Below are positions 1-64,000 of a DNA stretch of 64,000 bases, one piece after another (position 1 is the stretch's first letter; the number at the start of each line of letters is the position of its first letter). Source of the DNA: Candidatus Paracaedibacteraceae bacterium (GTDB taxonomy: Bacteria > Pseudomonadota > Alphaproteobacteria > Paracaedibacterales > CAIOTO01); NCBI GenBank assembly GCA_030694965.1, contig JAUYTZ010000013.1, positions 124,001 through 188,000 on the forward strand. The letters run 5' to 3'. The translations under genes and the position numbers were made by a program. Below the pieces are notes generated by a model that saw only the letters and a program-made list of their open reading frames with translations, had not been told where the DNA came from and ran no database searches.

Positions 1-3000
1 ACCAGTTGCACATAATGGCTGTTCAAGCTCATCTTCTTCATCTGTTCCTACATCAGCTGAAACAGAAACGACATGCTCACGCTTTAATGATGCCGTTGTT
101 ACTGGTTTTACTTGCGCATCTTCTTGGTGCTCATCAAGAACTGCATAATCGCTTGTATCACCAATCGTATCATTCGACATAACGGGCTTTACATGTGCTA
201 AGTCATGGCGGCCAAGATACGTAATTGCTAATTCACGGAATAAATAATCCAAGATAGATGTTGCCATCTTAACAGTATCATTTCCTTCCACAATGCCTGA
301 TGGCTCAAAACGTGTAAATGTAAATGCTTCTACAAACTCCTCAAGAGGAACGCCATATTGCAAACCAATAGAAATAGCCATTGCAAAGTTATGCATCAAT
401 GAACGGAAAGATGCACCTTCTTTGTGCATATCAATGAAAATCTCACCAAGTGTACCATCAAAATAATCACCTGTTCTAAGGTAAATTTTATGACCACCAA
501 CAACCGCTTTTTGCGTATATCCACCACGACGGTTTGGCAATTTACGGCGATCAGATTGATGAACAACACGTTCAACGATACGTTCCACAATCTTTTCTGC
601 TGCCGCAGATGCTTTTGCTGTTGCAGGAAGCGCCGATAAATCCTCAGCTTCTTCTTCATCAAAAGCCACAGAATTCATTGGCTGTGAAAGCTTCGACCCA
701 TCACGATAAAGTGCATTTGCTTTCAAGCATAAACGCCATGATAATAGATACGCTTCTTTGCATTCTTCAATAGATGCTGTGTTTGGCATGTTTATAGTTT
801 TTGAAATTGCCCCTGATACAAATGGTTGTACAGCTGCCATCATTGTAATATGGCTCATGGATGATAAAAAACGCTTTCCAGTACGGCCACACGGTGATGC
901 ACAATCAAATACAGGTAGATGCTCATCTTTTAAGAGTGGAGCACCTTCAAGTGTCATCGTGCCGCAACAATAATTATTAGCAGCATCAATATCAGCTTTT
1001 GTAAATCCAAGATAAGTCAATACATCAAAGCTCATATCATTCAATTGATCATCTGAAATACCAAGCACATCTTTACAGAAGCTTTCACCAAGCGTCCATT
1101 TATTGAATGCAAACTTAATGTCAAAAGCTGTCGATAAAGACGTCTCAAGTGTTGATAAAATTTCAGCTGTAAATCCTTTAGCTGCAAGCTGTTCAAAGCT
1201 AATTGCCGGTGATCCCTTTAACGTACCATGCCCCACAGCATAACGTGTAATTGCCTCAATCTCAGAGCCACTATAACCAAGCTTTTTTAAAGCAATCGGT
1301 GCCATTTGGTTAATGATTTTGAAATATCCACCACCTGCAAGTTTTTTAAATTTGACTAAAGCAAAATCTGGCTCAATTCCTGTTGTATCACAATCCATCA
1401 CGAGGCCAATTGTACCTGTTGGAGCAATAACGGTTGTCTGCGCATTGCGATATCCATGTTTTTCACCAAGCTTAAGTGCTTGATCCCACGAATTTCGGGC
1501 TGATTTTACAAGTTCTTTAAATGAACAGTCTTTTTCAATTAATGGAATTGGATTAATTGTTAGTCCTTCATATCCTTTCGACTCGCCATAAGCAGCTTTT
1601 CTATGGTTACGAATCACACGGAGCATATCTTCACGGTTTTTTATATACCCCTTAAATGGACCATGCTCTTTTGCCATTTCAGCAGAGGTTGCATATGAAC
1701 GTCCTGTAAGCAATGCTGCAAGTGCACCTGCAACAGATCTGCCTTCAGCACTATCATAAGGGACACCCATCGCCATCAACAAACCACCAATGTTTGCATA
1801 GCCTAACCCAAGCGTACGGTACTCATAGGAAAGTTGAGCAATTTCTTTCGATGGGAATTGCGCCATTAAAACTGAAATTTCAAGCACCATTGTCCACAAG
1901 GTAATTGTATGCTCATACAAGGCCGTATCAAATTTGCCGTCTTTATAAAACGTCACAAGGTTAATAGACGCTAAGTTACATGCTGTGTTATCCAAAAACA
2001 TGTATTCAGAACATGGGTTTGATGCATTAATCGGACCGCTTTTAGGACATGTGTGCCATTCATTAATTGTCGATGAAAAGTGAACCCCTGGATCAGCGCA
2101 TGCCCAAGCTGCATAGCCAATTTTATCCATTAAATCACGTGCTTTTGTTGTGCGCACGACTTCTCCTGCTTTTCGGCCTTTAAGCTGCCAATCACCGTCA
2201 TTCAAAACTGTTTCAATAAATTCATTTGATAAACGAACTGTATTATTTGAGTTTTGACCTGAAACTGTACCATACGCTTCAGAATCCCAATCAGTCGTAT
2301 AAACCGGAACTTCTATTTGTGTATGTCCAAGCTCAGCCAAATACAAAGTACGACGAATCATATTTTCGTTTACCATTGCTTTACGTGCAGCACGGATAGC
2401 ATCTTTCAATACACTGTTATGCTTAGGATCTGTTTTTTGCTCTTTTGGTAAATCAGCATGCATACATGCGTTTAAAATTTCATTTAAATATCGATGATTA
2501 ATCTTTGATCCAGAAACGAGTGCTGCAACTTTTTGTTCTTCAACAACTTTCCAGTTGATAAATTCTTCAACATCCGGGTGATCAATATCAAGCACAACCA
2601 TTTTAGCTGCGCGACGTGTTGTGCCGCCTGATTTAATAGCACCTGCAGAACGATCACCAATACGAAGGAAGCTCATCAAACCTGAAGATCTTCCACCGCC
2701 GGATAAAGATTCACCTGATCCACGAACATTAGAAAAGTTTGTTCCTGTACCTGAACCATATTTGAATAAACGTGCCTCGCGAACCCATAAATCCATAATA
2801 CCGCCGTCATTCACAAGATCATCATTAATCCCTTGGATAAAACACGCATGTGGTTGTGGGCGCTCATAAGAAGATTCAGATGCTGTCAACACACCAGTCG
2901 CATCGTCAACATAATAGTGCCCTTGCGCCGGTCCATTCACTCCATACGCCCAGTAAAGACCCGTATTAAACCATTGCGGAGAGTTTGGTGCACACATTTG

Positions 3001-3414
3001 ACTTGCCAACATCAAACGCAATTCATCATAAAATGTAAGTGCATCTTCTTCAGCATCAAAATAGCGATTTTTCCAGCCCCAATAGGTCCACGTTCCAGCT
3101 AAGCGATCAAAAACTTGTTTTGCGGTTACTTCGCTTGAATAAGAAGTTCCTTGTTTTGCATCACGGCGCCAAAGCCAAGCAGGAACACCCTCTTCTGCAA
3201 CAGGAACAGTTTCTACTGGAACTCCAGCTTTACGGAAATATTTTTGGGCTAAAACATCGCATGCAACTTGTGACCATGCTTCAGGCACTTCAATCCCATC
3301 CAACTTAAAAACAATTGAACCATCTGGGTTTCTAATCTCACTACTTGCACTACGAAACACGATAGAATCATAGGGTGATTTCCCTGCGATGGTGCAACGA
3401 CGTTGAATTTTCAT
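1..3414 (-). CDS. nrdJ: Vitamin B12-dependent (class II) ribonucleotide reductase, C-terminus cut by window edge
   Basis: This enzyme reduces ribonucleotides to deoxyribonucleotides using adenosylcobalamin, so it works with or without oxygen. The protein starts [20 protein letters not shown] at the ATG at 3412-3414, and the reading frame stays open to base 1, giving 1138 visible residues; I estimate that only a short C-terminal part is missing. Around residues 450-480 the sequence [20 protein letters not shown] appears, followed by [17 protein letters not shown]. The NPCSE motif carries the active-site cysteine of class I/II reductases. The length and N-terminus match the long alphaproteobacterial NrdJ. 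It is followed on the opposite strand by ruvX after a 358-base AT-rich gap. The cell therefore needs cobalamin, made or imported; no B12 gene lies in this window. Confidence 0.95.
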
Positions 3415-3772
3415 AAAGCACATTCCTTCTTTAAAATTAAGATTTCATTGTGTGGTCTTGAATTAGCAATAATTTTCAACAAATACTATATGTAGATATC
3501 AAAAACACCAACTCAATCAACATATTGTTAATATCGTCTTAAAATAAAAAAAATACAAGGCTTGAAATTAAAAAAAAAGAGTGATAAGCATCTTTGTTTT
3601 AAACGAAAAATGTAAAATTTTTCTCACTATCAATAAAAATACAATTTATTTTCTCTTTTTAAATTATCATGTAAAAATAAAATTAATAAATTAAAAAACA
3701 TACATCTTGCCCAGAACAAAACAATATGCTATGAATACCTAATTCATTTTTTATTTTATACTATTTATTTTT
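3415..3772. other. AT-rich intergenic region between divergent nrdJ and ruvX
   Basis: This 358-base gap separates two divergent genes and is very rich in A and T with long A runs. It must hold the promoters of both genes. I see no convincing open reading frame, tRNA or cobalamin-riboswitch signature in it. A B12 box would have been of interest upstream of nrdJ but none was recognised by eye. Confidence 0.5.
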
Positions 3773-4234
3773 ATGTATTGCACGCTAGACGATCTTACAC
3801 CATTAAAACAACAACAAAAACGCCTCATTGGTCTTGATATAGGAGACCGTCGCATCGGCGTGAGTGCTTGTGATGCGACTTGGTTTATAGCTTCCCCACT
3901 CGCTATGCTTGATCGAAAAACTGATTGGAAAGCACAATTGCATAAGCTGCTCAAGCAATACCCAGTAGGCGCATTTGTATCAGGATTGCCTCTATTGATG
4001 AATGGAGATGAAGGTCCTCAGGCAAAAAAGGTAAAAGAATTTCTTGAGGCGCATTTTGCATCTCTAGGATTTCCTATTTATCTTTGGGACGAACGTCTTT
4101 CAACATGCGCGGCTAACCGAACATTAATTGAAGCAGACATGTCACGTGCAAAACGAAAAGAAACTGTTGATAAAGTAGCTGCTAGTTTTATCTTACAAGG
4201 TGTACTCGATCGCCTACGAACGTCGTGTTTGTAA
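3773..4234 (+). CDS. ruvX: Putative Holliday junction resolvase / pre-16S rRNA nuclease RuvX (YqgF)
   Basis: This is a 153-residue RNase H-fold nuclease of the YqgF/RuvX family, which trims the 5' end of pre-16S rRNA and has been proposed to resolve recombination intermediates. The first acidic motif GLDIGDRRIGVS lies near residues 21-32, the DERLST motif near residue 107, and a final catalytic Asp in VDKVAASFILQGVLD close to the C-terminus. Length is typical for the family. The ATG start is preceded by a very AT-rich stretch with no clear Shine-Dalgarno sequence, so the first 15 residues are uncertain. It is a single gene facing away from nrdJ and converging on trkA. Confidence 0.9.
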   Translation: MYCTLDDLTPLKQQQKRLIGLDIGDRRIGVSACDATWFIASPLAMLDRKTDWKAQLHKLLKQYPVGAFVSGLPLLMNGDEGPQAKKVKEFLEAHFASLGFPIYLWDERLSTCAANRTLIEADMSRAKRKETVDKVAASFILQGVLDRLRTSCL

Positions 4235-4270
4235 AACATATAAGGTATGCTAACAAAGACTAAAAACTTT

Positions 4271-5644
4271 CTACAGGTAAGATGGCCTTATAGAAAAAAG
4301 CTTTTCAACCTTTCGTGAACTATCTCTTTTCACCATCATTACAAGTACATCTCCAACCCCAACAATAAGCCGGCGTGGGTTTAAAATAACATCATTGTTA
4401 CGTACAACAGCAGCCACGTAAATGGAATCACGAACTGTTATATCCTCAATCGTTAAGCCAATGATATAACTTGTTTCTCGTGCCTCAGCCTCAATAACCT
4501 CAGCATATCCTCCAGCTAAGGAATGAATTGTGCGCACACGTCCTTGAAACACGTATTGCAAAATAGTCGACACAGTAATAACACGTGGGCTAATAATAGC
4601 ATCAACACCTAATGATGTTACCAAGCTCGCATATGTCATTTTATTCAAAAGTGCTGTTGCTCTTTTTGCGCCTTGACGCTTTGCCAACAAAGAAACAAGA
4701 ATATTTACACGATCATCATCTGTTAATGCCAAAATCGTTTCAGCATCTTGAACATTAGCTTCCGTCAAAACATCCAAATCAAGAGCATCACCGTTAAGCA
4801 CTTCTGTTGATTTTAATACGTGCGCAATTATTTCAGAGCGCTCTGTGTTTTTTTCAATTATTTTAACTTTTATACCGGTATTTTGTGCTTCTAATTCCTG
4901 AGCAAATCCCAGTCCAATATTCCCACCACCAACAATAATAATTTTACGCTTTTCTTGGGTGAAGTAACCAAAGGCTTCCATTGCTGATTCAACATCTTCC
5001 TGTCGCACAACAAAATAAACTTCATCATCAACTTCAAGAACATCATCTTTTTTAGGGAAAAAATGCACATCATTTCTGTATACACACAAGATAATAATAT
5101 CAAGCTGAGTAAACTGTGTAGAAAGTAAACGCAAAGGAGTATTTAAGATAAGCGAGCGCGAATGGCAGCGCACACCAATAATTTTTATTTGATCACCAAC
5201 CAAGGAAATAACTTCAAATGCTCCTGCAATTCGGGCACTTCGAGCAAGTGATTTTGCAACTTCAACTTCAGGTGAAATAGTTACGTCAATAGACATATTT
5301 TTACTTAAATAAGAAGACCTATCTCCTATTAAGTAATTTTCATGACGAATACGTGCCATCTTTGTTTTAACGCCAAACATAGAATGAGCAACTTCACACG
5401 CAACCATATTAACTTCATCAGAGGCAGTGACAGCAATCAAAAGATCAGCACTCTCAGCATTTGCCCGCTGCAAGACATTAGGATGCGATGCAAAACCAAC
5501 GATGGGTTTCACATCAATTTTATCACTTATACGTTTTAAAACTTCAGGTGAATGATCAACAACAGTGATATCATTTTCTTCGTTTGCGAGGTAGCGAGCT
5601 ATGCTATAACCAACTTGCCCTGCGCCGAGTATGATTACTTTCAT
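4271..5644 (-). CDS. trkA: Trk system potassium transport peripheral protein TrkA
   Basis: TrkA is the cytoplasmic NAD(H)-binding regulatory subunit that gates the TrkH/TrkG potassium channel. The 457-residue protein has the typical doubled layout. A first Rossmann (RCK-N) domain starts with VIILGAGQVGYSIA, and a second near residue 233 with IIIVGGGNIGLGFA; each is followed by an RCK-C domain. Length equals that of other TrkA proteins. The start lies 5 bases after the ntrX stop, so it is probably co-transcribed with ntrY-ntrX. In many alphaproteobacteria trkA also follows ntrX, which supports the assignment. No trkH gene is present in the window. Confidence 0.95.
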   Translation of the reverse strand: MKVIILGAGQVGYSIARYLANEENDITVVDHSPEVLKRISDKIDVKPIVGFASHPNVLQRANAESADLLIAVTASDEVNMVACEVAHSMFGVKTKMARIRHENYLIGDRSSYLSKNMSIDVTISPEVEVAKSLARSARIAGAFEVISLVGDQIKIIGVRCHSRSLILNTPLRLLSTQFTQLDIIILCVYRNDVHFFPKKDDVLEVDDEVYFVVRQEDVESAMEAFGYFTQEKRKIIIVGGGNIGLGFAQELEAQNTGIKVKIIEKNTERSEIIAHVLKSTEVLNGDALDLDVLTEANVQDAETILALTDDDRVNILVSLLAKRQGAKRATALLNKMTYASLVTSLGVDAIISPRVITVSTILQYVFQGRVRTIHSLAGGYAEVIEAEARETSYIIGLTIEDITVRDSIYVAAVVRNNDVILNPRRLIVGVGDVLVMMVKRDSSRKVEKLFSIRPSYL

Positions 5645-5649
5645 CTTGC

Positions 5650-7086
5650 TTATGCACCAATAGCTTCGTCAGGAAGCATGTCTTCATCACCACGATGCCT
5701 TAAATCATGCACGCCAAGTGCACGTAATTTGCGATGCAATGCAGAACGCTCCATGCCAATAAAACGAGCTGTTTGTGAAATATTTCCTGAGAAGCGATTT
5801 ACTTGCGCTAATAGATATTCACGTTCAAATGCTTCACGTGCCTCACGCAAAGGTAAGACAACAATATCAGCACTTTTACTTTGCCAATTAGAAACAAACG
5901 TATTTCCATTAATAATTTCTAAAGGTAAATGGGATGCTAAAATAGGATGCTGTGTTTCTGTGTTAAGCATAATCAATAGCCAATCAATAACATTGCGCAT
6001 TTGCTGCAAATCACCAGGCCAGTTATAAGATTGCATCAATACAATTGCATCTTCAGCAAAAACACGAGATTGCATGCCAGAAGCAGCGGCAGCTTCATCC
6101 ATTAAGCGCTGCGCAATTATTGGAATATCACTCACTCGATCTTTCAATGCAGGAAGCATAACATGGGTTACACTTAAACGATAATAAAGATCTTCTCTAA
6201 AGTTTCCCTCTTGAATCATTAGCTGCACGTCATCAGATGTACCCGCAATGAAGCGCACATCAATTGGAAGCTTTTCGGAACCACCAACACGCGTAAAGGC
6301 TTGCTCTTGTAAAATTTTTACAAGACGTGATTGCAGTGGAAGTGGTAATTGAGTGATTTCATCAAAATAAATTGTACCACCATGGGCTTGTTCTAAAATA
6401 CCAATTTTACGTGGTTGATTTGAATCATGATTCACAATTTCAGTCCCAAGAAGGTCCGCTTCTAATTTTGTGGGATGCATTGCGCCACAATTTACCACAC
6501 AAAATGAAGCTTGCGCACGCTTCGATTGTAAATGAATTTCACGCGCTATGGATTCTTTACCACACCCAAGAGGACCTGTTATAAATACACGTCCATTTGT
6601 TTGGGCGCTTTTTTCAACAGTCTGACGCAACTGCGTTACATGGCTAGAGTTTCCAATCAAAGCAGTTGCTGTGACGCGTGCTTTAATGCGAAGTTCATCA
6701 TTTTCTCTTTTCAATCGAGAAGACTCAATTGCACGTCGGGCAACTAGTAATAATCGCTCTGTTTGAAAAGGCTTTTCAATGAAATCATACGCCCCCTTTT
6801 TGATAGCCGAAACAGCTGTTTCAATAGTGCTATGCCCACTAATCATAATAACAGGTACATATGGATGATCACGCTTGATAATATCTAAAATTTTTAAACC
6901 ATCACGTTCTCCATCACCAAGCCAAACATCCAAAACAACCAAGTTAGGCTGACGTTGCTTGATTGATTCAAGTGCTGATATACCATCAGAGGCTGTACGT
7001 GTAGCATAGCCTTCATCTTCCAGTATTCCTGACACAAGTTCACGGATATCACTTTCATCATCTACAATTAAAATATCCTGAGACAT
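5650..7086 (-). CDS. ntrX: Nitrogen/redox response regulator NtrX
   Basis: NtrX is the response regulator partner of the NtrY kinase. The 478-residue protein has an N-terminal receiver domain, with the phospho-acceptor aspartate in VVLDVWLG near residue 53 and the conserved lysine in FIEKPF near residue 104. A central AAA+ domain follows (Walker A FITGPLGCGKES near residue 169, Walker B IYFDEI near 239) and then a Fis-type helix-turn-helix ending (NISQTARFIGMERSALHRKL). The loop where sigma-54 activators carry GAFTGA instead reads through NHDSNQPRKIGILEQ, so direct sigma-54 activation is unlikely; this absence is, as far as I recall, usual for NtrX. The ATG overlaps the ntrY stop in TAATG, indicating translational coupling. 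Confidence 0.95.
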   Translation of the reverse strand: MSQDILIVDDESDIRELVSGILEDEGYATRTASDGISALESIKQRQPNLVVLDVWLGDGERDGLKILDIIKRDHPYVPVIMISGHSTIETAVSAIKKGAYDFIEKPFQTERLLLVARRAIESSRLKRENDELRIKARVTATALIGNSSHVTQLRQTVEKSAQTNGRVFITGPLGCGKESIAREIHLQSKRAQASFCVVNCGAMHPTKLEADLLGTEIVNHDSNQPRKIGILEQAHGGTIYFDEITQLPLPLQSRLVKILQEQAFTRVGGSEKLPIDVRFIAGTSDDVQLMIQEGNFREDLYYRLSVTHVMLPALKDRVSDIPIIAQRLMDEAAAASGMQSRVFAEDAIVLMQSYNWPGDLQQMRNVIDWLLIMLNTETQHPILASHLPLEIINGNTFVSNWQSKSADIVVLPLREAREAFEREYLLAQVNRFSGNISQTARFIGMERSALHRKLRALGVHDLRHRGDEDMLPDEAIGA

Positions 7087-8948
7087 TAATTAGCATCCTT
7101 TTCTTTTTTGTCACGATTTAAAAAACTTAAAACAACCGACGCACCTTTTAAGTCCTTACTTTCTTTCAATTCAATCCTGCCTTGATGATCAGAAACGATT
7201 CGATATACAATAGCCAATCCTAAGCCACTACCTTTATCACGCGTTGTGTAATATGGCTCAAGCAGTTTGTTTTTTTCAATATTTGGAAATCCTGGGCCAT
7301 TATCATCTATTGAAACACATAATATAGGGTTATTTTCATAAAGTCTAAGCTTAATCTTTGGTGGATTGGTAGAATTTTTATTTTCAGAAATAGCATTAAT
7401 TGCATTTTGCAAAAGATTATTCAAAACCTGTGTCATTTGGAAAGAATCAATCCATGCAAAATAACTATCATATGCAGATTCAAATTCAAACTCAATCTCA
7501 GGATGTGCTTGAATTTGTAAAAAAAGCGCGTGATTGCATAGCTCAATCCAATTCACAAATTCAAATTTTGGTTCTGGCATGCGCGCAAAATTTGAAAATT
7601 CATTAACCAAGTTTCCAATGCTTCCAACTTGGCGAATAATGGTTTCCACACAAGCTTGAAACGTTTTAGGGTCAGATGTAATTTCTTTTAAATAACGACG
7701 TTTCAATCGCTCTGCGGAAAGTTGAATTGGCGTTAAAGGGTTTTTAATTTCATGCGCAATTTTGCGTGCCATATCTGCCCAAGCGGATTTTTTTTCAGAC
7801 AAAATTAAGTCATGTTTTTGCTGCAATAGTTGATGCGTCATACGATTAAAAGACCGACACAAGTCATCAATTTCATTGTTAACAGCATGCGTTTCAAGTT
7901 TTATAGACAAATCACCTTCAGCAACAGCCTCAGCGGCTGCTATCAATTTAGTAATAGGTTTTACCATTGAATCAGCAATAACAAGCCCCCCCCATATGGC
8001 TGCCATAAGTAGAAGCAAAGCAACAATGGTAAAAAATGCAACAAACGTAAATTGAACATCAACATGTTGACCTTCAAGCCTAGCATAATCTTGAATAGCT
8101 GATTTTGTTAAATCAACGTGTTTCAATACTTTTTGATCAATGAATTTTCCTACAAGCAAATACGTATCTGTTGAATAGTCTAATTTAATAAGAGCCCGAA
8201 CCCTATCTTTTGCTTTTGACTCAATAATAACTGGGGTTTGGGGATCTTTCTTAAGTATTTTTAAAGCATCTGTAAGATCTTCAAGTATTAGTGAAAAACT
8301 AAGATAAGATCTACCTAAAATGCGAGGTGGCTTTTGATTGTCAAAAATTAGAATCTCAGCAAGACCACGCTCATCTGCTTCGCGGCTTAAATTTTCAGAT
8401 AACTCGTCAAGATGTGCTTGATTTTCATGCTGCTCAACAAAAGATGGCATCAAAGGACTATAAAGCCGCTTTAATGATTCAATATCAAAGGATATTGATT
8501 TTTTATGTTCTTTCAAATAAGACTCAGCCACAACGCTTGCTTCTTGCAAGGCATCATGGACAGGCTTGCCAAACCATGCATCAACACCTATATTGAAAAA
8601 CTGTGCAGAAAAAAAAGCAACACAAAGCGCAGGAGCAACAGAAACAACAACAAATAAGATAACTATATGCGCATGCAACTTAGATCCCTTAAGTCCTTGC
8701 CGTTTTTCAGTCCATAACTCGACAGACTTTCGAGCAACAACAAAAACAAGAAGAAGAAGAAGTGTTAGATCAAGATAGATCAAAAAAATTACAGATCTGC
8801 TTTTTTCGCCAAGAGCAATATTGCGTGTCAGTGCCCAATAAGTAGCAAAACCACAAATAATGGCAAGTATGCTCAATAAATAAGGCAGCTTGCTTACTAT
8901 ATTGTAGCGACGGCTAATACTTAGAACACGATTGTAATAGTAGTTCAT
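7086..8948 (-). CDS. ntrY: Membrane sensor histidine kinase NtrY
   Basis: This is the sensor kinase that phosphorylates NtrX. The 620-residue protein has hydrophobic segments near residues 22-42, 50-70 and 92-115, a periplasmic loop of roughly 160 residues, a further membrane segment near residue 300 and a HAMP linker. The HisKA box ARKIAHEIKNPLTPIQLS lies near residues 395-412 with the phospho-accepting His in AHEIKNP. The HATPase domain shows NNLLQNAINAI, DNGPGFP and GSGLGLAIVYRIV. HAMP runs almost directly into HisKA, so the PAS domain of longer NtrY proteins appears to be missing, which fits the short length. The gene begins 10 bases after the upstream transporter stop and ends in ntrX. 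Confidence 0.93.
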   Translation of the reverse strand: MNYYYNRVLSISRRYNIVSKLPYLLSILAIICGFATYWALTRNIALGEKSRSVIFLIYLDLTLLLLLVFVVARKSVELWTEKRQGLKGSKLHAHIVILFVVVSVAPALCVAFFSAQFFNIGVDAWFGKPVHDALQEASVVAESYLKEHKKSISFDIESLKRLYSPLMPSFVEQHENQAHLDELSENLSREADERGLAEILIFDNQKPPRILGRSYLSFSLILEDLTDALKILKKDPQTPVIIESKAKDRVRALIKLDYSTDTYLLVGKFIDQKVLKHVDLTKSAIQDYARLEGQHVDVQFTFVAFFTIVALLLLMAAIWGGLVIADSMVKPITKLIAAAEAVAEGDLSIKLETHAVNNEIDDLCRSFNRMTHQLLQQKHDLILSEKKSAWADMARKIAHEIKNPLTPIQLSAERLKRRYLKEITSDPKTFQACVETIIRQVGSIGNLVNEFSNFARMPEPKFEFVNWIELCNHALFLQIQAHPEIEFEFESAYDSYFAWIDSFQMTQVLNNLLQNAINAISENKNSTNPPKIKLRLYENNPILCVSIDDNGPGFPNIEKNKLLEPYYTTRDKGSGLGLAIVYRIVSDHQGRIELKESKDLKGASVVLSFLNRDKKEKDAN

Positions 8949-8958
8949 TTATGCATTA

Positions 8959-10380
8959 TCACTCAGCTACACTATTATCTATATTTTTTTCAAGCACTTT
9001 TGATCGATGATTCCATGTCAAAGCAAAGAAAAAAGCTCCTAAAAGAGCAGAAATAGTAATCATGATAAAAGCGAAATCCCAACCAAAATTATCAACAACA
9101 GCACCAACACCAACTCCAGCGACACTTGCTCCTAAATAACCAAAGGTTCCTGTTAAACCAGATGCTGTGCCTGCAGCTCTTTTTGATGCAAAATCAGAAG
9201 CAGCAACGCCCACCAAGATTTGTGGACCAGAAATTAAAAAACCAATTCCCACCATTATTAAAAAGTGTAACGCAGTTGCGCCTTGCGGTGATTGCCACAA
9301 AGCAAAAATACACCCCATCAAAAGAAACATTAAAATTGCTCCTACACGTCCACGATGACCTTTAAAAACCTTGTCTGACAAGTAACCTGCCAAAAGCCCT
9401 CCGAAAATTCCCGCGAAATCATAAACAGCTGTTTGCATACCAGCAAGCTTAATAGTGCTTCCTTTAAACTCACTTAAAAACGTTGGTGCCCATGTAAACA
9501 CAGTCATGCGCACAACATAAACAAAAAAATTTGCCATACAAACATACCAAACCAACTTGTTTTTAAGCACGTGTGAACATAAAAAACGCCAAAAAGATAT
9601 GTTTTCTTCCTCTACCTCAAACGCAACAGAGTTTAAGCTATGATACTCCTCAATAGGAGGCAACCCCAACGATTCAGGTGTGTCACGCAAACGATTAAAT
9701 AAGAAAAAAGCTAATAAAACACACACAACAGCTGGGATAAAAAACATATAGCGCCATCCGTAGTGTTCAATAATAAAACCAGCAGAAACAAGAACGATAC
9801 AACAACCAATTTGCTGTGATGAATTCCACAATGCCCACTTACTTGCTAGCTCACGCGGCGAATACCAATGATTAAGCAAACGTGCACAGGGTGGCCATCC
9901 CATAGACTGAAAGCATTGATTTAGTATCCAAAAAACCATAAACCAGCTTAAATAGGAGCCAAACCCCATACAAAAACTCATCGCAGCAGACATTAGCAAA
10001 CCAAACGACATCATATTTCGTGCATTTACTCGATCGCCCAAATAGCCACTAATAAATTTTCCAAAGCCATACAAAATTGCACCTGCGGAGATAACAGCAC
10101 CTAGCTGCGTCTTACTATAACCAAGCTCACTTTGCATAAAAGGCATTGCCATCGTCATATTAACGCGCAACAAATAGAAAGCAGCGTAACCAAACATCAT
10201 GGAATACATAATGCGAATGCGCCAGTATTTAAATAAAGATTTTTGTGATAACATCGTTAAACTTTTTATATTTTTAGTGGCATTTTCAATTGAATTTCCA
10301 GATATATTTGTGAAAGATGACATATTATCTGTCTTGTTAAGCACAGGAATAGCATTTGCCTTTGACATTAGATCAATCAA
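8959..10380 (-). CDS. OPA-family (GlpT/UhpC-like) sugar-phosphate:phosphate antiporter
   Basis: This 473-residue major-facilitator protein belongs to the organophosphate:phosphate antiporter family, which swaps glycerol-3-phosphate or hexose phosphates for inorganic phosphate. After a polar N-terminus of about 50 residues it shows YLLRVNMTMAMPFMQSELGY, then the family signature GWPPCARLLNHWYSPRE near residue 173 and KWALWNSSQQIG. About 12 hydrophobic segments can be counted. The N-terminus contains several Met codons; a start at MSSF, MLSQ or near them is possible. It is the first gene of an apparent operon with ntrY-ntrX-trkA. The substrate cannot be settled by eye; resemblance to UhpC suggests hexose phosphate, a nutrient that host-dwelling bacteria import. 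Confidence 0.85.
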   Translation of the reverse strand: MIDLMSKANAIPVLNKTDNMSSFTNISGNSIENATKNIKSLTMLSQKSLFKYWRIRIMYSMMFGYAAFYLLRVNMTMAMPFMQSELGYSKTQLGAVISAGAILYGFGKFISGYLGDRVNARNMMSFGLLMSAAMSFCMGFGSYLSWFMVFWILNQCFQSMGWPPCARLLNHWYSPRELASKWALWNSSQQIGCCIVLVSAGFIIEHYGWRYMFFIPAVVCVLLAFFLFNRLRDTPESLGLPPIEEYHSLNSVAFEVEEENISFWRFLCSHVLKNKLVWYVCMANFFVYVVRMTVFTWAPTFLSEFKGSTIKLAGMQTAVYDFAGIFGGLLAGYLSDKVFKGHRGRVGAILMFLLMGCIFALWQSPQGATALHFLIMVGIGFLISGPQILVGVAASDFASKRAAGTASGLTGTFGYLGASVAGVGVGAVVDNFGWDFAFIMITISALLGAFFFALTWNHRSKVLEKNIDNSVAE

Positions 10381-10468
10381 GTAAAAAAACTCATGATCTG
10401 ATCATAATCGTGAACTAGCAAAATTGCACGTTTTTTTTTACATCAAAAAACAATATATCTTACTAGAT

Positions 10469-12793
10469 TCAGTCTTCATATATACTAAAGTTAATTTTAT
10501 GAGAAGCTTTAATATTATTTATTTTCAAAATGAATGATTCAAATATGGGAAGAGCAACACGTCCCCCTCCCTCACCTTTACCAAGAGATTTAGCCAACGG
10601 ATGACCAACAAATGTTCCTATAAGCAAGGTTTTTCCAGCAGGAATTTTAATAAAACCAATAAACCATGCATCTTTATAATCATTTGTCGTTCCTGTCTTT
10701 CCACCAATATCAAAACCATATTTCTCTTTCAAATAACTTATTTGACGTGCGGTACCACGCATAACAACGCCACGTAACATCTTTTTCATCTCAGTGGCAT
10801 AAGCAGGATCAACAACCTGACTTCGATCGTCTTGCACAAAAACATGTCCCAATGTCATCATATAATAATCTGACGCAGACAATGACTGCATCGCTTTAAC
10901 ATTAAACAAGTGATCATCAAAGGCCGGAGGCATCTGAAAAATCATGCGCCCCAATCGATCATGCACACGCGTAATTAAATGTGGATAAAGACGCTTTCCC
11001 CCATTAACAAAAGGCGCGTAGGCTCCAGTTATTTTAAGCAAAGTTGTCTCACCTGCCCCAAGCGACATTGCTAATTGTGATGGCATTTCGCCCATACACC
11101 CTAATCTTTTTGCAACATTTTGAATGGGAAACATTCCAATTTGATGGGCAATGCGCACTGTCATTTGATTGCTTGAACGTTCCAGTCCCTGATATAAAGG
11201 CAGAGGCCCAAATGATTTTCCAGTTGCATTTTTTGGCGCATAAACACCAAGACCCTGCCCCATATTTATTTCTATAGGCGCATCATCAATAATTGTGTCT
11301 TTTGTGTACCCCGATTCAAGAGCAGCTAAATAAACAAAAGGTTTAAAACTAGACCCTGGTTGACGCATAGCTTGCGTAGCGCAATTAAATTGAGAAATAT
11401 CAGTGCTATAACCGCCTGTCATTGCAAGAATTTCACCTGTCTCTGCATCAACAACAACCATTGCCCCTGTTATTGTTGGAATTTGATCGACAGTATATTT
11501 TGTGTGTATTGTAGCATCGCCCTTATCAGTTAAATTATCTACAATACGTGTAAAAATAACATCGCCAATTTGAAAAAAAGATGATAGTTGAGTTTTTCCC
11601 TTTCCACTCTTTCCGTTGTTTTTCAGAAAACGGGATGCAATAAAATCTTCAGTTGAAATAAAACCCTTTCTACCATCTAAAAAACCAAGCTCTAGCTGAT
11701 TACTTGCTACAGTTAAAACAACAGCCAAATCATTTTTACGATTTTTAGGAATAAATTTAAGAGCGTCTACTGTGCTTTTTAAGGATAAGCGCCATGTCTT
11801 TATTTCAGAAGAGTTCATACGCACCACAGGTCCTCTAAAACCATGACGCTTATCATACGTCTCTAGCCCCTCTCTTAAAGCTTCTTCGCATTTCTTTTGT
11901 AAATGTGTGTCTAAACTTGTGTAAACACTGAAACCAGAATTCAATATCTCAGTAACACCATAACGTTGAGCCAGCTCCCTTCTTACATTTTCACTTGGAT
12001 AATCGTTTATGTTATGTCGTACAGGCAGATTAACAAGCAAAGGTTCATTTTGAGCTTTTTGCATTTCGGCATAAGAAATAACGCCTTCTTCAGCAAGTCG
12101 TTTTAATGTCCAATTGCGGCGTACTAACGCCTTATCTTTTTCTTGCACAGGATGATAATTTGAGGGAGCCTTTGGAAGGGATGCTAGAAATGCACATTCA
12201 GCTAACGACAATTCATTCAAGGATTTTTGAAAATACGCATAAGCAGCAGAAGCTATACCATAACTTCTCATACCAAAATATATCTGATTAAAATAAAGTT
12301 CTAAAATACGATCTTTAGAAAGTGCACTTTCAATCCGGATAGACATAATTGCTTCTCTAATTTTTCGTATATAAGAACGCTCATTACCAACAAGAAAATT
12401 TTTTGCGACCTGCTGCGTAATCGTAGAAGCACCTATTGGATTAACATGCCAACTTCGATGGATTGTGTTATCAATAACGGCTCGAATGATGCTCAATAAA
12501 TCAATACCAGGATGGTAATAAAAATTTTTATCCTCAGCTACTAAAAAGGCCTTTATTAGCAAAGGCGGAATCTCGTGAATAGGGACAAAAACTCGATATT
12601 CAGATGACATTTCACGATAAAGAACGTTATCCCGACTATACATGCGCGTACCTTCCGGCGGCGTATACACTTTTAAGAAAGCGTGATTAGGTAAATCATG
12701 TCCATGGTAATAAATTAAAACAAGAATAAGCGCCAATAAAACACTTACGCATAAACACATTACTTTGAATATGCGACAAATGATACTTGACAT
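10469..12793 (-). CDS. mrcA: Penicillin-binding protein 1A (bifunctional peptidoglycan synthase)
   Basis: This class A PBP polymerises glycan strands and cross-links peptides in the periplasm. The 774-residue protein has an N-terminal membrane anchor (residues 8-28). The glycosyltransferase domain shows AEDKNFYYHPGID near residue 91 with the catalytic Glu, and GASTITQQVAKNFL near residue 126. A middle region of about 200 residues fits the OB-like insert of PBP1A. The transpeptidase has SSFK (QPGSSFKPFVYLAALESG), the SxN box in ERSSNQ and the KTG box in GGKTGTTNDYKDAW. All catalytic motifs are intact. A small membrane-protein gene lies 22 bases upstream and could be co-transcribed. Confidence 0.96.
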   Translation of the reverse strand: MSSIICRIFKVMCLCVSVLLALILVLIYYHGHDLPNHAFLKVYTPPEGTRMYSRDNVLYREMSSEYRVFVPIHEIPPLLIKAFLVAEDKNFYYHPGIDLLSIIRAVIDNTIHRSWHVNPIGASTITQQVAKNFLVGNERSYIRKIREAIMSIRIESALSKDRILELYFNQIYFGMRSYGIASAAYAYFQKSLNELSLAECAFLASLPKAPSNYHPVQEKDKALVRRNWTLKRLAEEGVISYAEMQKAQNEPLLVNLPVRHNINDYPSENVRRELAQRYGVTEILNSGFSVYTSLDTHLQKKCEEALREGLETYDKRHGFRGPVVRMNSSEIKTWRLSLKSTVDALKFIPKNRKNDLAVVLTVASNQLELGFLDGRKGFISTEDFIASRFLKNNGKSGKGKTQLSSFFQIGDVIFTRIVDNLTDKGDATIHTKYTVDQIPTITGAMVVVDAETGEILAMTGGYSTDISQFNCATQAMRQPGSSFKPFVYLAALESGYTKDTIIDDAPIEINMGQGLGVYAPKNATGKSFGPLPLYQGLERSSNQMTVRIAHQIGMFPIQNVAKRLGCMGEMPSQLAMSLGAGETTLLKITGAYAPFVNGGKRLYPHLITRVHDRLGRMIFQMPPAFDDHLFNVKAMQSLSASDYYMMTLGHVFVQDDRSQVVDPAYATEMKKMLRGVVMRGTARQISYLKEKYGFDIGGKTGTTNDYKDAWFIGFIKIPAGKTLLIGTFVGHPLAKSLGKGEGGGRVALPIFESFILKINNIKASHKINFSIYED

Positions 12794-12815
12794 ACATTAT
12801 TATCTTATTTTATTT

Positions 12816-13244
12816 TCAAAAATCATTTTTCTTGTTTTTATCTTCTTTTGACACACAAAATGCCTTACTCGATATATTTTTTTCAAATTGATCGTCCTCC
12901 CATTTACTTCCTAAGAAAGGAAAACATTCTTCAACCCATGGCAACTGACCTAAAGTAAGCGCTTTTAACCCAACGTTGATACCACATCCTAAAATAACCC
13001 AAATAGGCCAAAAGACCCCTGCCCCCATAGATAGCCACACAATAATTGAAAGAACACACACAATACCATATATTAGCAAGCTTTTATAAAATTCTCTAAG
13101 CTCTCTAATTTTTAATCGCAGGCACCGCAATTCTTCATCAGGATAAGCATCCACACTATCTATAAACTGTTCAATGTCTTTAATTGTCTTTTTCTTTGTT
13201 TGTTTAGATATTGAATTTTCAACACTAGAATTATTAGGCTCCAT
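12816..13244 (-). CDS. 2TM-domain small membrane protein
   Basis: The 142-residue protein has a polar, lysine-rich N-terminus followed by an amphipathic segment (DEELRCLRLKIRELREFYKS). Two hydrophobic helices follow (LLIYGIVCVLSIIVWLSM and FWPIWVILGCGINVGLKAL), and the tail is charged. This layout fits the 2TM domain family, whose function is unknown. An AGGAT ribosome-binding site sits about 8 bases before the ATG. It lies just upstream of mrcA on the same strand and divergent from tssF, so it may be a cell-envelope accessory, but nothing in the sequence shows that. Confidence 0.7.
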   Translation of the reverse strand: MEPNNSSVENSISKQTKKKTIKDIEQFIDSVDAYPDEELRCLRLKIRELREFYKSLLIYGIVCVLSIIVWLSMGAGVFWPIWVILGCGINVGLKALTLGQLPWVEECFPFLGSKWEDDQFEKNISSKAFCVSKEDKNKKNDF

Positions 13245-13398
13245 TTGAACGATCCTAAGAAAGGTTAACGTATAAATTTCACACTATCATAAATATTCTT
13301 ATTTTTAAAATGGATAAAACTTAAGAAAAAATGAAACCGCCACTTAGCTCTTCCAAATCCATGCGCATTCATTCATAATTAAATAAAATTTACGAAAA

Positions 13399-15225
13399 AT
13401 GATAACTATGTCTGAAGAAACGCGCGATAGATTTATAACGTATTACACAAACGAAATGAATTATTTACGTCAAGCAGGGCACGCATTCTCTCAAACACAT
13501 CCAAAAATTGCACGCAGACTTGAACTATCTGATAAAGAATCACCTGATCCACATACAGAACGTCTTCTTGAATCGTTTGCATTTTTAACAGCACGTCTCG
13601 CACAAGAAATTGATAACCGCTTTCCTGAATCAGCAGCAGCTTTATTGCAAGTACTTTACCCGCACCTTGTTAATCCAATACCATCAATGAGTGTCGCGCA
13701 ATTTCATACAGACCCCTCAAAAGGAAAAATAACAAAAAGCCATACTATTAAAAAAGGGTCTTCCCTTTTTTGTTACGCATCAGGTGATATTATGTGCCGT
13801 TTTCAAACGGCTTATCCTGTTACACTCCTTCCACTTGAACTAATCAGTGCTAACGTTATACAACGTTCTTATCTGCCAAGTTCAAAACACGGATGGTATC
13901 TAAAATTAACCCTTAAAACACATGGTGGAATAGCAATTAATGACATTGACTTGGATGATTTGACTGTTCATATTTCCGCACAACGCCATGTTGCTTATGC
14001 CATTTATGAAAGTTTATTTTCTCAAAAAGAAAAACATATTTTTGCGTCTATACCAAACGAAGAACATATTATTGAGCTTACTAAAAATTCCATTAATCCT
14101 ATGGGATTCTCTGAAGATGAAATGATGCTACCTACGCCGCCACATGGCACAAATGCTTTTTTACTTCTTCAAGAATTTTTTCATTTACCTGAAAAATTCA
14201 TGTTTTTTAAAATAACTAATTTAAAAAAAATTATTGAAACACAGCTTTTCATCTCTGATACGCTGGATCTATATATATCACTGGGACATATTGGAAGCTT
14301 ACTTGATTATAAAATTAATAAAGATAACTTTTTATTAGGATGCTCACCAATTATAAACCTTTTTAAAAAAACAACAGATCCACTGCGACTTGATCGTCGA
14401 AAAATTCGCTATCGTTTAATCCCAGATCAACGCCGCGATAATACATTAGAGTTTTACAGCATCGAATCCGTTATGTCTTCGGTTGAATCTTCTGACCAAG
14501 TTCAAACATTTGCTCCTTATTTTTCGCTGCAGCATCATAATGATGAAAATCAAATTTTCTGGCACACAAAACGTATTGCATCTGAAATTCGCGGCGTTCC
14601 AGGATCGGATATAATGATTTCATTTGTGGACTTAAAATTTAACCCAACCCTTCCTCCACGTAATATTGTGTACGCCAATACACTATGCACCAATCGTTAT
14701 TTAGCGGAACAAATTCCTGGACAAACAGAGCTTCAACTAGAAGAAGCCGCACCAACATCACACATTACATGTTTATATAAACCAACAGCACAAAGTTATG
14801 CTCCAATAGATGGTGATTCGCTTTGGCGTATGATTTCAATATTATCAGTTAATCATTTAACACTTATGAACTCAGAATCATCCCTTGACACTCTAAAAGA
14901 GCGTCTTTTTTTGCACGTAGGCACATCGCAAAAAGATAAACTCAAAGACATTGCCAGTATTATCGGCATAAGTCACAAACAAATTGTGCGCCGCATTGGA
15001 AATGAGGCATGGCGCGGCTTTGTAAAAGGCATAGAAGTAACGATTCAATTTGATACAACTCCTCAAAAAGGAGCAAGTAGCTTCTTACTCTCATCAATAT
15101 TAAGACATTACTTTTCCATCACAGTATCAATGAATTCATTTGTAGAACTTGTGCTTAAAGGCACTGAACGAGAAGGAGAATGGATGAGATGGCCAGCATT
15201 ACTCGGTACCAAAACCCTCCTGTAA
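13399..15225 (+). CDS. tssF: Type VI secretion system baseplate subunit TssF
   Basis: TssF (VasA/ImpG) forms, with TssG, TssE and TssK, the baseplate of the contractile type VI secretion apparatus on the inner membrane. The 608-residue protein begins with the typical FITYYTNEMNYLRQAG followed by HPKIARRLELSDKESPDPH and VERLLESFAFLTARL-like sequence. In the family this N-terminal region is the best conserved. The PTSHITCLY and SLWRMISILSVNHLTL segments lie near residues 450-490, as in other TssF proteins. A second in-frame ATG (MSEETRD) 9 bases in is an equally good start. It overlaps tssG by 46 bases. No other tss gene is visible in the window. Confidence 0.9.
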   Translation: MITMSEETRDRFITYYTNEMNYLRQAGHAFSQTHPKIARRLELSDKESPDPHTERLLESFAFLTARLAQEIDNRFPESAAALLQVLYPHLVNPIPSMSVAQFHTDPSKGKITKSHTIKKGSSLFCYASGDIMCRFQTAYPVTLLPLELISANVIQRSYLPSSKHGWYLKLTLKTHGGIAINDIDLDDLTVHISAQRHVAYAIYESLFSQKEKHIFASIPNEEHIIELTKNSINPMGFSEDEMMLPTPPHGTNAFLLLQEFFHLPEKFMFFKITNLKKIIETQLFISDTLDLYISLGHIGSLLDYKINKDNFLLGCSPIINLFKKTTDPLRLDRRKIRYRLIPDQRRDNTLEFYSIESVMSSVESSDQVQTFAPYFSLQHHNDENQIFWHTKRIASEIRGVPGSDIMISFVDLKFNPTLPPRNIVYANTLCTNRYLAEQIPGQTELQLEEAAPTSHITCLYKPTAQSYAPIDGDSLWRMISILSVNHLTLMNSESSLDTLKERLFLHVGTSQKDKLKDIASIIGISHKQIVRRIGNEAWRGFVKGIEVTIQFDTTPQKGASSFLLSSILRHYFSITVSMNSFVELVLKGTEREGEWMRWPALLGTKTLL

Positions 15226-16268
15226 CAGATGCCCTAAGAGATGAACCTTATTCTTTTGACTTTGATCAAGCAATTCTTGTGCTTGAACACATGCATAAAT
15301 ATAAGCAATCAAATAACAATATGCAATTTGAATCATTAGGTGAGTCTCTTGATCTTTCACATGAAGCACTTACAATTAAATCTCATGTCAGCTTTTCAAC
15401 GCCTGCTTCAGAGTTACAAAAGCTAGATATTGACCAAGAAAAGCCAGCATTGTGGATTAACTTCTTAAGCTTAGCAGGCGTTTTAGGGCCATTACCAACA
15501 CCATACACAGAGATGGTCATCGATCGAACGCGTTCAAAAAACACAAGTTTTCGGGACTTTCTAGACATATTTAATCATCGTATTGCAAGCATGTGGCATC
15601 GATTGCATAAAAAAGTTTACGTAGGCATTGCACAAGTTCTACCTCAACATTCAAACATTGGAAAGTGCTTGTTAAGGCTTGCTGGTATTAGTCATGAAAA
15701 AATCATTCAAGGCACAGAACTTAATGAATCAGCTCTTCTCACCTATCAAAATTTATTTTGGAAGCAACCACATGGGACAATTAGTCTTGAACAAATGATT
15801 CATCATCATTTTAACGTAAAGGCAAAAATTCATGAGTTTATTGGTGCCTGGAGACATGCTATTCCTGATGAAATAACACGTATTGGTATGATAAGTGGGC
15901 AATGGAATACGTTGGGGGAAAATGTAGTTCTGGGATCAAAATGTTGGGATCAAATGGCAGGTATTCGCATTGATATTGGTCCTCTTACATGGGAACGTTT
16001 TTGTGAATTTTTACCCCTTCAAAACCACACAGGTAAACATCATTATCACGCACTCAAAGATTTGTGCAGACTTTATGTTGGTATCGATTTTTCAATTAAT
16101 GCTAAATTGATACTTGATCGCAATCAAATTAAACCTGTCGTACTACAAAGCCAATTAACCTCACCTAAAGAAACCTCTTTTCATTTAGGACTAAACACAT
16201 GGCTATATAGCAAAACAATATTAGAAAAAAACGTTTCTACATGTCTAACGTTTGAGCACCCATACTAG
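15180..16268 (+). CDS. tssG: Type VI secretion system baseplate subunit TssG
   Basis: TssG (VasB/ImpH) pairs with TssF in the type VI baseplate wedge. The 362-residue protein has the N-terminal segment YSFDFDQAILVLEHM and then VSFSTPASELQKLDID near residue 70. FLSLAGVLGPLPTPYTEMV near residue 97 resembles the FMGLTGPSGVLP-like region of the family, and FLDIFNHRIASMWHRLHKK near residue 121 is a conserved TssG block. The gene starts inside tssF. An AGGAG lies at 15174-15178, which spaces better to the in-frame ATG at 15189 (MASITRY) than to the ATG at 15180, so the real start may be three codons later. The overlap indicates coupled translation with TssF. Confidence 0.9.
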   Translation: MDEMASITRYQNPPVTDALRDEPYSFDFDQAILVLEHMHKYKQSNNNMQFESLGESLDLSHEALTIKSHVSFSTPASELQKLDIDQEKPALWINFLSLAGVLGPLPTPYTEMVIDRTRSKNTSFRDFLDIFNHRIASMWHRLHKKVYVGIAQVLPQHSNIGKCLLRLAGISHEKIIQGTELNESALLTYQNLFWKQPHGTISLEQMIHHHFNVKAKIHEFIGAWRHAIPDEITRIGMISGQWNTLGENVVLGSKCWDQMAGIRIDIGPLTWERFCEFLPLQNHTGKHHYHALKDLCRLYVGIDFSINAKLILDRNQIKPVVLQSQLTSPKETSFHLGLNTWLYSKTILEKNVSTCLTFEHPY

Positions 16269-16299
16269 CTTTATAAAAAACATTAATGCTCTCTTATGC

Positions 16300-16596
16300 T
16301 TAAACTAATGACTTGTTCGTAGCATCAAGACACGTGTTAATATACTGTAAAATTGAATCAGTTCGTACTATTATTTTTTCTCGTATGTCATAGTCAAATG
16401 ATTGATATAAAAGTATATAGCGAATATCAAGCAGTAAGAGCTTAGACTTCGATATCATTTTTTTTATGCAGCGTTCATTTGCACATGGAACTTCGACTAA
16501 TTCTTGAAAGCGAGAATCAATATCTTTTATAATTCCAATTTGAAAAAGACGAGATGGTCGGGGAACTTTAGATATAACTACTTGATCATGTTTCAT
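16300..16596 (-). CDS. Unknown 98-residue protein next to tssG
   Basis: I do not recognise this protein. It has a basic N-terminus (MKHDQVVISKVPRPSRLFQI), two cysteines in VPCANERCIKK, and helical, Leu/Ile-rich sequence after that; no signal peptide or clear membrane segment. A GAGGTG ribosome-binding sequence stands about 8 bases before the ATG, which supports a real gene. It converges on tssG and is followed by an AT-rich stretch before rodA. Its place beside the type VI baseplate genes makes a secretion-related role possible but unproven. Confidence 0.55.
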   Translation of the reverse strand: MKHDQVVISKVPRPSRLFQIGIIKDIDSRFQELVEVPCANERCIKKMISKSKLLLLDIRYILLYQSFDYDIREKIIVRTDSILQYINTCLDATNKSLV

Positions 16597-16776
16597 TTTG
16601 GCACCTCATAAGCTAGAGATATTAACGTGATGTAGTGCAGAAAAAAGGTTAAAAAACCTTCTTCTAATGATTAAATAAAAATGACAGATTAATCAAGAGA
16701 AAAGAATGAAAATTATCAATAAAATTTATTTATAACAATTTTTATTTAATTTTGATACTTTATAACCATTTTTACG

Positions 16777-17874
16777 TTAAAGCCTAATACGCGTATCGTT
16801 GTGGATATGAATCGAATACAAAATTCCTTGACTAATAAGCAATGTTAACATTGCTGTACCTCCATATGAAAACAGAGGCAAAGGTATTCCTACAACAGGC
16901 AAAAGACCTGTCACCATTGCCATATTAATAAATACATACAAGAAAAGTGTAACTGTTAATCCAAGCCCTGCTAATCGTGAAAAAGGAGTTCTAGCGTTTA
17001 ATGCAATTCGAATGTTATACGCAATGATGGTCATGTATAAAAGAATCAACAGAACAGCACCAATTAAACCAAATTCTTCACAAAACATGGTAAAAATGAA
17101 ATCCGTTTGTTTTTCAGGTAAAAAATTAAGATGGCTTTGCGTACCTTGCAAAAACCCTTTACCAAAGATGCCTCCTGATCCTAATGCAATTTTTGATTGA
17201 ATGATGTGATACCCAGCGTGCGTTGGATCACTTTCAGGATTAATAAAAATCATAATACGTTTTTTTTGGTACTCATGCAGCATTGGCCAAAGTAATGGGA
17301 TTGCTGTGAAAACAGCTCCTCCAACAATAGCAAATTTCCAAAGACGAACACCAGCTGTAAAAAAGATAGCGGCGCTGCTTAACATTAACAACATTGCAGT
17401 CCCAAGGTCAGGTTGCCTTAAAACAAGCAAAGTAGGTGCGAGAATTAAGACAATGGGGATAATCAAAGACATCGGATTTATCGTTTCATCATCATTCAGT
17501 CCGTGAAAATAACGTGCCAATGTTAAGATAAGCCCAAGACGCATCATTTCAGATGGTTGAAAATTAAACACATACAAATCAATCCAACGCTGCGCTCCCA
17601 TCCCAACAAATCCCATAAACTCAACAGCAATAAGCGCCACAAATGATATTAGGTACAGCGGATACGCATATAAAAAAAGAATCCTTACATCAATACACGT
17701 GACACAGAGCATCACAATAAAGCCAAAACTAAAGCGAATGAGTTGTTTAAAAGCCCAAGGATAAATTGACCCATTAGCAGCAGAAACAAGCATTAACATG
17801 CCAAGCATTGCCAATAAGCAAAGCAAAAAAAGTGGTACTTTTGGAATAGCAGCTAATTTTTGAAAAACGCTCAT
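16777..17874 (-). CDS. rodA: Rod-shape glycan polymerase RodA (SEDS family)
   Basis: RodA is a multi-pass membrane glycosyltransferase that polymerises lipid II for lateral wall growth, paired with PBP2. The 365-residue protein has about ten hydrophobic segments. The SEDS blocks are GAQRWIDLYVFNFQPSEMMR near residue 93, RQPDLGTAMLLM near residue 154, FLPEKQTDFIFTMFCEEFG near residue 250 and GIPLPLFSYGGTAML near residue 333, which ends in the FSYGG family signature. Its ATG overlaps the mrdA stop by 4 bases (ATGA). It is the last gene of the mre operon. Confidence 0.96.
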   Translation of the reverse strand: MSVFQKLAAIPKVPLFLLCLLAMLGMLMLVSAANGSIYPWAFKQLIRFSFGFIVMLCVTCIDVRILFLYAYPLYLISFVALIAVEFMGFVGMGAQRWIDLYVFNFQPSEMMRLGLILTLARYFHGLNDDETINPMSLIIPIVLILAPTLLVLRQPDLGTAMLLMLSSAAIFFTAGVRLWKFAIVGGAVFTAIPLLWPMLHEYQKKRIMIFINPESDPTHAGYHIIQSKIALGSGGIFGKGFLQGTQSHLNFLPEKQTDFIFTMFCEEFGLIGAVLLILLYMTIIAYNIRIALNARTPFSRLAGLGLTVTLFLYVFINMAMVTGLLPVVGIPLPLFSYGGTAMLTLLISQGILYSIHIHNDTRIRL

Positions 17875-19685
17875 TTGTTTTTTTCTCGCTCATGCGTTGC
17901 CATTAAAATATCTCGAGCAATTGGTGCAGCGACACGCGAAGCGCTTCCACCATGCTCAACAATGACAGCGACAGAATAACGCGGTTTTTCAACAGGTGCA
18001 AACGCTGTGAACATAGCATGCTCTCGTAATTCATATGGACGATCATTATGTGTCCCTTCAAGTCGTTGCTGAGCTGTAATGCGACTTACTTGAGTGCTTG
18101 CGGTTTTGCCTGCCATCAAGAATGAACTATCTTGAATGCGTGAACGATAAGCAGTTCCCCACGGCTGATTAACAACATCAGACATCCCTTGTGTTACCAA
18201 AGCAAGATGATCAGGATCAATTGAAAAAAGAGGAGGCAATGTGACCAAATTATTTTTTTGTATTAAATGAGGCACTATAGGCTTTAGTCCATTAACAAGC
18301 ATTGCGGTCATGCGGGCTTGCTGTAACGGCGTTGACAATAAATAACCTTGACCAATTGAAGCATTGATCGTATCACCACCAGTCCAAGCTTGACGTTTTT
18401 TTTCTCTTTTCCAATCCTTCGAAGGAACTAGACCACATTTTTCACCCGCCAGATCAATACCCGTAGCTTCACCATATCCTAACTTACGTGCCATCTTAGC
18501 AATCGCATCAATCCCTAGCTTTGTCGCTATATTGAAAAAGAACGTATCACACGATTGTGTAATGGCTGATTGCAAGTTTACCGATCCATGGCCACCTCGT
18601 TTCCAATTCCAACAATGAAAACGATGATCATTGTAATCATAATGCCCAGGGCAATTAAATGAAGTGTGCGAATCAACAATTTTTTCATGCAAAGCAGCTA
18701 ATGCAACGACAATTTTAAAAATGGAGCCGGGTGCATATAGTCCAGAAATAACCTTATTTGTTAAAGGATGCCTGGGGTGATTAATAATTTCGTGCCAGTT
18801 ACTTTTTGAAATCGAATCCGTAAAAAATTGAGCATTAAAAGTAGGCTGTGAAGCAAGGGCTAAAATAGCGCCTGTGTGTACATCCATAATAACAGCACCG
18901 GCACTCTCTTCACGTTTTAAAATGTCACTAACAGTCTGCTGCAATTTAATATCAAGTGTAAGTTTTAATTCTTCACCTTTTATGGGCTCAAACGTTTCAA
19001 GCGTGCGAATTGTTCGTCCATAAGCATTCACTTCAATTTGCTTAAGACCAGCTTTACCTTGTAACATACTATTTTCTGCAAGCTCTATGCCTGATTTACC
19101 AATACAAAAACCTGGCAATTGTAGCAATGGTGAGGCACCTTCTATTGCTTTATCTTTCTGGCTTGAAACAGCGACGTACCCAAGCGTATGACACGTTAAT
19201 TCTGGAAATGGATAAAAGCGGCGTTCACCTTTTTCAATCAGAATTCCTTTTAGCTCTTCACTGTGTAGCTCAATTTTTGATAGTTCATCCCAACTAAGGC
19301 CTTCTTTAACGAGTAAATTTTGTTTTTTATTTCGTTTAAAACGCTTAACTAATACATCATAATGGTCATGCGAAAGAGCTAATAAATCAGCTATTTTCCT
19401 AAGCAATTTTTCTGGAAAATCAACTAACTCAGGCACCAAAATTACTTGGTAATTAATTTTATGGCCAGCTAATACTATATCGTTTTTGTCTTTTATCAAA
19501 CCGCGTGACGGTGCTAATAAACAAGTTTGAATGCGATTTTTATCTGACAAAACTTTATAATGCCTTCCTTTAAACACCTGCAAATAATACAGACGCCCAA
19601 GAAGTGTAAGCATCAAACCGCCTTTAAAGGCACTTAATAGAAAAGTGCGCCGGGTAAAAATTTGATAAAAATCATTGCGTTTCAT
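17871..19685 (-). CDS. mrdA: Penicillin-binding protein 2 (peptidoglycan transpeptidase)
   Basis: PBP2 cross-links the glycan made by RodA during rod elongation. The 604-residue protein has one membrane anchor (residues 13-32), a PBP dimerisation region (SRGLIKDKNDIVLA near residue 55), and a transpeptidase domain with SxxK in YAPGSIFKIVVALAAL near residue 318 and SxN-type SQSCDTFF near residue 375. The third box reads MAGKTASTQV where the family has KTG, so the glycine is replaced by alanine. Length is normal and the frame is intact. It overlaps mreD upstream and rodA downstream by 4 bases each. Confidence 0.94.
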   Translation of the reverse strand: MKRNDFYQIFTRRTFLLSAFKGGLMLTLLGRLYYLQVFKGRHYKVLSDKNRIQTCLLAPSRGLIKDKNDIVLAGHKINYQVILVPELVDFPEKLLRKIADLLALSHDHYDVLVKRFKRNKKQNLLVKEGLSWDELSKIELHSEELKGILIEKGERRFYPFPELTCHTLGYVAVSSQKDKAIEGASPLLQLPGFCIGKSGIELAENSMLQGKAGLKQIEVNAYGRTIRTLETFEPIKGEELKLTLDIKLQQTVSDILKREESAGAVIMDVHTGAILALASQPTFNAQFFTDSISKSNWHEIINHPRHPLTNKVISGLYAPGSIFKIVVALAALHEKIVDSHTSFNCPGHYDYNDHRFHCWNWKRGGHGSVNLQSAITQSCDTFFFNIATKLGIDAIAKMARKLGYGEATGIDLAGEKCGLVPSKDWKREKKRQAWTGGDTINASIGQGYLLSTPLQQARMTAMLVNGLKPIVPHLIQKNNLVTLPPLFSIDPDHLALVTQGMSDVVNQPWGTAYRSRIQDSSFLMAGKTASTQVSRITAQQRLEGTHNDRPYELREHAMFTAFAPVEKPRYSVAVIVEHGGSASRVAAPIARDILMATHEREKNK

Positions 19686-20191
19686 GAAAATCGACCTAAA
19701 CGGACAAAAATATTTGAAAAATAATACAGTGCTATTGGGAATAAACCAATATGAAAGCTTGTTTCAATGAAGGTTTGGACAATGTTCGTTGAATAATTAG
19801 TTTTGAGTAAAATTAAGTGTTCAATGGTACTTATGACAAAATACGTTCCAGCAAAAGTTCCCCATAACACGCTAATCGGTGCTTTCAAAAGCGATCGACG
19901 CTGTTTTGCTAAAAACCCATGCCACGCAATCCAAAGCAAACTAGAAAGACCTAGTGGCACGTTAAATATACTATCATGAATAAGACCTAAGATTAAAACT
20001 TGAATCATAGACATCATTGGAGTTGTAAAAACAGATACATAGAATAAGCAAAAAGGCCATAAAAAAAGTCTGGGACCAGCTAGAGATCCCCACAAAGATG
20101 CTTTCAGAATAATACAAAAATACCCCAATAAAAAAATGCTGATCTGTACTCGTATACGAAGTAAAAGACTTAAATTAGGAATTTTCATCAA
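19682..20191 (-). CDS. mreD: Rod shape-determining membrane protein MreD
   Basis: MreD is a small integral membrane protein of the elongasome. This 169-residue protein has about five hydrophobic segments, with RLFLWPFCLFYVSVFTTPMM near residue 40 and LGLIHDSIFNVPLGLSSLLW near residue 67. The second block matches the conserved GlxxDx(3)GxPLGxxaL pattern of MreD. Position is decisive: it lies between mreC and mrdA with 4-base overlaps on both sides. Confidence 0.85.
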   Translation of the reverse strand: MMKIPNLSLLLRIRVQISIFLLGYFCIILKASLWGSLAGPRLFLWPFCLFYVSVFTTPMMSMIQVLILGLIHDSIFNVPLGLSSLLWIAWHGFLAKQRRSLLKAPISVLWGTFAGTYFVISTIEHLILLKTNYSTNIVQTFIETSFHIGLFPIALYYFSNIFVRLGRFS

Positions 20192-21135
20192 GCACCATCT
20201 TGTACTTCAAGAGGATCAAGTGGATCAAGTATGCGAACAAATTCTAGTGCATTAGGTTTCGCTACAAGTTGAGCAAAAATCTTATCACCATCTTGATCTT
20301 TTTCAATACGAACCACCGTTGCAACTGTTAAATCGGGAGGATAAATACCACCAAATCCAGACGTAACCAAGCGATCACCAACTTTTATGCTTGCACTTTT
20401 AGCTTTGTTTTCAAGAGATGTTTCATATAAAGGTTTACGATGCAAAAGCATCAGCTCAGCTGTTCCTGCACCAGCCAAAATAGCTTGTTCACCAGTTGAT
20501 TCAAAGCGAACTGGTGTTCGTGCATTAATATCCGTTAGTAGTACTACACGGGAAACCAAAAGACCTATGTCAACTATACGACCAACAACACCTGTTGCAC
20601 AAACAACGACAGCATTTTTTTTAACGCCATCATCTTTTGTTGCAGCAATAAGCAATGTTGAATATTCAGCTCCAGCCGGCGCTCCCAGTACTTTGGCTGT
20701 AAAGTATGATTGGTCTGGAGAAGGCAGCGTTCGCAACAAGTCTCTTAAATTTAAATTTTCGCGCTTTAGTTTAAAAGCCAATGATTTCCACTCTTCTAAC
20801 TGAAAATTTTCTTTTTTCAAATAGTCGTAATTTGCCTGCAACTGATTAAAATCTCTTAATTTTTTGTACTGGTGGTGAATGGCAACCAAAGGTTTATTAA
20901 TCATCTCAAGCAAAGGAACGGTTAAGTCTAATGATATAGTTTTAATTTTTCCAAGCACTGGATGGTTAATTTGCATTAACGTCATTGTATACATGCATGC
21001 AAAAGCAAGAAGCATAATAATAAACACACGCTGCAATGTTAAAAGAGATCCTTTTACAAGTGATAAAAGAAGTGTCCATATATACTGTTGACGCTTCAGT
21101 CCAAATGCTTTAAAGCCAAAAAGTGATACAGTCAT
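20188..21135 (-). CDS. mreC: Rod shape-determining protein MreC
   Basis: MreC is a membrane-anchored periplasmic scaffold that links MreB to PBP2. The 315-residue protein has one membrane segment near residues 32-52 and a coiled-coil stretch (residues 88-140, rich in Lys, Leu and Glu). A double beta-barrel domain follows, with the family motifs AKVLGAPAGAEYSTLLIAA near residue 145, VVCATGVVGRIVDIG near residue 178 and DRLVTSGFGGIYPPDLTVAT near residue 255. The order mreC-mreD-mrdA-rodA is standard. Upstream lies the ELM1-like gene rather than mreB directly. Confidence 0.95.
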   Translation of the reverse strand: MTVSLFGFKAFGLKRQQYIWTLLLSLVKGSLLTLQRVFIIMLLAFACMYTMTLMQINHPVLGKIKTISLDLTVPLLEMINKPLVAIHHQYKKLRDFNQLQANYDYLKKENFQLEEWKSLAFKLKRENLNLRDLLRTLPSPDQSYFTAKVLGAPAGAEYSTLLIAATKDDGVKKNAVVVCATGVVGRIVDIGLLVSRVVLLTDINARTPVRFESTGEQAILAGAGTAELMLLHRKPLYETSLENKAKSASIKVGDRLVTSGFGGIYPPDLTVATVVRIEKDQDGDKIFAQLVAKPNALEFVRILDPLDPLEVQDGA

Positions 21136-21162
21136 GCTAACTTCGCAATCTAAATAAATAAC

Positions 21163-22320
21163 TTATTCTATAATTATTTTTGCTATTTGCGCACGCGCAT
21201 CCGGCAATGAAACAGCGGTACTAGCAGGTAAAACGTTTTTAAGTTCACCAGATAACAAGTAATGCCTTGCACGCCCTTGCTTAAAAACACTCTCTACATG
21301 CTTAGCGTGCGTGCTATTCATGGCATTGTTATCATACACGATAATATTTGAAGGCTTAATATTAGAGATGATTTCGCAAACCATTGATGATGATTCACCT
21401 GGAACCCAAACGATAGCATTATGCACAAATGCGGCGGCAATCAAAGGAACATACAAGCTTTTTTCACTAAATTTAAAATCATGCAATTTTATGCGAGCAG
21501 ATGAAACACCTTGTGATTTTAATGCCTCTATAAACGCTGTTGTCACAGCATCAATACATTCATCTTTATGAACACCAGGTATTTCAATTAAGTTTTCATC
21601 AAATTTTCCAGTGCGAGGCCCATTAACAACATAAAAATTTGCCTGAAGGCTTTCACGAGCAACAGCTTTAGCTAAATTAACAGCATCATTTTGAGTAAAA
21701 CGCTTTTGAATATTATCAGTTCCAAGAGCATCTCCGCCAAGAATCACGACTCTATCCGATTCACTCATCAAACAAAACTTATCTTTGTACAGATCATATT
21801 CAGCGCGCAAGCTTTCAGCAGACAACGCATGCGACACACCATTTGTTTGAATAATCTTAGTTGTTGAAGTATTTGTCAGTCCGTTTGGAATTGCATAGTC
21901 AGGCACAGCAATCCAAGTTATTTTTCCAAGCAAATCTGCATATGCAGGTGTCCATTGATGCCCTAGAGCAAGTGTTTTTAGCTGAGCATTTTTAGGTAAT
22001 GCCTTAAATACTGAAAAAGCAGTTTCCCCAATACCAATAACAAGGCACTTTTTATCAATAGGCAATGCTGCCACTTCAGCTGTCAAACGAACAATATCTG
22101 TGTTTTTATCACAAGGACGGTCAACAACATCCCAATGAGGATGATCACGCTTTAATTCATTAACAACACCAATAATTTGGTTTTTATCCCCAACAGCACT
22201 ACTTTCATAAATCTGCACAATGACACATGGCGTATTCACATATAATACCTCCATGTATTTGCAAATAACAAAAAAAACTACGATAATAAAAAGTTTTGAC
22301 ATAACACTTAATTTGCTCAA
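21163..22320 (-). CDS. ELM1/DUF1022-like protein with N-terminal membrane anchor
   Basis: This 385-residue protein starts with a hydrophobic segment (LFIIVVFFVICKYMEVLYV), probably an anchor or signal. The rest weakly resembles the mitochondrial-fission ELM1 family (pfam06258), whose bacterial members are thought to be related to glycosyltransferases. Points of resemblance are AVGDKNQIIGVVNELKRDHP near the N-terminus, VVILGGDALG near residue 193, YVVNGPRTGKFDENL near residue 231 and WVPGESSSMVCEI near residue 300, where ELM1 members have a Thr-Asp/Glu-Ser motif followed by a Glu. The gene lies between mreB (8 bases upstream) and mreC (27 bases downstream), so it is almost certainly transcribed with the elongasome genes. 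The family call rests on motifs by eye only. Confidence 0.5.
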   Translation of the reverse strand: MSKLSVMSKLFIIVVFFVICKYMEVLYVNTPCVIVQIYESSAVGDKNQIIGVVNELKRDHPHWDVVDRPCDKNTDIVRLTAEVAALPIDKKCLVIGIGETAFSVFKALPKNAQLKTLALGHQWTPAYADLLGKITWIAVPDYAIPNGLTNTSTTKIIQTNGVSHALSAESLRAEYDLYKDKFCLMSESDRVVILGGDALGTDNIQKRFTQNDAVNLAKAVARESLQANFYVVNGPRTGKFDENLIEIPGVHKDECIDAVTTAFIEALKSQGVSSARIKLHDFKFSEKSLYVPLIAAAFVHNAIVWVPGESSSMVCEIISNIKPSNIIVYDNNAMNSTHAKHVESVFKQGRARHYLLSGELKNVLPASTAVSLPDARAQIAKIIIE

Positions 22321-22328
22321 AAAAAAGA

Positions 22329-23372
<1,044 letters not shown>

Positions 23373-23477
23373 TTACCTATTGAGTGAAGAGTTGGTTTAC
23401 TTTACTCATAGTTTATTTTGGATGCAAGCCTGACAACTGTTTTAAAGATGATTTGTTTACAAAGAAATTAAATTATT

Positions 23478-24053
23478 TTAAGCGGGCGTTATTACAGGGG
23501 GGGTAGCAGTTGCTGCTGGCTCAGTTACAGCACCAGCTATTACTGCAGGAACAGAAGAACCAGCGGCTGCATCTGGAGAGGTCACGACCGGGGGATTAGC
23601 CGCGGTTTGAGGCTTTGCTGAAGGAGCAGCTGGCGCTGAAGAAATTGGTAACGCTGCTGGCTGTGGAACTGGGGAAGGCGCATTTGCAGATGAGGTGGCA
23701 GCCACTGGCTGCATAGATGAAGGCGTGTGAACACCTGCAACAGTTACAGGATCAACATTTCCTTTAACTCCCGATGCAGCATTTTTGTTTTGAAACATCT
23801 GCAAAAGAGCGGCAGGTATAATCGACTCTGTGCTTTCGTGCTCAGAAATTGAGCCCAACTTAATTACTTTACATTGCCCTTCTGAAGCGCAGTAATTAAG
23901 CATATTGGTCTTACGGTCAAAGACAAACATCGCTTTATCTGTTGGCAATGGAATGAGGATAAAACGTTCATGGTGCGCATTGTATGCAATATAACTTGCA
24001 AATAAAATTAAAGTTGTCAAACTTATAATCAGGGTTGATTTTATACCGCTCAT
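23478..24053 (-). CDS. Membrane-anchored protein with Pro/Ala-rich tail
   Basis: No family is recognised. The 191-residue protein has one N-terminal hydrophobic segment (residues 7-23, LIISLTTLILFASYIAY) and a short ordered region of about 80 residues (RFILIPLPTDKAMFVFDRKT) with two cysteines in CASEGQC. From about residue 110 a long low-complexity tail of Pro, Ala, Ser, Thr and Val follows. The tail could span the periplasm as a flexible linker. Codon use in the tail (GCA, CCA, GCT) is less AT-biased than the surroundings because of composition. It stands alone between mreB and a divergent serine hydrolase gene. Confidence 0.65.
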   Translation of the reverse strand: MSGIKSTLIISLTTLILFASYIAYNAHHERFILIPLPTDKAMFVFDRKTNMLNYCASEGQCKVIKLGSISEHESTESIIPAALLQMFQNKNAASGVKGNVDPVTVAGVHTPSSMQPVAATSSANAPSPVPQPAALPISSAPAAPSAKPQTAANPPVVTSPDAAAGSSVPAVIAGAVTEPAATATPPVITPA

Positions 24054-24146
24054 TGCGTAATCCTTTTAGTATAGTACGTTCATCGCTGCTCATAAGCTAA
24101 GGCTACTTTAATATTCTTAATAATGTGTAAATAGGGGTCTATTTTT

Positions 24147-25748
24147 GTGTTTATAAAATTCATTGTTTTTTTAGTAGCTGTTTTTTGCTCCACAAATCAC
24201 ATAAATGCAACAGATCGCTTGCAGCAGATTTTACCAGAATTTGAAAAATATATTGAGCTTGTAAAAGACGAATGGGGAGCTCCAGGGATTGCCGTTGGTA
24301 TCGTCAAAGATGGAAAAGTTTTTTACACCAAAGGTTTTGGTGTCCGTAAAACTGGTACAGACAAAAAAATAGATGAAAACACAGTTTTTCAAATAGCATC
24401 TCTTACAAAAAACTTTCTCGTTCACCTATATGCAAGACTCGTACAAGAAGGAAAAGTTAACTGGGATGATCTTGTTGTAAAACACATGCCTGACTTTTTT
24501 CTTAATGATGTAAAAACAACGGCTGAAATCACAATCAGAGACTTGCTATCTCACCGCAGCGGACTCCCTTCCTTTACAGGAGACACGCTTTGGTATTTAG
24601 ATTGCTCAAAAGAAGAAATCATAAAAGGAATTAGCAAAATTCCATTGAAATACAGCCTACGTTCAAGATATGGCTATCAAAATCAATTGTATGGTATTGC
24701 CAGCATGATCGCTGAAAAAATAACAGGAAAAACAATTGAAACACTTTTTAAAGAATCCTTTTTTATTCCCCTCAATATGAACACAGCAAGCGTTGGTTTA
24801 AAATCATTTATCCATAAGCAAAATTCTTACAATCCTTTCTTTTTTGCAAGCAACGAAAAGGATAACATTGCATATCCGCACGATGACCGAGGAGAGGCAG
24901 CGCACTTAATGACGCTATCTGATATTATTTACCGTTTCCCAGGCAGCTCAGGTGGCAATATGTCTGTATCTGATTTAACAAAATGGATGCTATTTATGCT
25001 TAATAAAGGGCAAGCTGACGGTATTTCGATTGACTCAAAACAATATGAACAGCTGATAACACAACACGTAGATTGCAAAATGCAAGCTGATGATGCTCAA
25101 TTCCCTGGTGATCGCTACAAAAGTGTTTCGTATGGTATGGGGCATTTTATTATGCGCTATGGTGCGGGTGAGAAATACGTCACATCTTATGGTCACATGG
25201 GTGGGTTTTATGGCACACGTAGTCATATGGTAATTGTCCCTGAAGAAAAATTAGGCATTGTTATCTTATCAAACTATGGATCATTTCGAGTAAGCTTTGT
25301 GCCAGAAGCAATTCACAACAAATTTATGGATCTTTATCTAGGCCTTCCAAAAATTGATTGGAACAAACGATTAAAAAATAACTTTGTTTCTATTCGTAAG
25401 CAAAACAAAATGTATAAATATATGCAACGTCTTCAAAATCCAAAAGAAAAACAAGCTCTTGAAAAATATGAAGGTACCTACACAAATGCAATTTATGGTG
25501 ATTTACAGTTAAAAAAAGAATCAGACCAGCTTTATTTATTATTTAAAGAAAAAAAAATTCCACTTGTACATTTCAATGGTGATGAGTTTACATTTCCCGG
25601 CCACCTATTATCTGAAGCTTATTGTGAAGGTGATGTTGGCTATATTGACTTTGGGTCACGCTCTGGTATCACTTTAGATTTATGTGCCATTTCCTCACTT
25701 CTCTCTGAAGGAAAAGAACACGGTCTATTTGAAAAAATAAAGAAATAA
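24147..25748 (+). CDS. Exported serine hydrolase of the beta-lactamase/D-aminopeptidase superfamily
   Basis: This 533-residue protein has a signal peptide (FIKFIVFLVAVFCSTNHINA) and a class C beta-lactamase/DD-peptidase fold. The SxxK box is SLTK in FQIASLTKNFLVHLYARL near residue 85, the Tyr motif is in YGYQNQLYGIAS near residue 176, and the third box is GHMGGFYG near residue 350. A C-terminal beta domain (LEKYEGTYTNAIYGDLQLK, from about residue 445) matches the DUF3471-type tail of such enzymes. The start is GTG at 24147, with AGGGG about 10 bases upstream. The substrate is unknown; D-amino-acid peptides or peptidoglycan fragments are likely, a true beta-lactamase less so. Confidence 0.85.
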   Translation: MFIKFIVFLVAVFCSTNHINATDRLQQILPEFEKYIELVKDEWGAPGIAVGIVKDGKVFYTKGFGVRKTGTDKKIDENTVFQIASLTKNFLVHLYARLVQEGKVNWDDLVVKHMPDFFLNDVKTTAEITIRDLLSHRSGLPSFTGDTLWYLDCSKEEIIKGISKIPLKYSLRSRYGYQNQLYGIASMIAEKITGKTIETLFKESFFIPLNMNTASVGLKSFIHKQNSYNPFFFASNEKDNIAYPHDDRGEAAHLMTLSDIIYRFPGSSGGNMSVSDLTKWMLFMLNKGQADGISIDSKQYEQLITQHVDCKMQADDAQFPGDRYKSVSYGMGHFIMRYGAGEKYVTSYGHMGGFYGTRSHMVIVPEEKLGIVILSNYGSFRVSFVPEAIHNKFMDLYLGLPKIDWNKRLKNNFVSIRKQNKMYKYMQRLQNPKEKQALEKYEGTYTNAIYGDLQLKKESDQLYLLFKEKKIPLVHFNGDEFTFPGHLLSEAYCEGDVGYIDFGSRSGITLDLCAISSLLSEGKEHGLFEKIKK

Positions 25749-25882
25749 ATTTACATTCAACTTTAATATAATTTTATTTCTAAAAAAGGATATAAATTTA
25801 TTTATAATAAATGAATAGACTCTTTGCTCTTTTTCACTTTTTTATGCTATTGTTCATACTCATGAATTAGGAGCAACATTCA

Positions 25883-27400
25883 ATGCAACCTCAAAATGCA
25901 CAATCTATCGTATCCATGTTTGATAGTCATGCGACCTCAGAACAGTCAAATAGTGCGAATAAAAGCATAAGCGCAGAAGAAACAGTTCCATATAATATTG
26001 AAGCAGAGCAAGCACTGCTAGGGGCCTTAATCCTAAATAATAGCTCATTTGAACATATTGCAGATTTTCTAAAGCATGAACATTTTTCACAAAAAGTCCA
26101 TGGCCTTATTTTTAAAGCAATTGCGCATTCATTAGAACGTGGACGCATTGCCGATCCAATCACGCTTAAAGACGTACTAAATAATGATCCCGAGTTTCTT
26201 GAATTAGGTGGGTTTCAATATTTAGTAGATTTATCAGACTCTGTCTATTCACTTGTCAGCGTTGCTGATTATGGTCATTTGATCTATGACATGTATATGC
26301 GTCGTCAACTTATTTCAATTGGGCACGAAACAATTGTGGATGCACGCTTGCTTGATGGTGATCGTGTTGCAAATAATATCATCGAAGATGCTGAACGTCG
26401 ACTTTATAATTTGGCTACATCTGGAAACTCAACCAATGGTGCTGTTTCTTTTGGTACGGCGCTTGCCGCAGCCATTACCACAGCAGAAGGCGCATTTAAA
26501 CGTGATAGCCACGTTGTGGGCGTTACAACTGGTTTTGTTGATATGGACAAGTGGCTTGGTGGTTTACACCCTTCTGACTTATTGATTCTAGCGGGACGCC
26601 CATCTATGGGTAAGACGGCGCTTGCAACAAACATTGCCTTTAATGCGGCTAAGGAATTTTTTGGCCAAAACAAAGACGGCGCCCCCGTACTATTCTTTTC
26701 ACTCGAAATGTCCGCCGAGCAATTGGCGAATCGTATTTTATCAAGTGAATCCGGTGTTTCCTCAGACCTTATTAGACGTGGAGCTATTCGTGCCGATGAT
26801 TTTCCAAAACTTGTAGAAGTCAGTCGTCGTTTAGGTGAAGTGCCCTTATTTATTGATGATACCCCTGCCCTCACCGTAACAGCAGTACGAAATCGTGCAC
26901 GAAGGCTGCAGCGTCAGCATGGCGTAGGCTTAATTATAATTGACTATTTGCAGCTATTATCTGGTAGTAGCAAAAGCAGTGATGGAAATCGTGTTCAAGA
27001 AATTTCAGAAATTACGCGTTCATTAAAAGCTCTTGCTAAGGAATTGCATGTTCCTGTTATTGCCTTATCGCAGCTTTCTCGTGCGGTTGAGCAACGTGAT
27101 GACAAACGCCCACAACTATCGGATTTACGTGAATCAGGTTCGATCGAGCAAGACTCTGACGTTGTTATGTTCGTATATCGTGAAGAATATTATGAATCAC
27201 GTCGCGAACCTACCCCCGGAACAGATAAACATGTGGAATGGTGTAATAATATGTCAAAAGTTCATAACAAAGCTGAAGTCATTATCGCTAAACAACGTCA
27301 CGGTCCAATTGGTACAGTGCGCTTGTATTTCGATGGATCTGTTACAAAATTTGGTAACTTGGCTAAAGAAGATCAACCTGATCATCAGGATGAATTTTAA
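25883..27400 (+). CDS. dnaB: Replicative DNA helicase DnaB
   Basis: DnaB is the hexameric helicase that unwinds DNA at the replication fork and binds primase. The 505-residue protein has an N-terminal domain starting PYNIEAEQALLGALILNN and a RecA-like domain with Walker A GRPSMGKTALATNIAFNAA near residue 236. Further motifs are FFSLEMSAEQLANRILSSES, Walker B LIIIDYLQLLSG near residue 350 and the SQLSRAVEQRDDKRPQLSDL motif. The last residues are acidic (KEDQPDHQDEF). An AGGAG ribosome-binding site lies 8 bases before the ATG. No intein or insertion is seen. Confidence 0.97.
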   Translation: MQPQNAQSIVSMFDSHATSEQSNSANKSISAEETVPYNIEAEQALLGALILNNSSFEHIADFLKHEHFSQKVHGLIFKAIAHSLERGRIADPITLKDVLNNDPEFLELGGFQYLVDLSDSVYSLVSVADYGHLIYDMYMRRQLISIGHETIVDARLLDGDRVANNIIEDAERRLYNLATSGNSTNGAVSFGTALAAAITTAEGAFKRDSHVVGVTTGFVDMDKWLGGLHPSDLLILAGRPSMGKTALATNIAFNAAKEFFGQNKDGAPVLFFSLEMSAEQLANRILSSESGVSSDLIRRGAIRADDFPKLVEVSRRLGEVPLFIDDTPALTVTAVRNRARRLQRQHGVGLIIIDYLQLLSGSSKSSDGNRVQEISEITRSLKALAKELHVPVIALSQLSRAVEQRDDKRPQLSDLRESGSIEQDSDVVMFVYREEYYESRREPTPGTDKHVEWCNNMSKVHNKAEVIIAKQRHGPIGTVRLYFDGSVTKFGNLAKEDQPDHQDEF

Positions 27401-27580
27401 AGGATAGTATTATAGACTTTAAAATTTTAAATGATACACACTTCTTTCATATAAAAGCTCTTGAAGAAAATATAAAAATTCAAAATTTTCTGGATAAAAG
27501 CATCAGTTAAAGTTTCTTCGAAATGATGAATACAGGATCAGACTCATACTACCCCCTCACTTTTATTCAACAATCTGTTT

Positions 27581-27710
27581 TCTGTCATCATCGGCCTTGA
27601 CTCAGTGATCTTTATCACTTCAAGGGCAAATATTCTATCGTTTTCAAAACAATAGTCGCCTATATGCTTTTTCAAAGAGCAGAGATCCTGGGGTCAATCC
27701 CGAAGAATAC
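27581..27710. repeat. Degenerate intergenic palindromic element downstream of dnaB
   Basis: The 405-base gap between dnaB and znuB has no convincing gene. It holds CTGTCATCATCGGCCTTGAC from 27582 and, about 100 bases on, GATCCTGGGGTCAATCCCG at 27684-27702 in the opposite sense. Both resemble the GTCATCC-CGGC-TTGACC-GGGATCC type of intergenic repeat seen in many alphaproteobacteria. A short perfect hairpin, AGTGAT-CTTT-ATCACT, sits at 27604-27619. The family assignment is my recollection of the consensus. Confidence 0.4.
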
Positions 27711-27805
27711 AAAAAAATTATATCAATTACATGAAAAATATTAAAATTGCAAAAAGAAATTTATCAGTACTTCTTTTAAAATCATGGGGGAAATCAAAGC
27801 CTAAA

Positions 27806-28612
27806 CTATCTCTTAAACATGCTTGATAGCAATCGTCCGATTAAAAACAAACAAAAGCCAACAACAACACTGGTCGGGCCAACCGGCCAGTCGCACCAAA
27901 AACTAAGCATGATACCGCCCAAAATCATCAGACATGCGCTAAGTATGGAACGAATCACCATGCCTTCAGGGGATTTTGAAAATTGCGCAGCTGAAGCACC
28001 AGGCAATAACAATAACCCAGGTACAAGTAAAGCGCCAACAATAGGCAATGTTGTGGCAACAACACACGATAACATTATAAGAAATAAAAACGTCATATGA
28101 TGGGGTGCAATTCCTTCAACAAAAGCCCAATCCGGATCAAGTGTGATTAGAATAAGTTTACGCCAAAATAAAATAAGGAATGCACAAACGATAAAAGCTG
28201 TTGCTACAAGAGTAAAAACATCAAAAGCATTCAAGAGAAGCAAATCACCAAATAAGAACTGTTCTACCTGACCACCCGACCGAGGCCCGCTCCTTGGAAG
28301 CGCGCGAATGACAATAAATGCAATTGCCATCAGCGTATACGACAACAAACCAAGCCATGTGTCTGATGGTAGTTTGAAATACAAAGGACCATAAGCCAAC
28401 AGCCCTGCGATAAGGACACAAATAAGAAAAATCCCCCAAAGCGGAGTAGTTCCCCACATCAAGCTCATTGCCACTCCAAGAATAGCACTATGCGCCATCG
28501 CGTCTCCAAAGAATGCCTGACGCCTCCAAAGCAAAAAGCAACCAAGCGGAGCTAAACTAAATGACAAGCATACAGCAGCGAGTATCGAAAAAAGCATAAA
28601 GTGATCAATCAT
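27806..28612 (-). CDS. znuB: Zinc ABC transporter permease ZnuB
   Basis: This is the membrane permease of a zinc-type (ABC-3 family) importer. The 268-residue protein starts MIDHFMLFSILAAVCLSF and contains the family block RRQAFFGDAMAHSAILGVA, about eight hydrophobic segments, and VATTLPIVGALLVPGLLLLP near residue 190. I chose the ATG at 28610-28612, which overlaps the znuC stop by 8 bases (ATGATTGA). An upstream in-frame start at 28690 would place 26 extra residues inside znuC and is less likely. It is the last gene of the SH3-protein/znuC/znuB operon. Confidence 0.88.
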   Translation of the reverse strand: MIDHFMLFSILAAVCLSFSLAPLGCFLLWRRQAFFGDAMAHSAILGVAMSLMWGTTPLWGIFLICVLIAGLLAYGPLYFKLPSDTWLGLLSYTLMAIAFIVIRALPRSGPRSGGQVEQFLFGDLLLLNAFDVFTLVATAFIVCAFLILFWRKLILITLDPDWAFVEGIAPHHMTFLFLIMLSCVVATTLPIVGALLVPGLLLLPGASAAQFSKSPEGMVIRSILSACLMILGGIMLSFWCDWPVGPTSVVVGFCLFLIGRLLSSMFKR

Positions 28613-29369
28613 GAGAATGCTCGCAGTTAGAATGGTTAGCGCCATTATGAGAGTGATCATGGTGATGCGTATATGGTAAAAAACCACCAAATAATCGCTG
28701 AACTTCAGGGTTTAATCGAACTTGGTCAGGGTGCCCTAAACAGCAAATATGCTTATTAAGGCAAATTACATGATCGCTTGCATCCCACACAAGATGCAAA
28801 TCATGAGAAACATGAACAACAGCACAGCCAACTACATTTCGAATATGATGCAACATTTGATAAAATTCAGATTGACCTGCAAGATCAAGCCCTTGCACGG
28901 GTTCATCCAAAACAAGCACATCAGGTGATTGTAATAAAGCACGTGCCAATAAAACACGCTGCCATTCGCCACCAGAAAGTGTGTGCACATTTTGTTTTAA
29001 TGTGTAACATGCATTCACCTGTTCAAGCATTGATAAAATAGCATCGTTTTTCTCGCGTGCAACGAAAAAACGTGATTGAACAGGCGATGATAATTTTAAA
29101 AAACGCTCAACTGTAAGGGGTAGACTTACATTTAAATTAAGCTTTTGCGGCATGTAGCCAAGCTTAATTCCTGGTTTTTGTATAACTGCTCCAGAGGTTG
29201 GCATAAGCAACTTAAGAATTAAACGTAATAACGTGGTTTTACCAGCGCCATTTGGACCAATAATAGTCGTTATTGTTTTAGCTGAAATATCAAACGTAAC
29301 ATCATCAATCAAACATTGATTGGTTGATTTACTCATATACGTAAGATTAGATAGTGTTATCAGTTTCAA
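28605..29369 (-). CDS. znuC: Zinc ABC transporter ATP-binding protein ZnuC with histidine-rich tail
   Basis: ZnuC powers the ZnuB permease. The 254-residue protein has Walker A GPNGAGKTTLLRL near residue 38, the ABC signature LSGGEWQRVLLARAL near residue 134 and Walker B VLVLDEPVQGLDL. The last 22 residues are rich in His (THHHDHSHN and SNCEHSHD), a metal-binding tail typical of zinc-type ZnuC. The start appears to be TTG at 29367-29369, within a TTGA overlap with the upstream gene; the first ATG is only at about residue 12 (MSKSTNQ). No periplasmic binding protein (znuA) is in the window. Confidence 0.9.
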   Translation of the reverse strand: MKLITLSNLTYMSKSTNQCLIDDVTFDISAKTITTIIGPNGAGKTTLLRLILKLLMPTSGAVIQKPGIKLGYMPQKLNLNVSLPLTVERFLKLSSPVQSRFFVAREKNDAILSMLEQVNACYTLKQNVHTLSGGEWQRVLLARALLQSPDVLVLDEPVQGLDLAGQSEFYQMLHHIRNVVGCAVVHVSHDLHLVWDASDHVICLNKHICCLGHPDQVRLNPEVQRLFGGFLPYTHHHDHSHNGANHSNCEHSHD

Positions 29370-29893
29370 AACTTAGTCTCGTGCGGGTATGTTCCCCAAA
29401 TAGCTTTGCGTAGTATCCAACCTTTAAAAGTTTTATTTTTAGTCTCACCTGTGGATGATTTTATAGAAATTTTACACCATTTAGCTTGGCACTCTAAAAT
29501 TTTACCAACAACAGTTTTAGCAACGAAAGCTATTGTTTTTGCCTTATCATTTGGCGTCTCTTTTAATTCTTGTGTTTTATCAAGTGTCCAAAAGTAGCGC
29601 TTTCCGCTTAGCATACTTTTGTGTATCCAACCTTCTGTTCCTTGCCAATCACGAATTTGACGCCATATATCAAATTCAGCGATAACCTCAAGAGGCATTC
29701 CCTGACGTAGAAAAAGCCAATTAACCGGATAATTTGGACCTGGGCCTACGTGCAGCTTAGCGCTTGGCGCACGCAATGAAACGAAACGCGGCAATGGCAA
29801 CGCTGATGAATGTTCTTTCGCCTCAAGTGAAAAAACAACAACCCAAGATAGAATAAAATAAAGTTTATGATTCATAAAATTACGTGTACGCAC
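29366..29893 (-). CDS. Exported SH3-domain protein
   Basis: The 175-residue protein has a hydrophobic N-terminal segment (KLYFILSWVVVFSLEAKE), probably a signal peptide. The first SH3b-like repeat includes LHVGPGPNYPVNWLFLRQGM and EVIAEFDIWRQIRDWQGTEG. A second follows in the C-terminal half (KILECQAKWCKISIKSSTGE) and ends WILRKAIWGTYP. Bacterial SH3b domains usually bind peptidoglycan or act in the periplasm. A start at MNHKLYF (residue 7) is equally good. Its stop overlaps the znuC start by 4 bases; homologues next to metabolic genes are common in alphaproteobacteria, so the link to zinc uptake may be incidental. Confidence 0.75.
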   Translation of the reverse strand: MRTRNFMNHKLYFILSWVVVFSLEAKEHSSALPLPRFVSLRAPSAKLHVGPGPNYPVNWLFLRQGMPLEVIAEFDIWRQIRDWQGTEGWIHKSMLSGKRYFWTLDKTQELKETPNDKAKTIAFVAKTVVGKILECQAKWCKISIKSSTGETKNKTFKGWILRKAIWGTYPHETKF

Positions 29894-29980
29894 CTTTTTA
29901 TATTAATCATAAACTAATCTTATTAGTTTATCCAGAAGCATTTCTGCCAAAATTCAACTTGCATTAATAACGAAAAACCT

Positions 29981-30424
29981 TTATAGGCCGGTTGAGCCAA
30001 AGCCACCAATACCTCGTGTCGTTGACATGTCAAAAGCACCATCTTCATGCAAAGTAACCGTTGTGTATGGCGCCACAACCATCTGCGCAACACGCATACC
30101 TGGTGCTACAACAAAAGATTTATCATCTGTATTTGCGAGAACAACACATATTTCACCGCGGTAATCAGAATCAATAGTTCCTGGCGCGTTTAATACAATA
30201 ATACCATTTTTTGCAGCCAAACCAGAACGTGAACGAATCTGTGCTTCATAACCCACAGGTAAGTGTATGGCAATCCCCGTTGGGATCATTGCTCTTTCTC
30301 CAGGACCAATAATCACATCCTCGGAAATGGCTGCTATGAGATCTAACCCCGCACTCCCTTCCGTTGCATAAGCAGGCAATGGAAAATCCACGGCATGAGG
30401 GAAACGTTGAATGCTAATTTTCAT
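29981..30424 (-). CDS. dut: Deoxyuridine triphosphatase (dUTPase)
   Basis: Dut hydrolyses dUTP to dUMP and pyrophosphate, which keeps uracil out of DNA and feeds dTMP synthesis. The 147-residue protein (from MKISIQRFP) shows the five trimeric dUTPase motifs in order: AGLDLIAA, RSRSGLAAKNGI, NAPGTIDSDYRGEI, GMRVAQMVVAP and RGIGGFGSTG at the C-terminus. The ATG at 30422-30424 overlaps the end of the DEAD-box helicase gene by 11 bases, indicating coupled expression. Confidence 0.96.
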   Translation of the reverse strand: MKISIQRFPHAVDFPLPAYATEGSAGLDLIAAISEDVIIGPGERAMIPTGIAIHLPVGYEAQIRSRSGLAAKNGIIVLNAPGTIDSDYRGEICVVLANTDDKSFVVAPGMRVAQMVVAPYTTVTLHEDGAFDMSTTRGIGGFGSTGL

Positions 30425-32042
30425 GAATAAGCTCATCATTTGTTTTTACTGTTATATTTTCTTTTGAAGCAAAAGATACTTTATTGTCAAAAGGCACATC
30501 AACTCGTGTGTCAGCTGTAACTAAAAACTTTCTATAGCTATCTTGCTTAAAGAAGCTTGGCACTTCATTGCCAAAACCTTTTACATTTCGATCATAATAA
30601 TTTGAGTACTGCGATTCACGATGATGATTACTCTTGACAAAAGACGTTTCAACCACAGGAGCTACAACATCAAAAGATTCGCCTTTTACTAGATTAAAGT
30701 CAGACGTAGGTTTGTTTTTTTGAATAAGACGAGGTCTTTTTTTCTCAACAGTATTTTTTAAAGCTGAAACAGAAACAGCTATTGCTTCGGTCGACAGCTC
30801 CTCAACGGCAAGCAATTGAGCATTTTCTTGTTTTTTAATCTTAATTTTCTTAGCAGGTCTTTTTTCAACATCGTTCTTAACCAATGGCGCTTTATTTAAT
30901 AGCTCAGCAGGAATAACAAGTTCAGCAATAACCTGTTGTGTCAATGTTTTAATAGCAGCCCACTGTTTTTGGTCACGTGCCTCAACAAGTGTTACAGAAT
31001 AACCAGATTTACCTGCACGCCCTGTTCGACCAATACGATGAACATAATCTTCCGCATTAATAGGAACATCAAAGTTAATAACAAGACCTAAATCCTCAAC
31101 ATCCAGTCCTCGTGCAGCAACATCACTGGCAACCAGAATGTGCGTTTCACCTGCTTTAAACTTTTCGACGGTTAAATTACGCATTGATTGCTGCAAATCA
31201 CCATGCAAGCTATCTACAGAAAAACCATGCCTGCTCAATGAACTTAAAAGTGTCTTAATTTGGGTTTTTCGATTGCAAAAAATAATTGTTGGGATTTTTA
31301 TTCCGTCTTTAACACCGTATTTAGCTAAGCAGTATCGCATTGCGATGCGCTTTTCTTTATCAGGCGCCATTACAAAAAATTGCTCGATTGATGCAACTGT
31401 ACTGCCTGATCGTGAGGTATTAATAATCTTTGGGGCCAACATAAATTGCGATGTTAATTTTTTAATTTCATCATTATAAGTTGCGCTAAATAGCATTGTT
31501 TGGCGTGATACAGGGATACGCTCCATAATGCGCTTAACGTCAGGCAAAAAGCCCATATCAAGCATGCGGTCAGCTTCATCGATCACAACATACCGAATAC
31601 CAATAAGCATCAACTTTTCGCGCTCACAAAGATCAAGCAAACGGCCTGGGGTTACAATTAGTACATCTGGATTTAATTTAATAATTTTTTCTTGTTGAGT
31701 CATTGACTCACCACCAACAAGCAAAGCTGCTTTTAGCAAACCATTTGAAAAACGCTCAAATTGATCAAAGACTTGCAAAGCCAATTCGCGTGTAGGCTCC
31801 ATAACAATCGCACGCGGCATACGTGCTTTTAAAGGCATTTCACCAAGAATATGCAAAAGAGGTAATAAAAAGGAAGCTGTTTTGCCACTTCCCGTTTGCG
31901 CAGACGCAATAATATCTTGCCCTCGTAAAACGATTGGAATGGCTTGTTCCTGAATAGGTGTGGGTGTATCAAACCCTAATTGAGCTAAGTGTTGACACAA
32001 AGGTTCATTTAATCCTAAGTGTTCAAATGAGAATTGTTTCAA
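30414..32042 (-). CDS. DEAD-box ATP-dependent RNA helicase (RhlE-like)
   Basis: This 542-residue RNA helicase has the Q motif FDTPTPIQEQAIP near residue 25, motif I AQTGSGKTASFLLP, motif Ia EPTRELALQVFDQ, motif II VIDEADRMLDMGF near residue 153, motif III FSATYN, and motif VI HRIGRTGRAGKSG near residue 340. A basic, Lys-rich tail of about 150 residues follows from residue 395 (KKIKIKKQENAQ), poor in conserved structure. Such tails bind RNA. RhlE is the closest type by motif pattern, but RhlE, SrmB and DeaD cannot be safely told apart by eye. Its end overlaps dut. Confidence 0.9.
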   Translation of the reverse strand: MKQFSFEHLGLNEPLCQHLAQLGFDTPTPIQEQAIPIVLRGQDIIASAQTGSGKTASFLLPLLHILGEMPLKARMPRAIVMEPTRELALQVFDQFERFSNGLLKAALLVGGESMTQQEKIIKLNPDVLIVTPGRLLDLCEREKLMLIGIRYVVIDEADRMLDMGFLPDVKRIMERIPVSRQTMLFSATYNDEIKKLTSQFMLAPKIINTSRSGSTVASIEQFFVMAPDKEKRIAMRYCLAKYGVKDGIKIPTIIFCNRKTQIKTLLSSLSRHGFSVDSLHGDLQQSMRNLTVEKFKAGETHILVASDVAARGLDVEDLGLVINFDVPINAEDYVHRIGRTGRAGKSGYSVTLVEARDQKQWAAIKTLTQQVIAELVIPAELLNKAPLVKNDVEKRPAKKIKIKKQENAQLLAVEELSTEAIAVSVSALKNTVEKKRPRLIQKNKPTSDFNLVKGESFDVVAPVVETSFVKSNHHRESQYSNYYDRNVKGFGNEVPSFFKQDSYRKFLVTADTRVDVPFDNKVSFASKENITVKTNDELIHEN

Positions 32043-32128
32043 ATTTTTGAGTCCTTAAAATCTCTTTTGTGGTGAAGGGTGTACTAATAAAATGCATCAA
32101 ACTTTATCTATTTGTTTATTTAAATGAA

Positions 32129-32605
32129 TTATTTGTTAAAGGAGTTAATTGTTTTTAAGACAATATCCCAATGACCAGATACTTTTACTTTACGCCAAAT
32201 ATGACGGATTGTAAATGAGTCGTCAATATAAAATGTTGACCTTTCGATTCCAAAATATGTTTTTCCATACATAGATTTTTGCTTCCAAACACCAAATGCT
32301 TCACAAAGAACACCGTCAGAATCACTTAGTAATGGGAAGTTTAAATCAAATTTAGACGTAAAATTTTCGTGCGATTTAAATTCATCTTTTGAGACTCCAA
32401 AAACTAAACATTTATGCTTCTTAAACTCAGATAAAAGATCACGCAATTCACATGCTTGCTGCGTACACCCAGATGTATTGTCCTTTGGATAAAAATATAA
32501 AATAATAGGTGTTCCTTTATACATATCTAAGGAAAACTCATTGCCATTTTTGTCCTTTAACAAACAATAAGGAACAACAGTGTTTAATAATTCATCTACA
32601 ACCAT
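32129..32605 (-). CDS. bcp: Thioredoxin-dependent peroxiredoxin (BCP/PrxQ type)
   Basis: This enzyme reduces hydroperoxides. The 158-residue protein has the peroxidatic Cys in YFYPKDNTSGCTQQACELRD near residue 45, with the second Cys five residues later (C-x4-C), the PrxQ arrangement. LDLNFPLLSDSDG-like and FGVWKQKSMYGKTYFGIERS segments follow. I place the start at MVVDELLNT (ATG 32603-32605), which overlaps the end of the upstream antiporter gene by 10 bases. A longer reading from 32653 would lie inside that gene. Confidence 0.9.
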   Translation of the reverse strand: MVVDELLNTVVPYCLLKDKNGNEFSLDMYKGTPIILYFYPKDNTSGCTQQACELRDLLSEFKKHKCLVFGVSKDEFKSHENFTSKFDLNFPLLSDSDGVLCEAFGVWKQKSMYGKTYFGIERSTFYIDDSFTIRHIWRKVKVSGHWDIVLKTINSFNK

Positions 32606-33900
32606 AATAAACTCATAATAAAAAAGAGGGGTATCAATATAAACACTGACCAAATCATATACCCAAAAAAGCTAGGCATTTTAACATCATATTGCAGAGC
32701 AATACTCCGTACCATGAAATTAGGAGCATTTCCAATGTATGTTAGCGCACCCATAAACACAGCACCAAGAGAAATTGCACTTAAAATTAAAGAATGCGTT
32801 GTTGTCAATTGAAGCACATTACCACCAGCAAGCTCAAAAAAAACAATATATGTTGGTGCATTATCCAAAAATGATGAAAAGAAGCCTGTAAGCCAAAAGT
32901 AATACTGAGCAGGATCTTTTGTATTCATCAATGCAAGTAACGATGCAAATGGCCCATTTTTTCCAGCAACAAGCATTTGGCTAACAGGGGCAAGTGTTAT
33001 AAAAATACATAAAAAAACGCGTGCAATTTCAGACACAGGCTGAAAGCTAAAAAACTGTTTATCATGAATATAACGTGGCGTTATTTTGAACGACAGAAAT
33101 CCTAAAGCAATAAATACAAACAAACGCAAACAATCTGAAGACGTGATAGAAACATCGTAGACTTGAAGAAACTGAATATTTTGAATACTTGGTACGCCAA
33201 CAACAGTAAACACAACAAAAAGAAGAAGCAAAATATTACGCTTTCCTTCGACCGATATATTTAAATTAGGACTAAGCAATTTAACTTTTTCTTTTTTAAA
33301 AAAATACAAATCAACGCACCAATATAAGCCAAACAAGCAAATAAGAACAAATATAAATGGCTGCCATAAATTTAAAAGCGGCCACGAAAAAGGAACGCCC
33401 TTAAGATAACCCAAAAACAAGGGAGGATCACCAAGAGGTGTTAAACATCCAGCAATATTAGATACAATGAAAATAAAGAAAACAACTGTATGGACAACGT
33501 AGGATCGGTTTTTATTCAGGTTCAAAATAGGACGAATAAAAAGAATCGAAGCACCCGTTGTTCCAATAAAACTTGCCATCACAGACGCCACCATTAACAG
33601 GCTTACATTTTTTATAGGAGTTCCACGTGAATCCAAATTAATGTGTATTCCACCCGAAATTGTAAACAGCGCAAAAATAAGAGCAACAAAAGGAACATAA
33701 TCTCCCCAAACAGTATGCAGCAACACATGATATGTTTCTAAGTGTGAAGAGCTTAAAGCAATAGCAAAAACACCAAATGCAGCCCAAAAAATAAGGAGAA
33801 AAATTTCAAATCGATGCCAAAAAGCCGGCATTAGTTGCGGCAAAAACGCAAGACTCAAAAGGAGCCCAATAAAAGGTATAGCCTGCCAAAAACAATACAT
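32596..33900 (-). CDS. NhaD/ArsB-type sodium:proton antiporter
   Basis: The 434-residue integral membrane protein has about 12 hydrophobic segments and belongs to the ion-transporter superfamily that includes NhaD and ArsB. Supporting blocks are FALFTISGGIHINLDSRG near residue 90, SFIGTTGASILFIRPILN near residue 120, SNIAGCLTPLGDPPLFLGYL near residue 155 and FFSSFLDNAPTYIVFFELAG near residue 335. The paired GDPPL and DNAPT motifs fit the two half-repeats. The ATG at 33898-33900 is chosen over a TTG 24 bases upstream. The role is probably cytoplasmic pH or sodium homeostasis. Confidence 0.82.
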   Translation of the reverse strand: MYCFWQAIPFIGLLLSLAFLPQLMPAFWHRFEIFLLIFWAAFGVFAIALSSSHLETYHVLLHTVWGDYVPFVALIFALFTISGGIHINLDSRGTPIKNVSLLMVASVMASFIGTTGASILFIRPILNLNKNRSYVVHTVVFFIFIVSNIAGCLTPLGDPPLFLGYLKGVPFSWPLLNLWQPFIFVLICLFGLYWCVDLYFFKKEKVKLLSPNLNISVEGKRNILLLLFVVFTVVGVPSIQNIQFLQVYDVSITSSDCLRLFVFIALGFLSFKITPRYIHDKQFFSFQPVSEIARVFLCIFITLAPVSQMLVAGKNGPFASLLALMNTKDPAQYYFWLTGFFSSFLDNAPTYIVFFELAGGNVLQLTTTHSLILSAISLGAVFMGALTYIGNAPNFMVRSIALQYDVKMPSFFGYMIWSVFILIPLFFIMSLLWL

Positions 33901-33924
33901 GCGACTCACATAAGCTAAATACAA

Positions 33925-34389
33925 TTAATAATTAGTCTAACTGGCTTCAAGCAACGGCTCAATAAAATTAGTGAATGACACACCAGCAATCTTATAAAGA
34001 ATAAGATATTTTGGCAAATACATGCCTATCGTGATTGAAAGTATTGCATTTTTCCAAATTTTATTAAAAAACAAGAGTTTGTTAATTCTGCACCTTTTTT
34101 TAAACAGAAAGACCTTAAAAATATAAATTTATTTCTTTTTTCAATTAAGCTTGCATTTAAAATGGAAAGACCCCTTTCAAGCAACTTTGCAAAGGTTTCA
34201 AACTTAGGCTCTCCTGCTGTGCAGAATTGATTCCATCAATCTGATTTTCCTCTGGTCATTTTTTTAGAGGTCCCTATAGTTAGTACTTGCGCTTCTAATA
34301 GTTAGTACTTGCGCTTCTATAGGTAACTTCTTTTTTGATGCATGGTCTTGAGCCTTAATTAAACGTACACTTTTTATAGACTCTAATTT
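33925..34389. other. 465-base intergenic region with decayed or structural sequence
   Basis: No convincing gene is seen. On the minus strand a 28-codon reading frame starting MYLPKYLILYKIAGVS (34023 to 33939) has no ribosome-binding site and is probably noise or a relic. The region also carries a two-copy tandem repeat (listed separately) bordered by CCTATAG (34273-34279) and its complement CTATAGG (34317-34323). Its size is unusual in this compact window and suggests a decayed gene or mobile element. Confidence 0.4.
34277..34319. repeat. Two perfect tandem copies of a 21-base sequence (period 22)
   Basis: The sequence ending TTAGTACTTGCGCTTCTA occurs twice without mismatch, at 34277-34297 and 34299-34319. 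The pair lies about 70-110 bases beyond the stop codon of the M16 protease gene and is flanked by a short inverted repeat (CCTATAG and CTATAGG). Origin and role are unknown. Confidence 0.9.
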
Positions 34390-35658
34390 TTAGTCAAATT
34401 TTGTACCAAGCAGCGAAGAAATTGCATCAAGACCTGGCAAATTCTTGATTGGTCCCAGGGCTGTTAGCGTTGGCTTCTTTGTTATAATAGTTGCGGCGAC
34501 ATTTAATAAATCTGTTTTGGCAACAGCATCAATTTTAGCGCAAATACTTTCAGGCGATACTGGCGCACCGTAAATCAAAATCTGATTTGCTTGACGTTCA
34601 CAACGATTTGATGTGCTTTCCATCCCCATAAGAAGACCTGCTTTAATTTGTGTTTTCGCGCGCTTAATTTCTTCATCAGTTACATTAATTGACATTTTAC
34701 AAAGTTCTTCGCACATAACAGGAATCAATTCAGCAACTTCATTTTCGCCAGTTCCAGCATACACTTGAAAAATTCCAGAATCACGATAACTTGATGTGCT
34801 GGACTGAACCGTATAAACAAGACCGCGTTTTTCTCGAATTTCTTGGAACAATCGTGAGGACATCCCTCCTCCCAAAATTGTTGAATACACCATCATTGCG
34901 TAATAATCAGGATGAGAAAAAGGAACGCCCTCAAATCCTAAAATAATATGCGCTTGCTCAAGTTCTTTTTCTTGTCTAAATTCACCGCCTTTATAAACCG
35001 AAGGTTTTACAATCAACGGACGATCTTTTGGCATCGTGTCAAAATGTCGTTGACACAAAGCAACAACTGCATCATGTGATACATTTCCTGCCGCCGAAAA
35101 CACCATATTCGACAAACTATAATGATCAGACATATATGTACTAACTTGCTTAGGCGTAAGCGCCTTGATTACATCTTCTGTACCTAATGTCGGCCAACCC
35201 ATCGGTTGATCTGGGTAACATGTTTCTTGAAAATAATCAAAAACAACATCATCAGGCGTGTCATTTGTTTGTCCTATTTCTTGCAAAACAACACCTTGCT
35301 CACGTACAAACTCATCTTTATCAAAAGTAGAATGCTGCAAAATATCTGAAAGCAAATCAACAGCCAATGGTAGATCGTCTTTTAAAATACGAGCATAATA
35401 CGCCGTCACTTCACGCGCCGTATACGCGTTCAGATATCCACCAACTGATTCAATTTCTTCAGCAATTTGAACAGCTGTGCGTCGCTTTGTTCCCTTAAAG
35501 GCCATGTGTTCCAACATGTGCGCAATACCATTAATATCTTTTGTCTCATGGCGTGTTCCAACATTAAACCACGCACCGCATGAAATAGTTTGAACCGAAT
35601 TATTTGTGTTTGTCACAATGCGAAGACCGCTAGGCAAGGTTGTTGTTTGAATGGTCAT
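34390..35658 (-). CDS. M16-family zinc metalloprotease (mitochondrial processing peptidase-like)
   Basis: This 422-residue peptidase has the inverted zinc motif HMLEH at residues 47-51 (GIAHMLEHMAFKGTKRR). The distal Glu is in the downstream helix near residue 127, and GGYLNAYTAREVTAYYARIL follows the motif. The C-terminal half contains GGGMSSRLFQEIREKRGLVY, the conserved M16 substrate-binding block. Single-chain members of this size are common in alphaproteobacteria and are the relatives of mitochondrial MPP-beta. The gene is monocistronic and divergent from alaS. Its substrate cannot be read from sequence. Confidence 0.93.
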   Translation of the reverse strand: MTIQTTTLPSGLRIVTNTNNSVQTISCGAWFNVGTRHETKDINGIAHMLEHMAFKGTKRRTAVQIAEEIESVGGYLNAYTAREVTAYYARILKDDLPLAVDLLSDILQHSTFDKDEFVREQGVVLQEIGQTNDTPDDVVFDYFQETCYPDQPMGWPTLGTEDVIKALTPKQVSTYMSDHYSLSNMVFSAAGNVSHDAVVALCQRHFDTMPKDRPLIVKPSVYKGGEFRQEKELEQAHIILGFEGVPFSHPDYYAMMVYSTILGGGMSSRLFQEIREKRGLVYTVQSSTSSYRDSGIFQVYAGTGENEVAELIPVMCEELCKMSINVTDEEIKRAKTQIKAGLLMGMESTSNRCERQANQILIYGAPVSPESICAKIDAVAKTDLLNVAATIITKKPTLTALGPIKNLPGLDAISSLLGTKFD

Positions 35659-35823
35659 TTTAATTCCCTACATGGCTTTTTTTATACGTTAAGTCTAGGT
35701 TAACTCTTTTTGCAAGCAACGTAAATAATGTCTTACTAAACATGAACATTTTCAATGGTTTTTGTTTAGCACCTAGGTTACACTAATAGTAATCTTTAAA
35801 TAAAAATAGGACACTTTTTTTTC

Positions 35824-38415
35824 ATGAAAACGCTTGCAGACATTAGACGCACCTTTATTGATTATTTTATACAAAACGGACACACACATGTAGCCTCTAG
35901 TCCACTTGTGCCACAAAATGATCCAACGCTCATGTTCACTGCAGCCGGCATGGTTCAATTTAAAGATTTATTCACTGGCATAGAAAAACGCAGCTATACA
36001 CGTGCTGTTACATCACAAAAATGTGTGCGCGCAGGCGGAAAGCATAATGACCTTGATAATGTTGGCTACACTGCGCGCCACCATACATTTTTTGAAATGC
36101 TTGGAAACTTTTCATTTGGAGATTACTTTAAAGAAGAAGCTATTTACCTTGCGCATAATCTTATCACCAAAGAATATGGCCTTGATCAAAAACGTTTATT
36201 AGTTACTGTTTATGCAGATGACGATGAAGCTGTCGCACTTTGGAAAAAAATTGGCGGCTTTACAGATGATAAAATTATTCGCATAGCAACCTCTGACAAC
36301 TTTTGGTCAATGGGCGACACAGGACCATGCGGACCATGCTCTGAGATTTTCTTTGATCACGGCGATAAAATTGCAGGCGGCCCTCCAGGTTCACCTGATG
36401 AAGATGGTGATCGCTTTATTGAAATTTGGAATCTTGTATTCATGCAATTTGAACAGATGGCAGATGGCACTCGCATAAAGCTACCTAACCCATCTATTGA
36501 TACAGGCATGGGACTTGAACGCGTTTCATCCGTTTTACAAGGCAAGCACAATAACTTTGACACAGACTTATTTGCAGCATTAATTGATGCATCACAATCA
36601 TTAACAGGAAATACAAGCCTTCGCCAATCGCACAATGTAATTGCCGATCACTTACGTGCAAGCGCGTTCTTAATTGCAGATGGTGTATTGCCATCAAATG
36701 AAGGGCGTGGTTATGTTTTGCGTCGTATTATGCGTCGTGGTATGCGCCATGCGCATATTTTAGGCGCAAAAAACCCTTTAATGTGGCAACTAGTACCGGC
36801 ATTGATTCAACAAATGGGCGAAGCATTTCCAGAGATTTGCCGCACAAAAACACTGATTGAACAAACATTGCTACTTGAAGAAGAACGTTTCCGTCAAACG
36901 CTTGACCGAGGCCTTAAAGTTCTCAATGAAAGCACAAGCACTCTTAGTCCAAATGAACCACTTCCAGGTCATGTTGCATTTCGCTTATATGACACTTATG
37001 GTTTTCCTCTTGATTTAACACAAGACGTTTTGCGCGGTGAAAATCGTGAAGTTGACGTATTTGGCTTTAATTCAAATATGGAAGAGCAACGTAAAAAAGC
37101 GCGTGCATCTTGGGTTGGCACTGGCGATAATGTACAAGAACAAATTTGGTTTGATGTGCGCGAACAGCATGGTGCAACCGATTTTTTAGGATACGCAACT
37201 GCAAATACTGAAGCAGTTATCCAATCAATTATCAAAGAAGGAAAATGCGTAAAAGAAGCAATTGCAGGCGATCAAGTTTGGGTGGTATTAAATCAAACAC
37301 CATTTTATGCAGAATCAGGCGGTCAAGTTGGCGACACTGGCACAATTAAAAGTATTGTAGAAGAAAATGGTTTTACGTTAAATGTAACCGATTGTGTTAA
37401 AAAAGTAGACTCACTTTTTGCGCATCTTGCAACCGTTGTAAGCGGGATTATTTGTGAAAATGCACCTGTTAAAGTGCACGTTGACAGCGAGCGGCGCAAC
37501 CAAATTGCAGCAAACCATTCAGCAACGCATTTATTACAAGCAGCCCTTCGCACCGTTCTTGGTGATCATGTGTGTCAAAAAGGGTCACTAGTTGATGCAA
37601 ATCGTTTACGTTTTGATTTCACCCACCAAAAAGCATTGACGAATGAAGAATGGACAACCGTAGAGCGGCTAGTAAACAAACAAATTTACGTAAATCAAAC
37701 CGTACAAATTAAATTAGCAACACCAGAAAAAGCAATTGAAGAAGGTGCCATGGCATTATTTGGCGAGCGTTATGGAGATGAAGTGCGCGTTGTTTCTCTT
37801 GGTAGTGATCGCTTTTCAGTCGAACTTTGTGGCGGCATTCATGTCAAAGCAACAGGCGACATTGGTATTTTTAAACTTATGTCTGAAAGCAGCGTATCAT
37901 CAGGCGTGCGCCGCATCGAAGCTATTACAAGCCTTTCTGTTTTAAATTATTTGAACACCACAGAAGAAACGTTATCAATAGAGCGTGAGCAAAACAAAAA
38001 AACCCAAAATGATCTTAACAAACAAATTCAAGATTTAAAAAAAGAACTTGCGCTAAATTCTGACGCCGCAGCTGTAGCTACACGTTCTAAACGTATTGGC
38101 AACTACAACACAATGTCTAGAACTTTTGTTAATGTATCTGCAAATGACTTAAAATCAGTTGTGGATAAATTAAAATCAGAAATTGAGAGTGGTATAGTTA
38201 TTGTTACCAGCACCGACGATAATGGAAAAGTATCATTAGTCGTAGGCGTTACAAGTGATTTAACCTCACGTATAAGTGCTGTAGATCTGGCACGCCGAGG
38301 CGCTGAAATTCTTGGTGGACAAGGTGGTGGCGGTCGTCCTGACCTTGCCCAAGCAGGCGGCATCAATGCAGATGCAATTAGTGGACTTGTAGAAAAATTA
38401 ATTGCGGGATTATGA
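35824..38415 (+). CDS. alaS: Alanyl-tRNA synthetase
   Basis: AlaRS charges tRNA-Ala and edits mischarged Ser and Gly. The 863-residue protein contains the class II core with DIRRTFIDYFIQNGHTHVAS at the N-terminus, FTAAGMVQFKDLFTG, NVGYTARHHTFFEMLGNFSF near residue 80, and WNLVFMQFEQ. The editing domain has the zinc-binding HSATHLLQAALR near residue 565 and CGGIHVKATGDIG near residue 675. The C-terminal oligomerisation domain ends with GGQGGGGRPDLAQAGG. Length is normal. The ATG follows an AT-rich leader shared with the divergent M16 gene. Confidence 0.98.
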   Translation: MKTLADIRRTFIDYFIQNGHTHVASSPLVPQNDPTLMFTAAGMVQFKDLFTGIEKRSYTRAVTSQKCVRAGGKHNDLDNVGYTARHHTFFEMLGNFSFGDYFKEEAIYLAHNLITKEYGLDQKRLLVTVYADDDEAVALWKKIGGFTDDKIIRIATSDNFWSMGDTGPCGPCSEIFFDHGDKIAGGPPGSPDEDGDRFIEIWNLVFMQFEQMADGTRIKLPNPSIDTGMGLERVSSVLQGKHNNFDTDLFAALIDASQSLTGNTSLRQSHNVIADHLRASAFLIADGVLPSNEGRGYVLRRIMRRGMRHAHILGAKNPLMWQLVPALIQQMGEAFPEICRTKTLIEQTLLLEEERFRQTLDRGLKVLNESTSTLSPNEPLPGHVAFRLYDTYGFPLDLTQDVLRGENREVDVFGFNSNMEEQRKKARASWVGTGDNVQEQIWFDVREQHGATDFLGYATANTEAVIQSIIKEGKCVKEAIAGDQVWVVLNQTPFYAESGGQVGDTGTIKSIVEENGFTLNVTDCVKKVDSLFAHLATVVSGIICENAPVKVHVDSERRNQIAANHSATHLLQAALRTVLGDHVCQKGSLVDANRLRFDFTHQKALTNEEWTTVERLVNKQIYVNQTVQIKLATPEKAIEEGAMALFGERYGDEVRVVSLGSDRFSVELCGGIHVKATGDIGIFKLMSESSVSSGVRRIEAITSLSVLNYLNTTEETLSIEREQNKKTQNDLNKQIQDLKKELALNSDAAAVATRSKRIGNYNTMSRTFVNVSANDLKSVVDKLKSEIESGIVIVTSTDDNGKVSLVVGVTSDLTSRISAVDLARRGAEILGGQGGGGRPDLAQAGGINADAISGLVEKLIAGL

Positions 38416-38435
38416 TCCCTCTATTTCATGTAATT

Positions 38436-38458
38436 GAGTAGCTTTTCAAAGGCTACTC
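38436..38458 (+). terminator. Possible alaS terminator hairpin
   Basis: Twenty bases after the alaS stop, GAGTAGC and GCTACTC form a perfect 7-base stem around a 9-base loop. The sequence after it (GTTTCACC) is not a strong U tract, so termination by this hairpin alone is uncertain. Confidence 0.45.
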
Positions 38459-38476
38459 GTTTCACCTAATCATAAT

Positions 38477-38751
38477 GTCAGTTTGACGTAAGGACCAGTT
38501 TTGTAAATGGCAGTTCATGAAACTTGACGGATGTTTTATTAGGTTTGAAAACATAAACGAGTAACGTGCGCACCAATAACAGATCTATGTCGTGTATGAC
38601 TCACATAAAAAATATTTTTCAACTGATCAATTATGGTTTCAATCATACCTCTTTTACCCAAAAAGTATTCTTTTGCCGACTTAAGGATTTTCTGTTTCCT
38701 GTTTTCTTTGCTCAAGTCAATATTTTTCAAATATCCTTACGTCGGACTGAT
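38477..38751 (-). mobile_element. Internally deleted insertion-sequence relic (IS982-like) with inverted ends
   Basis: GTCAGTTTGACGTAAGGA at 38477-38494 is matched in reverse complement by ATCAGTCCGACGTAAGGA (38734-38751), 15 of 18 bases. Between these ends lies only the C-terminal part of a transposase. The arrangement is that of a small, non-autonomous derivative: both terminal repeats kept, most of the transposase lost. The IS982 assignment rests on the protein remnant. The window shows no intact copy that could mobilise it. Confidence 0.7.
38516..38730 (-). pseudogene. IS982-family transposase C-terminal remnant
   Basis: The minus-strand frame reads KRGMIETIIDQLKNI followed by HTRHRS, which matches the conserved C-terminal block of IS982-family transposases (IETINDQLKNISQIEHTRHRS in typical members). 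After HTRHRS the frame is lost: the next expected residues (YSF...SNLIKHPS) appear one frame away, showing a frameshift close to the end. The N-terminal two-thirds, with the first catalytic residues, are absent. It is therefore not functional. Confidence 0.75.
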
Positions 38752-38771
38752 GTTATTATTGAACAAAAAAA

Positions 38772-40274
38772 TCAACTCTGAACACGCGGAAAAACACCTG
38801 TAGGTTCAGGTAATTTTGTGCCAGACAAAAGCTTTTGGTTTAATGCACAAAACAAACGGTCAGCCTCAGGCACAGCAAGTTGGTCCAAAATTTTAGCGCT
38901 TGCAAGTGGAACTAAAGGCTGCGTTAAAATAGCTATTTGGCGAATAAAATCAGCCAGCACATACAAAACCGTATTCATACGGTTTGGATCTGTTTTCTTA
39001 AGTCCCCATGGTTTGTGTTCATCAACGTACTGATTTGCTTTCGCGATAAGTACCCACACACCTTCAGCATAACGGTTCACTTGCATGATGTCAGCTTGTG
39101 CCAAAAATTGTGCTGGCAATGTTAAAAATGTTGCATCTTCCCCTGTGAACACACCTGGTGTTGGAACAACTGCATTTCCATTTTTATAAATAAATGAAAG
39201 GACACGTTGTACCAAATTTCCATACGCATTTGCCAAATCGCTATTTAACCTGTTGACCAGCGCTTGACGTGAAAAATCTCCGTCTTGCCCAAATGATACT
39301 TCACGAAGCAAGAAATAGCGCACGGCATCAATACCAAATGTATCAACCAATTCAATTGGATCAATTGTATTTCCAAGTGATTTTGATATCTTCACACCCT
39401 CATTTGTCCACCAACCATGTGCAAAAATTTGACGTGGCAAAGGTAAACCAGCTGCCATTAAGAACGCTGGCCAATAAACTGCATGAAAACGTAAAATGTC
39501 TTTTCCAACAATATGAATCGCTTCTGGCCAAAACGTTTTAAAGTCGCCCCCTTCTTCATTCGGATACCCAAGAGCTGTCATGTAGTTTGTCAATGCATCT
39601 AGCCACACATACATAATATGCTTATCATCACCAGGAACAGGCACGCCCCACTTAAAACTAGTGCGAGAGACAGATAAATCAAGTAAGCCACCTTCAACAA
39701 AACGAATTACTTCATTTCGACGCGAGTCAGGTGCAATAAAGTTTGGATTTGCTTTATAGTATGCAAGCAATTGGTCTTGATAGGCTGAAAGCCTAAAGAA
39801 ATAACTTGGTTCAACAAGCCACTCAACTTCTGCTCCTGTAGGTGCTTTACCATTCACAAGATCTGATTCAGCATAAAAAGCCTCATCACGTACAGCATAC
39901 CAACCTGCATATTCGCCAAGATAAATAGCACCGCTATCAATCAAACGTGCCCAAAGTGCTTGCGCTGCCTTAATATGACGAGGCTCTGTGGTGCGAATAA
40001 AGTCATTGTTTGTAACATCCATTTTATCAATTAAATGACGAAATGTTTGGGATACTGTGTCCACGAAATCTTGCGGGCTAACGCCAGCTAAAGCAGCAGC
40101 TTTTTCAACTTTTTGACCGTGTTCATCTGTACCAGTTAAAAACTTAACGTCCTTACCTTGAAGGCGCCAAAAACGTGCAAGCGTATCACAAGCCAATGTC
40201 GTATACGCATGACCGATATGCGGCTTATCATTCACGTAATAAATTGGCGTTGTGATATATGCAGCTGCTGTCAT
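38772..40274 (-). CDS. metG: Methionyl-tRNA synthetase
   Basis: MetRS charges both initiator and elongator tRNA-Met. The 500-residue protein has the class I HIGH-type motif in PIYYVNDKPHIGHAYTTLAC near residue 8, FLTGTDEHGQKVEKAA, HGWWTNEGVKISKSLGNTID near residue 285 with the KMSKS equivalent KISKS, and an anticodon-binding C-terminal domain (VNRYAEGVWVLIAKANQYVD). The protein is of the short form without a C-terminal dimerisation domain. It lies 15 bases after the DUF3108-like gene and ends next to the IS relic. Confidence 0.97.
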   Translation of the reverse strand: MTAAAYITTPIYYVNDKPHIGHAYTTLACDTLARFWRLQGKDVKFLTGTDEHGQKVEKAAALAGVSPQDFVDTVSQTFRHLIDKMDVTNNDFIRTTEPRHIKAAQALWARLIDSGAIYLGEYAGWYAVRDEAFYAESDLVNGKAPTGAEVEWLVEPSYFFRLSAYQDQLLAYYKANPNFIAPDSRRNEVIRFVEGGLLDLSVSRTSFKWGVPVPGDDKHIMYVWLDALTNYMTALGYPNEEGGDFKTFWPEAIHIVGKDILRFHAVYWPAFLMAAGLPLPRQIFAHGWWTNEGVKISKSLGNTIDPIELVDTFGIDAVRYFLLREVSFGQDGDFSRQALVNRLNSDLANAYGNLVQRVLSFIYKNGNAVVPTPGVFTGEDATFLTLPAQFLAQADIMQVNRYAEGVWVLIAKANQYVDEHKPWGLKKTDPNRMNTVLYVLADFIRQIAILTQPLVPLASAKILDQLAVPEADRLFCALNQKLLSGTKLPEPTGVFPRVQS

Positions 40275-40289
40275 GAAAAATGATCCCTA

Positions 40290-41309
40290 TTATTGCGTTG
40301 GCTTACTATCAAACGGCGTTCCACTAATTAAGTGTGCTTTACTAAAATCTGTCATAACAATATTAACAGTAAATTCAGGTTCAGGATATTTTATTTTCAT
40401 TGAAACAGGCACGCCAAGACTATTCACTGTTTGCGTATAGGTGTATTCAGGGTCTGAATCATCACGACTACCTAATGCAAATACATTCATTTTAATTTGC
40501 CATGCTTTTGCATTTTCTAAGCGTTGAGCAAGTTCAATAGAGGCAGGATCTGTTGTGCTATTAGCAGCCGTATTAATATTCATTTTGTAATTATTTTTTG
40601 GTGTAATATAAGCATCAACTTCAACGATATCTTGTGCATCACTCGATCCGTCAAATACTTTTTTATGACCTACAACCATATTTCCTTTCAATGCTTCTTC
40701 AACTAAAATATGCAAATGTTTCAAAGGGAATACAGTGTCTCTAGGTAACACTATTGTTTTTTGCTCTTCTTGATTAAACTCTATTCTTTTCAAATTAACG
40801 CAGCTTTGTTGCCCATCAATAAATTCTCCATCACCTTTGAAGATAACCTCATCTACCGCTTCATCGTTCACTATAGAGCGAACATAAAATTCATAACGTT
40901 TCCCATTTTTAGATTCCCAACTTGCAATTGTTAAATCATATCTATCAGCGGCTTCTTTGCCTTTATAATAAATATACAAAACAGATTTTTGCTGAACCAC
41001 CCAAACATCATCTTTTTCTTCGACAGTAATCTCAAGTGTGCCATTTACTTCATTGATGCTCTCGTCAAAATGGGATTCTTTATCGAGGGATATTTTATAT
41101 TTTGCATAAAAAGGGATTGGCTTAAATAAAGAATCTTGTTTCTTTTCAGACACTGCTTTAGCACCAATTGCCTCAGCATGAGCAGCAACTTGAATAGTTG
41201 TGGCAGATTTATTTGTTGGCACCTGCTCTGAAAGACACACATTACAAAAAGATGTGCTTAATGCAAATAACAAGAGTGAGTTTACTAAAAAACGAGATTT
41301 CATATACAA
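40290..41309 (-). CDS. DUF3108-like exported protein
   Basis: The 339-residue protein has a signal peptide (RFLVNSLLLFALSTSFCNVC, with a possible lipobox-like Cys). The body, PIPFYAKYKISLDK near residue 66, YDLTIASWESKNGKRYEFYV and TVFPLKHLHILVEEAL near residue 195, follows the pattern of the DUF3108/EipB-type periplasmic beta-spiral family known in alphaproteobacteria (EipB in Brucella supports envelope integrity). The call is by pattern. It is probably transcribed with metG. Confidence 0.6.
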   Translation of the reverse strand: MYMKSRFLVNSLLLFALSTSFCNVCLSEQVPTNKSATTIQVAAHAEAIGAKAVSEKKQDSLFKPIPFYAKYKISLDKESHFDESINEVNGTLEITVEEKDDVWVVQQKSVLYIYYKGKEAADRYDLTIASWESKNGKRYEFYVRSIVNDEAVDEVIFKGDGEFIDGQQSCVNLKRIEFNQEEQKTIVLPRDTVFPLKHLHILVEEALKGNMVVGHKKVFDGSSDAQDIVEVDAYITPKNNYKMNINTAANSTTDPASIELAQRLENAKAWQIKMNVFALGSRDDSDPEYTYTQTVNSLGVPVSMKIKYPEPEFTVNIVMTDFSKAHLISGTPFDSKPTQ

Positions 41310-41428
41310 AAATTTAATATAGACATTATTGGTAACGTATCATTTTTAAACGCTTATACAATTTTAATTAGTGTGTATGAATCACCTAAAAACGCTTTGT
41401 GCTAAAAATGATACACGTCAATAAAAAA

Positions 41429-42754
41429 TTATTGTAATAATGGAGACCATGCGCCGTCTTGTGCCTCTTTTGGCGTCTTGATTGAGCGTAAATTATATCC
41501 TGTCAAATCCACCATATGGAGCTGGCTTTTATCATTTACAGAATTTTGCTTTGAGAAAAGTAAATAACGCCCATTTGCTGACCAACAGGGTGCTTCAACA
41601 AGCCAACCAGCAGCAATCATACGTTCGCCTGTCCCATCAGGCGCCATTACGCCAATATAAAACTTAGAATCCCCTTCAGCTACTTGCTTTGTAAAGGCTA
41701 TTAAATCGCCGCGTGGAGACCATACTGGCTGTGAGTATTTTCCATCAGAAAAACTAACACGACGAACATCACTGCCCATTGTATTCATAATGTATATATT
41801 TTCCTTACCACTGCGATCAGACGTAAATGCGATCTGTGTACCATCAGGCGAATAGCAAGGTGAGGTATCAATACTTAAGTGATCTGTCAAACGCGTCATC
41901 TTTTTTGATTGGGTATTCATAGTGTAAATAGCTGTTGAGCCACCTTTTGTAAGGCTCATTACAATATTTCCTGCATCAGGAGAAAAACGTGGTGCGAAAT
42001 TCATACCATCAAAGGTGCCAAGCTTTCGTTGAGACTTATCATTTAAATTAATCAACACGACTTCAGCTGTGCGGCCATGAATTTTTAAATAGGCAATTTC
42101 TTTACCTGTTGGTGAATAACGTGGAGTCAAAGCAAGGTGCTTTGAATCTGTAATAGCCGTCACACCATGACCATCATAATCCATGCGCATTAAACGTGAT
42201 GAACTTTTCTTACCTTTATTAACGGGTTCTGAATAAACAACTTGCGTATTAAAGAAACCAGCTTCATTGGTAATACGTGAATAGATTAAATCAGCTACTG
42301 CATGTGCAAGACGGCGCCAATTTTTGCGGCCTCCGCTAACTGATTTACCTATCATTTGCTTTTTATCAAGAACATCAAACAAACGAAATTCTACAGTTAC
42401 TTGATCAGGGCTTGAATTAAGAATAACGCGCCCTGTTACAATAAACCGTGCCTTTGTTGTTTGCCATTTTGCAAAATTAATTCCTGCTGATTGTACATCG
42501 TTAACGGCTTGAATAAAATCTGTTTTAGCAATTGGCGCAAATAAACCACAATTATATAAATCATTTGTAATAACGTTAGATATATCAACCCCAATAGTAG
42601 AGGCTACATTATCAGCTGCATTGGTGAAATCAATAACAGCAACAGGGTCAGGCTGCACTTGACCACGTGTGATTTCAATAATAACAGGAGGTTTTGCTGC
42701 ATCAGCAATGCTATAGGTTAAAATAAATGCGAGAAAATAAACGAACTGTTTCAT
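41429..42754 (-). CDS. tolB: Tol-Pal system translocation protein TolB
   Basis: TolB is a periplasmic beta-propeller that binds Pal and takes part in outer-membrane constriction during division. The 441-residue protein has a signal peptide (QFVYFLAFILTYSIADA), an N-terminal alpha/beta domain, and propeller repeats such as LALTPRYSPTGKEIAYLK, FAPRFSPDAGNIVMSLT, TSPCYSPDGTQIAFTSDRSG and SQPVWSPRGDLIAFTK. Length is normal. The other tol-pal genes are not adjacent, which is unusual, since tolB normally lies between tolA and pal. Confidence 0.95.
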   Translation of the reverse strand: MKQFVYFLAFILTYSIADAAKPPVIIEITRGQVQPDPVAVIDFTNAADNVASTIGVDISNVITNDLYNCGLFAPIAKTDFIQAVNDVQSAGINFAKWQTTKARFIVTGRVILNSSPDQVTVEFRLFDVLDKKQMIGKSVSGGRKNWRRLAHAVADLIYSRITNEAGFFNTQVVYSEPVNKGKKSSSRLMRMDYDGHGVTAITDSKHLALTPRYSPTGKEIAYLKIHGRTAEVVLINLNDKSQRKLGTFDGMNFAPRFSPDAGNIVMSLTKGGSTAIYTMNTQSKKMTRLTDHLSIDTSPCYSPDGTQIAFTSDRSGKENIYIMNTMGSDVRRVSFSDGKYSQPVWSPRGDLIAFTKQVAEGDSKFYIGVMAPDGTGERMIAAGWLVEAPCWSANGRYLLFSKQNSVNDKSQLHMVDLTGYNLRSIKTPKEAQDGAWSPLLQ

Positions 42755-42855
42755 GTTTTCTTTTCATATTAATGAGATAGATAAGGAAACAGTATACGGA
42801 ATAAATGCCAAGAAGTCAGCAGAATTAGCACATATTTTCATCATCTAAACACATG

Positions 42856-44292
42856 TTAGCGATTAAAATATTGCACAAATTCTTGTGGATGCGGACGAAG
42901 ACGAATATCCTCAACTTCAATTTTTTTTTGTTCAATATACGTATCAATAAAATCACGATCAAAAACATCGCCACGTAATAAATATGCATGATCTGCGGTC
43001 AGTGCAACAAGTGCTTCTTCCAATGATCCACATACAGTTGGCAATTTCGATGCAATCTCTTTGCACTCAAATAAGTCTACCACTTGCGCTTCACCTGGAT
43101 GGATTTTATTTTCAATACCGTCCAAGGCAGCCATCAACAATGCTGAAAAACACAAATAACCATTCGCTGTAGGATCAGGGAAACGTGCTTCAAAACGCTT
43201 TGCATTGGATGAGTTTACGTGTGGAATACGGCATGCAGCAGATCTGTTGCTTGCTGAATAGGCGCAAATAACTGGCGCTTCATACCCTGGGACAAGACGC
43301 TTGTAACTGTTTGTTGTCGGATTACAGAATGCATTCAAACTTTTTGCATGCTTTATTACACCACCAATGGCATACAAAGCAATATCAGATAACCCAGCAT
43401 ATGCATCACCTTTGAATAAAGCTGTATCATCATTCCACAAAGACATATGAACATGCATACCTGAACCATTATCGCCAAATACAGGTTTCGGCATAAAGGT
43501 TGCTGTTTTATCGTACATACGTGCGCTATTTCGAACACCATATTTAAAAATTTGAAGATTATCAGCACATTCAACAAGCGTTGAATACTTAAAACCAATT
43601 TCATGTTGTGCAGGCGCCACTTCATGATGATGACGCTCAACTACAAGCCCCATCAAAGAAAGCGCTTGCACAACATCAGATCTAAAATCATTAAGAGGAT
43701 CCATAGGCTGCACGGGAAAATAGCCGCCTTTTACAGCAGACCGTGAACCATGATTATTAGGCTGGATAACTGCACTTTGCTGTGGAAATTCATCAGATTC
43801 AAGATAATAAAAGGAACGTGTCATTTCAGATGTATAAGCAACGGAATCAAAGACAAAAAACTCAGCCTCTGGACCAAAGTACGCCTTATTAGCAAAGCCA
43901 CATTGACTTAAGAACTGCTCAGCCTTACGCGCAATATTGCGTGGATCGCGATTATATAAGCTTCCATCACGCACATTGCGTGTGTCTGCAAAGAGAAATG
44001 CAGTCGCTATACTTGAATAAGGGTCCATTCGAATAGGATTATCTTTTGCTACGTCTGGCAAAACAAGAAGATCAGAATCATTAATAACAGACCAACCTTT
44101 AATTGAAGAACCGTCAACACAAAATCCATCTTTTAAAAGACTTTTATCAACTTGAGACACTGGAAATGACATATGATGCCAAACACCTGATATATCTGTA
44201 AAACGAATATCTACGATTTGAATGCAATTTTCTTCCAAAAATGAAAGTATTGATTGAATTTTTGCAGCATTATCTGTTTTTGAATTTGACAT
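42856..44292 (-). CDS. glnA: Glutamine synthetase, type I
   Basis: GlnA makes glutamine from glutamate, ammonia and ATP. The 478-residue protein contains GFCVDGSSIKGWSVINDSD near residue 57, AEFFVFDSVAY, HHEVAPAQHEIGF near residue 224, NGSGMHVHMSLW near residue 275 and NPTTNSYKRLVPGYEAPV. These cover the ATP, metal and glutamate sites. In other GSI-beta enzymes the C-terminal NLYDLPPEE carries the tyrosine that is adenylylated; here the aligned sequence after HPGEA is QVVDLFECKEIAS, with no tyrosine. Covalent control by GlnE therefore looks absent. No glnB lies next to it. Confidence 0.96.
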   Translation of the reverse strand: MSNSKTDNAAKIQSILSFLEENCIQIVDIRFTDISGVWHHMSFPVSQVDKSLLKDGFCVDGSSIKGWSVINDSDLLVLPDVAKDNPIRMDPYSSIATAFLFADTRNVRDGSLYNRDPRNIARKAEQFLSQCGFANKAYFGPEAEFFVFDSVAYTSEMTRSFYYLESDEFPQQSAVIQPNNHGSRSAVKGGYFPVQPMDPLNDFRSDVVQALSLMGLVVERHHHEVAPAQHEIGFKYSTLVECADNLQIFKYGVRNSARMYDKTATFMPKPVFGDNGSGMHVHMSLWNDDTALFKGDAYAGLSDIALYAIGGVIKHAKSLNAFCNPTTNSYKRLVPGYEAPVICAYSASNRSAACRIPHVNSSNAKRFEARFPDPTANGYLCFSALLMAALDGIENKIHPGEAQVVDLFECKEIASKLPTVCGSLEEALVALTADHAYLLRGDVFDRDFIDTYIEQKKIEVEDIRLRPHPQEFVQYFNR

Positions 44293-44615
44293 GAATAAAG
44301 TTCCAAATAATAATTCACCCCTAAGCTGGAAACACTTTACGAGAAATTAAATAGAGGCACAAGCCCTCACAGGAGTAGATTTTTAGGTTTTTTATTTTCC
44401 ACGTTTTTTAACTTCAGCAAAGAGTGAAATAGCGTTATGCAAGATATATAAAAATGTCCATTACGTTTGATGTTGTGAAAAATAATTTTCACTTTAAAAT
44501 CAACCAACCCCAATTAATCTCTATCATGTTTTGGCTTACCTGAATTTGCCTTAATTATATAATGAAAAAACCAATAAGATCATTTATCAACAGATAGCTT
44601 ATAAAAATCGTGCAC
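44293..44615. other. Intergenic region upstream of glnA
   Basis: This AT-rich region lies between the glnA start and the pnp terminator. It must contain the glnA promoter. I looked for a sigma-54 (GG-N10-GC) element in the glnA direction and found none with correct spacing. No gene is seen. Confidence 0.5.
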
Positions 44616-44649
44616 AAAAAAGGGATGACAGATTTGACTCTATCACCCC
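44616..44649 (-). terminator. Rho-independent terminator of pnp
   Basis: Read on the minus strand, GGGGTGATAGA and TCTGTCATCCC form an 11-base stem (two G-U pairs) with loop GTCAAA, directly followed by TTTTTT. It starts about 30 bases after the pnp stop codon. Confidence 0.85.
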
Positions 44650-44680
44650 AATTTATAATCAACTATTGATTGATTGCTAA

Positions 44681-46816
44681 TTAAGCACCAGCAGCTTCAC
44701 TAACAGCAACGTCTTCCGCATCTAAAGCAGGAACAGCCTTCATGCTAAGCTTAATCTTACCGCGATCATCAAAACCAAGAACTTTAACTTTCACAACATC
44801 ACCAACATTTACAACATCTGATACTTTTGCAACGCGGCGATCAGCAAGCTCACTCACATGAACAAGACCGTCTTTTGCGCCCATAAAGTTAACAAATGCG
44901 CCAAACTCTGCGATCTTCACTACCGTACCGCTGTAAATTGCACCAACTTCTGGATCACCAGCAATTGACATAATCGTTGCAACAGCTTTATCAAGTGATT
45001 GTTGGTTATGTGCAGCAACAGTTACTGTGCCATCATCTTGAATATCAATTTTAGCGCCAGTTGTTTCGCAAATTTCACGAATCACTTTACCGCCAGCACC
45101 AATAACATCACGAATTTTATCACGATTAATTGCAAATGAAGTTAAACGTGGCGCATTATCACTAACAGCTGGACGTGATGATGTCATTGCTTTTGCCATT
45201 TCACCTAGAATATGTAAACGACCGTGCTTTGCTTGCTCAAGTGCGATCTGCATAATTTCAGGCGTAATGCTTGTAATTTTGATATCCATTTGAAGCGCAG
45301 TTACACCAGATTCTGTACCAGCAACCTTAAAGTCCATATCCCCTAAATGATCTTCATCACCTAAAATATCTGATAATACAGCAAATTTTTCTTTTTCTTT
45401 AATCAAACCCATTGCAATCCCTGCCACAGCTCTTTCCAATGGAACGCCTGCATCCATCATAGACAATGACGCGCCACAAACGGTTGCCATCGATGATGAA
45501 CCATTTGATTCTGTAATTTCAGAAACCGTACGAAGCGTGTAAGGGAAATTTGCTTTTGTTGGAATGATTGGTGACATTGCGCGCCATGCGAGTTTACCAT
45601 GACCAATTTCACGACGCCCTGGACCTGAAACACGACCTACTTCACCAACGGAATAGGATGGAAAGTTATAGTGAAGCATAAAACGTTCACGGTATTCACC
45701 ATCTAACGAGTCAATAATTTGCTCATCTTGACCAGTACCAAGCGTTGTTACAACAAGTGCTTGTGTTTCGCCGCGTGTGAATAAAGCACTACCATGTGTA
45801 CGTGGCAATACACCAATTTCACATACGATTTGGCGAATTTCATCTAATGCACGACCATCAACACGTTCTGCATTATTTAAAATGTTGCTGCGAAGAATAT
45901 TTGATTGTAATGTTTCAAAAGCAATATCAAGCAAACCATCATGCCCAGAAAATTCTTCATCTAACGCCTCATGAAGTTTTGTTTTTGCAGCATGAATTGC
46001 AGCGTAACGATCTTGTTTTGATTTGTTTTCGTATGCTTTGATCAAATCAGCTTCAATTACTTCCTTAGCACGCTTATTAACAGTAACCATTACTGGATTT
46101 TCTTCAGCAATAACCCATGCATCTTTTGATGCTTTTATTTTTAAGCTTTCAATCATTTTAACAACGTCTTGGAAGGCTGTATGACCAAACACTACAGCAT
46201 CAAGCATTGTTTGCTCTGACAACTCTTTCGCTTGTGATTCAACCATCAAAACGCCTTCTTTTGTGCCAGCAACAACCAAATCAAGCGCACTTGTAGCAAG
46301 TTGCTCACGTGTTGGGTTCAATACAAACGCGCCCTCAACCAAACCAACCCGCGCAGCAGCAACTGGCCCTAAAAATGGAACGCCTGAAATAGCAAGTGCT
46401 GCAGAGGCACCAATCAAAGCAACGATATCTGAATCAGCATCTGTATCATAGCTCATTACCGTGCAAAGAACTTGAACTTCATTATAAAAACCTTCAGGAA
46501 ACAGTGGGCGAATCGGACGATCGATCAAACGTGATGTTAAAACTTCCTTTTCTGATGGCTTTGCTTCTCTTTTATAGAAACCACCAGGAATACGACCTAC
46601 AGCAAATGCCTTTTCAAGGTAGTGAACACTCAATGGGAAAAAATCTGCATTTGGTTTTGCTTTTTTAGCAGCAACAACCGTACACAAAATAGATGTATCG
46701 CCGTATGTAACCATAACAGCGCCGTCAGCTTGACGTGCTATTTTTCCGGTTTCAAGAACAAGCGTACGTCCAGCCCAATTAAGTTCTTCACGGTGTATGT
46801 TAAACATGTTTGTCAT
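44681..46816 (-). CDS. pnp: Polyribonucleotide nucleotidyltransferase (PNPase)
   Basis: PNPase degrades RNA 3' to 5' with phosphate and is part of the RNA degradosome. The 711-residue protein has two RNase PH domains ([39 protein letters not shown] near residue 345 with [13 protein letters not shown]), then a KH domain ([20 protein letters not shown] near residue 567) and an S1 domain ([20 protein letters not shown] near residue 630). Domain order and length are complete. It has its own terminator. The usual upstream neighbour rpsO is not seen here. Confidence 0.97.
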
Positions 46817-47039
46817 TAATTTCTCTTTTCATTATTAAACAATCTATGCTTTATCAAGCAAACTCAGCATCTTGAAATCAAAAAACCAAAAAGAGAAGAT
46901 AAAATACTACTCATTTATCATTTATACCTTTGGATATCAAGATCCTGAATGAGTGCTAACATAAAGCAAACTCAATTATAAGGTAAAATACTAAAATTTA
47001 CGAAGAAAAAGAGAATTTTTAAGAAAAAAAGACATTCTA

Positions 47040-47788
47040 TTAAAATGCAATGCGATCAAATGGAATGTTCAAACTAAATAAAACCTTAGCTGCGGCTTTG
47101 CCCTCAGTTGGCTTTACAATTGTCGTATTGATATTGGCATATTTAAATAAATCAGCTTGGAACCCAAAACTCGGTCCTTTAACCAAGCGTACCTCCATAC
47201 TACGGTTATACGAATAACCGCCAAAAAATTTAAGTTGAGGCAAAAAAGGTACAGACATTCCCAATTTAGTGTCACTTGAAAGCGGCTGCATTTTTCGTTG
47301 ATACATATTGGCTATATTTTGATCATTTATTTGCGGCATAGCTTTAAAATAAGTAACCGTTAAATTTGTTGACTGTGTTGAAACCTCAGTTGAAATACCA
47401 TCACCTTTTGCAAGAAACGGAATTGCCGAATTGCGAGATGTCTGCATATGTGCAGTTACGTGATCACCTACAAAAAAACGACCAATTGCACTTTTTGATT
47501 TTACATTTGCATTATAATAAACTGTGCTTTTATATTCAGTCACCACAGGAGAGATTGCAACGTCATAATTAACGTGATCTTTATTGAGAATATCTATTCC
47601 ATTTTCTTTTTGCTTTTGTCCTGAAAGCTGGGCAACAGGATGCACAGCGAACAAGTCATTTTTTTAACATTAGCCCCTAAAAAAGAGCCATTAGATGACA
47701 GCTGCGTTAATCCATACGATAACGCATAAAAATTAGCCCCTTGCACTGTTTTAAAGAAAGCAAAGAACATTACTGCAAAAAAATACAA
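47040..47788 (-). pseudogene. Frameshifted outer-membrane beta-barrel (inverse-autotransporter-like) protein
   Basis: Two minus-strand frames join smoothly at a run of seven A (T at 47659-47665). The upstream frame encodes a signal-like segment (FAVMFFAFFKTVQGANFYAL) and ends SNGSFLGANVKK; the downstream frame continues NDLFAVHPVAQLSG and ends NIPFDRIAF. One extra A would fuse them into about 248 residues. The C-terminus has beta-barrel features: SVPFLPQLKFFGGYSYNR, GFQADLFKYANINTTI and a final Phe, resembling inverse-autotransporter barrels. The upstream frame opens at TTG 47786-47788; an ATG a little further upstream (MIRFFC) would also join in frame if a second run of seven T were eight. 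It may be a pseudogene, a sequencing error or a phase-variable gene. Confidence 0.55.
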
Positions 47789-47860
47789 AAGAACCGAATC
47801 ATGCTGTACTATTTTGTTAGTCTATCCCCCTCAGAGTAGAAGTTAAATGTTAATATACTG

Positions 47861-48436
47861 TTAACAATCAATTTTCTTTTTCTCATAATAACGCACATGC
47901 ATTAGCACTAAAAAGCTAAAGAGCAAAACCGTAATTATCCCTGAAAATTTTGACTGCCCCATCCCAAGTGAGAAAAAAATAAATGAAAAGAAAGCAAAAA
48001 CACCAGCGGCATCTCCTCCGCAAGGCATATATCCCGTAGGAAACGCTTTTTTCCACGCCCCTAACCACAACAAATGTGCAGAATTTGCAAATAGACCACC
48101 CACAATAGCAAACGTAATATTAACGCTTAAAATAGCCGTCTTAAAAGAATCAATAGAATGAGCGTGAGACCAATACAAACATGCGGAAAATAAGAAAATT
48201 GTAAACAAAAGATAAACAAAAGCAACAAGATACAGACGTCGATAAATCAACCAAACAGCCCCTAGCCCAGTAACACTGCATAAGAACGCAACCCAATTCC
48301 AAACAATACGCTCGCCACTTTGCCAACGCGCATACAGATCTTGATAATAATGCATACGCAAAGGTGAAACAGATGATCTCAAACGCTCGCCATATATAAG
48401 ATACAAAAAATCACGTTCAGAAAAAGGGAGATTCAT
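47861..48436 (-). CDS. DUF2628-like membrane protein
   Basis: The 191-residue protein has a hydrophilic N-terminus (MNLPFSERDFLYLIYGERLR), then the block VWNWVAFLCSVTGLGAVWLI followed by YRRLYL near residue 45, which resembles the FNW-AFF-GP-WLLYRKMY pattern of DUF2628 proteins. Four or five hydrophobic segments follow (YLLFTIFLFSACLYW; AILSVNITFAIVGGLF; VFAFFSFIFFSLGMG; GIITVLLFSFLVLM). Function is unknown. It lies upstream of the frameshifted surface-protein gene and may share its transcript. Confidence 0.6.
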   Translation of the reverse strand: MNLPFSERDFLYLIYGERLRSSVSPLRMHYYQDLYARWQSGERIVWNWVAFLCSVTGLGAVWLIYRRLYLVAFVYLLFTIFLFSACLYWSHAHSIDSFKTAILSVNITFAIVGGLFANSAHLLWLGAWKKAFPTGYMPCGGDAAGVFAFFSFIFFSLGMGQSKFSGIITVLLFSFLVLMHVRYYEKKKIDC

Positions 48437-48784
48437 AAGTGCAGTTTCACTAAAAATAAATAAATTTTAATAAGTTATCCTACCATAATATGTGTCCATT
48501 AAAAGATTTAATTATTGTACTTGCTCAAATTCAATCTCATTTCTTTCTATAACAATTTCATAAAAATAAAACGAAAAAACAAATAATGCCACCATATCTC
48601 TTTTTAAATCTCTCTTTTTACAAATTCAAAGTTTTTCGTTTGATGGCACTTAAATTGTCTTCTGTTTGTTAAATTATCTTCTGTTTTTTCTTTTCAAAAA
48701 ATCCATTTTTATAACATCAAAACACTATTTAAAATTGAGTTGAGAGATCGATTTTGTCATTACAACGGGGATAGTTGCATGCAT
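48437..48784. other. AT-rich intergenic region with short imperfect repeats
   Basis: No gene is seen between the DUF2628-like gene and the rpsP terminator. Two short near-repeats stand out: TTAAATTGTCTTCTGTTT next to TTAAATTATCTTCTGTTT around 48649-48690, and two TCTCTTTTTAAATCTCTCTT-like tracts around 48597-48620. They may reflect slipped-strand duplication in low-complexity DNA. Confidence 0.4.
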
Positions 48785-48812
48785 AAAAAAACCTCATGGA
48801 AAACATGAGGTT
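48785..48812 (-). terminator. Rho-independent terminator of ffh-rpsP
   Basis: On the minus strand AACCTCATG and CATGAGGTT form a 9-base stem with loop TTTTC, followed by a run of T. It begins about 25 bases after the rpsP stop codon. Confidence 0.88.
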
Positions 48813-48837
48813 CTATATTTAAAGACTTCAAAAAAAA

Positions 48838-49185
48838 TTATGCTGCAGCAGCCGCAGCAGCTTCTGCTTTTGCACGTTCTTGTGCTTTTTTCTTTGGTGC
48901 AGCTTTTGTTGGATTAGCAGGACGTTCAGTAGCAGGAACAAGACTTGCACGTGACAAAAATAACTGCACACGGTCAGTTGGTTGTGCGCCTACTGAAAGC
49001 CAATATTTAATACGTTCTACATTCAAAACAACGCGCTCTGCGTGATCTGAAGTTAGCATGGGATTATATGACCCAACACGCTCTACAAAACGACCATCAC
49101 GAGGTGATGTAGCTTCTGCAACAACGATACGATAGAAAGGACGCTTTTTAGCTCCACCACGTGCTAGACGAATTTTTAATGCCAT
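48838..49185 (-). CDS. rpsP: 30S ribosomal protein S16
   Basis: The 115-residue protein begins [20 protein letters not shown], the S16 signature, and continues with [17 protein letters not shown] and [18 protein letters not shown] Lys/Ala-rich tail ends in seven alanines. It follows ffh after 29 bases, as in many bacteria, but the usual next genes rimM and trmD are missing: a terminator comes directly after it. Confidence 0.98.
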
Positions 49186-49214
49186 TTATTTCTCCTTAAC
49201 ATTAATATAATAAA

Positions 49215-50564
49215 TTATTTACCAAACAAAGATCCAAGCTTGCCCGAAAGCATACCCTTCACTCCTGATTTTCCGAGTTGCTTCATCATCAACAGCATTT
49301 GCTGATGTTGTTTGAGCAGACGATTTACATCAGAAACATCAACACCTGCACCTTTTGCAATGCGTCTCCGTCTCGAAGCATTTAGAATCTGCACATTTTT
49401 ACGCTCTTTTTTTGTCATGGAATGGATAACACCAAGCTGACGATGAATGAGTTTGTCATCCATTCCCGCATCAGCAATCTTGTCTTTTAATTTCCCCATT
49501 CCTGGCAGAAACCCCATCATATTCGAAATACCGCCCATCTTCAACATTTGTTGCATGTGTGAAGCCATATCATCTAAGTCGAAGATGCCTTTTTGCATTT
49601 TCTTTGCCATTTTTTCGGCATCTTCCATTTCAACAACTTCAGATGCGCGCTCAACAAGACTAACAATATCGCCCATATCAAGAATACGACCTGCAAGGCG
49701 TTCAGGATGAAACACCTCAAGGTGATCTGATTTTTCACCAATACCCAGAAATTTAATAGGGCACCCTGTCACTGAACGCATTGATAAAGCAGCACCACCG
49801 CGACTATCTCCATCAATACGAGTTAAGATAATCCCTGTTATTGGCAAGACATCTTTAAATCCTTGTGCAATACGAACAGCGTCTTGACCTGTCATTGCAT
49901 CTGCAACAAGCAGTATCTCAATAGGATTAATAGCGCTATGGACAGCCTTAACTTCATCCATCAAAGCTTCATCTATATGTAAGCGACCTGCGGTATCATA
50001 AATGACAACTTCAATGCTACTTTGACGTGCACGCTCAATAGCTCGAGCTACAATTTCAAGTGGTTTTTCACCATCAATAATAGGTAACGATTCAATAGAA
50101 AGTGACTTAGCCAAAACTTCCAACTGATGCTGTGCTGCAGGACGATAAACATCAAGAGACACCAACAACACTGATTTTTTTAATTTTTCATAGATATATT
50201 TTGCAATTTTACCAGACGAAGTCGTTTTACCTGAACCTTGCAAACCAACCATCATAATCGATGCAGGCGGCTTCGTTGCAAAATTCAAAGCAACATCTGT
50301 ACCGCCTAATAATTCAATCAAGTGATCATGAACAATCTTTATAACCATTTGACCAGGTGAAACACTACGAAGGACTTCTTGCCCAATCGCACGTATGCGT
50401 ACTTGTTCTACAAATTCTTTAACAACAGACAACGAAACGTCTGCTTCAAGCAGTACTATACGAATTTCGCGCAAAACCGCATTAACGTCAGCTTCAGAAA
50501 GAAGGCCACGTCCACGAAGCTTGTCAAAAACGGTTGTTAAACGCTGGGTAAGATTTTCGAACAT
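49215..50564 (-). CDS. ffh: Signal recognition particle protein Ffh
   Basis: Ffh binds 4.5S RNA and signal sequences of nascent inner-membrane proteins and docks on FtsY. The 449-residue protein has the N domain (MFENLTQRLTTVFDKLRGRG), the GTPase G domain with GLQGSGKTTSSGKIAKYI near residue 107, DVYRPAAQHQLEVLA, DTAGRLHIDEALMDEV near residue 191 and TRIDGDSRGGAALS near residue 248, and the Met-rich M domain (MQQMLKMGGISNMMGFLPGM). Complete length. It heads the ffh-rpsP operon. Confidence 0.98.
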   Translation of the reverse strand: MFENLTQRLTTVFDKLRGRGLLSEADVNAVLREIRIVLLEADVSLSVVKEFVEQVRIRAIGQEVLRSVSPGQMVIKIVHDHLIELLGGTDVALNFATKPPASIMMVGLQGSGKTTSSGKIAKYIYEKLKKSVLLVSLDVYRPAAQHQLEVLAKSLSIESLPIIDGEKPLEIVARAIERARQSSIEVVIYDTAGRLHIDEALMDEVKAVHSAINPIEILLVADAMTGQDAVRIAQGFKDVLPITGIILTRIDGDSRGGAALSMRSVTGCPIKFLGIGEKSDHLEVFHPERLAGRILDMGDIVSLVERASEVVEMEDAEKMAKKMQKGIFDLDDMASHMQQMLKMGGISNMMGFLPGMGKLKDKIADAGMDDKLIHRQLGVIHSMTKKERKNVQILNASRRRRIAKGAGVDVSDVNRLLKQHQQMLLMMKQLGKSGVKGMLSGKLGSLFGK

Positions 50565-50781
50565 TTTATATAGAATATTTTCAAAGTATACTTAATGTAA
50601 TGTGGCTGATGAAAAAAAACAAGAACAAAATGTGTATTTCGGATATGAATCACGACAACATCTGTGATGCTATCCGGTTTTAGGGTTAAACCTAAACAAC
50701 AGCAAAAAGTTATCCTTGTAATTTTTCTAGCAAATCCTTACGCTGTAGTAGGATCCAATTCTTAGTCCTTTATAAAAACTC

Positions 50782-51234
50782 ATGCTAAAACTTGCCCTCT
50801 TTGAACCAGAAATCCCCCAAAACACAGGTACGCTTATGCGTTTAGGCGCATGTCTAGATGTCCCTATTGAAGTTATTGAACCTTGCGGATTTGTGCTTGA
50901 TGACAAGAGGTTAAAACGCGCCGGTATGGATTACAGAGAGCAAGCAAACTTAACACTTCATAATGACATTAACACATTCTGGCAATCACGCCAGAACAGC
51001 CGTGTTATTCTAATCGATGTAAAAGGTGAGCATTCGTTCTATGATTTTCAATTTCAAGATAATGATACGCTAATGGTTGGTCGTGAAAGCAATGGTGTTC
51101 CAGAAGATGTATTTAAACGTTGTGACGCAAGTGTTTTTATCCCAATGCACCCTGCATGCCGGTCGCTTAATGTAGCAATTGCAGCGGCAATGGTGTTAAC
51201 AGAAGCTATGCGCCAAATAAAAACAGCACAGTAA
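50782..51234 (+). CDS. trmL: tRNA (cytidine/uridine-34-2'-O)-methyltransferase TrmL
   Basis: TrmL is a SPOUT methyltransferase that methylates the wobble ribose of tRNA-Leu isoacceptors. The 150-residue protein shows the family blocks LALFEPEIPQNTGTLMRLGA at the N-terminus, DDKRLKRAGMDYRE near residue 48, LMVGRESNGVPEDVF near residue 95 and PMHPACRSLNVAIAAAMVL near residue 118, which form the knotted SAM site. Length is typical. It is a single gene upstream of the porin gene. Confidence 0.93.
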   Translation: MLKLALFEPEIPQNTGTLMRLGACLDVPIEVIEPCGFVLDDKRLKRAGMDYREQANLTLHNDINTFWQSRQNSRVILIDVKGEHSFYDFQFQDNDTLMVGRESNGVPEDVFKRCDASVFIPMHPACRSLNVAIAAAMVLTEAMRQIKTAQ

Positions 51235-51411
51235 CTCCTGCTAATATGGGTACATAAATTAAGGCCTTTATGAATGTGCCTTTTTCGACACAATCTTTTA
51301 AAAAAAAATCAAAAAAAAGATGCCTTCAGATTGTTGCGCACACAAACTTCTGTGTATATGTGCATTAATATGAGAATAATTCATCTAATCTAAATCTTGG
51401 AGATTCCTTAA

Positions 51412-52731
51412 ATGATAAAAAAAATCACAAAAACCTTGATGATAGGATCATCATTAGTACTTTCAAATTCACTTTCTTTTGCTGAAGCACAGGCACCCGC
51501 TTTAAAAATGTCAGGTTTCACAAGCATTATCGCTCTTTGCGGTGATCAATCAGTAAAGTCAAATGGTAAAGGTGGCACAGATCCTTCTTTTGCCGTTGGC
51601 GCATCTGACTTTCGTTTAACTGTTGGCGGTAAATCTGCTGGTGACTTTGGTTATAAGTATGTTATTAACTTCAAAACAATTCCAGGACAAGACCCTCTTG
51701 TAAACAGAAACTACGTTGAATTTGACAGCAATGATATCGGTTCAATTCAAATCGGTGTAGTCAAAGGCGTTGATGATTCAATGACTGTTGACACATATGG
51801 CATTATGGGTGGCACAGGTGGTGTTGATAATGGATCTGCATTTAATTTAATTAATGAAGCAGAAGGTGTTATTAATGGTGTGACACTTATCGGAAGCACA
51901 GACACAGCTACAAAAATCAATTGGTTTTCACCAACTGTTGCAATCGGAGAAAATCTAGGTTCACTTCAAATTGGATTAAGCTATACCCCAAACACATCAC
52001 ATAATGGTAAAGGTGCACGAGACAACTCACAATCTGGCAAAAGTAAGTTTGGTAATGAAACCAATATTTATTCAAAAGACGGCATTGTGTCCCCTTTTGG
52101 TTTAAAAAACGTTGTTTATGGCATTACTTATAAAAATACGTTTGGTGGATATGCATTAACATTAAGCGCTATTGGTGTAAGTGAACATTCAAGAGCGGTT
52201 GTAACGAATAAATCAACAGGTGCAAAACGTACAATTGCGTTACAGCGCACAGGTTCATATCAATTATCAGCAATGTTGAGCGCTGGTCAGTGGGATTATA
52301 CAGCTGCTTGGTTAGACAATAAAAAATCTCGTCTGAATGCATCAGATATAACTACATCACCAGATAATAAGATTGTATCTGTATCATCATTATTGTCACA
52401 AAATGCCAACCTTGGTAATTCTGGTACGGCTTGGAACGTTGGTACACGTTACAGCTTTGGTGCTTATCAAGCTGCTGTTGGTTACTTCAGAACTGATCGC
52501 AAAACTGATGCAACACAAAAAGCAACAATGGACGCGATTTGCACAACGCTTGACTTTAAAGCACTTGAAGGTTTGAAATTTTTTGGTGAAGTAAACTATA
52601 TCAGAACAAAAACAAATAAGTCACAATTAGCTGCAGCTCAAACCTTTTATGAGAACATTGCACAAGGTCAACAAGCAATTGGCAACAATGCTGGTACAGT
52701 TTTGATTCTTGGTACAAAAGTATCGTTCTAA
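51412..52731 (+). CDS. Gram-negative porin
   Basis: The 439-residue protein has a signal peptide (ITKTLMIGSSLVLSNSLSFA, cleavage probably after the SFA or EAQA region), beta-strand-rich sequence with alternating hydrophobic residues, and a terminal Phe (VLILGTKVSF), which is needed for outer-membrane insertion. ASDFRLTVGGKSAGDFGYKY and PLVNRNYVEFDSNDIGSIQI near residue 100 resemble alphaproteobacterial 16-stranded porins. A TGGAG ribosome-binding sequence lies about 10 bases before the ATG, and a strong terminator follows. Likely a major outer-membrane channel. Confidence 0.88.
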   Translation: MIKKITKTLMIGSSLVLSNSLSFAEAQAPALKMSGFTSIIALCGDQSVKSNGKGGTDPSFAVGASDFRLTVGGKSAGDFGYKYVINFKTIPGQDPLVNRNYVEFDSNDIGSIQIGVVKGVDDSMTVDTYGIMGGTGGVDNGSAFNLINEAEGVINGVTLIGSTDTATKINWFSPTVAIGENLGSLQIGLSYTPNTSHNGKGARDNSQSGKSKFGNETNIYSKDGIVSPFGLKNVVYGITYKNTFGGYALTLSAIGVSEHSRAVVTNKSTGAKRTIALQRTGSYQLSAMLSAGQWDYTAAWLDNKKSRLNASDITTSPDNKIVSVSSLLSQNANLGNSGTAWNVGTRYSFGAYQAAVGYFRTDRKTDATQKATMDAICTTLDFKALEGLKFFGEVNYIRTKTNKSQLAAAQTFYENIAQGQQAIGNNAGTVLILGTKVSF

Positions 52732-52750
52732 ATAATAAAAATATCACTTT

Positions 52751-52779
52751 AAAAAGCGGGCTTTATGCCCGCTTTTTTA
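52751..52779 (+). terminator. Bidirectional Rho-independent terminator (porin/prmC)
   Basis: AAAAAGCGGGC and GCCCGCTTTTTT form a strong GC-rich stem with loop TTTAT, flanked by A and T runs. It can stop transcription of the porin gene on the plus strand and of prmC on the minus strand, since both genes converge here. Confidence 0.93.
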
Positions 52780-52809
52780 TTGACTTCATGCCACAAAAAA
52801 ACAAAAATA

Positions 52810-53640
52810 TTACTCACATTGAAATGTCAGGGCACGTATAATATTACCATCATCGCGATGCATACTAAGCAATTTAAAACCATTTTTTTGAGCAATAGCA
52901 GGCACGAATTTACTTTGGTCAAAACCAATCTCAACAACAACCTTCGTGTTTGCATGACATAGTGGACGCAACTGACTAAATAATGCACGATACGCATCAA
53001 GGCCGTCCTCTCCGCCAAATAAGGCCATTTCTGGGTCAAAATGAGCAACTGACGGATCAAGAGGATAATGAGATGTGATATAAGGTGGATTCGAAATAAT
53101 TCCATCATAAATGCCCGTTACGCTATGACACCAATTACTTTCACAAAACTGTATGCGTCCATCAACGCCATGGTGCTCAGCATTCTCACGCGCCACAGCA
53201 AGTGCTTTTGCAGATAAATCAACAGCAACTCCCTTGGCATATGGCAGCTCTAAAAGTAAGGTAATAAGTAAACACCCTGTGCCAGTCCCAAAATCAATGA
53301 ATTGAAGCTCACATTCTTGTTTAAAGTGCTCCAGCATCGCTCGAATTAGCGTTTCTGAATCAGAACGTGGATCTAGCGTATCATGTGTTGTTTTGAATGT
53401 CCGACCATAAAAATCTTTTTGATTTAATACTTTTGATATTGGTTCGCGTTTTAATAAACGAAGAAGACCCGTTTCTATTTGATTTTTTTGTTTTAAATTC
53501 AAACTATCCAATTTAAGAAAACGAATATCTGTTTCTATCCCTAATCCCTGAACAAGCCAATTTATAAGGCGCATTGAGGATACATTTTTATCGCCAATAG
53601 CTTCAAGTCTTTGTGCCCATTCTTTAAAATAGCTATCCAC
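52810..53640 (-). CDS. prmC: Peptide chain release factor N5-glutamine methyltransferase PrmC
   Basis: PrmC methylates the GGQ glutamine of RF1 and RF2. The 276-residue protein has the SAM-binding block FIDFGTGTGCLLITLLLELP near residue 114 and the catalytic NPPY motif in IISNPPYITSHYPLDPSV near residue 178, followed by GGEDGLDAYRALFSQ. These are diagnostic of PrmC/HemK. Its ATG overlaps the rsmA stop by 8 bases. The usual partner prfA is not adjacent. Confidence 0.94.
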   Translation of the reverse strand: MDSYFKEWAQRLEAIGDKNVSSMRLINWLVQGLGIETDIRFLKLDSLNLKQKNQIETGLLRLLKREPISKVLNQKDFYGRTFKTTHDTLDPRSDSETLIRAMLEHFKQECELQFIDFGTGTGCLLITLLLELPYAKGVAVDLSAKALAVARENAEHHGVDGRIQFCESNWCHSVTGIYDGIISNPPYITSHYPLDPSVAHFDPEMALFGGEDGLDAYRALFSQLRPLCHANTKVVVEIGFDQSKFVPAIAQKNGFKLLSMHRDDGNIIRALTFQCE

Positions 53641-54478
53641 GCTTTAATTCAGCCAATCTCATATATTGTGCAGGGGTTAGGTTTTCAGCCCGCATCTCAC
53701 CACGAGCGTCTACTTTCTCAAGCATAGCAACTGTGTCATCCCCAAAAACCGCCTTTAAAGGCCCTTTTACTTGTTTTCTACGCTGATGAAATGCGGCTTG
53801 CGTAATTTGTTCAAGTACTGGCAGTAATGGCAAATAACTTTCAGCTTCTGTTTTAGGTCTAATATGAATAACACTTGATTCAATCTTAGGTGCTGGTGTG
53901 AAAACTTCTGGGGGCAAATCAAAACCATGCTCTACCGTACACAAGTTCTGCGTCAAAACGGATAGGCGACCATACTCGCCATTTCCAATGTCAGCCTGAA
54001 TGCGATTTGCAACCTCTTTTTGAAACATCAACGTCATTGAACCAATCAAGGGCAATTGATGCAACCACCTGACTAAAAGTTCAGTTCCTATGTTATATGG
54101 AAGATTTGCAACAATATGAATAGGTTTTTTAATTTCAGATTTTTGAAGTCTTACGAGCTCAACATTAAGAGCATCTTTTTGAAGTACTTTAAAATTAGGA
54201 TACGCTTCAACAAGGTATGAAAGTGCATTAACACATAAAGGATCATATTCAATAGCGACAAGATTTGCTGGCTCATAATTTAACAATGACCGCGTAAGGC
54301 CGCCTGGTCCGGGCCCAACTTCAAGCACAAAGGCATCTTTAGGCAAGCGCGCAAAAGCTGCAATACGTTGTGTTACTGTCTCATCAAATATAAAGTTTTG
54401 ACCATAACGTTTTGAGTGGTTTTTATCAGGTAGCAACCCATATTTTTTCACAATGGATTGAATTGATGGGAATGACAT
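53633..54478 (-). CDS. rsmA: 16S rRNA (A1518/A1519) dimethyltransferase RsmA (KsgA)
   Basis: RsmA dimethylates two adjacent adenines near the 3' end of 16S rRNA. The 281-residue protein (from MSFPSIQSIVKKYGLLPDKN) has KRYGQNFIFDETVTQRI, the SAM motif LEVGPGPGGLTRSLL near residue 54, and the catalytic VANLPYNIGTELLVRW near residue 120. An AAGGA ribosome-binding site lies about 6 bases before the ATG at 54476-54478, which argues against the in-frame start 30 bases upstream. Confidence 0.96.
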   Translation of the reverse strand: MSFPSIQSIVKKYGLLPDKNHSKRYGQNFIFDETVTQRIAAFARLPKDAFVLEVGPGPGGLTRSLLNYEPANLVAIEYDPLCVNALSYLVEAYPNFKVLQKDALNVELVRLQKSEIKKPIHIVANLPYNIGTELLVRWLHQLPLIGSMTLMFQKEVANRIQADIGNGEYGRLSVLTQNLCTVEHGFDLPPEVFTPAPKIESSVIHIRPKTEAESYLPLLPVLEQITQAAFHQRRKQVKGPLKAVFGDDTVAMLEKVDARGEMRAENLTPAQYMRLAELKRG

Positions 54479-54822
54479 GTTAGTCCTTTTTAATTTTTTG
54501 ATCTCCATTTTGGACGCATTGGAGTCGATTAATAAGCTGTTTTTTTCTATCTCAGTTTAGATAAAAAAAATGAGCAGCTTTCTGCCATTTAACATCTTAG
54601 CCGGCAGCTGCCTTTTGCTCAATCGTTTTCTGCGTTCGTATAAAAATGACACTCATTTTTAGCTGTATAGTGAATAACGCTTCTAATGCCTTCTTATCTT
54701 TTTCTTTTTTTATTTAAGAGTGAAATTTATTGCTATCTGTAGTAGCAGAAGCATTCTGCAATTGTTCAACCTCAACTTTTAACTAATACAGTTTCCGTAA
54801 GCACTTTCTTTTGATTTAAAAT
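54479..54822. other. Intergenic region between dksA terminator and rsmA
   Basis: About 340 bases without a clear gene. A minus-strand stretch near 54560-54680 can be read as LYERRKRLSKRQLPAKMLNG, which has no start or ribosome-binding site and could be a gene relic or chance. The segment just before rsmA should hold its promoter. Confidence 0.35.
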
Positions 54823-54853
54823 AAAGAGCTCATTTTCTTAAATGAGCTCTTTT
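54823..54853 (-). terminator. Terminator hairpin downstream of dksA
   Basis: AAAGAGCTCATTT and AAATGAGCTCTTT form a perfect 13-base stem around TCTT, with T on either side. It lies 40 bases beyond the dksA stop and would serve the minus strand; the symmetric flanks would allow it to work in both directions. Confidence 0.88.
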
Positions 54854-54893
54854 AATAAATAATAAGTTTAATAGATTGAAATTTAATTATATT

Positions 54894-55319
54894 TTACATA
54901 ACCTCATCACGATATGTACGCTCACGGCGCTCATGTCTCTCTTGTGCTTCAATGCTCAAAGTTGCAATGGGTCGTGCATCAAGACGCTTTAAACTAATAG
55001 GCTCGCCTGTTTCTTCACAATAACCGTAACTGCCGTCTTCGATACGCATCAATGCATCATTAATTTTGTTCACCAATTTACGCTCACGATCACGGGTGCG
55101 TAACTCAAGTGAGCGCGCAACTTCATTACATGCAAAGTCAATCACATCAGGTTCTTGGTTAGATTTTTCCTGCATTTCAAAGATAGTCTCTGTGCTTTCC
55201 GCAAGAAGCTGCTCACGCCACCCTATTAACTTTTCGCGAAAATAAGTTAAAGTTTCGTCTGTCATTATATCATTATCGGAAAAGTGTGATGGTTCACCAC
55301 AACGTGCTGCTTGTAACAT
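54894..55319 (-). CDS. dksA: RNA polymerase-binding transcription factor DksA
   Basis: DksA enters the RNA polymerase secondary channel and, with ppGpp, tunes rRNA and amino-acid promoters. The 141-residue protein has a coiled coil (TYFREKLIGWREQLLAES to RERKLVNKINDALMRI). The acidic tip is in EPDVIDFACNEV, with Asp-x-x-Asp-x-Ala kept. The globular part reads YGYCEETGEPISLKRLDARP followed by IATLSIEAQERHERRERTYR. Only one of the four zinc-binding cysteines is present, as I recall for other alphaproteobacterial DksA proteins. MTDETLTYF at residue 19 is an alternative start. Confidence 0.93.
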   Translation of the reverse strand: MLQAARCGEPSHFSDNDIMTDETLTYFREKLIGWREQLLAESTETIFEMQEKSNQEPDVIDFACNEVARSLELRTRDRERKLVNKINDALMRIEDGSYGYCEETGEPISLKRLDARPIATLSIEAQERHERRERTYRDEVM

Positions 55320-55514
55320 TTTTTTTGCTCCATACCTATCTTTAAGACAATTTTAAATAAAATTAACCATAAAAATCAACAAAATAAAGGATGATTTTTA
55401 TAAATTTTAAAAAAAACACAGAAAGAATAAAATTATGTAAAATTTTATGTTTTTATTTCACCAAAAGATAACAAAAGTCAACTGCCACTTACAATAAATA
55501 TTTCTTGCTATCGC

Positions 55515-56060
55515 TTAAGCTTTCATTATCCCATACGATTCTCGAATTAAATCAAAACTTTGGGCGCTAAACATCTGATAATGCCACCATTCGTTTCGAT
55601 AAAAATCAAAACCAGCTGTTGTCATAATACCAAGTAACATGTAACGATTGCGTTCAGCTTCTGCAGAAATATGTGTCCCATGGTGTGATTTTTCTGTAAA
55701 ATCATCAAATGGTGTCCCCATGTCAAGTTCGGTGCCATCAGCATCAACAAGCGTTAAATCAATGGCCACACCTCGTGTATGTACGGACCCTTTTGAAGGC
55801 GGCATAATATACATATCGTTTGGACATATTTCCCATAGCCTTTCTTGCGCTTTCTGGGGTCTAAAAGCATCAAAAATCTTAAACGTAAAATTTTGTTTTT
55901 GCGCCAAAACAATTGCCTTTTCAAATAGCACAAGTGCCTCATCCAAAATTAAACATAAAGGTTCTTCATAAATTATCTTTTTTGTAAAATTATTAGTTGA
56001 TGCGTATCTAATGTCTAAAATAACTGGATGTGATTTTTCAGTAATTTCTATTAACGGCAT
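55515..56060 (-). CDS. VanX/DdpX-type D-alanyl-D-alanine dipeptidase
   Basis: The protein belongs to the M15D zinc dipeptidases that split D-Ala-D-Ala. The 181-residue reading (from MPLIEITEKSHPVILDIRYA) shows the zinc motif HTRGVAIDLTLVD near residue 97, EKSHHGTH, and the catalytic-zinc block FDFYRNEWWHYQMF near the C-terminus. Homologues outside glycopeptide resistance recycle cell-wall dipeptide. No signal peptide is present in this reading, suggesting a cytoplasmic role. Upstream in-frame ATGs at 56091-56093 (MIPHLKRKK) or further on are possible, but the longest would overlap rplM. No vanH or vanA is nearby. Confidence 0.88.
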   Translation of the reverse strand: MPLIEITEKSHPVILDIRYASTNNFTKKIIYEEPLCLILDEALVLFEKAIVLAQKQNFTFKIFDAFRPQKAQERLWEICPNDMYIMPPSKGSVHTRGVAIDLTLVDADGTELDMGTPFDDFTEKSHHGTHISAEAERNRYMLLGIMTTAGFDFYRNEWWHYQMFSAQSFDLIRESYGIMKA

Positions 56061-56121
56061 AAGGCTTTTCTTTCTTTTTAAGTGAGGTATCATAATACCA
56101 CACAGAAATGTCGTATTTTTC

Positions 56122-56149
56122 TTGACCAAGATAATAGTATAGGTATATA
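56122..56149 (+). promoter_or_regulatory. Probable sigma-70-type promoter of rplM-rpsI
   Basis: TTGACC at 56122-56127 and TATATA at 56144-56149 are 16 bases apart, close to the -35/-10 consensus, about 40 bases before the rplM ATG. An AT-rich leader follows. Confidence 0.55.
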
Positions 56150-56187
56150 AATACAATACATAAAAGTAAATTATTTGGATTGAAGAA

Positions 56188-56658
56188 ATGGATAAAACCA
56201 CTCAATCGCTCCGTTCAGAAGACGTCAATAAGAAATGGATCTTAATTGATGCTCAAGACTTAGTTCTTGGCCGTCTTGCTTCACTGGTAGCGAATCGCCT
56301 ACGCGGGAAACACCTTGCTTCCTATACTCCACATGTTGATTGTGGAGACAACGTTGTTATTGTTAATGCTGAAAAAGTTCATTTGACTGGTAAAAAACGT
56401 ACTGATAAAAAATTCTATTGGCATACTGGCTATCCAGGTGGTATTAAAGAGCGCACAATCGGTCAAATTCTTGATGGACGCTTTCCAGAACGCGCTGTAG
56501 AAAAAGCTGTAGAACGTATGGTTCCACGCGGTCCACTTGGGCGTAAAATCATGAGCAACTTAAAAGTGTATGCTGGTAGTAGCCATCCACACGAAGCTCA
56601 AAATCCAACACCATTGGATATTGCAAGCCTTAACCGTAAAAACAAACGGAGCATCTAG
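56188..56658 (+). CDS. rplM: 50S ribosomal protein L13
   Basis: The 156-residue protein contains [20 protein letters not shown], the L13 N-terminal signature, then [20 protein letters not shown] near residue 50, [16 protein letters not shown] and [20 protein letters not shown]-like sequence (here [16 protein letters not shown]) near residue 105. It is followed after 3 bases by rpsI, the universal L13-S9 operon order. Confidence 0.98.
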
Positions 56659-56661
56659 TTT

Positions 56662-57159
56662 ATGACTAAAATAACATTAGATAATTTAAAGTCAGCGACA
56701 CAAAATATTGATGGTGCAGTTGATTCAGCTGTAGCAAATATTGCTCCTGTTAAAGTAAAAAAAATTGACGCGCAAGGTCGCTCATACGCAACTGGCAAAC
56801 GTAAAAATGCAATCGCTCGCGTTTGGATTAAACCAGGCCTTGGTAAAATCATGGTTAATGGCCGCGAATGGGAATCCTATTTCGCTCGTCCTGTTTTGCA
56901 AATGATCATCAACCAACCATTTAAGGCTGTAAGCCGTGCTGGTCAATATGATGTATTCTGCACAATCAGTGGCGGTGGTTTGTCAGGTCAAGCTGGCGCA
57001 CTTCGCCATGGCATTAGCCGTGCGCTTGTTCACTTTGAACCAGAACTTCACAGTACGCTAAAACAAGGTGGATTTCTCACACGTGATAGCCGTGTTGTTG
57101 AACGTAAAAAATACGGTCAAGCAAAAGCTCGTAAGCGTTTCCAGTTCTCAAAGCGTTAA
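56662..57159 (+). CDS. rpsI: 30S ribosomal protein S9
   Basis: The 165-residue protein has an alphaproteobacterial-type N-terminal extension of about 35 residues, then [20 protein letters not shown], the S9 block [20 protein letters not shown] near residue 105, and the basic end [20 protein letters not shown], whose last residues contact the P-site tRNA. The terminator right after it marks the end of the ribosomal operon. Confidence 0.98.
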
Positions 57160-57168
57160 GCTTTACAC

Positions 57169-57203
57169 AAAAACCCAGGAAATACTTTTTTCTGGGTTTT
57201 TTT
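57169..57203 (+). terminator. Rho-independent terminator of rplM-rpsI
   Basis: AAAACCCAG and CTGGGTTTTTTT form a stem around a 13-base loop and end in a T run, 10 bases after the rpsI stop. Confidence 0.9.
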
Positions 57204-57229
57204 CTATCCTTTTCTTACAAAGGCATTAC

Positions 57230-57343
57230 ATGCAATCAAAGAATCAACGCGCTAGAAATCTTGCAGTTCTCATTACATTGCTGGCCCTTGTTATTATGCT
57301 TTATATTGTTGGTTTTATTCGCGTTGGCGGACACTCCTTTTAA
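57230..57343 (+). CDS. CoxF-like short membrane protein
   Basis: This 37-residue protein has a basic N-terminus (MQSKNQRARN) and one membrane helix (LAVLITLLALVIMLYIVGFI) ending RVGGHSF. It resembles the very small CoxF/cytochrome-oxidase accessory proteins that precede ctaG in alphaproteobacterial cox operons. An AAAGG ribosome-binding site stands 6 bases before the ATG, and ctaG follows 16 bases later, which supports a real gene despite its size. Confidence 0.75.
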   Translation: MQSKNQRARNLAVLITLLALVIMLYIVGFIRVGGHSF

Positions 57344-57359
57344 AATAAGAAGCGCATAG

Positions 57360-57890
57360 ATGAAAGATCATAAAAATACACATCTCTTTTATTTACTAAC
57401 AGCGCTTTCATTTGGAATGCTGGGAGCCTCTTTTGCAGCGGTTCCACTTTATCGGTTGATTTGCCAAAAGACTGGTTTTGGTGGAACCCCACAAGTTGGT
57501 TTATTTAATATAGCAGCACCAGCACAAGATCAATACGTACGTGTTAAATTTACAGCAACAACAAATAGAGATCTCCCCTGGCATTTTGTACCGAAGCAAA
57601 GTGAAGTCACCATTAAAATTGGTGAACCAAAATTAGTTTATTACGAAGCAACAAATCAAAGCTACAAGCCGATTATTGGAATGGCTACATATAATGTAAG
57701 CCCAGACAAGGCAGGTATTTTTTTTGGAAAGATTCAATGTTTCTGCTTTGAACAACAACTCCTAAAACCAGGTGAGACTGTTGACATGCCGGTTCTATTC
57801 ACCATCAGTCCAGATATATTAAAGGATCCATTTACAAAAAATTTAAAAACACTTACATTGTCCTATACTTTTTTTGAATACAAACACTAA
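57360..57890 (+). CDS. ctaG: Cytochrome c oxidase assembly protein CtaG (Cox11)
   Basis: CtaG is a membrane-anchored copper chaperone that delivers copper to the CuB site of cytochrome oxidase. The 176-residue protein has one N-terminal membrane helix (FYLLTALSFGMLGASFAAVP) followed by LYRLICQKTGFGGTPQ, KFTATTNRDLPWHFVPKQ, GMATYNVSPDKAGIFFGKIQ and the copper-binding CFCFEQQLLKPGE near residue 128. All Cox11 motifs are kept. Oxidase subunit genes are not nearby, so the cox operon is split. Confidence 0.96.
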   Translation: MKDHKNTHLFYLLTALSFGMLGASFAAVPLYRLICQKTGFGGTPQVGLFNIAAPAQDQYVRVKFTATTNRDLPWHFVPKQSEVTIKIGEPKLVYYEATNQSYKPIIGMATYNVSPDKAGIFFGKIQCFCFEQQLLKPGETVDMPVLFTISPDILKDPFTKNLKTLTLSYTFFEYKH

Positions 57891-58477
57891 TGAAAACGAA
57901 CAAGAAGAATACACTTATCTCGCTCATGCGTTCGCTTATTATTTCATCTATCTTGCATATTGGGTTTGGTGCAAGCTCATTTGCGATATGGCATGCTTTA
58001 CAACAAAATAGTTATTCAAGGCATACATTGCCTCAGAAAAACATATTAACGACATCTGTTGAGTTTATTCCAATCAAAACAATTGAACCAAAAATACAAT
58101 CATCGATCAATCAAGAAACTTCTGTTAAAAAAGCGAAAAGTCCTCAAAAAAAATTAATACATGCACAGATAAAACCATCCATACTCTCCACTGATTCAAA
58201 CCACGGTTCATCTTTACCGGATATTTTACCGCATCCAGAAAACAGACATCCAGACTATCCAGAAGAAGCGCGCAACGAAGGAGTAGAAGCAATATGTGTT
58301 ATGAAAATACGAATTATGAAAAATGGAACAGTACAGTCCGTTGAATCCATAAACAAAGAAGGATGCCCTCCCCTATTTGTTAAGGCAGCACAAAAAGCGC
58401 TCTTTTCATGGAAATTTTCAACACACCAGTCAGCTTTTATTGATAAGACAGTACCTATCACATTCAAGCTTAATTAA
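57890..58477 (+). CDS. tonB: TonB-type energy transducer
   Basis: TonB proteins carry proton-motive energy from ExbBD to outer-membrane receptors. The 195-residue protein has an N-terminal helix (SLIISSILHIGFGASSFAIW), a Lys/Pro/Gln-rich periplasmic linker (residues 65-110), and a C-terminal TonB domain with HPDYPEEARNEGVEAICVMK near residue 122, NGTVQSVESINKEGCPPLFV and FIDKTVPITFKLN at the end. Its ATG overlaps the ctaG stop in TAATG. exbB, exbD and receptors are not in the window. Confidence 0.88.
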   Translation: MKTNKKNTLISLMRSLIISSILHIGFGASSFAIWHALQQNSYSRHTLPQKNILTTSVEFIPIKTIEPKIQSSINQETSVKKAKSPQKKLIHAQIKPSILSTDSNHGSSLPDILPHPENRHPDYPEEARNEGVEAICVMKIRIMKNGTVQSVESINKEGCPPLFVKAAQKALFSWKFSTHQSAFIDKTVPITFKLN

Positions 58478-58493
58478 ACAATTCACTGACGAA

Positions 58494-59456
58494 TCAACCA
58501 AACAATTGAGATCCAACCAAAGGATTGTCATACGCATAAAAGCGATAGTTTCCCCGTCCTGTTTGTTTTACTTTATACATTGTTTGATCTGCACGATCGA
58601 GCAATTCTTGGCTATTGCTTGCATTTTGGGGAAAAAGCGCAATACCAATACTGGCATTAATTGAAAGAGGTTGATTATTGTAAAAAAAGGGTGCTGATAT
58701 ATTATAAACAATACGTTGGGCAATATTAGCAACCGTATCAACATCATAAATATCAACAAGAAGAATACTAAATTCATCTCCCCCCATGCGTGCAACCGTA
58801 TCATTGCGCTTTACACAATTGCGCAAGCGCATAGCAACTTGCTGCAACAACCAATCACCTGCTTTATGCGTATGCATGTCATTAATATTTTTAAATCCAT
58901 CGAGATCTATATAAAGAAGTGAAAAAAACTTCCCTTCCATATGCGTGGATTTTGTAAGATCATCTAGCCGAGAAAAAAATAGTTTGCGATTAGGCAAACC
59001 TGTAAGCTCATCATAGAACGCCATAAAAGCCAATTCGACAGATTGAGATTCATGGTATTTTTCTGTCGTTTGAACGCTTTTGCTTAAAGAATCATCTGTT
59101 AGCATCAAAATGCGCTTGCGAAGCAAAGAACTATTTAATGGACCGAAATAAAAATCAGCTGCACCATTTTCAACAGCTTCTTCAGCCAACGATAGGCTAT
59201 TTTGATCTCCTACAGCAATAATAGGAATGTGTGGCAAAAGAGAATGTATTTTTTTTATTTTCTGAATAGAGCTCTCCCCAAAACCAACAAGATCAAATAG
59301 AACAATAGGCTTCATAGCAAGTGAGCTATAGTTACTCTGTAGTCCTTCGGCTGTGGTTGTCCATGCGTAGGATGGAAACACAGACTGAATGAGAGAAAGA
59401 CTGCTCGACTTGGGAGAAAACCAAACTACTGTAAAAGGATCATTCTCTATTAGCAT
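58494..59456 (-). CDS. Receiver-like/GGDEF diguanylate cyclase
   Basis: The 320-residue protein has an N-terminal region like a degenerate receiver domain (residues 1-125; PIVLFDLVGFGESSIQKIKK with an Asp at the usual phosphorylation strand, then IPIIAVGD). A full GGDEF domain follows: FMAFYDELTGLPNRKLFFSR near residue 145, SLLYIDLDGFKNIND, DTVARMGGDEFSILLVD near residue 225 and SIGIALFPQNA near residue 270. The active-site GGDEF is intact, so c-di-GMP synthesis is likely. The inhibitory site reads KRND instead of RxxD. No EAL domain is present. Confidence 0.9.
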   Translation of the reverse strand: MLIENDPFTVVWFSPKSSSLSLIQSVFPSYAWTTTAEGLQSNYSSLAMKPIVLFDLVGFGESSIQKIKKIHSLLPHIPIIAVGDQNSLSLAEEAVENGAADFYFGPLNSSLLRKRILMLTDDSLSKSVQTTEKYHESQSVELAFMAFYDELTGLPNRKLFFSRLDDLTKSTHMEGKFFSLLYIDLDGFKNINDMHTHKAGDWLLQQVAMRLRNCVKRNDTVARMGGDEFSILLVDIYDVDTVANIAQRIVYNISAPFFYNNQPLSINASIGIALFPQNASNSQELLDRADQTMYKVKQTGRGNYRFYAYDNPLVGSQLFG

Positions 59457-59642
59457 TATTATACAATCTTTTGCCGAATTGAGTGTTATCAGAAATATTA
59501 GTTGATTCTAATCACAATTTTTGCTGTATGCAAGAATTTACAACCAAAATTCTTAAAAAAAAGTTACACTTATTTTAAGACTTTGCCAAAAAACAGCTTT
59601 ATTGGAAAAAATTAAATTCTCAAGCATATAAGCCTGTTAAGG

Positions 59643-60953
59643 CTATGAACGCACAAAAATAGCAACAACCTCAATATGAGGTGACCAAGCAAACTGGTCA
59701 ACGCCATGCACATTCCGCAGGCTAAAATTTCCTTCTGTTAAAATACGCGCATCGCGCGCAAATGTTTCTGCATTACAAGACACGTAAATAATTTGCTTTG
59801 CATTGCATGTTGCAAGTGTGAAACTTTGCGCCTCAGCTCCAGCGCGGGGTGGATCAATCACAACCACATCAAAACTTTTTAATTCATCACGCGTCAATGG
59901 ATCGTTAAATAAATCGCGAAGATGCAAATCAATTGAATGCGTGGCATTTGGTGCTGCCTTTTCAAGCGCTGCAAGAGCAGGCTTATCAAACTCATATCCA
60001 GTCACAGGCGCTCTACTTGCAAGTGGTAAACTCAGCGTGCCACGACCACAAAATAGATCAACGATATTTGTTGCATCTGGTATAAGTTCAGCCAATACAT
60101 AATTTGCTAAATGCGCATCTGATTCAACAGTTGCCTGCAAAAAGCTATACGCATCAACCGTCACATCAATTTCAGCGAACTGTACAACAGGAACTGCAGT
60201 TTGATGAATCACATCTAAAAATTTTCGATGACGAAAAACAAATCGTGTAACATTCATTTTTTCTGCAAATGCTTTAAGTGCTTGGCGTTTAGGTTCTTCA
60301 AGTTCATCAATTCCCTGCACTTCAAGACTCATATCAATGCCAACATGCGTTAATGTGAAAAATATTTTTGCTTTCTGATATGGCTCTAGCACAATAGCAA
60401 ATGCCTGGCGCAGTGGTTCCAACAAACGCGTCAATGCAGGATCCATGGTAAAACATTCTTCAACATTGATAAGGGAATGCGATCTAAACTTGTGAAAACC
60501 AAGGAATATATCGTCCCCTTTTCGAATTGCATCAAGATTTGCACGTCGGCGCTTACCAAATGGCAAAATTGTAATACCATCAACAAAAAACGGATCAAGC
60601 CCCTCTTTCACCATGGCATTGGTTATTTGTGAATGCTTAAAATCGCGATACATCGTTGCGTTCATATGTTGCAGCATACAGCCGCCACACTGCGTAAAAT
60701 GCTTACATACAGGCGCAATACGATCAGCACTTTTCACTAAATACTCAGTCGCTACATATTTCTTTTTTTTCTTGAAATGCTGGCACTCATACGTTACTTT
60801 TTCGCCAGGAAGCACAAATGGAATCGTAATATTATTTCCCGTTTCAAGATCAATTCCAACACCTTCACCATCTGAATTTAAACTAAACACAGTAACCTGA
60901 CCGGTTGTTTTTATTATTTCTTTTTTAGTCATCATGCTACTACCTTCACTCAT
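59643..60953 (-). CDS. 23S rRNA (uracil-5-)-methyltransferase, RlmD/RumA family
   Basis: This SAM-dependent RNA m5U methyltransferase has a TRAM domain at the N-terminus (GQVTVFSLNSDGEGVGIDLE), the iron-sulfur cluster cysteines in PVCKHFTQCGGCMLQHM near residue 80, SAM motif NIVDLFCGRGTLSLPLAS near residue 295, and the catalytic IIYVSCNAETFARDARIL near residue 392. RlmD methylates 23S U1939 in E. coli, but the TrmA/RlmC/RlmD branches cannot be separated safely here. The 436-residue length is normal. It is a single gene. Confidence 0.92.
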   Translation of the reverse strand: MSEGSSMMTKKEIIKTTGQVTVFSLNSDGEGVGIDLETGNNITIPFVLPGEKVTYECQHFKKKKKYVATEYLVKSADRIAPVCKHFTQCGGCMLQHMNATMYRDFKHSQITNAMVKEGLDPFFVDGITILPFGKRRRANLDAIRKGDDIFLGFHKFRSHSLINVEECFTMDPALTRLLEPLRQAFAIVLEPYQKAKIFFTLTHVGIDMSLEVQGIDELEEPKRQALKAFAEKMNVTRFVFRHRKFLDVIHQTAVPVVQFAEIDVTVDAYSFLQATVESDAHLANYVLAELIPDATNIVDLFCGRGTLSLPLASRAPVTGYEFDKPALAALEKAAPNATHSIDLHLRDLFNDPLTRDELKSFDVVVIDPPRAGAEAQSFTLATCNAKQIIYVSCNAETFARDARILTEGNFSLRNVHGVDQFAWSPHIEVVAIFVRS

Positions 60954-61200
60954 TTTTCAAACAAACTTAATATTTGGCCAACATAACACAAAACACAACT
61001 TATTTGCCTGTTTTTAAGTTTAATGAAGCCACATATGATCAATTTTCTTAACAATCCATAAGGTATTTCATTATTTATGCAAACGTTCATTAATACGGCG
61101 TCATTTACTTGAAAAATAACTTTTAAGATATTAAAACCAACATTTAGTTCGCCTTACTATCTTTAATTACAAATGCAGCTACTGAAACAATTTTAAGACA

Positions 61201-61866
61201 TTATCCGTTTCCAGATAAAACAAACACCCATTTAAATAAAAATTCAAAAATTGGTTTAAGCACCCAAACAAACGGATTTGCATGGATACCGAGAAGCCCT
61301 AATAAAGATGGAGACATCATAAGCACTAAAATAACAAGCATGCCAAAACGTTCAGTTTTACTGTAATGCCATGCAAGTGAAGGCGGCAAAAGTCCTGCTA
61401 AAATACGTCCTCCATCAAGTGGCAAAATAGGCAATAAATTAAATGCGGCAAGTGTTATATTAATTCGAAAAAGCAACGGCAAAAACGTATGCAGGAATGT
61501 ACCATTTTCGAATGACATATGCATCGATATCGCTGCAATCCACGCCAAAGTTAAGTTCATTCCAGGACCAGCAAAAGCAACAAGAATTATCCCCAAACGC
61601 TGTGGATTTAATTTTGAAAAGTCGACAGGAACAGGTTTTGCCCAACCGAACAAAAATGGCGCCCCAGTAATATAAAGCACCCCAGGCAACACAAGCGTAC
61701 CTAAGGGATCAATATGAGCAATAGGATTAAACGTCAATCGACCAGCACGTTTTGCCGTATCGTCACCAAAAACAAAAGCAATTGCGCCATGAGCCGCCTC
61801 ATGCAGTGTTATGGCAAGAACAAGCGCTAGAATATGAGAAAAGGTTTCAAAAGAAAGCATGTGCAT
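61201..61866 (-). CDS. Site-2 protease family (M50) membrane metallopeptidase
   Basis: The 221-residue membrane protein has the zinc motif HEAAH in ITLHEAAHGAIAFVFGDD near residue 22 and the second-site LPILPLDGGRILAGL near residue 152 with the catalytic Asp. The block GRLTFNPIAHIDPLGTLVLP near residue 42 is typical of the short M50 group (FtsH-like fold without PDZ). Such proteins cleave membrane peptides; the substrate is unknown. Five to six membrane segments are visible. Single gene, divergent from the second ABC importer. Confidence 0.9.
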   Translation of the reverse strand: MHMLSFETFSHILALVLAITLHEAAHGAIAFVFGDDTAKRAGRLTFNPIAHIDPLGTLVLPGVLYITGAPFLFGWAKPVPVDFSKLNPQRLGIILVAFAGPGMNLTLAWIAAISMHMSFENGTFLHTFLPLLFRINITLAAFNLLPILPLDGGRILAGLLPPSLAWHYSKTERFGMLVILVLMMSPSLLGLLGIHANPFVWVLKPIFEFLFKWVFVLSGNG

Positions 61867-62036
61867 TTTTACTGTAATTGTACAACTATATGTAAACGTT
61901 ACAAGATAATATGGGTATTTGAAAGGAAAGAGAGCATTACATCTATAGCATTCTGCTTTGTGTCTCGCTCATCTAGATGTTATATGTTAGGATAAAATCA
62001 TTATTTAATCATACAAATCTTTATTATAAAAACCTT

Positions 62037-62717
62037 ATGTTATCTCTTTCTCTTTCTCATATGTTTGGTGATACCAACGTCTTACGGGATATAAATCTTA
62101 ACTTTTCAAAGGGTTCGTTCACGGCCATTATTGGCCCAAATGGCGCTGGAAAAAGCACACTGCTTAAAATGTGTGCTGGGGTTTTAAAACCAAGTCAGGG
62201 CACAGTGAAACTGAAAGCAGGCATCAAACGCGCGTATCTTCCACAACACAATCAACTTGATCGTCACTTCCCGATAAGCGTACACGATGTAATCGCCATG
62301 GGGTTTTGGCCAAAGATTGGTCTTTATAACAGGCTTACCCAAATAGATAAAAATCGATTAGCACACGCACTTGCTATGGTTGGCCTTGAAGGATTAGAAG
62401 ATAGTCCCATCAGCGTGTTAAGCGGCGGGCAATTTCAACGCCTACTATTTGCACGACTTTGGCTGCAAGAAGCTGACCTTTTAATTTTAGATGAACCTTT
62501 TTCTGCCGTAGATCAACCAACAACAGAAGATTTACTTGCCTTATTACAAAACTGGATTCTTGAAGGTAAAACAATTATCACAGTTATTCATCAACTTCCC
62601 CTTGCAGAACACTATATTCCACAATCAATTTTGTTAAACAGAAGTGTCATTGCAAAAGGACCAAGCAAAGAAATTCTTAAGGATGCAGCGCTTATTCGAA
62701 AGGCGTATGTTGCATGA
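62037..62717 (+). CDS. Metal (zinc/manganese-type) ABC transporter ATP-binding protein, second copy
   Basis: The 226-residue ATPase (from MLSLSLSHMFGDTNVLRDIN) has Walker A GPNGAGKSTLLKMCAGVL near residue 33, the signature LSGGQFQRLLFARLWLQEAD and Walker B LLILDEPFSAVDQ. It belongs to the same ABC-3 group as the other znuC but has no histidine-rich tail and is shorter. An in-frame ATG 60 bases upstream gives an unlikely N-terminal extension. It overlaps the permease gene by 4 bases (ATGA). Zinc, manganese or iron are possible substrates. Confidence 0.88.
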   Translation: MLSLSLSHMFGDTNVLRDINLNFSKGSFTAIIGPNGAGKSTLLKMCAGVLKPSQGTVKLKAGIKRAYLPQHNQLDRHFPISVHDVIAMGFWPKIGLYNRLTQIDKNRLAHALAMVGLEGLEDSPISVLSGGQFQRLLFARLWLQEADLLILDEPFSAVDQPTTEDLLALLQNWILEGKTIITVIHQLPLAEHYIPQSILLNRSVIAKGPSKEILKDAALIRKAYVA

Positions 62718-63559
62718 TCGATTTTATCCACAATTCCCTTATCGCTCCCATTACCGATTTTGTGTTTATGCAACGCGCCCTTTCTGCTTGCTTAACGCTT
62801 TCTATTGTTTGCCCAATTTTAGGAGTTATATTACTGCTTAAACGTATGAGCCTGATGGGTGAAGCGTTATCACATGGAATCTTACCAGGCATTGCCGTAG
62901 CCTTCTTTATCTGGGGCGTATGGCTGCCTGGTTTTACTATTGGCGGCATGATCGCCGGCTGCTTTATTGCAGGATTAAGCGTTTTTACAAGCCAAAAAAC
63001 ACGCCTTCCCCAAGACGCAAGTTTTAGTGGATTTTACTTACTTGCTCTTGCTTTAGGAGTACTTCTTATTTCAAAAGCAGGCGGGGCAATGAACGTTATG
63101 CATCTATTATTCGGGTCTGTCCTTGGAATTAATCTTACGATTCTTCGAACTATTATAATATTATCTGTTACCTCATTAATCATTTTGCGTATCATCTTTA
63201 GACCCCTTATTTACCAATGCTTTGATCCACTGTTCATGCAATCCGTTGGCTGCGGAGGCAATAGATACACCGTAATTTTCATTGGCCTAGTGGTCGTTAA
63301 TCTTGTTGCAGCATGCCAAGCCCTTGGCACATTGATGGCCCTTGGATTAATGATGATTCCAGCAATTGCGGCACGTTTGTTATGCGATAGTTTGCGTTGC
63401 ACACTAATCATTGCCATTTTAATAGCGATTATTTCAAGTTATAGCGGATTACTTGTGTCTTATCACGCAGAACTTCCAACAGGACCAACGATCGTTTTAG
63501 TAGCTTCAATCTTTTACATCATGGCATTGATTTCAGTTTTTTTTAGAAGGCGCAGATAA
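62714..63559 (+). CDS. Metal (zinc/manganese-type) ABC transporter permease, second copy
   Basis: The 281-residue membrane protein contains the ABC-3 block LLKRMSLMGEALSHGILPGI near residue 50, about eight hydrophobic segments, and QALGTLMALGLMMIPAIAAR near residue 197, which is like SitD/MntB/ZnuB permeases. It ends in a basic patch (SVFFRRRR). Sequence in the signature block (MGEALSHGILPG) differs from the other copy (FGDAMAHSAILG), so the two are old paralogues, not a recent duplication. No substrate-binding protein gene follows. Confidence 0.88.
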   Translation: MIDFIHNSLIAPITDFVFMQRALSACLTLSIVCPILGVILLLKRMSLMGEALSHGILPGIAVAFFIWGVWLPGFTIGGMIAGCFIAGLSVFTSQKTRLPQDASFSGFYLLALALGVLLISKAGGAMNVMHLLFGSVLGINLTILRTIIILSVTSLIILRIIFRPLIYQCFDPLFMQSVGCGGNRYTVIFIGLVVVNLVAACQALGTLMALGLMMIPAIAARLLCDSLRCTLIIAILIAIISSYSGLLVSYHAELPTGPTIVLVASIFYIMALISVFFRRRR

Positions 63560-63706
63560 GTTAAGCTGTTTAAAGTTACTCTTCATTTCACCCTTCTAGC
63601 TCCCTCAATTTATCCACCCTGAACTTGTTCAAAAGTTTTAAAGGTAACTTCTTTAAATGAACAGCTGCAAAATATTCATTTTTTTATGACATAAGTAGCA
63701 TTTACA

Positions 63707-63729
63707 ATCACCGTTCTTGACACGGTGAT
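63707..63729. repeat. Perfect 8-base hairpin between converging genes
   Basis: ATCACCGT and ACGGTGAT form a perfect stem around TCTTGAC, followed by GACAG. Read on the minus strand, CTGTCATCACCGTGTCAAG echoes the CTGTCATCATCGGCCTTGAC found downstream of dnaB. It lies between the ABC permease and ctrA, which converge. It lacks a U tract directly after the stem on either side, so I do not call it a terminator. Confidence 0.45.
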
Positions 63730-63775
63730 GACAGTAAAAAACTAAAAATAGAAATAAATATATTCAGTATAATTT

Positions 63776-64000
63776 TTAAACAGAGTAAAGTTGTTTAAAT
63801 GGAACGGAGCCAAGTGGTATATTAATAGTGGCTGCCCCACTCCCATGAACGCCAGAAGCGTGCGGCAAATCAGCAGGCCCAGTGTGAATTGGCGTTAAAT
63901 TGCTTTGCACAGGATCACGCAAGACATAACCTCTTCCCCAAACAGTTTCGATACAACTATCGTCACCCAATGCTTCAGCAATTTTGCGACGAAGCTTGCA
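63776..64000 (-). CDS. ctrA: Response regulator CtrA, C-terminal part (cut by window edge)
   Basis: Only the last 74 residues are visible. They begin [20 protein letters not shown] and continue [10 protein letters not shown], the end of an OmpR-type winged helix. The CKLRKK...[13 protein letters not shown] form is typical of CtrA, the alphaproteobacterial cell-cycle master regulator, more than of other OmpR-family proteins. A tail of about 43 residues follows (ending [10 protein letters not shown]). The receiver domain lies outside the window, so the call depends on this signature. Confidence 0.75.

Follow-up and report, generated by a model that had tools for sequence, protein, structure and literature searches.

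Why should the gene for a nutrient antiporter stand directly in front of ntrY? In the window, i.e. the whole 64,000-nucleotide stretch of Candidatus Paracaedibacteraceae DNA analysed here, a transporter gene precedes the sensor kinase gene ntrY, the response regulator gene ntrX and the potassium-uptake regulator gene trkA, all on the minus strand. Is the transporter a sensor for the kinase, is it a neighbor without shared control, or does it provide the promoter from which the regulatory genes are transcribed?

Organization of the locus

The four genes are closely packed. The OPA-family MFS transporter, a probable organophosphate:phosphate antiporter (8959–10380; MFS_1 domain, curated models and alignments), is followed by ntrY (7086–8948), which encodes a membrane sensor kinase without a PAS domain (NtrY_N, HAMP, HisKA and HATPase_c), by ntrX (5650–7086), encoding a response regulator whose AAA+ domain is without the GAFTGA loop (Response_reg, Sigma54_activat and HTH_8), and by trkA (4271–5644; TrkA_N/TrkA_C, TrkA equivalog), the final gene of the unit. 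Ten bases (8949–8958) separate the transporter from ntrY, base 7086 is common to the ntrY stop and the ntrX start (AATTAATGTCT, i.e. TAATG, a one-base overlap), and ntrX and trkA lie 5 bases apart. An earlier, sequence-only reading of this DNA had given both the 10-base distance and the TAATG overlap, and the coordinates of the open reading frames bear it out. Convergent with trkA, ruvX (3773–4234, plus strand; domain and curated models) marks the 3' limit of the unit.

The same reading had the antiporter "heading" an operon. The operon-like order stands, but with a qualifier: a gene for a PBP1A-family penicillin-binding protein (10469–12793; domain and curated models), itself preceded by a gene for a 2TM-domain protein (12816–13244; domain match), lies 88 bases upstream, both genes being on the minus strand like the transporter, so that the word "heads" depends on a promoter in the 88-base gap. 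Two starts are possible for the transporter, TTG 10380 and ATG 10368, and both positions are in-register start codons in three relatives (TTG and ATG in genome G001, ATG and ATG in G003 and G004).

How far the gene order reaches

Is this order peculiar to one genome? Across 42 genomes of the order, ntrY could be placed in 41 (missing: G022); orthologues of the transporter, at E<=1e-50, were identified in 39 (missing: G002, G026 and G027), and 38 genomes have both genes. Transporter and ntrY are adjacent in five of these 38: the window genome (G000), G001, G003 and G004, which form one genus (g1), and G005, from a second genus of the same family (f1). All four genes, transporter-ntrY-ntrX-trkA, keep their order in 5/5 readable f1 genomes; the conservation among close relatives that had been proposed as a check is thus found, and an order beyond chance is confirmed. 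The flanks of the block change from one genus to the other, PBP1A standing upstream in g1 and a divergent ksgA-type gene in G005, and the block stays. In the sixth f1 member, G002, the contig ends inside ntrY and a transporter orthologue was not found; linkage may have been lost there.

Outside f1, adjacency occurs in 0/33 genomes of the order that carry both genes, judged mostly by contig positions, with the two genes mostly on different contigs. A survey of 385 genomes of the class (transporter E<=1e-60, ntrY E<=1e-25) returned the transporter in 28, of which 5 belong to the window's order and 22 of the other 23 have ntrY; in 0/22 is the transporter near ntrY, the two being, by contig positions, on different contigs or more than 100 kb apart. 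Similarly, ntrY adjoins the transporter in 4 of 80 titled loci, and these are G001, G003, G004 and G005. Among the genomes searched, the order is restricted to family f1, and the arrangement is probably a derived, family-level one.

The position in front of ntrY

What precedes ntrY elsewhere? We read the upstream region directly in 13 non-f1 genomes (loci L049–L061: 12 of the 33, plus G027). Five of them, from families f4, f6, f7 and f8 (L056 and L058–L061), have dusB, a gene for a Fis-type protein (93–118 aa), ntrY and ntrX in that order, with trkA directly after ntrX in the f4, f6 and f8 genomes read; by coordinates, the Fis-type gene adjoins ntrY in 15/15 genomes of these four families. A cation-efflux (CDF) gene abuts ntrY in G027, the sole f5 genome read. 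In the three f2 and four f3 genomes read, ntrY is preceded by a divergent gene, by an unassigned 80-aa frame (L054) or by same-strand genes 223–315 bases off (L053, L055); none of these seven genomes has, closely in front of ntrY, a head gene in which a known domain is recognized, and in both families ntrY starts its own block. Because different genes occupy it in different families (dusB-fis, a cation-efflux gene, the organophosphate antiporter, or none), the slot before ntrY is exchangeable, which means that in these reduced, host-associated alphaproteobacteria the front gene of an otherwise stable ntrY-ntrX-trkA block can be replaced.

The transporter has other neighbors in other families: PBP1A in f2, dnaA in f3, shikimate kinase in f6 and f8, and an M50 protease gene in f7. 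PBP1A lies directly upstream of it in two f2 genomes read, at a gap of 38–39 bases containing an AAGGAG sequence, and in 12 of the 80 titled loci. Three of the 12 belong to g1; among the remaining nine, L106 is f2 (G010) and we treated the other eight as f2-like. It is plausible that PBP1A and the transporter are an ancestral pair, shared by genus g1 of f1 and by f2.

The transporter and its substrate

The best solved relative of the transporter is E. coli GlpT, which exchanges glycerol-3-phosphate for phosphate (1pw4; 307 bits). Its NCBIfam scores are 361.1 for GlpT (cut-off 632.55), 360.6 for 2A0104 (407.75), 324.8 for UhpC (564; NF008661), 243.8 for PgtP (750) and 223.8 for UhpT (497), and, of the 27 families matched, the 25 shown all have cut-offs above its score. 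For residue comparisons we took GlpT numbering to be the PDB chain index plus one, an assumed offset carried over by hand. GlpT R45 and R269 are phosphate-binding arginines; together with K80 they correspond to R72, R291 and K108 of the window transporter, respectively, and all three are invariant in 21/21 aligned orthologues. Full-length homology and the two phosphate-binding arginines place the protein in the OPA family, and phosphate-linked antiport is likely by these sequence features. What, then, is exchanged for phosphate? The equivalents of GlpT Y38, Y42, R45, K80, W138, N162, Y266, R269 and Y393 are kept, whereas K46, H165, D274 and Y362 are replaced by V73, Q189, T296 and S384, which makes the substrate uncertain. 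The window genome has both a PGI match of 107.5 bits, which contains one counted stop, and the N-domain of glycerol-3-phosphate dehydrogenase, so that use of hexose phosphate and of triose or glycerol phosphate are both possible. In a TIGR00881 search of this genome the runner-up scored 100.9 bits against 361.3; a second close paralogue was not found.

Rickettsial relatives of the transporter share 42–47% identity with it. Rickettsiae are reported to import DHAP and glycerol-3-phosphate and to carry a conserved GlpT, and the measured glycerol-3-phosphate import is ATP-dependent and may use another transporter (PMC5615194). In a tree of the transporter, five f1 rows group together (91/94, not starred), and in a tree of NtrX, NtrY and TrkA six f1 rows do so (99/100, starred). 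The two trees, which have long branches and midpoint roots, disagree elsewhere: the transporter tree places f1 with f7 and f2 with f4, and the other places f4 with f5, f6 and f8. The trees give no clear sign for, and none against, a horizontal origin in which the transporter would have arrived together with the linkage.

NtrY, NtrX and sigma54

Are the kinase and regulator themselves unusual? Window NtrY is 620 aa long, and in Pfam its HAMP domain (324–375) is followed directly by HisKA (391–458). It matches NtrY_N (PF19312, 83 bits), PF00672, PF00512 and PF02518, with no Pfam match to PAS and no N-terminal domain beside NtrY_N at E<=0.001. In Brucella NtrY, a heme/redox PAS stands between HAMP and HisKA. 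A PAS-length insertion is present in 5 of 18 aligned NtrY proteins (f4, f5, f6 twice and f8) and absent in 13, from f1, f2, f3 and f7, the window protein included; when checked with Pfam, one long form (L056) has PAS and one f7 form (L060) has none. PAS is a usual, non-universal feature of NtrY, and the window pair keeps its NtrYX membership.

NtrX scores 603 bits against its equivalog (NF051870, cut-off 600) and keeps the receiver Asp53 and the HTH. The GAFTGA loop is absent in 19/19 aligned NtrX proteins; Caulobacter NtrX is reported to be likewise without it (PMC10274813), so this loss was already known. NtrY without PAS and NtrX without GAFTGA also occur in relatives in which the transporter is unlinked. 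A second activator of the window genome (391 aa; L185:6516-7691) does have GAFTGA. Of the 42 order genomes, 25 have an rpoN match, which passes the cut-off in 24 and is a fragment in G037; two sigma54-activator domains occur in 24 of the 25. Fourteen of the 17 genomes without rpoN carry a single such domain, by coordinates always the NtrX next to ntrY; G022 has none, and G010 and G015 have two. The association of rpoN with activator count (Fisher p 2e-8) is overstated, since several genomes are incomplete and all are related. NtrX is kept where sigma54 seems to be gone, and its missing GAFTGA fits the distribution of rpoN across genomes.

Transcription of the four genes

Is there a promoter where a head gene would need one? 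The gap between PBP1A and the transporter measures 88 bases in the window genome, 96 in G001, 56 in G003 and 111 in G004, and a non-coding block (10398–10436, minus strand) is common to all four: when these four species of one genus are aligned, 30 of 39 columns are invariant, including an A run, CGTGCAAT and GATTATGAT. The block may be read as a putative promoter, with an A-tract, a weak −35 element GTGCAA (10424–10429), a 17-base spacer and a −10 element TATGAT (10401–10406). A sigma-70 consensus scan did not call this block and, from 8517 to 10513, placed none of its promoter-like sites on the minus strand; it is a weak scan that ran at chance rate (35 promoter-like sites, 34.5 expected from shuffled sequence). 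The four genes are likely to form a single transcription unit with the antiporter at its head, and one such transcript would be the simplest reading of the spacing and the conservation.

A strong promoter and terminator between transporter and ntrY had been named in the sequence-only reading as what would undo such a unit. No strong terminator is present, and the 10-base gap of the window and G001 leaves no room for a promoter, whereas the 58-base gap of G003 and G004 does; in G005 the frames overlap as called. A terminator-like hairpin (9035–9048) inside the transporter 3' end has 5 pairs, at −5.8 kcal/mol, and its sequence codes for a conserved peptide; in the other four f1 genomes with the transporter, the equivalent stretch pairs differently, at −1.9 to −6.7 kcal/mol. 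We rejected this hairpin as a terminator: it is weak, it is coding, and its pairing differs in relatives. A terminator scan of the 10-kb region gave 14 sites, most of them inside genes, against 7.2 expected.

NtrX autoregulation through CAAN2-5TTG, a site reported at Brucella and Sinorhizobium ntrY promoters (PMC9223101), was also considered and set aside: in the 150 bases preceding each of 18 unit heads, the site occurs at 5 loci, with 4.77 expected from dinucleotide shuffles, which is no evidence for it. The site does fall within the upstream block in the window, G003 and G004, and is absent in G001.

The explanation that we consider probable is a lineage-specific operon, in which ntrY-ntrX-trkA would share the antiporter promoter and the link would be one of dosage and co-expression, with no protein-level sensing. 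In the ancestor of f1, within the order holding Paracaedibacter (Holosporales/Paracaedibacterales), the ntrY-ntrX-trkA block would no longer have stood behind dusB; it would have been placed directly behind the OPA antiporter gene and would now be transcribed from the promoter of that gene. The antiporter would import host organophosphates (glycerol-3-phosphate, triose or hexose phosphate) in exchange for inorganic phosphate, and NtrY and NtrX would be an ordinary, sigma54-independent alphaproteobacterial pair. The tight gaps, the 5/5 conservation, the upstream block, the exchangeable slot, the invariant GlpT arginines and NtrX as the only activator in 14/17 genomes count in favor of this explanation; the chance-rate scan, the 58-base gaps, the weak hairpin, the 38–39-base PBP1A gap of f2, the changed GlpT residues, G002 and the internal promoters of a Bordetella cluster count against it. 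Should the genes indeed be co-transcribed, the levels of a nutrient antiporter and of a global regulator would move in step in f1.

That Bordetella cluster, plrP-plrSR-trkAH, is similarly tight with overlaps and is reported to be not one operon, having internal promoters (PMC13001219). It lends weight to a reading in which ntrY-ntrX-trkA has its own promoter or promoters, in the transporter 3' end or in ntrY, and the gene order persists through two genera as a neutral relic, without shared control. The 58-base gap of G003 and G004, the frame overlap of G005 and the weak hairpin close to the transporter 3' end can be added on its side. We think this reading unlikely, if still deserving of attention: the gap is merely 10 bases in the window and G001, the scan, weak as it is, shows no promoter-like site on the minus strand there, and the four-gene block outlasted both of its flanks between genera.

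Alternatively, the real unit could be 2TM-PBP1A-transporter-ntrY-ntrX-trkA, with a promoter further upstream and the transporter not its head. PBP1A is the same-strand upstream neighbor in the four g1 genomes and the two f2 genomes read, it recurs in the 12 titled loci, and the short f2 gap with AAGGAG suggests that read-through is possible in the window too. However, the 56–111-base gaps of g1 hold a conserved promoter-like block, and G005 retains transporter-ntrY-ntrX-trkA even though PBP1A is not beside the transporter there, the upstream gene being divergent. We regard this longer unit as quite doubtful.

Is the antiporter a sensor?

A transporter beside a kinase also recalls UhpC and UhpB, and the sequence-only reading had proposed that the transporter might signal to NtrY. 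Here the antiporter would be a substrate receptor controlling NtrY, an idea that we hold to be very improbable. It can draw on the adjacency kept in f1, on the missing PAS of NtrY and on PlrP, a periplasmic protein encoded beside the NtrY-family kinase of Bordetella, for which there is genetic evidence as a third component (PMC13001219). The analogy does not hold up, and we rejected it as the main reading: the transporter scores below the UhpC cut-off (324.8 of 564 bits) as well as those of GlpT, PgtP and UhpT, a standard NtrY_N is the sole N-terminal domain found, the orthologous transporter is unlinked to ntrY in other families (adjacent in 0/33 of the order and 0/22 of the class, mostly by contig positions), and one f5 genome has a CDF transporter in this position. 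Nor has PAS been traded for the transporter, since the f2, f3 and f7 NtrY proteins read also lack it and the transporter is unlinked there. A more specific version, in which the antiporter is a trigger transporter for the PAS-less NtrY, organophosphate/phosphate flux sets the kinase/phosphatase balance and NtrYX reports host sugar-phosphate supply, earns hardly any credence from us. Direct sensing by the antiporter is improbable; if true, it would be a new input for NtrYX, and the evidence is mostly against it.

Comparison with known systems

How does the locus compare with its closest counterparts? Like the window, the E. coli UhpC-UhpB pair has an OPA-family transporter gene adjoining a membrane kinase gene. 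UhpB, however, is a MASE1/HisKA_3 kinase with a LuxR-type regulator, whereas window NtrY has NtrY_N, HAMP and HisKA and an NtrC-type regulator; the six Pfam families that NtrY matches at E<=0.001 include neither MASE1 nor HisKA_3. Bordetella rsmB-plrP-plrS-plrR-trkA-trkH, of the NtrYX family, resembles the window in having an extra gene directly before the NtrY-type kinase and trkA directly after the regulator; there the upstream gene encodes a periplasmic DUF4390 protein for which genetic evidence indicates an action on the kinase (PMC13001219), whereas in the window it encodes an MFS transporter.

A further comparison is the canonical nifR3/dusB-ntrB-ntrC-ntrY-ntrX(-trkA) locus. In alphaproteobacteria, nifR3/dusB and ntrBC are reported to precede ntrYX (PMC13001219), in agreement with the statement of the sequence-only reading that ntrBC comes before ntrYX in many of them. 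The window has the same ntrY-ntrX-trkA order and tight spacing but is without dusB, ntrB and ntrC upstream; the window genome has its dusB on a different contig, where it pairs with a fis-like gene. The transporter-first order is not reported in the titles or abstract openings of the literature searched, a search outside which most subscription papers fall. The order is a variant of the known ntrYX-trkA locus, and the variant itself is apparently new.

Neighbors of the transporter-ntrY-ntrX-trkA unit

In the window, the PBP1A gene (10469-12793) lies directly upstream of the OPA-family transporter, and the unit is adjoined on the plus strand by two type VI secretion genes (13399-16268), identified as tssF at 602.5 bits and tssG at 227.9 bits. 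The pairing of PBP1A with this same transporter extends outside the window's family, f1, to the named loci L105, L106, L111-L115, L117 and L118, and because the pair is thus found in another family, it may be older than the linkage of the transporter to ntrY. At one locus, L065, the PBP1A gene reads as two frames. The slot before ntrY can also hold a different transporter; in the f5 genome G027, a gene for a cation-efflux transporter of the CDF type abuts ntrY with a gap of 0 (L057:5787-8921).

One f1 genome (locus L119, contig PNMQ01000004.1, equal in length to G005:C2) bears the public name Candidatus Pelagibacter sp., which is probably wrong, since the genes of this genome cluster with f1.

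Sigma54 activators and the Fis-type protein

Across the order, rpoN and a second sigma54-activator gene are jointly absent from many genomes: two activator domains are present in 24 of the 25 genomes with rpoN, and fewer than two in 15 of the 17 without it. An NtrX that lacks GAFTGA, by contrast, is retained.

The window's genome also encodes, on contig C13, a stand-alone Fis-type protein of ~95 amino acids directly behind dusB (L184:4355-5625). Additional stand-alone copies precede ntrY in G054, G186, G279 and G343. A profile built from five Fis-type rows was compared with PDB and with alphaproteobacterial frames; it matched PDB Fis at 75 bits over 82 positions, a PDB Fis-like protein at 79 bits, PDB NtrC proteins at 23.5-30.4 bits over fewer than 50 positions, and the C-termini of NtrC-length alphaproteobacterial frames at 102-111 bits (the best 24 among the matches listed). 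A tree of 37 domains did not resolve whether the Fis-type domain had a single origin or multiple origins.

In f4, f6, f7 and f8 (L056, L058-L061), the Fis-type gene is situated upstream of ntrY, between dusB and ntrY, whereas other alphaproteobacteria carry ntrB-ntrC in that slot. Morett and Bork reportedly raised, in 1998, the idea that Fis derived from NtrC, and these observations fit such a descent.

What the first reader, a model, noticed from the sequence alone, without database searches (positions are those of the whole stretch)
47040..47788. Surface-protein gene split at a seven-A homopolymer, possibly phase variable
The two minus-strand reading frames join into one signal-peptide-plus-beta-barrel protein if the A7 run (T at 47659-47665) were eight. 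A second run of seven T near the N-terminus would also need to be eight to include the upstream ATG. Homopolymer slippage is a known on/off switch for outer-membrane proteins. Recent decay or a sequencing error are the alternatives.
Basis: partly seen in the sequence, partly recalled or inferred. Interest (0 to 1): 0.62.

Follow-up and report, generated by a model that had tools for sequence, protein, structure and literature searches.

The report
Recently broken outer-membrane barrel gene
A small outer-membrane barrel gene found only in one genus of uncultured, probably freshwater bacteria is intact in three relatives but broken here at two short runs of identical letters, most likely by ordinary recent gene decay (or an assembly slip) and not by an on/off switch.

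Summary
On the minus strand a signal-peptide frame (47594-47788) and a 204-aa frame (47040-47654) are offset by one base at an A7 run (plus strand 47659-47665). The upstream ATG (47802) is cut off by a second seven-base run (47777-47783). Three same-genus genomes carry the gene uninterrupted (251, 211 and 214 aa), two of them also just upstream of pnp, so this is one broken gene. The protein family is genus-restricted.

Phase variation is not supported. Seven-base A/T runs are common here (about one per 760 bp), lie below published poly-A/T cut-offs (9 or 11), are absent at these positions in relatives, and both would have to be in register. Widespread assembly error is also unlikely: about 170 A/T runs of 7-9 sit unbroken in homologous coding DNA, and 8- and 9-base runs are not depleted. 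Best reading: recent loss of function. The inverse-autotransporter family, present in four relatives, was not found elsewhere in this genome. A local base-call error remains the main rival and needs the raw reads.

The parts
47040..47654 (-). 3' part of the broken gene: 204-aa frame holding the predicted beta-barrel strands and the C-terminal Phe
   Evidence: ORF; orthologous to intact proteins in G001, G002, G003, 48-56% identity
47594..47788 (-). 5' part: frame with the hydrophobic signal-peptide core, opened only by a TTG
   Evidence: ORF; matches the N-terminal signal region of the intact orthologues
47659..47665 (-). A7 run (mRNA sense) where the reading frame is lost
   Evidence: sequence; the aligned G001 stretch is one base longer and not a homopolymer
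47777..47783 (-). T7 run (mRNA sense) that puts the upstream ATG out of frame
   Evidence: sequence
47770..47802 (-). ATG-started 10-codon stub, the probable original start
   Evidence: sequence; start position matches the orthologues in the upstream alignment
47472..47478 (-). third seven-base run (T7 in mRNA sense), in frame and shared with G001
   Evidence: shows that a run of this length is kept intact in the same gene
44681..46816 (-). pnp, conserved downstream neighbour (context)
   Evidence: same order gene then pnp in G000, G001, G003

Best explanation
The locus is a recently inactivated copy of a genus-specific outer-membrane beta-barrel gene, whose C-terminal strands resemble the intimin/invasin (inverse autotransporter) barrel. 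Replication slippage shortened two ordinary A/T runs by one base each, near the 5' end. Translation from the true ATG now stops after 10 codons, and any TTG-started product stops about 20 codons after the A7, so no exported barrel is made. Shown: the frame breaks, the intact relatives, the constrained coding sequence with no other stop, and the lack of any other inverse-autotransporter-like match in this genome. Inferred: that the breaks are real, recent and without compensation.
For: Intact single-frame orthologues in three congeners, two of them next to pnp as here. At the A7 the aligned G001 sequence is one base longer and is not a homopolymer. The rest of the gene shows constraint: G000 versus G001 differ at 33%, 21% and 53% of first, second and third codon positions, and G000 is not significantly faster than G001 (Tajima 19:14 and 24:15), so the breaks are young. 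PF11924 is over its cut-off in G001, G002, G003 and G005 but absent from G000. A seven-member profile of those barrels finds only this broken gene in G000, which fits loss of this class of surface protein. The only other clear frameshift found in 618 kb of G000 is also at an A7 and in a gene that is 3'-truncated as well, so A-run slippage in dispensable genes occurs here.
Against: Apart from the two runs the gene is pristine, which an assembly error or a rescued gene would also give. Two same-direction single-base losses in one gene are a lot for a young pseudogene. No reads or second strain were available.
Confidence: 0.5

Rival explanations
1. Consensus or assembly error: one or both runs were called one base short and the gene is intact in the living cell.
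For: Both breaks are one-base shortfalls in homopolymers and nothing else is wrong with the gene. The source is an assembled genome of 25 contigs, read technology unknown.
Against: About 170 A/T runs of 7-9 inside homologous coding DNA of G000 are unbroken. With zero errors in 170 the 95% upper limit is 1.7% per run, so two or more of the three runs in this gene wrong by chance is about 0.001 per gene. Runs of 8 and 9 are as frequent, relative to 7, as in the relatives. The third run in the same gene is in frame.
Confidence: 0.22
2. Phase variation: slipped-strand mispairing at the two 5' runs switches the barrel on and off.
For: Both runs sit in the first fifth of the gene of a probable surface protein, the usual place for translational switching.
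Against: Runs of seven A/T are below the cut-offs used to call phase-variable tracts (9 in PMC2823697, 11 in PMC5953494). Such runs are commonplace here. Orthologues have no tract at either site. Two tracts must be in register together. The survey found no wider set of switched genes.
Confidence: 0.12
3. The breaks are real but partly rescued by RNA-polymerase or ribosome slippage at the runs, as known for poly-A tracts in insect endosymbionts and Citrobacter tssM.
For: Constraint persists across the gene. The upstream run reads T TTT TTG in the ATG frame, a heptamer of the classic -1 slippery type (sequence; type from own knowledge). Rescue at A11 and A9 is documented (PMC4256274) and inferred for Blochmannia (PMC3017870).
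Against: Seven-base runs should slip far less: insertion frequency rises exponentially with run length (PMC5574713). The A7 is not preceded by an A, so it is not a canonical slippery heptamer. Two rescues would have to occur on one message.
Confidence: 0.08
4. No break: the 204-aa frame is a complete gene starting at TTG 47654 and the upstream frame is noise.
For: It is a full open frame that keeps most of the conserved region.
Against: It would lack the signal peptide that all three orthologues carry, while the upstream frame supplies just such a signal core, in place.
Confidence: 0.04

Closest known systems
Inverse autotransporter beta-domain (PF11924; intimin/invasin barrel)
   Same: Profile-profile match of the last ~75-95 residues to inverse-autotransporter barrels from the same bacterial family (hhalign E about 1e-4, probability 52-56%). 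A weak fold model lists intimin/invasin barrels 4e1s and 4e1t with Foldseek probability 0.98-0.99.
   Different: No Pfam hit of its own. Only 8 predicted strands, ends at the barrel with a terminal Phe, no passenger domain.
Homopolymer-frameshifted genes of AT-rich endosymbionts (Blochmannia, PMC3017870)
   Same: Single-base indel in an A/T run in an otherwise constrained gene of an AT-rich genome.
   Different: Runs of 7 here, against tracts of 9 or more emphasised there; two runs, not one; a surface gene that looks dispensable.
Slipped-strand phase-variable outer-membrane proteins (Neisseria, Helicobacter)
   Same: Surface protein with homopolymers near the 5' end.
   Different: Tract length, tract conservation and evidence of variation in the population are all lacking.

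Membership tests
Inverse autotransporter (PF11924) | Significant match to the IAT_beta profile | tested here: not met
   No PF11924 hit for window or orthologues; G000 has none genome-wide; only a distant profile-profile similarity
Inverse autotransporter (PF11924) | N-terminal 12-strand barrel followed by a C-terminal passenger | tested here: not met
   Orthologues end right after the last predicted strand (211-251 aa); models show 8 strands, low confidence
Inverse autotransporter (PF11924) | Barrel fold like intimin/invasin | tested here: inconclusive
   Foldseek E 0.06-0.16, TM about 0.4, model pLDDT 42
Phase-variable (contingency) gene | Homopolymer long enough to be hypermutable (A/T 9 or 11 and above in published searches) | tested here: not met
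   Both runs are 7; cut-offs in PMC2823697 and PMC5953494
Phase-variable (contingency) gene | Tract retained in orthologues | tested here: not met
   No run of seven at either site in G001, G002, G003
Phase-variable (contingency) gene | Mixed tract lengths in the population | not testable with these tools
   No reads or conspecific genomes held
Recent pseudogene | Frame-disrupting change in a gene intact in relatives | tested here: met
Recent pseudogene | Relaxed constraint on the broken lineage | tested here: inconclusive
   G000 slightly but not significantly faster than G001 (chi2 0.76 and 2.08)

The most novel reading that the evidence does not exclude
A passenger-less mini inverse-autotransporter-like barrel, unique to one genus of probably freshwater alphaproteobacteria, is switched by two short A/T tracts in series, so that both must be in register for surface expression.
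Probability: 0.07. Interest if true: 0.5.

Novelty: new member of a known kind. Interest (0 to 1): 0.2.

Why it matters
If real, it records the loss of a lineage-specific surface protein in a small-genome alphaproteobacterium whose relatives keep it along with one or two inverse autotransporters. It also warns that short A/T runs in AT-rich assembled genomes are weak evidence for phase variation. The barrel family itself is uncharacterised.

Tried and rejected
Pfam and NCBIfam on the pieces and orthologues: nothing. PDB by sequence: nothing. Viral and plasmid collections: no relatives. Order-wide search (42 genomes): family confined to the genus. Coding-potential scan for split genes at runs gave a few candidates per genome that look like ordinary operon junctions (not checked one by one), and this gene falls below its threshold. 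Biopython dN/dS failed for saturated pairs, so codon-position differences were used. Gene absence in G004 is uninformative because its pnp contig ends there. G002 run densities are unreliable because 60 kb of its stretches are masked.

Full report
CHECK. The window is G000:C7:124001-188000, a 1.5-Mb, 25-contig genome, 98.6% complete. The probable start, ATG 47802-47800, reads 10 codons to TAA. The signal-peptide core lies in a frame opened only by TTG 47788, and the barrel part lies in another register from 47654. So there are two frame breaks, each of one base.

ONE GENE. Searches of 96 relatives found intact single-frame orthologues in three of the four other genomes of the genus held here: G001 (251 aa), G002 (211 aa) and G003 (214 aa), 48-56% identical over the matched part. 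G001 and G003 keep the order gene then pnp. The fourth, G004, is uninformative because its pnp contig ends at that point. Outside the genus there is none: 42 genomes of the order, plasmids and viral contigs. The public records of the three relatives are uncultured Alphaproteobacteria MAGs, isolates Umea_bin-10455, ZE05-15may19-27 and ZE-15may19-162; that these come from lakes is my inference from the names.

WHAT THE PROTEIN IS. It has no Pfam or NCBIfam match of its own. Weak hits led to long proteins in G002 and G003 whose N-terminus is an inverse autotransporter beta-domain (PF11924, E 1.1e-13). Profile-profile comparison aligns the last ~75-95 residues with the end of those barrels (E about 1e-4, probability 52-56%). 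Two AlphaFold models, of low confidence (pLDDT 39 and 42), each show a signal helix and eight C-terminal strands. The second model's hits with the highest Foldseek probability are PDB 5g26 and the intimin and invasin barrels 4e1s and 4e1t (0.98-1.00, but E 0.06-0.16 and TM about 0.4). All members end in Phe, as outer-membrane barrels commonly do (own knowledge). I call it a small barrel that works like an outer-membrane protein and resembles, but is not shown to belong to, the inverse autotransporter family.

WHY BROKEN. (a) Tract statistics: A/T runs of 7 or more occur at about 130 per 100 kb in the window, and the 7/6 and 8/7 ratios are like or above those of the relatives, so runs are not systematically shortened in this assembly. 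(b) Frameshift survey: proteins from G001, G002, G003 and G005 were compared with 618 kb of G000. They cover 224 kb of homologous coding DNA in 207 blocks with 170 internal A/T runs of 7-9. One clear frameshift other than this gene appeared, at an A7 in a gene of contig C5 (L025, about 5960) that also lacks its 3' end. With zero errors in 170, two bad runs of three in one gene has a chance of about 0.001. This argues against a general assembly problem but not against a local one. (c) Evolution: codon-position differences G000-G001 are 33, 21 and 53%, and relative-rate tests show no significant acceleration, so the gene was under constraint until recently. (d) Genome context: PF11924 proteins are over the cut-off in G001, G002, G003 and G005, absent in G000 and in the 75%-complete G004. 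In G000 a profile of seven such barrels finds only the broken gene. Loss of this class of surface protein in the lineage is therefore plausible.

PHASE VARIATION. Published searches use poly-A/T cut-offs of 9 (PMC2823697) or 11 (PMC5953494). Seven is below both, the orthologues have no tract at either site, and both tracts would need to be right at once. The third T7 of the gene is in frame and shared with G001. I put phase variation at 0.12, assembly error at 0.22, partial slippage rescue at 0.08 (compare tssM, PMC4256274, A11, and run-length dependence, PMC5574713), an unbroken short gene at 0.04, and recent loss of function at 0.50.

LIMITS. No reads, no second strain, three intact orthologues only, low-confidence fold models, and a sample (41%) of G000, not the whole.

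Noticed in passing
L007:991-3270 (G002), L006:1-2262 (G003); also L121 (G001): Inverse autotransporter barrels followed by long, apparently helical passengers carrying several IQ (calmodulin-binding) motifs by Pfam, an unusual pairing for a bacterial surface protein; G001's single IQ match is below the cut-off.
   Followed up: partly
L025:5854-6563 (G000:C5): A second gene broken at an A7 run in the same genome; its G002 homologue is intact (276 aa) and the G000 copy also ends early.
   Followed up: partly
window 7986-7993 and 23497-23503: A C8 run inside an intact sensor-kinase frame (7086-8948) and a G7 run near the end of the 23478-24053 frame: by one published poly-G/C cut-off (7 and above, PMC2823697) these fit phase-variation criteria better than the A7/T7 runs.
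   Followed up: no
window 46935-47025, L008 after 2233: The spacer between this gene and pnp keeps a short conserved stretch in G000 and G001 ('agcactcattcagg' in both), possibly the pnp promoter or leader.
   Followed up: no
window 47861-48436: Membrane protein with a sub-threshold DUF2628 match (E 0.0018) directly upstream of the broken gene; in G001 the upstream neighbour is a pseudouridine synthase instead.
   Followed up: no
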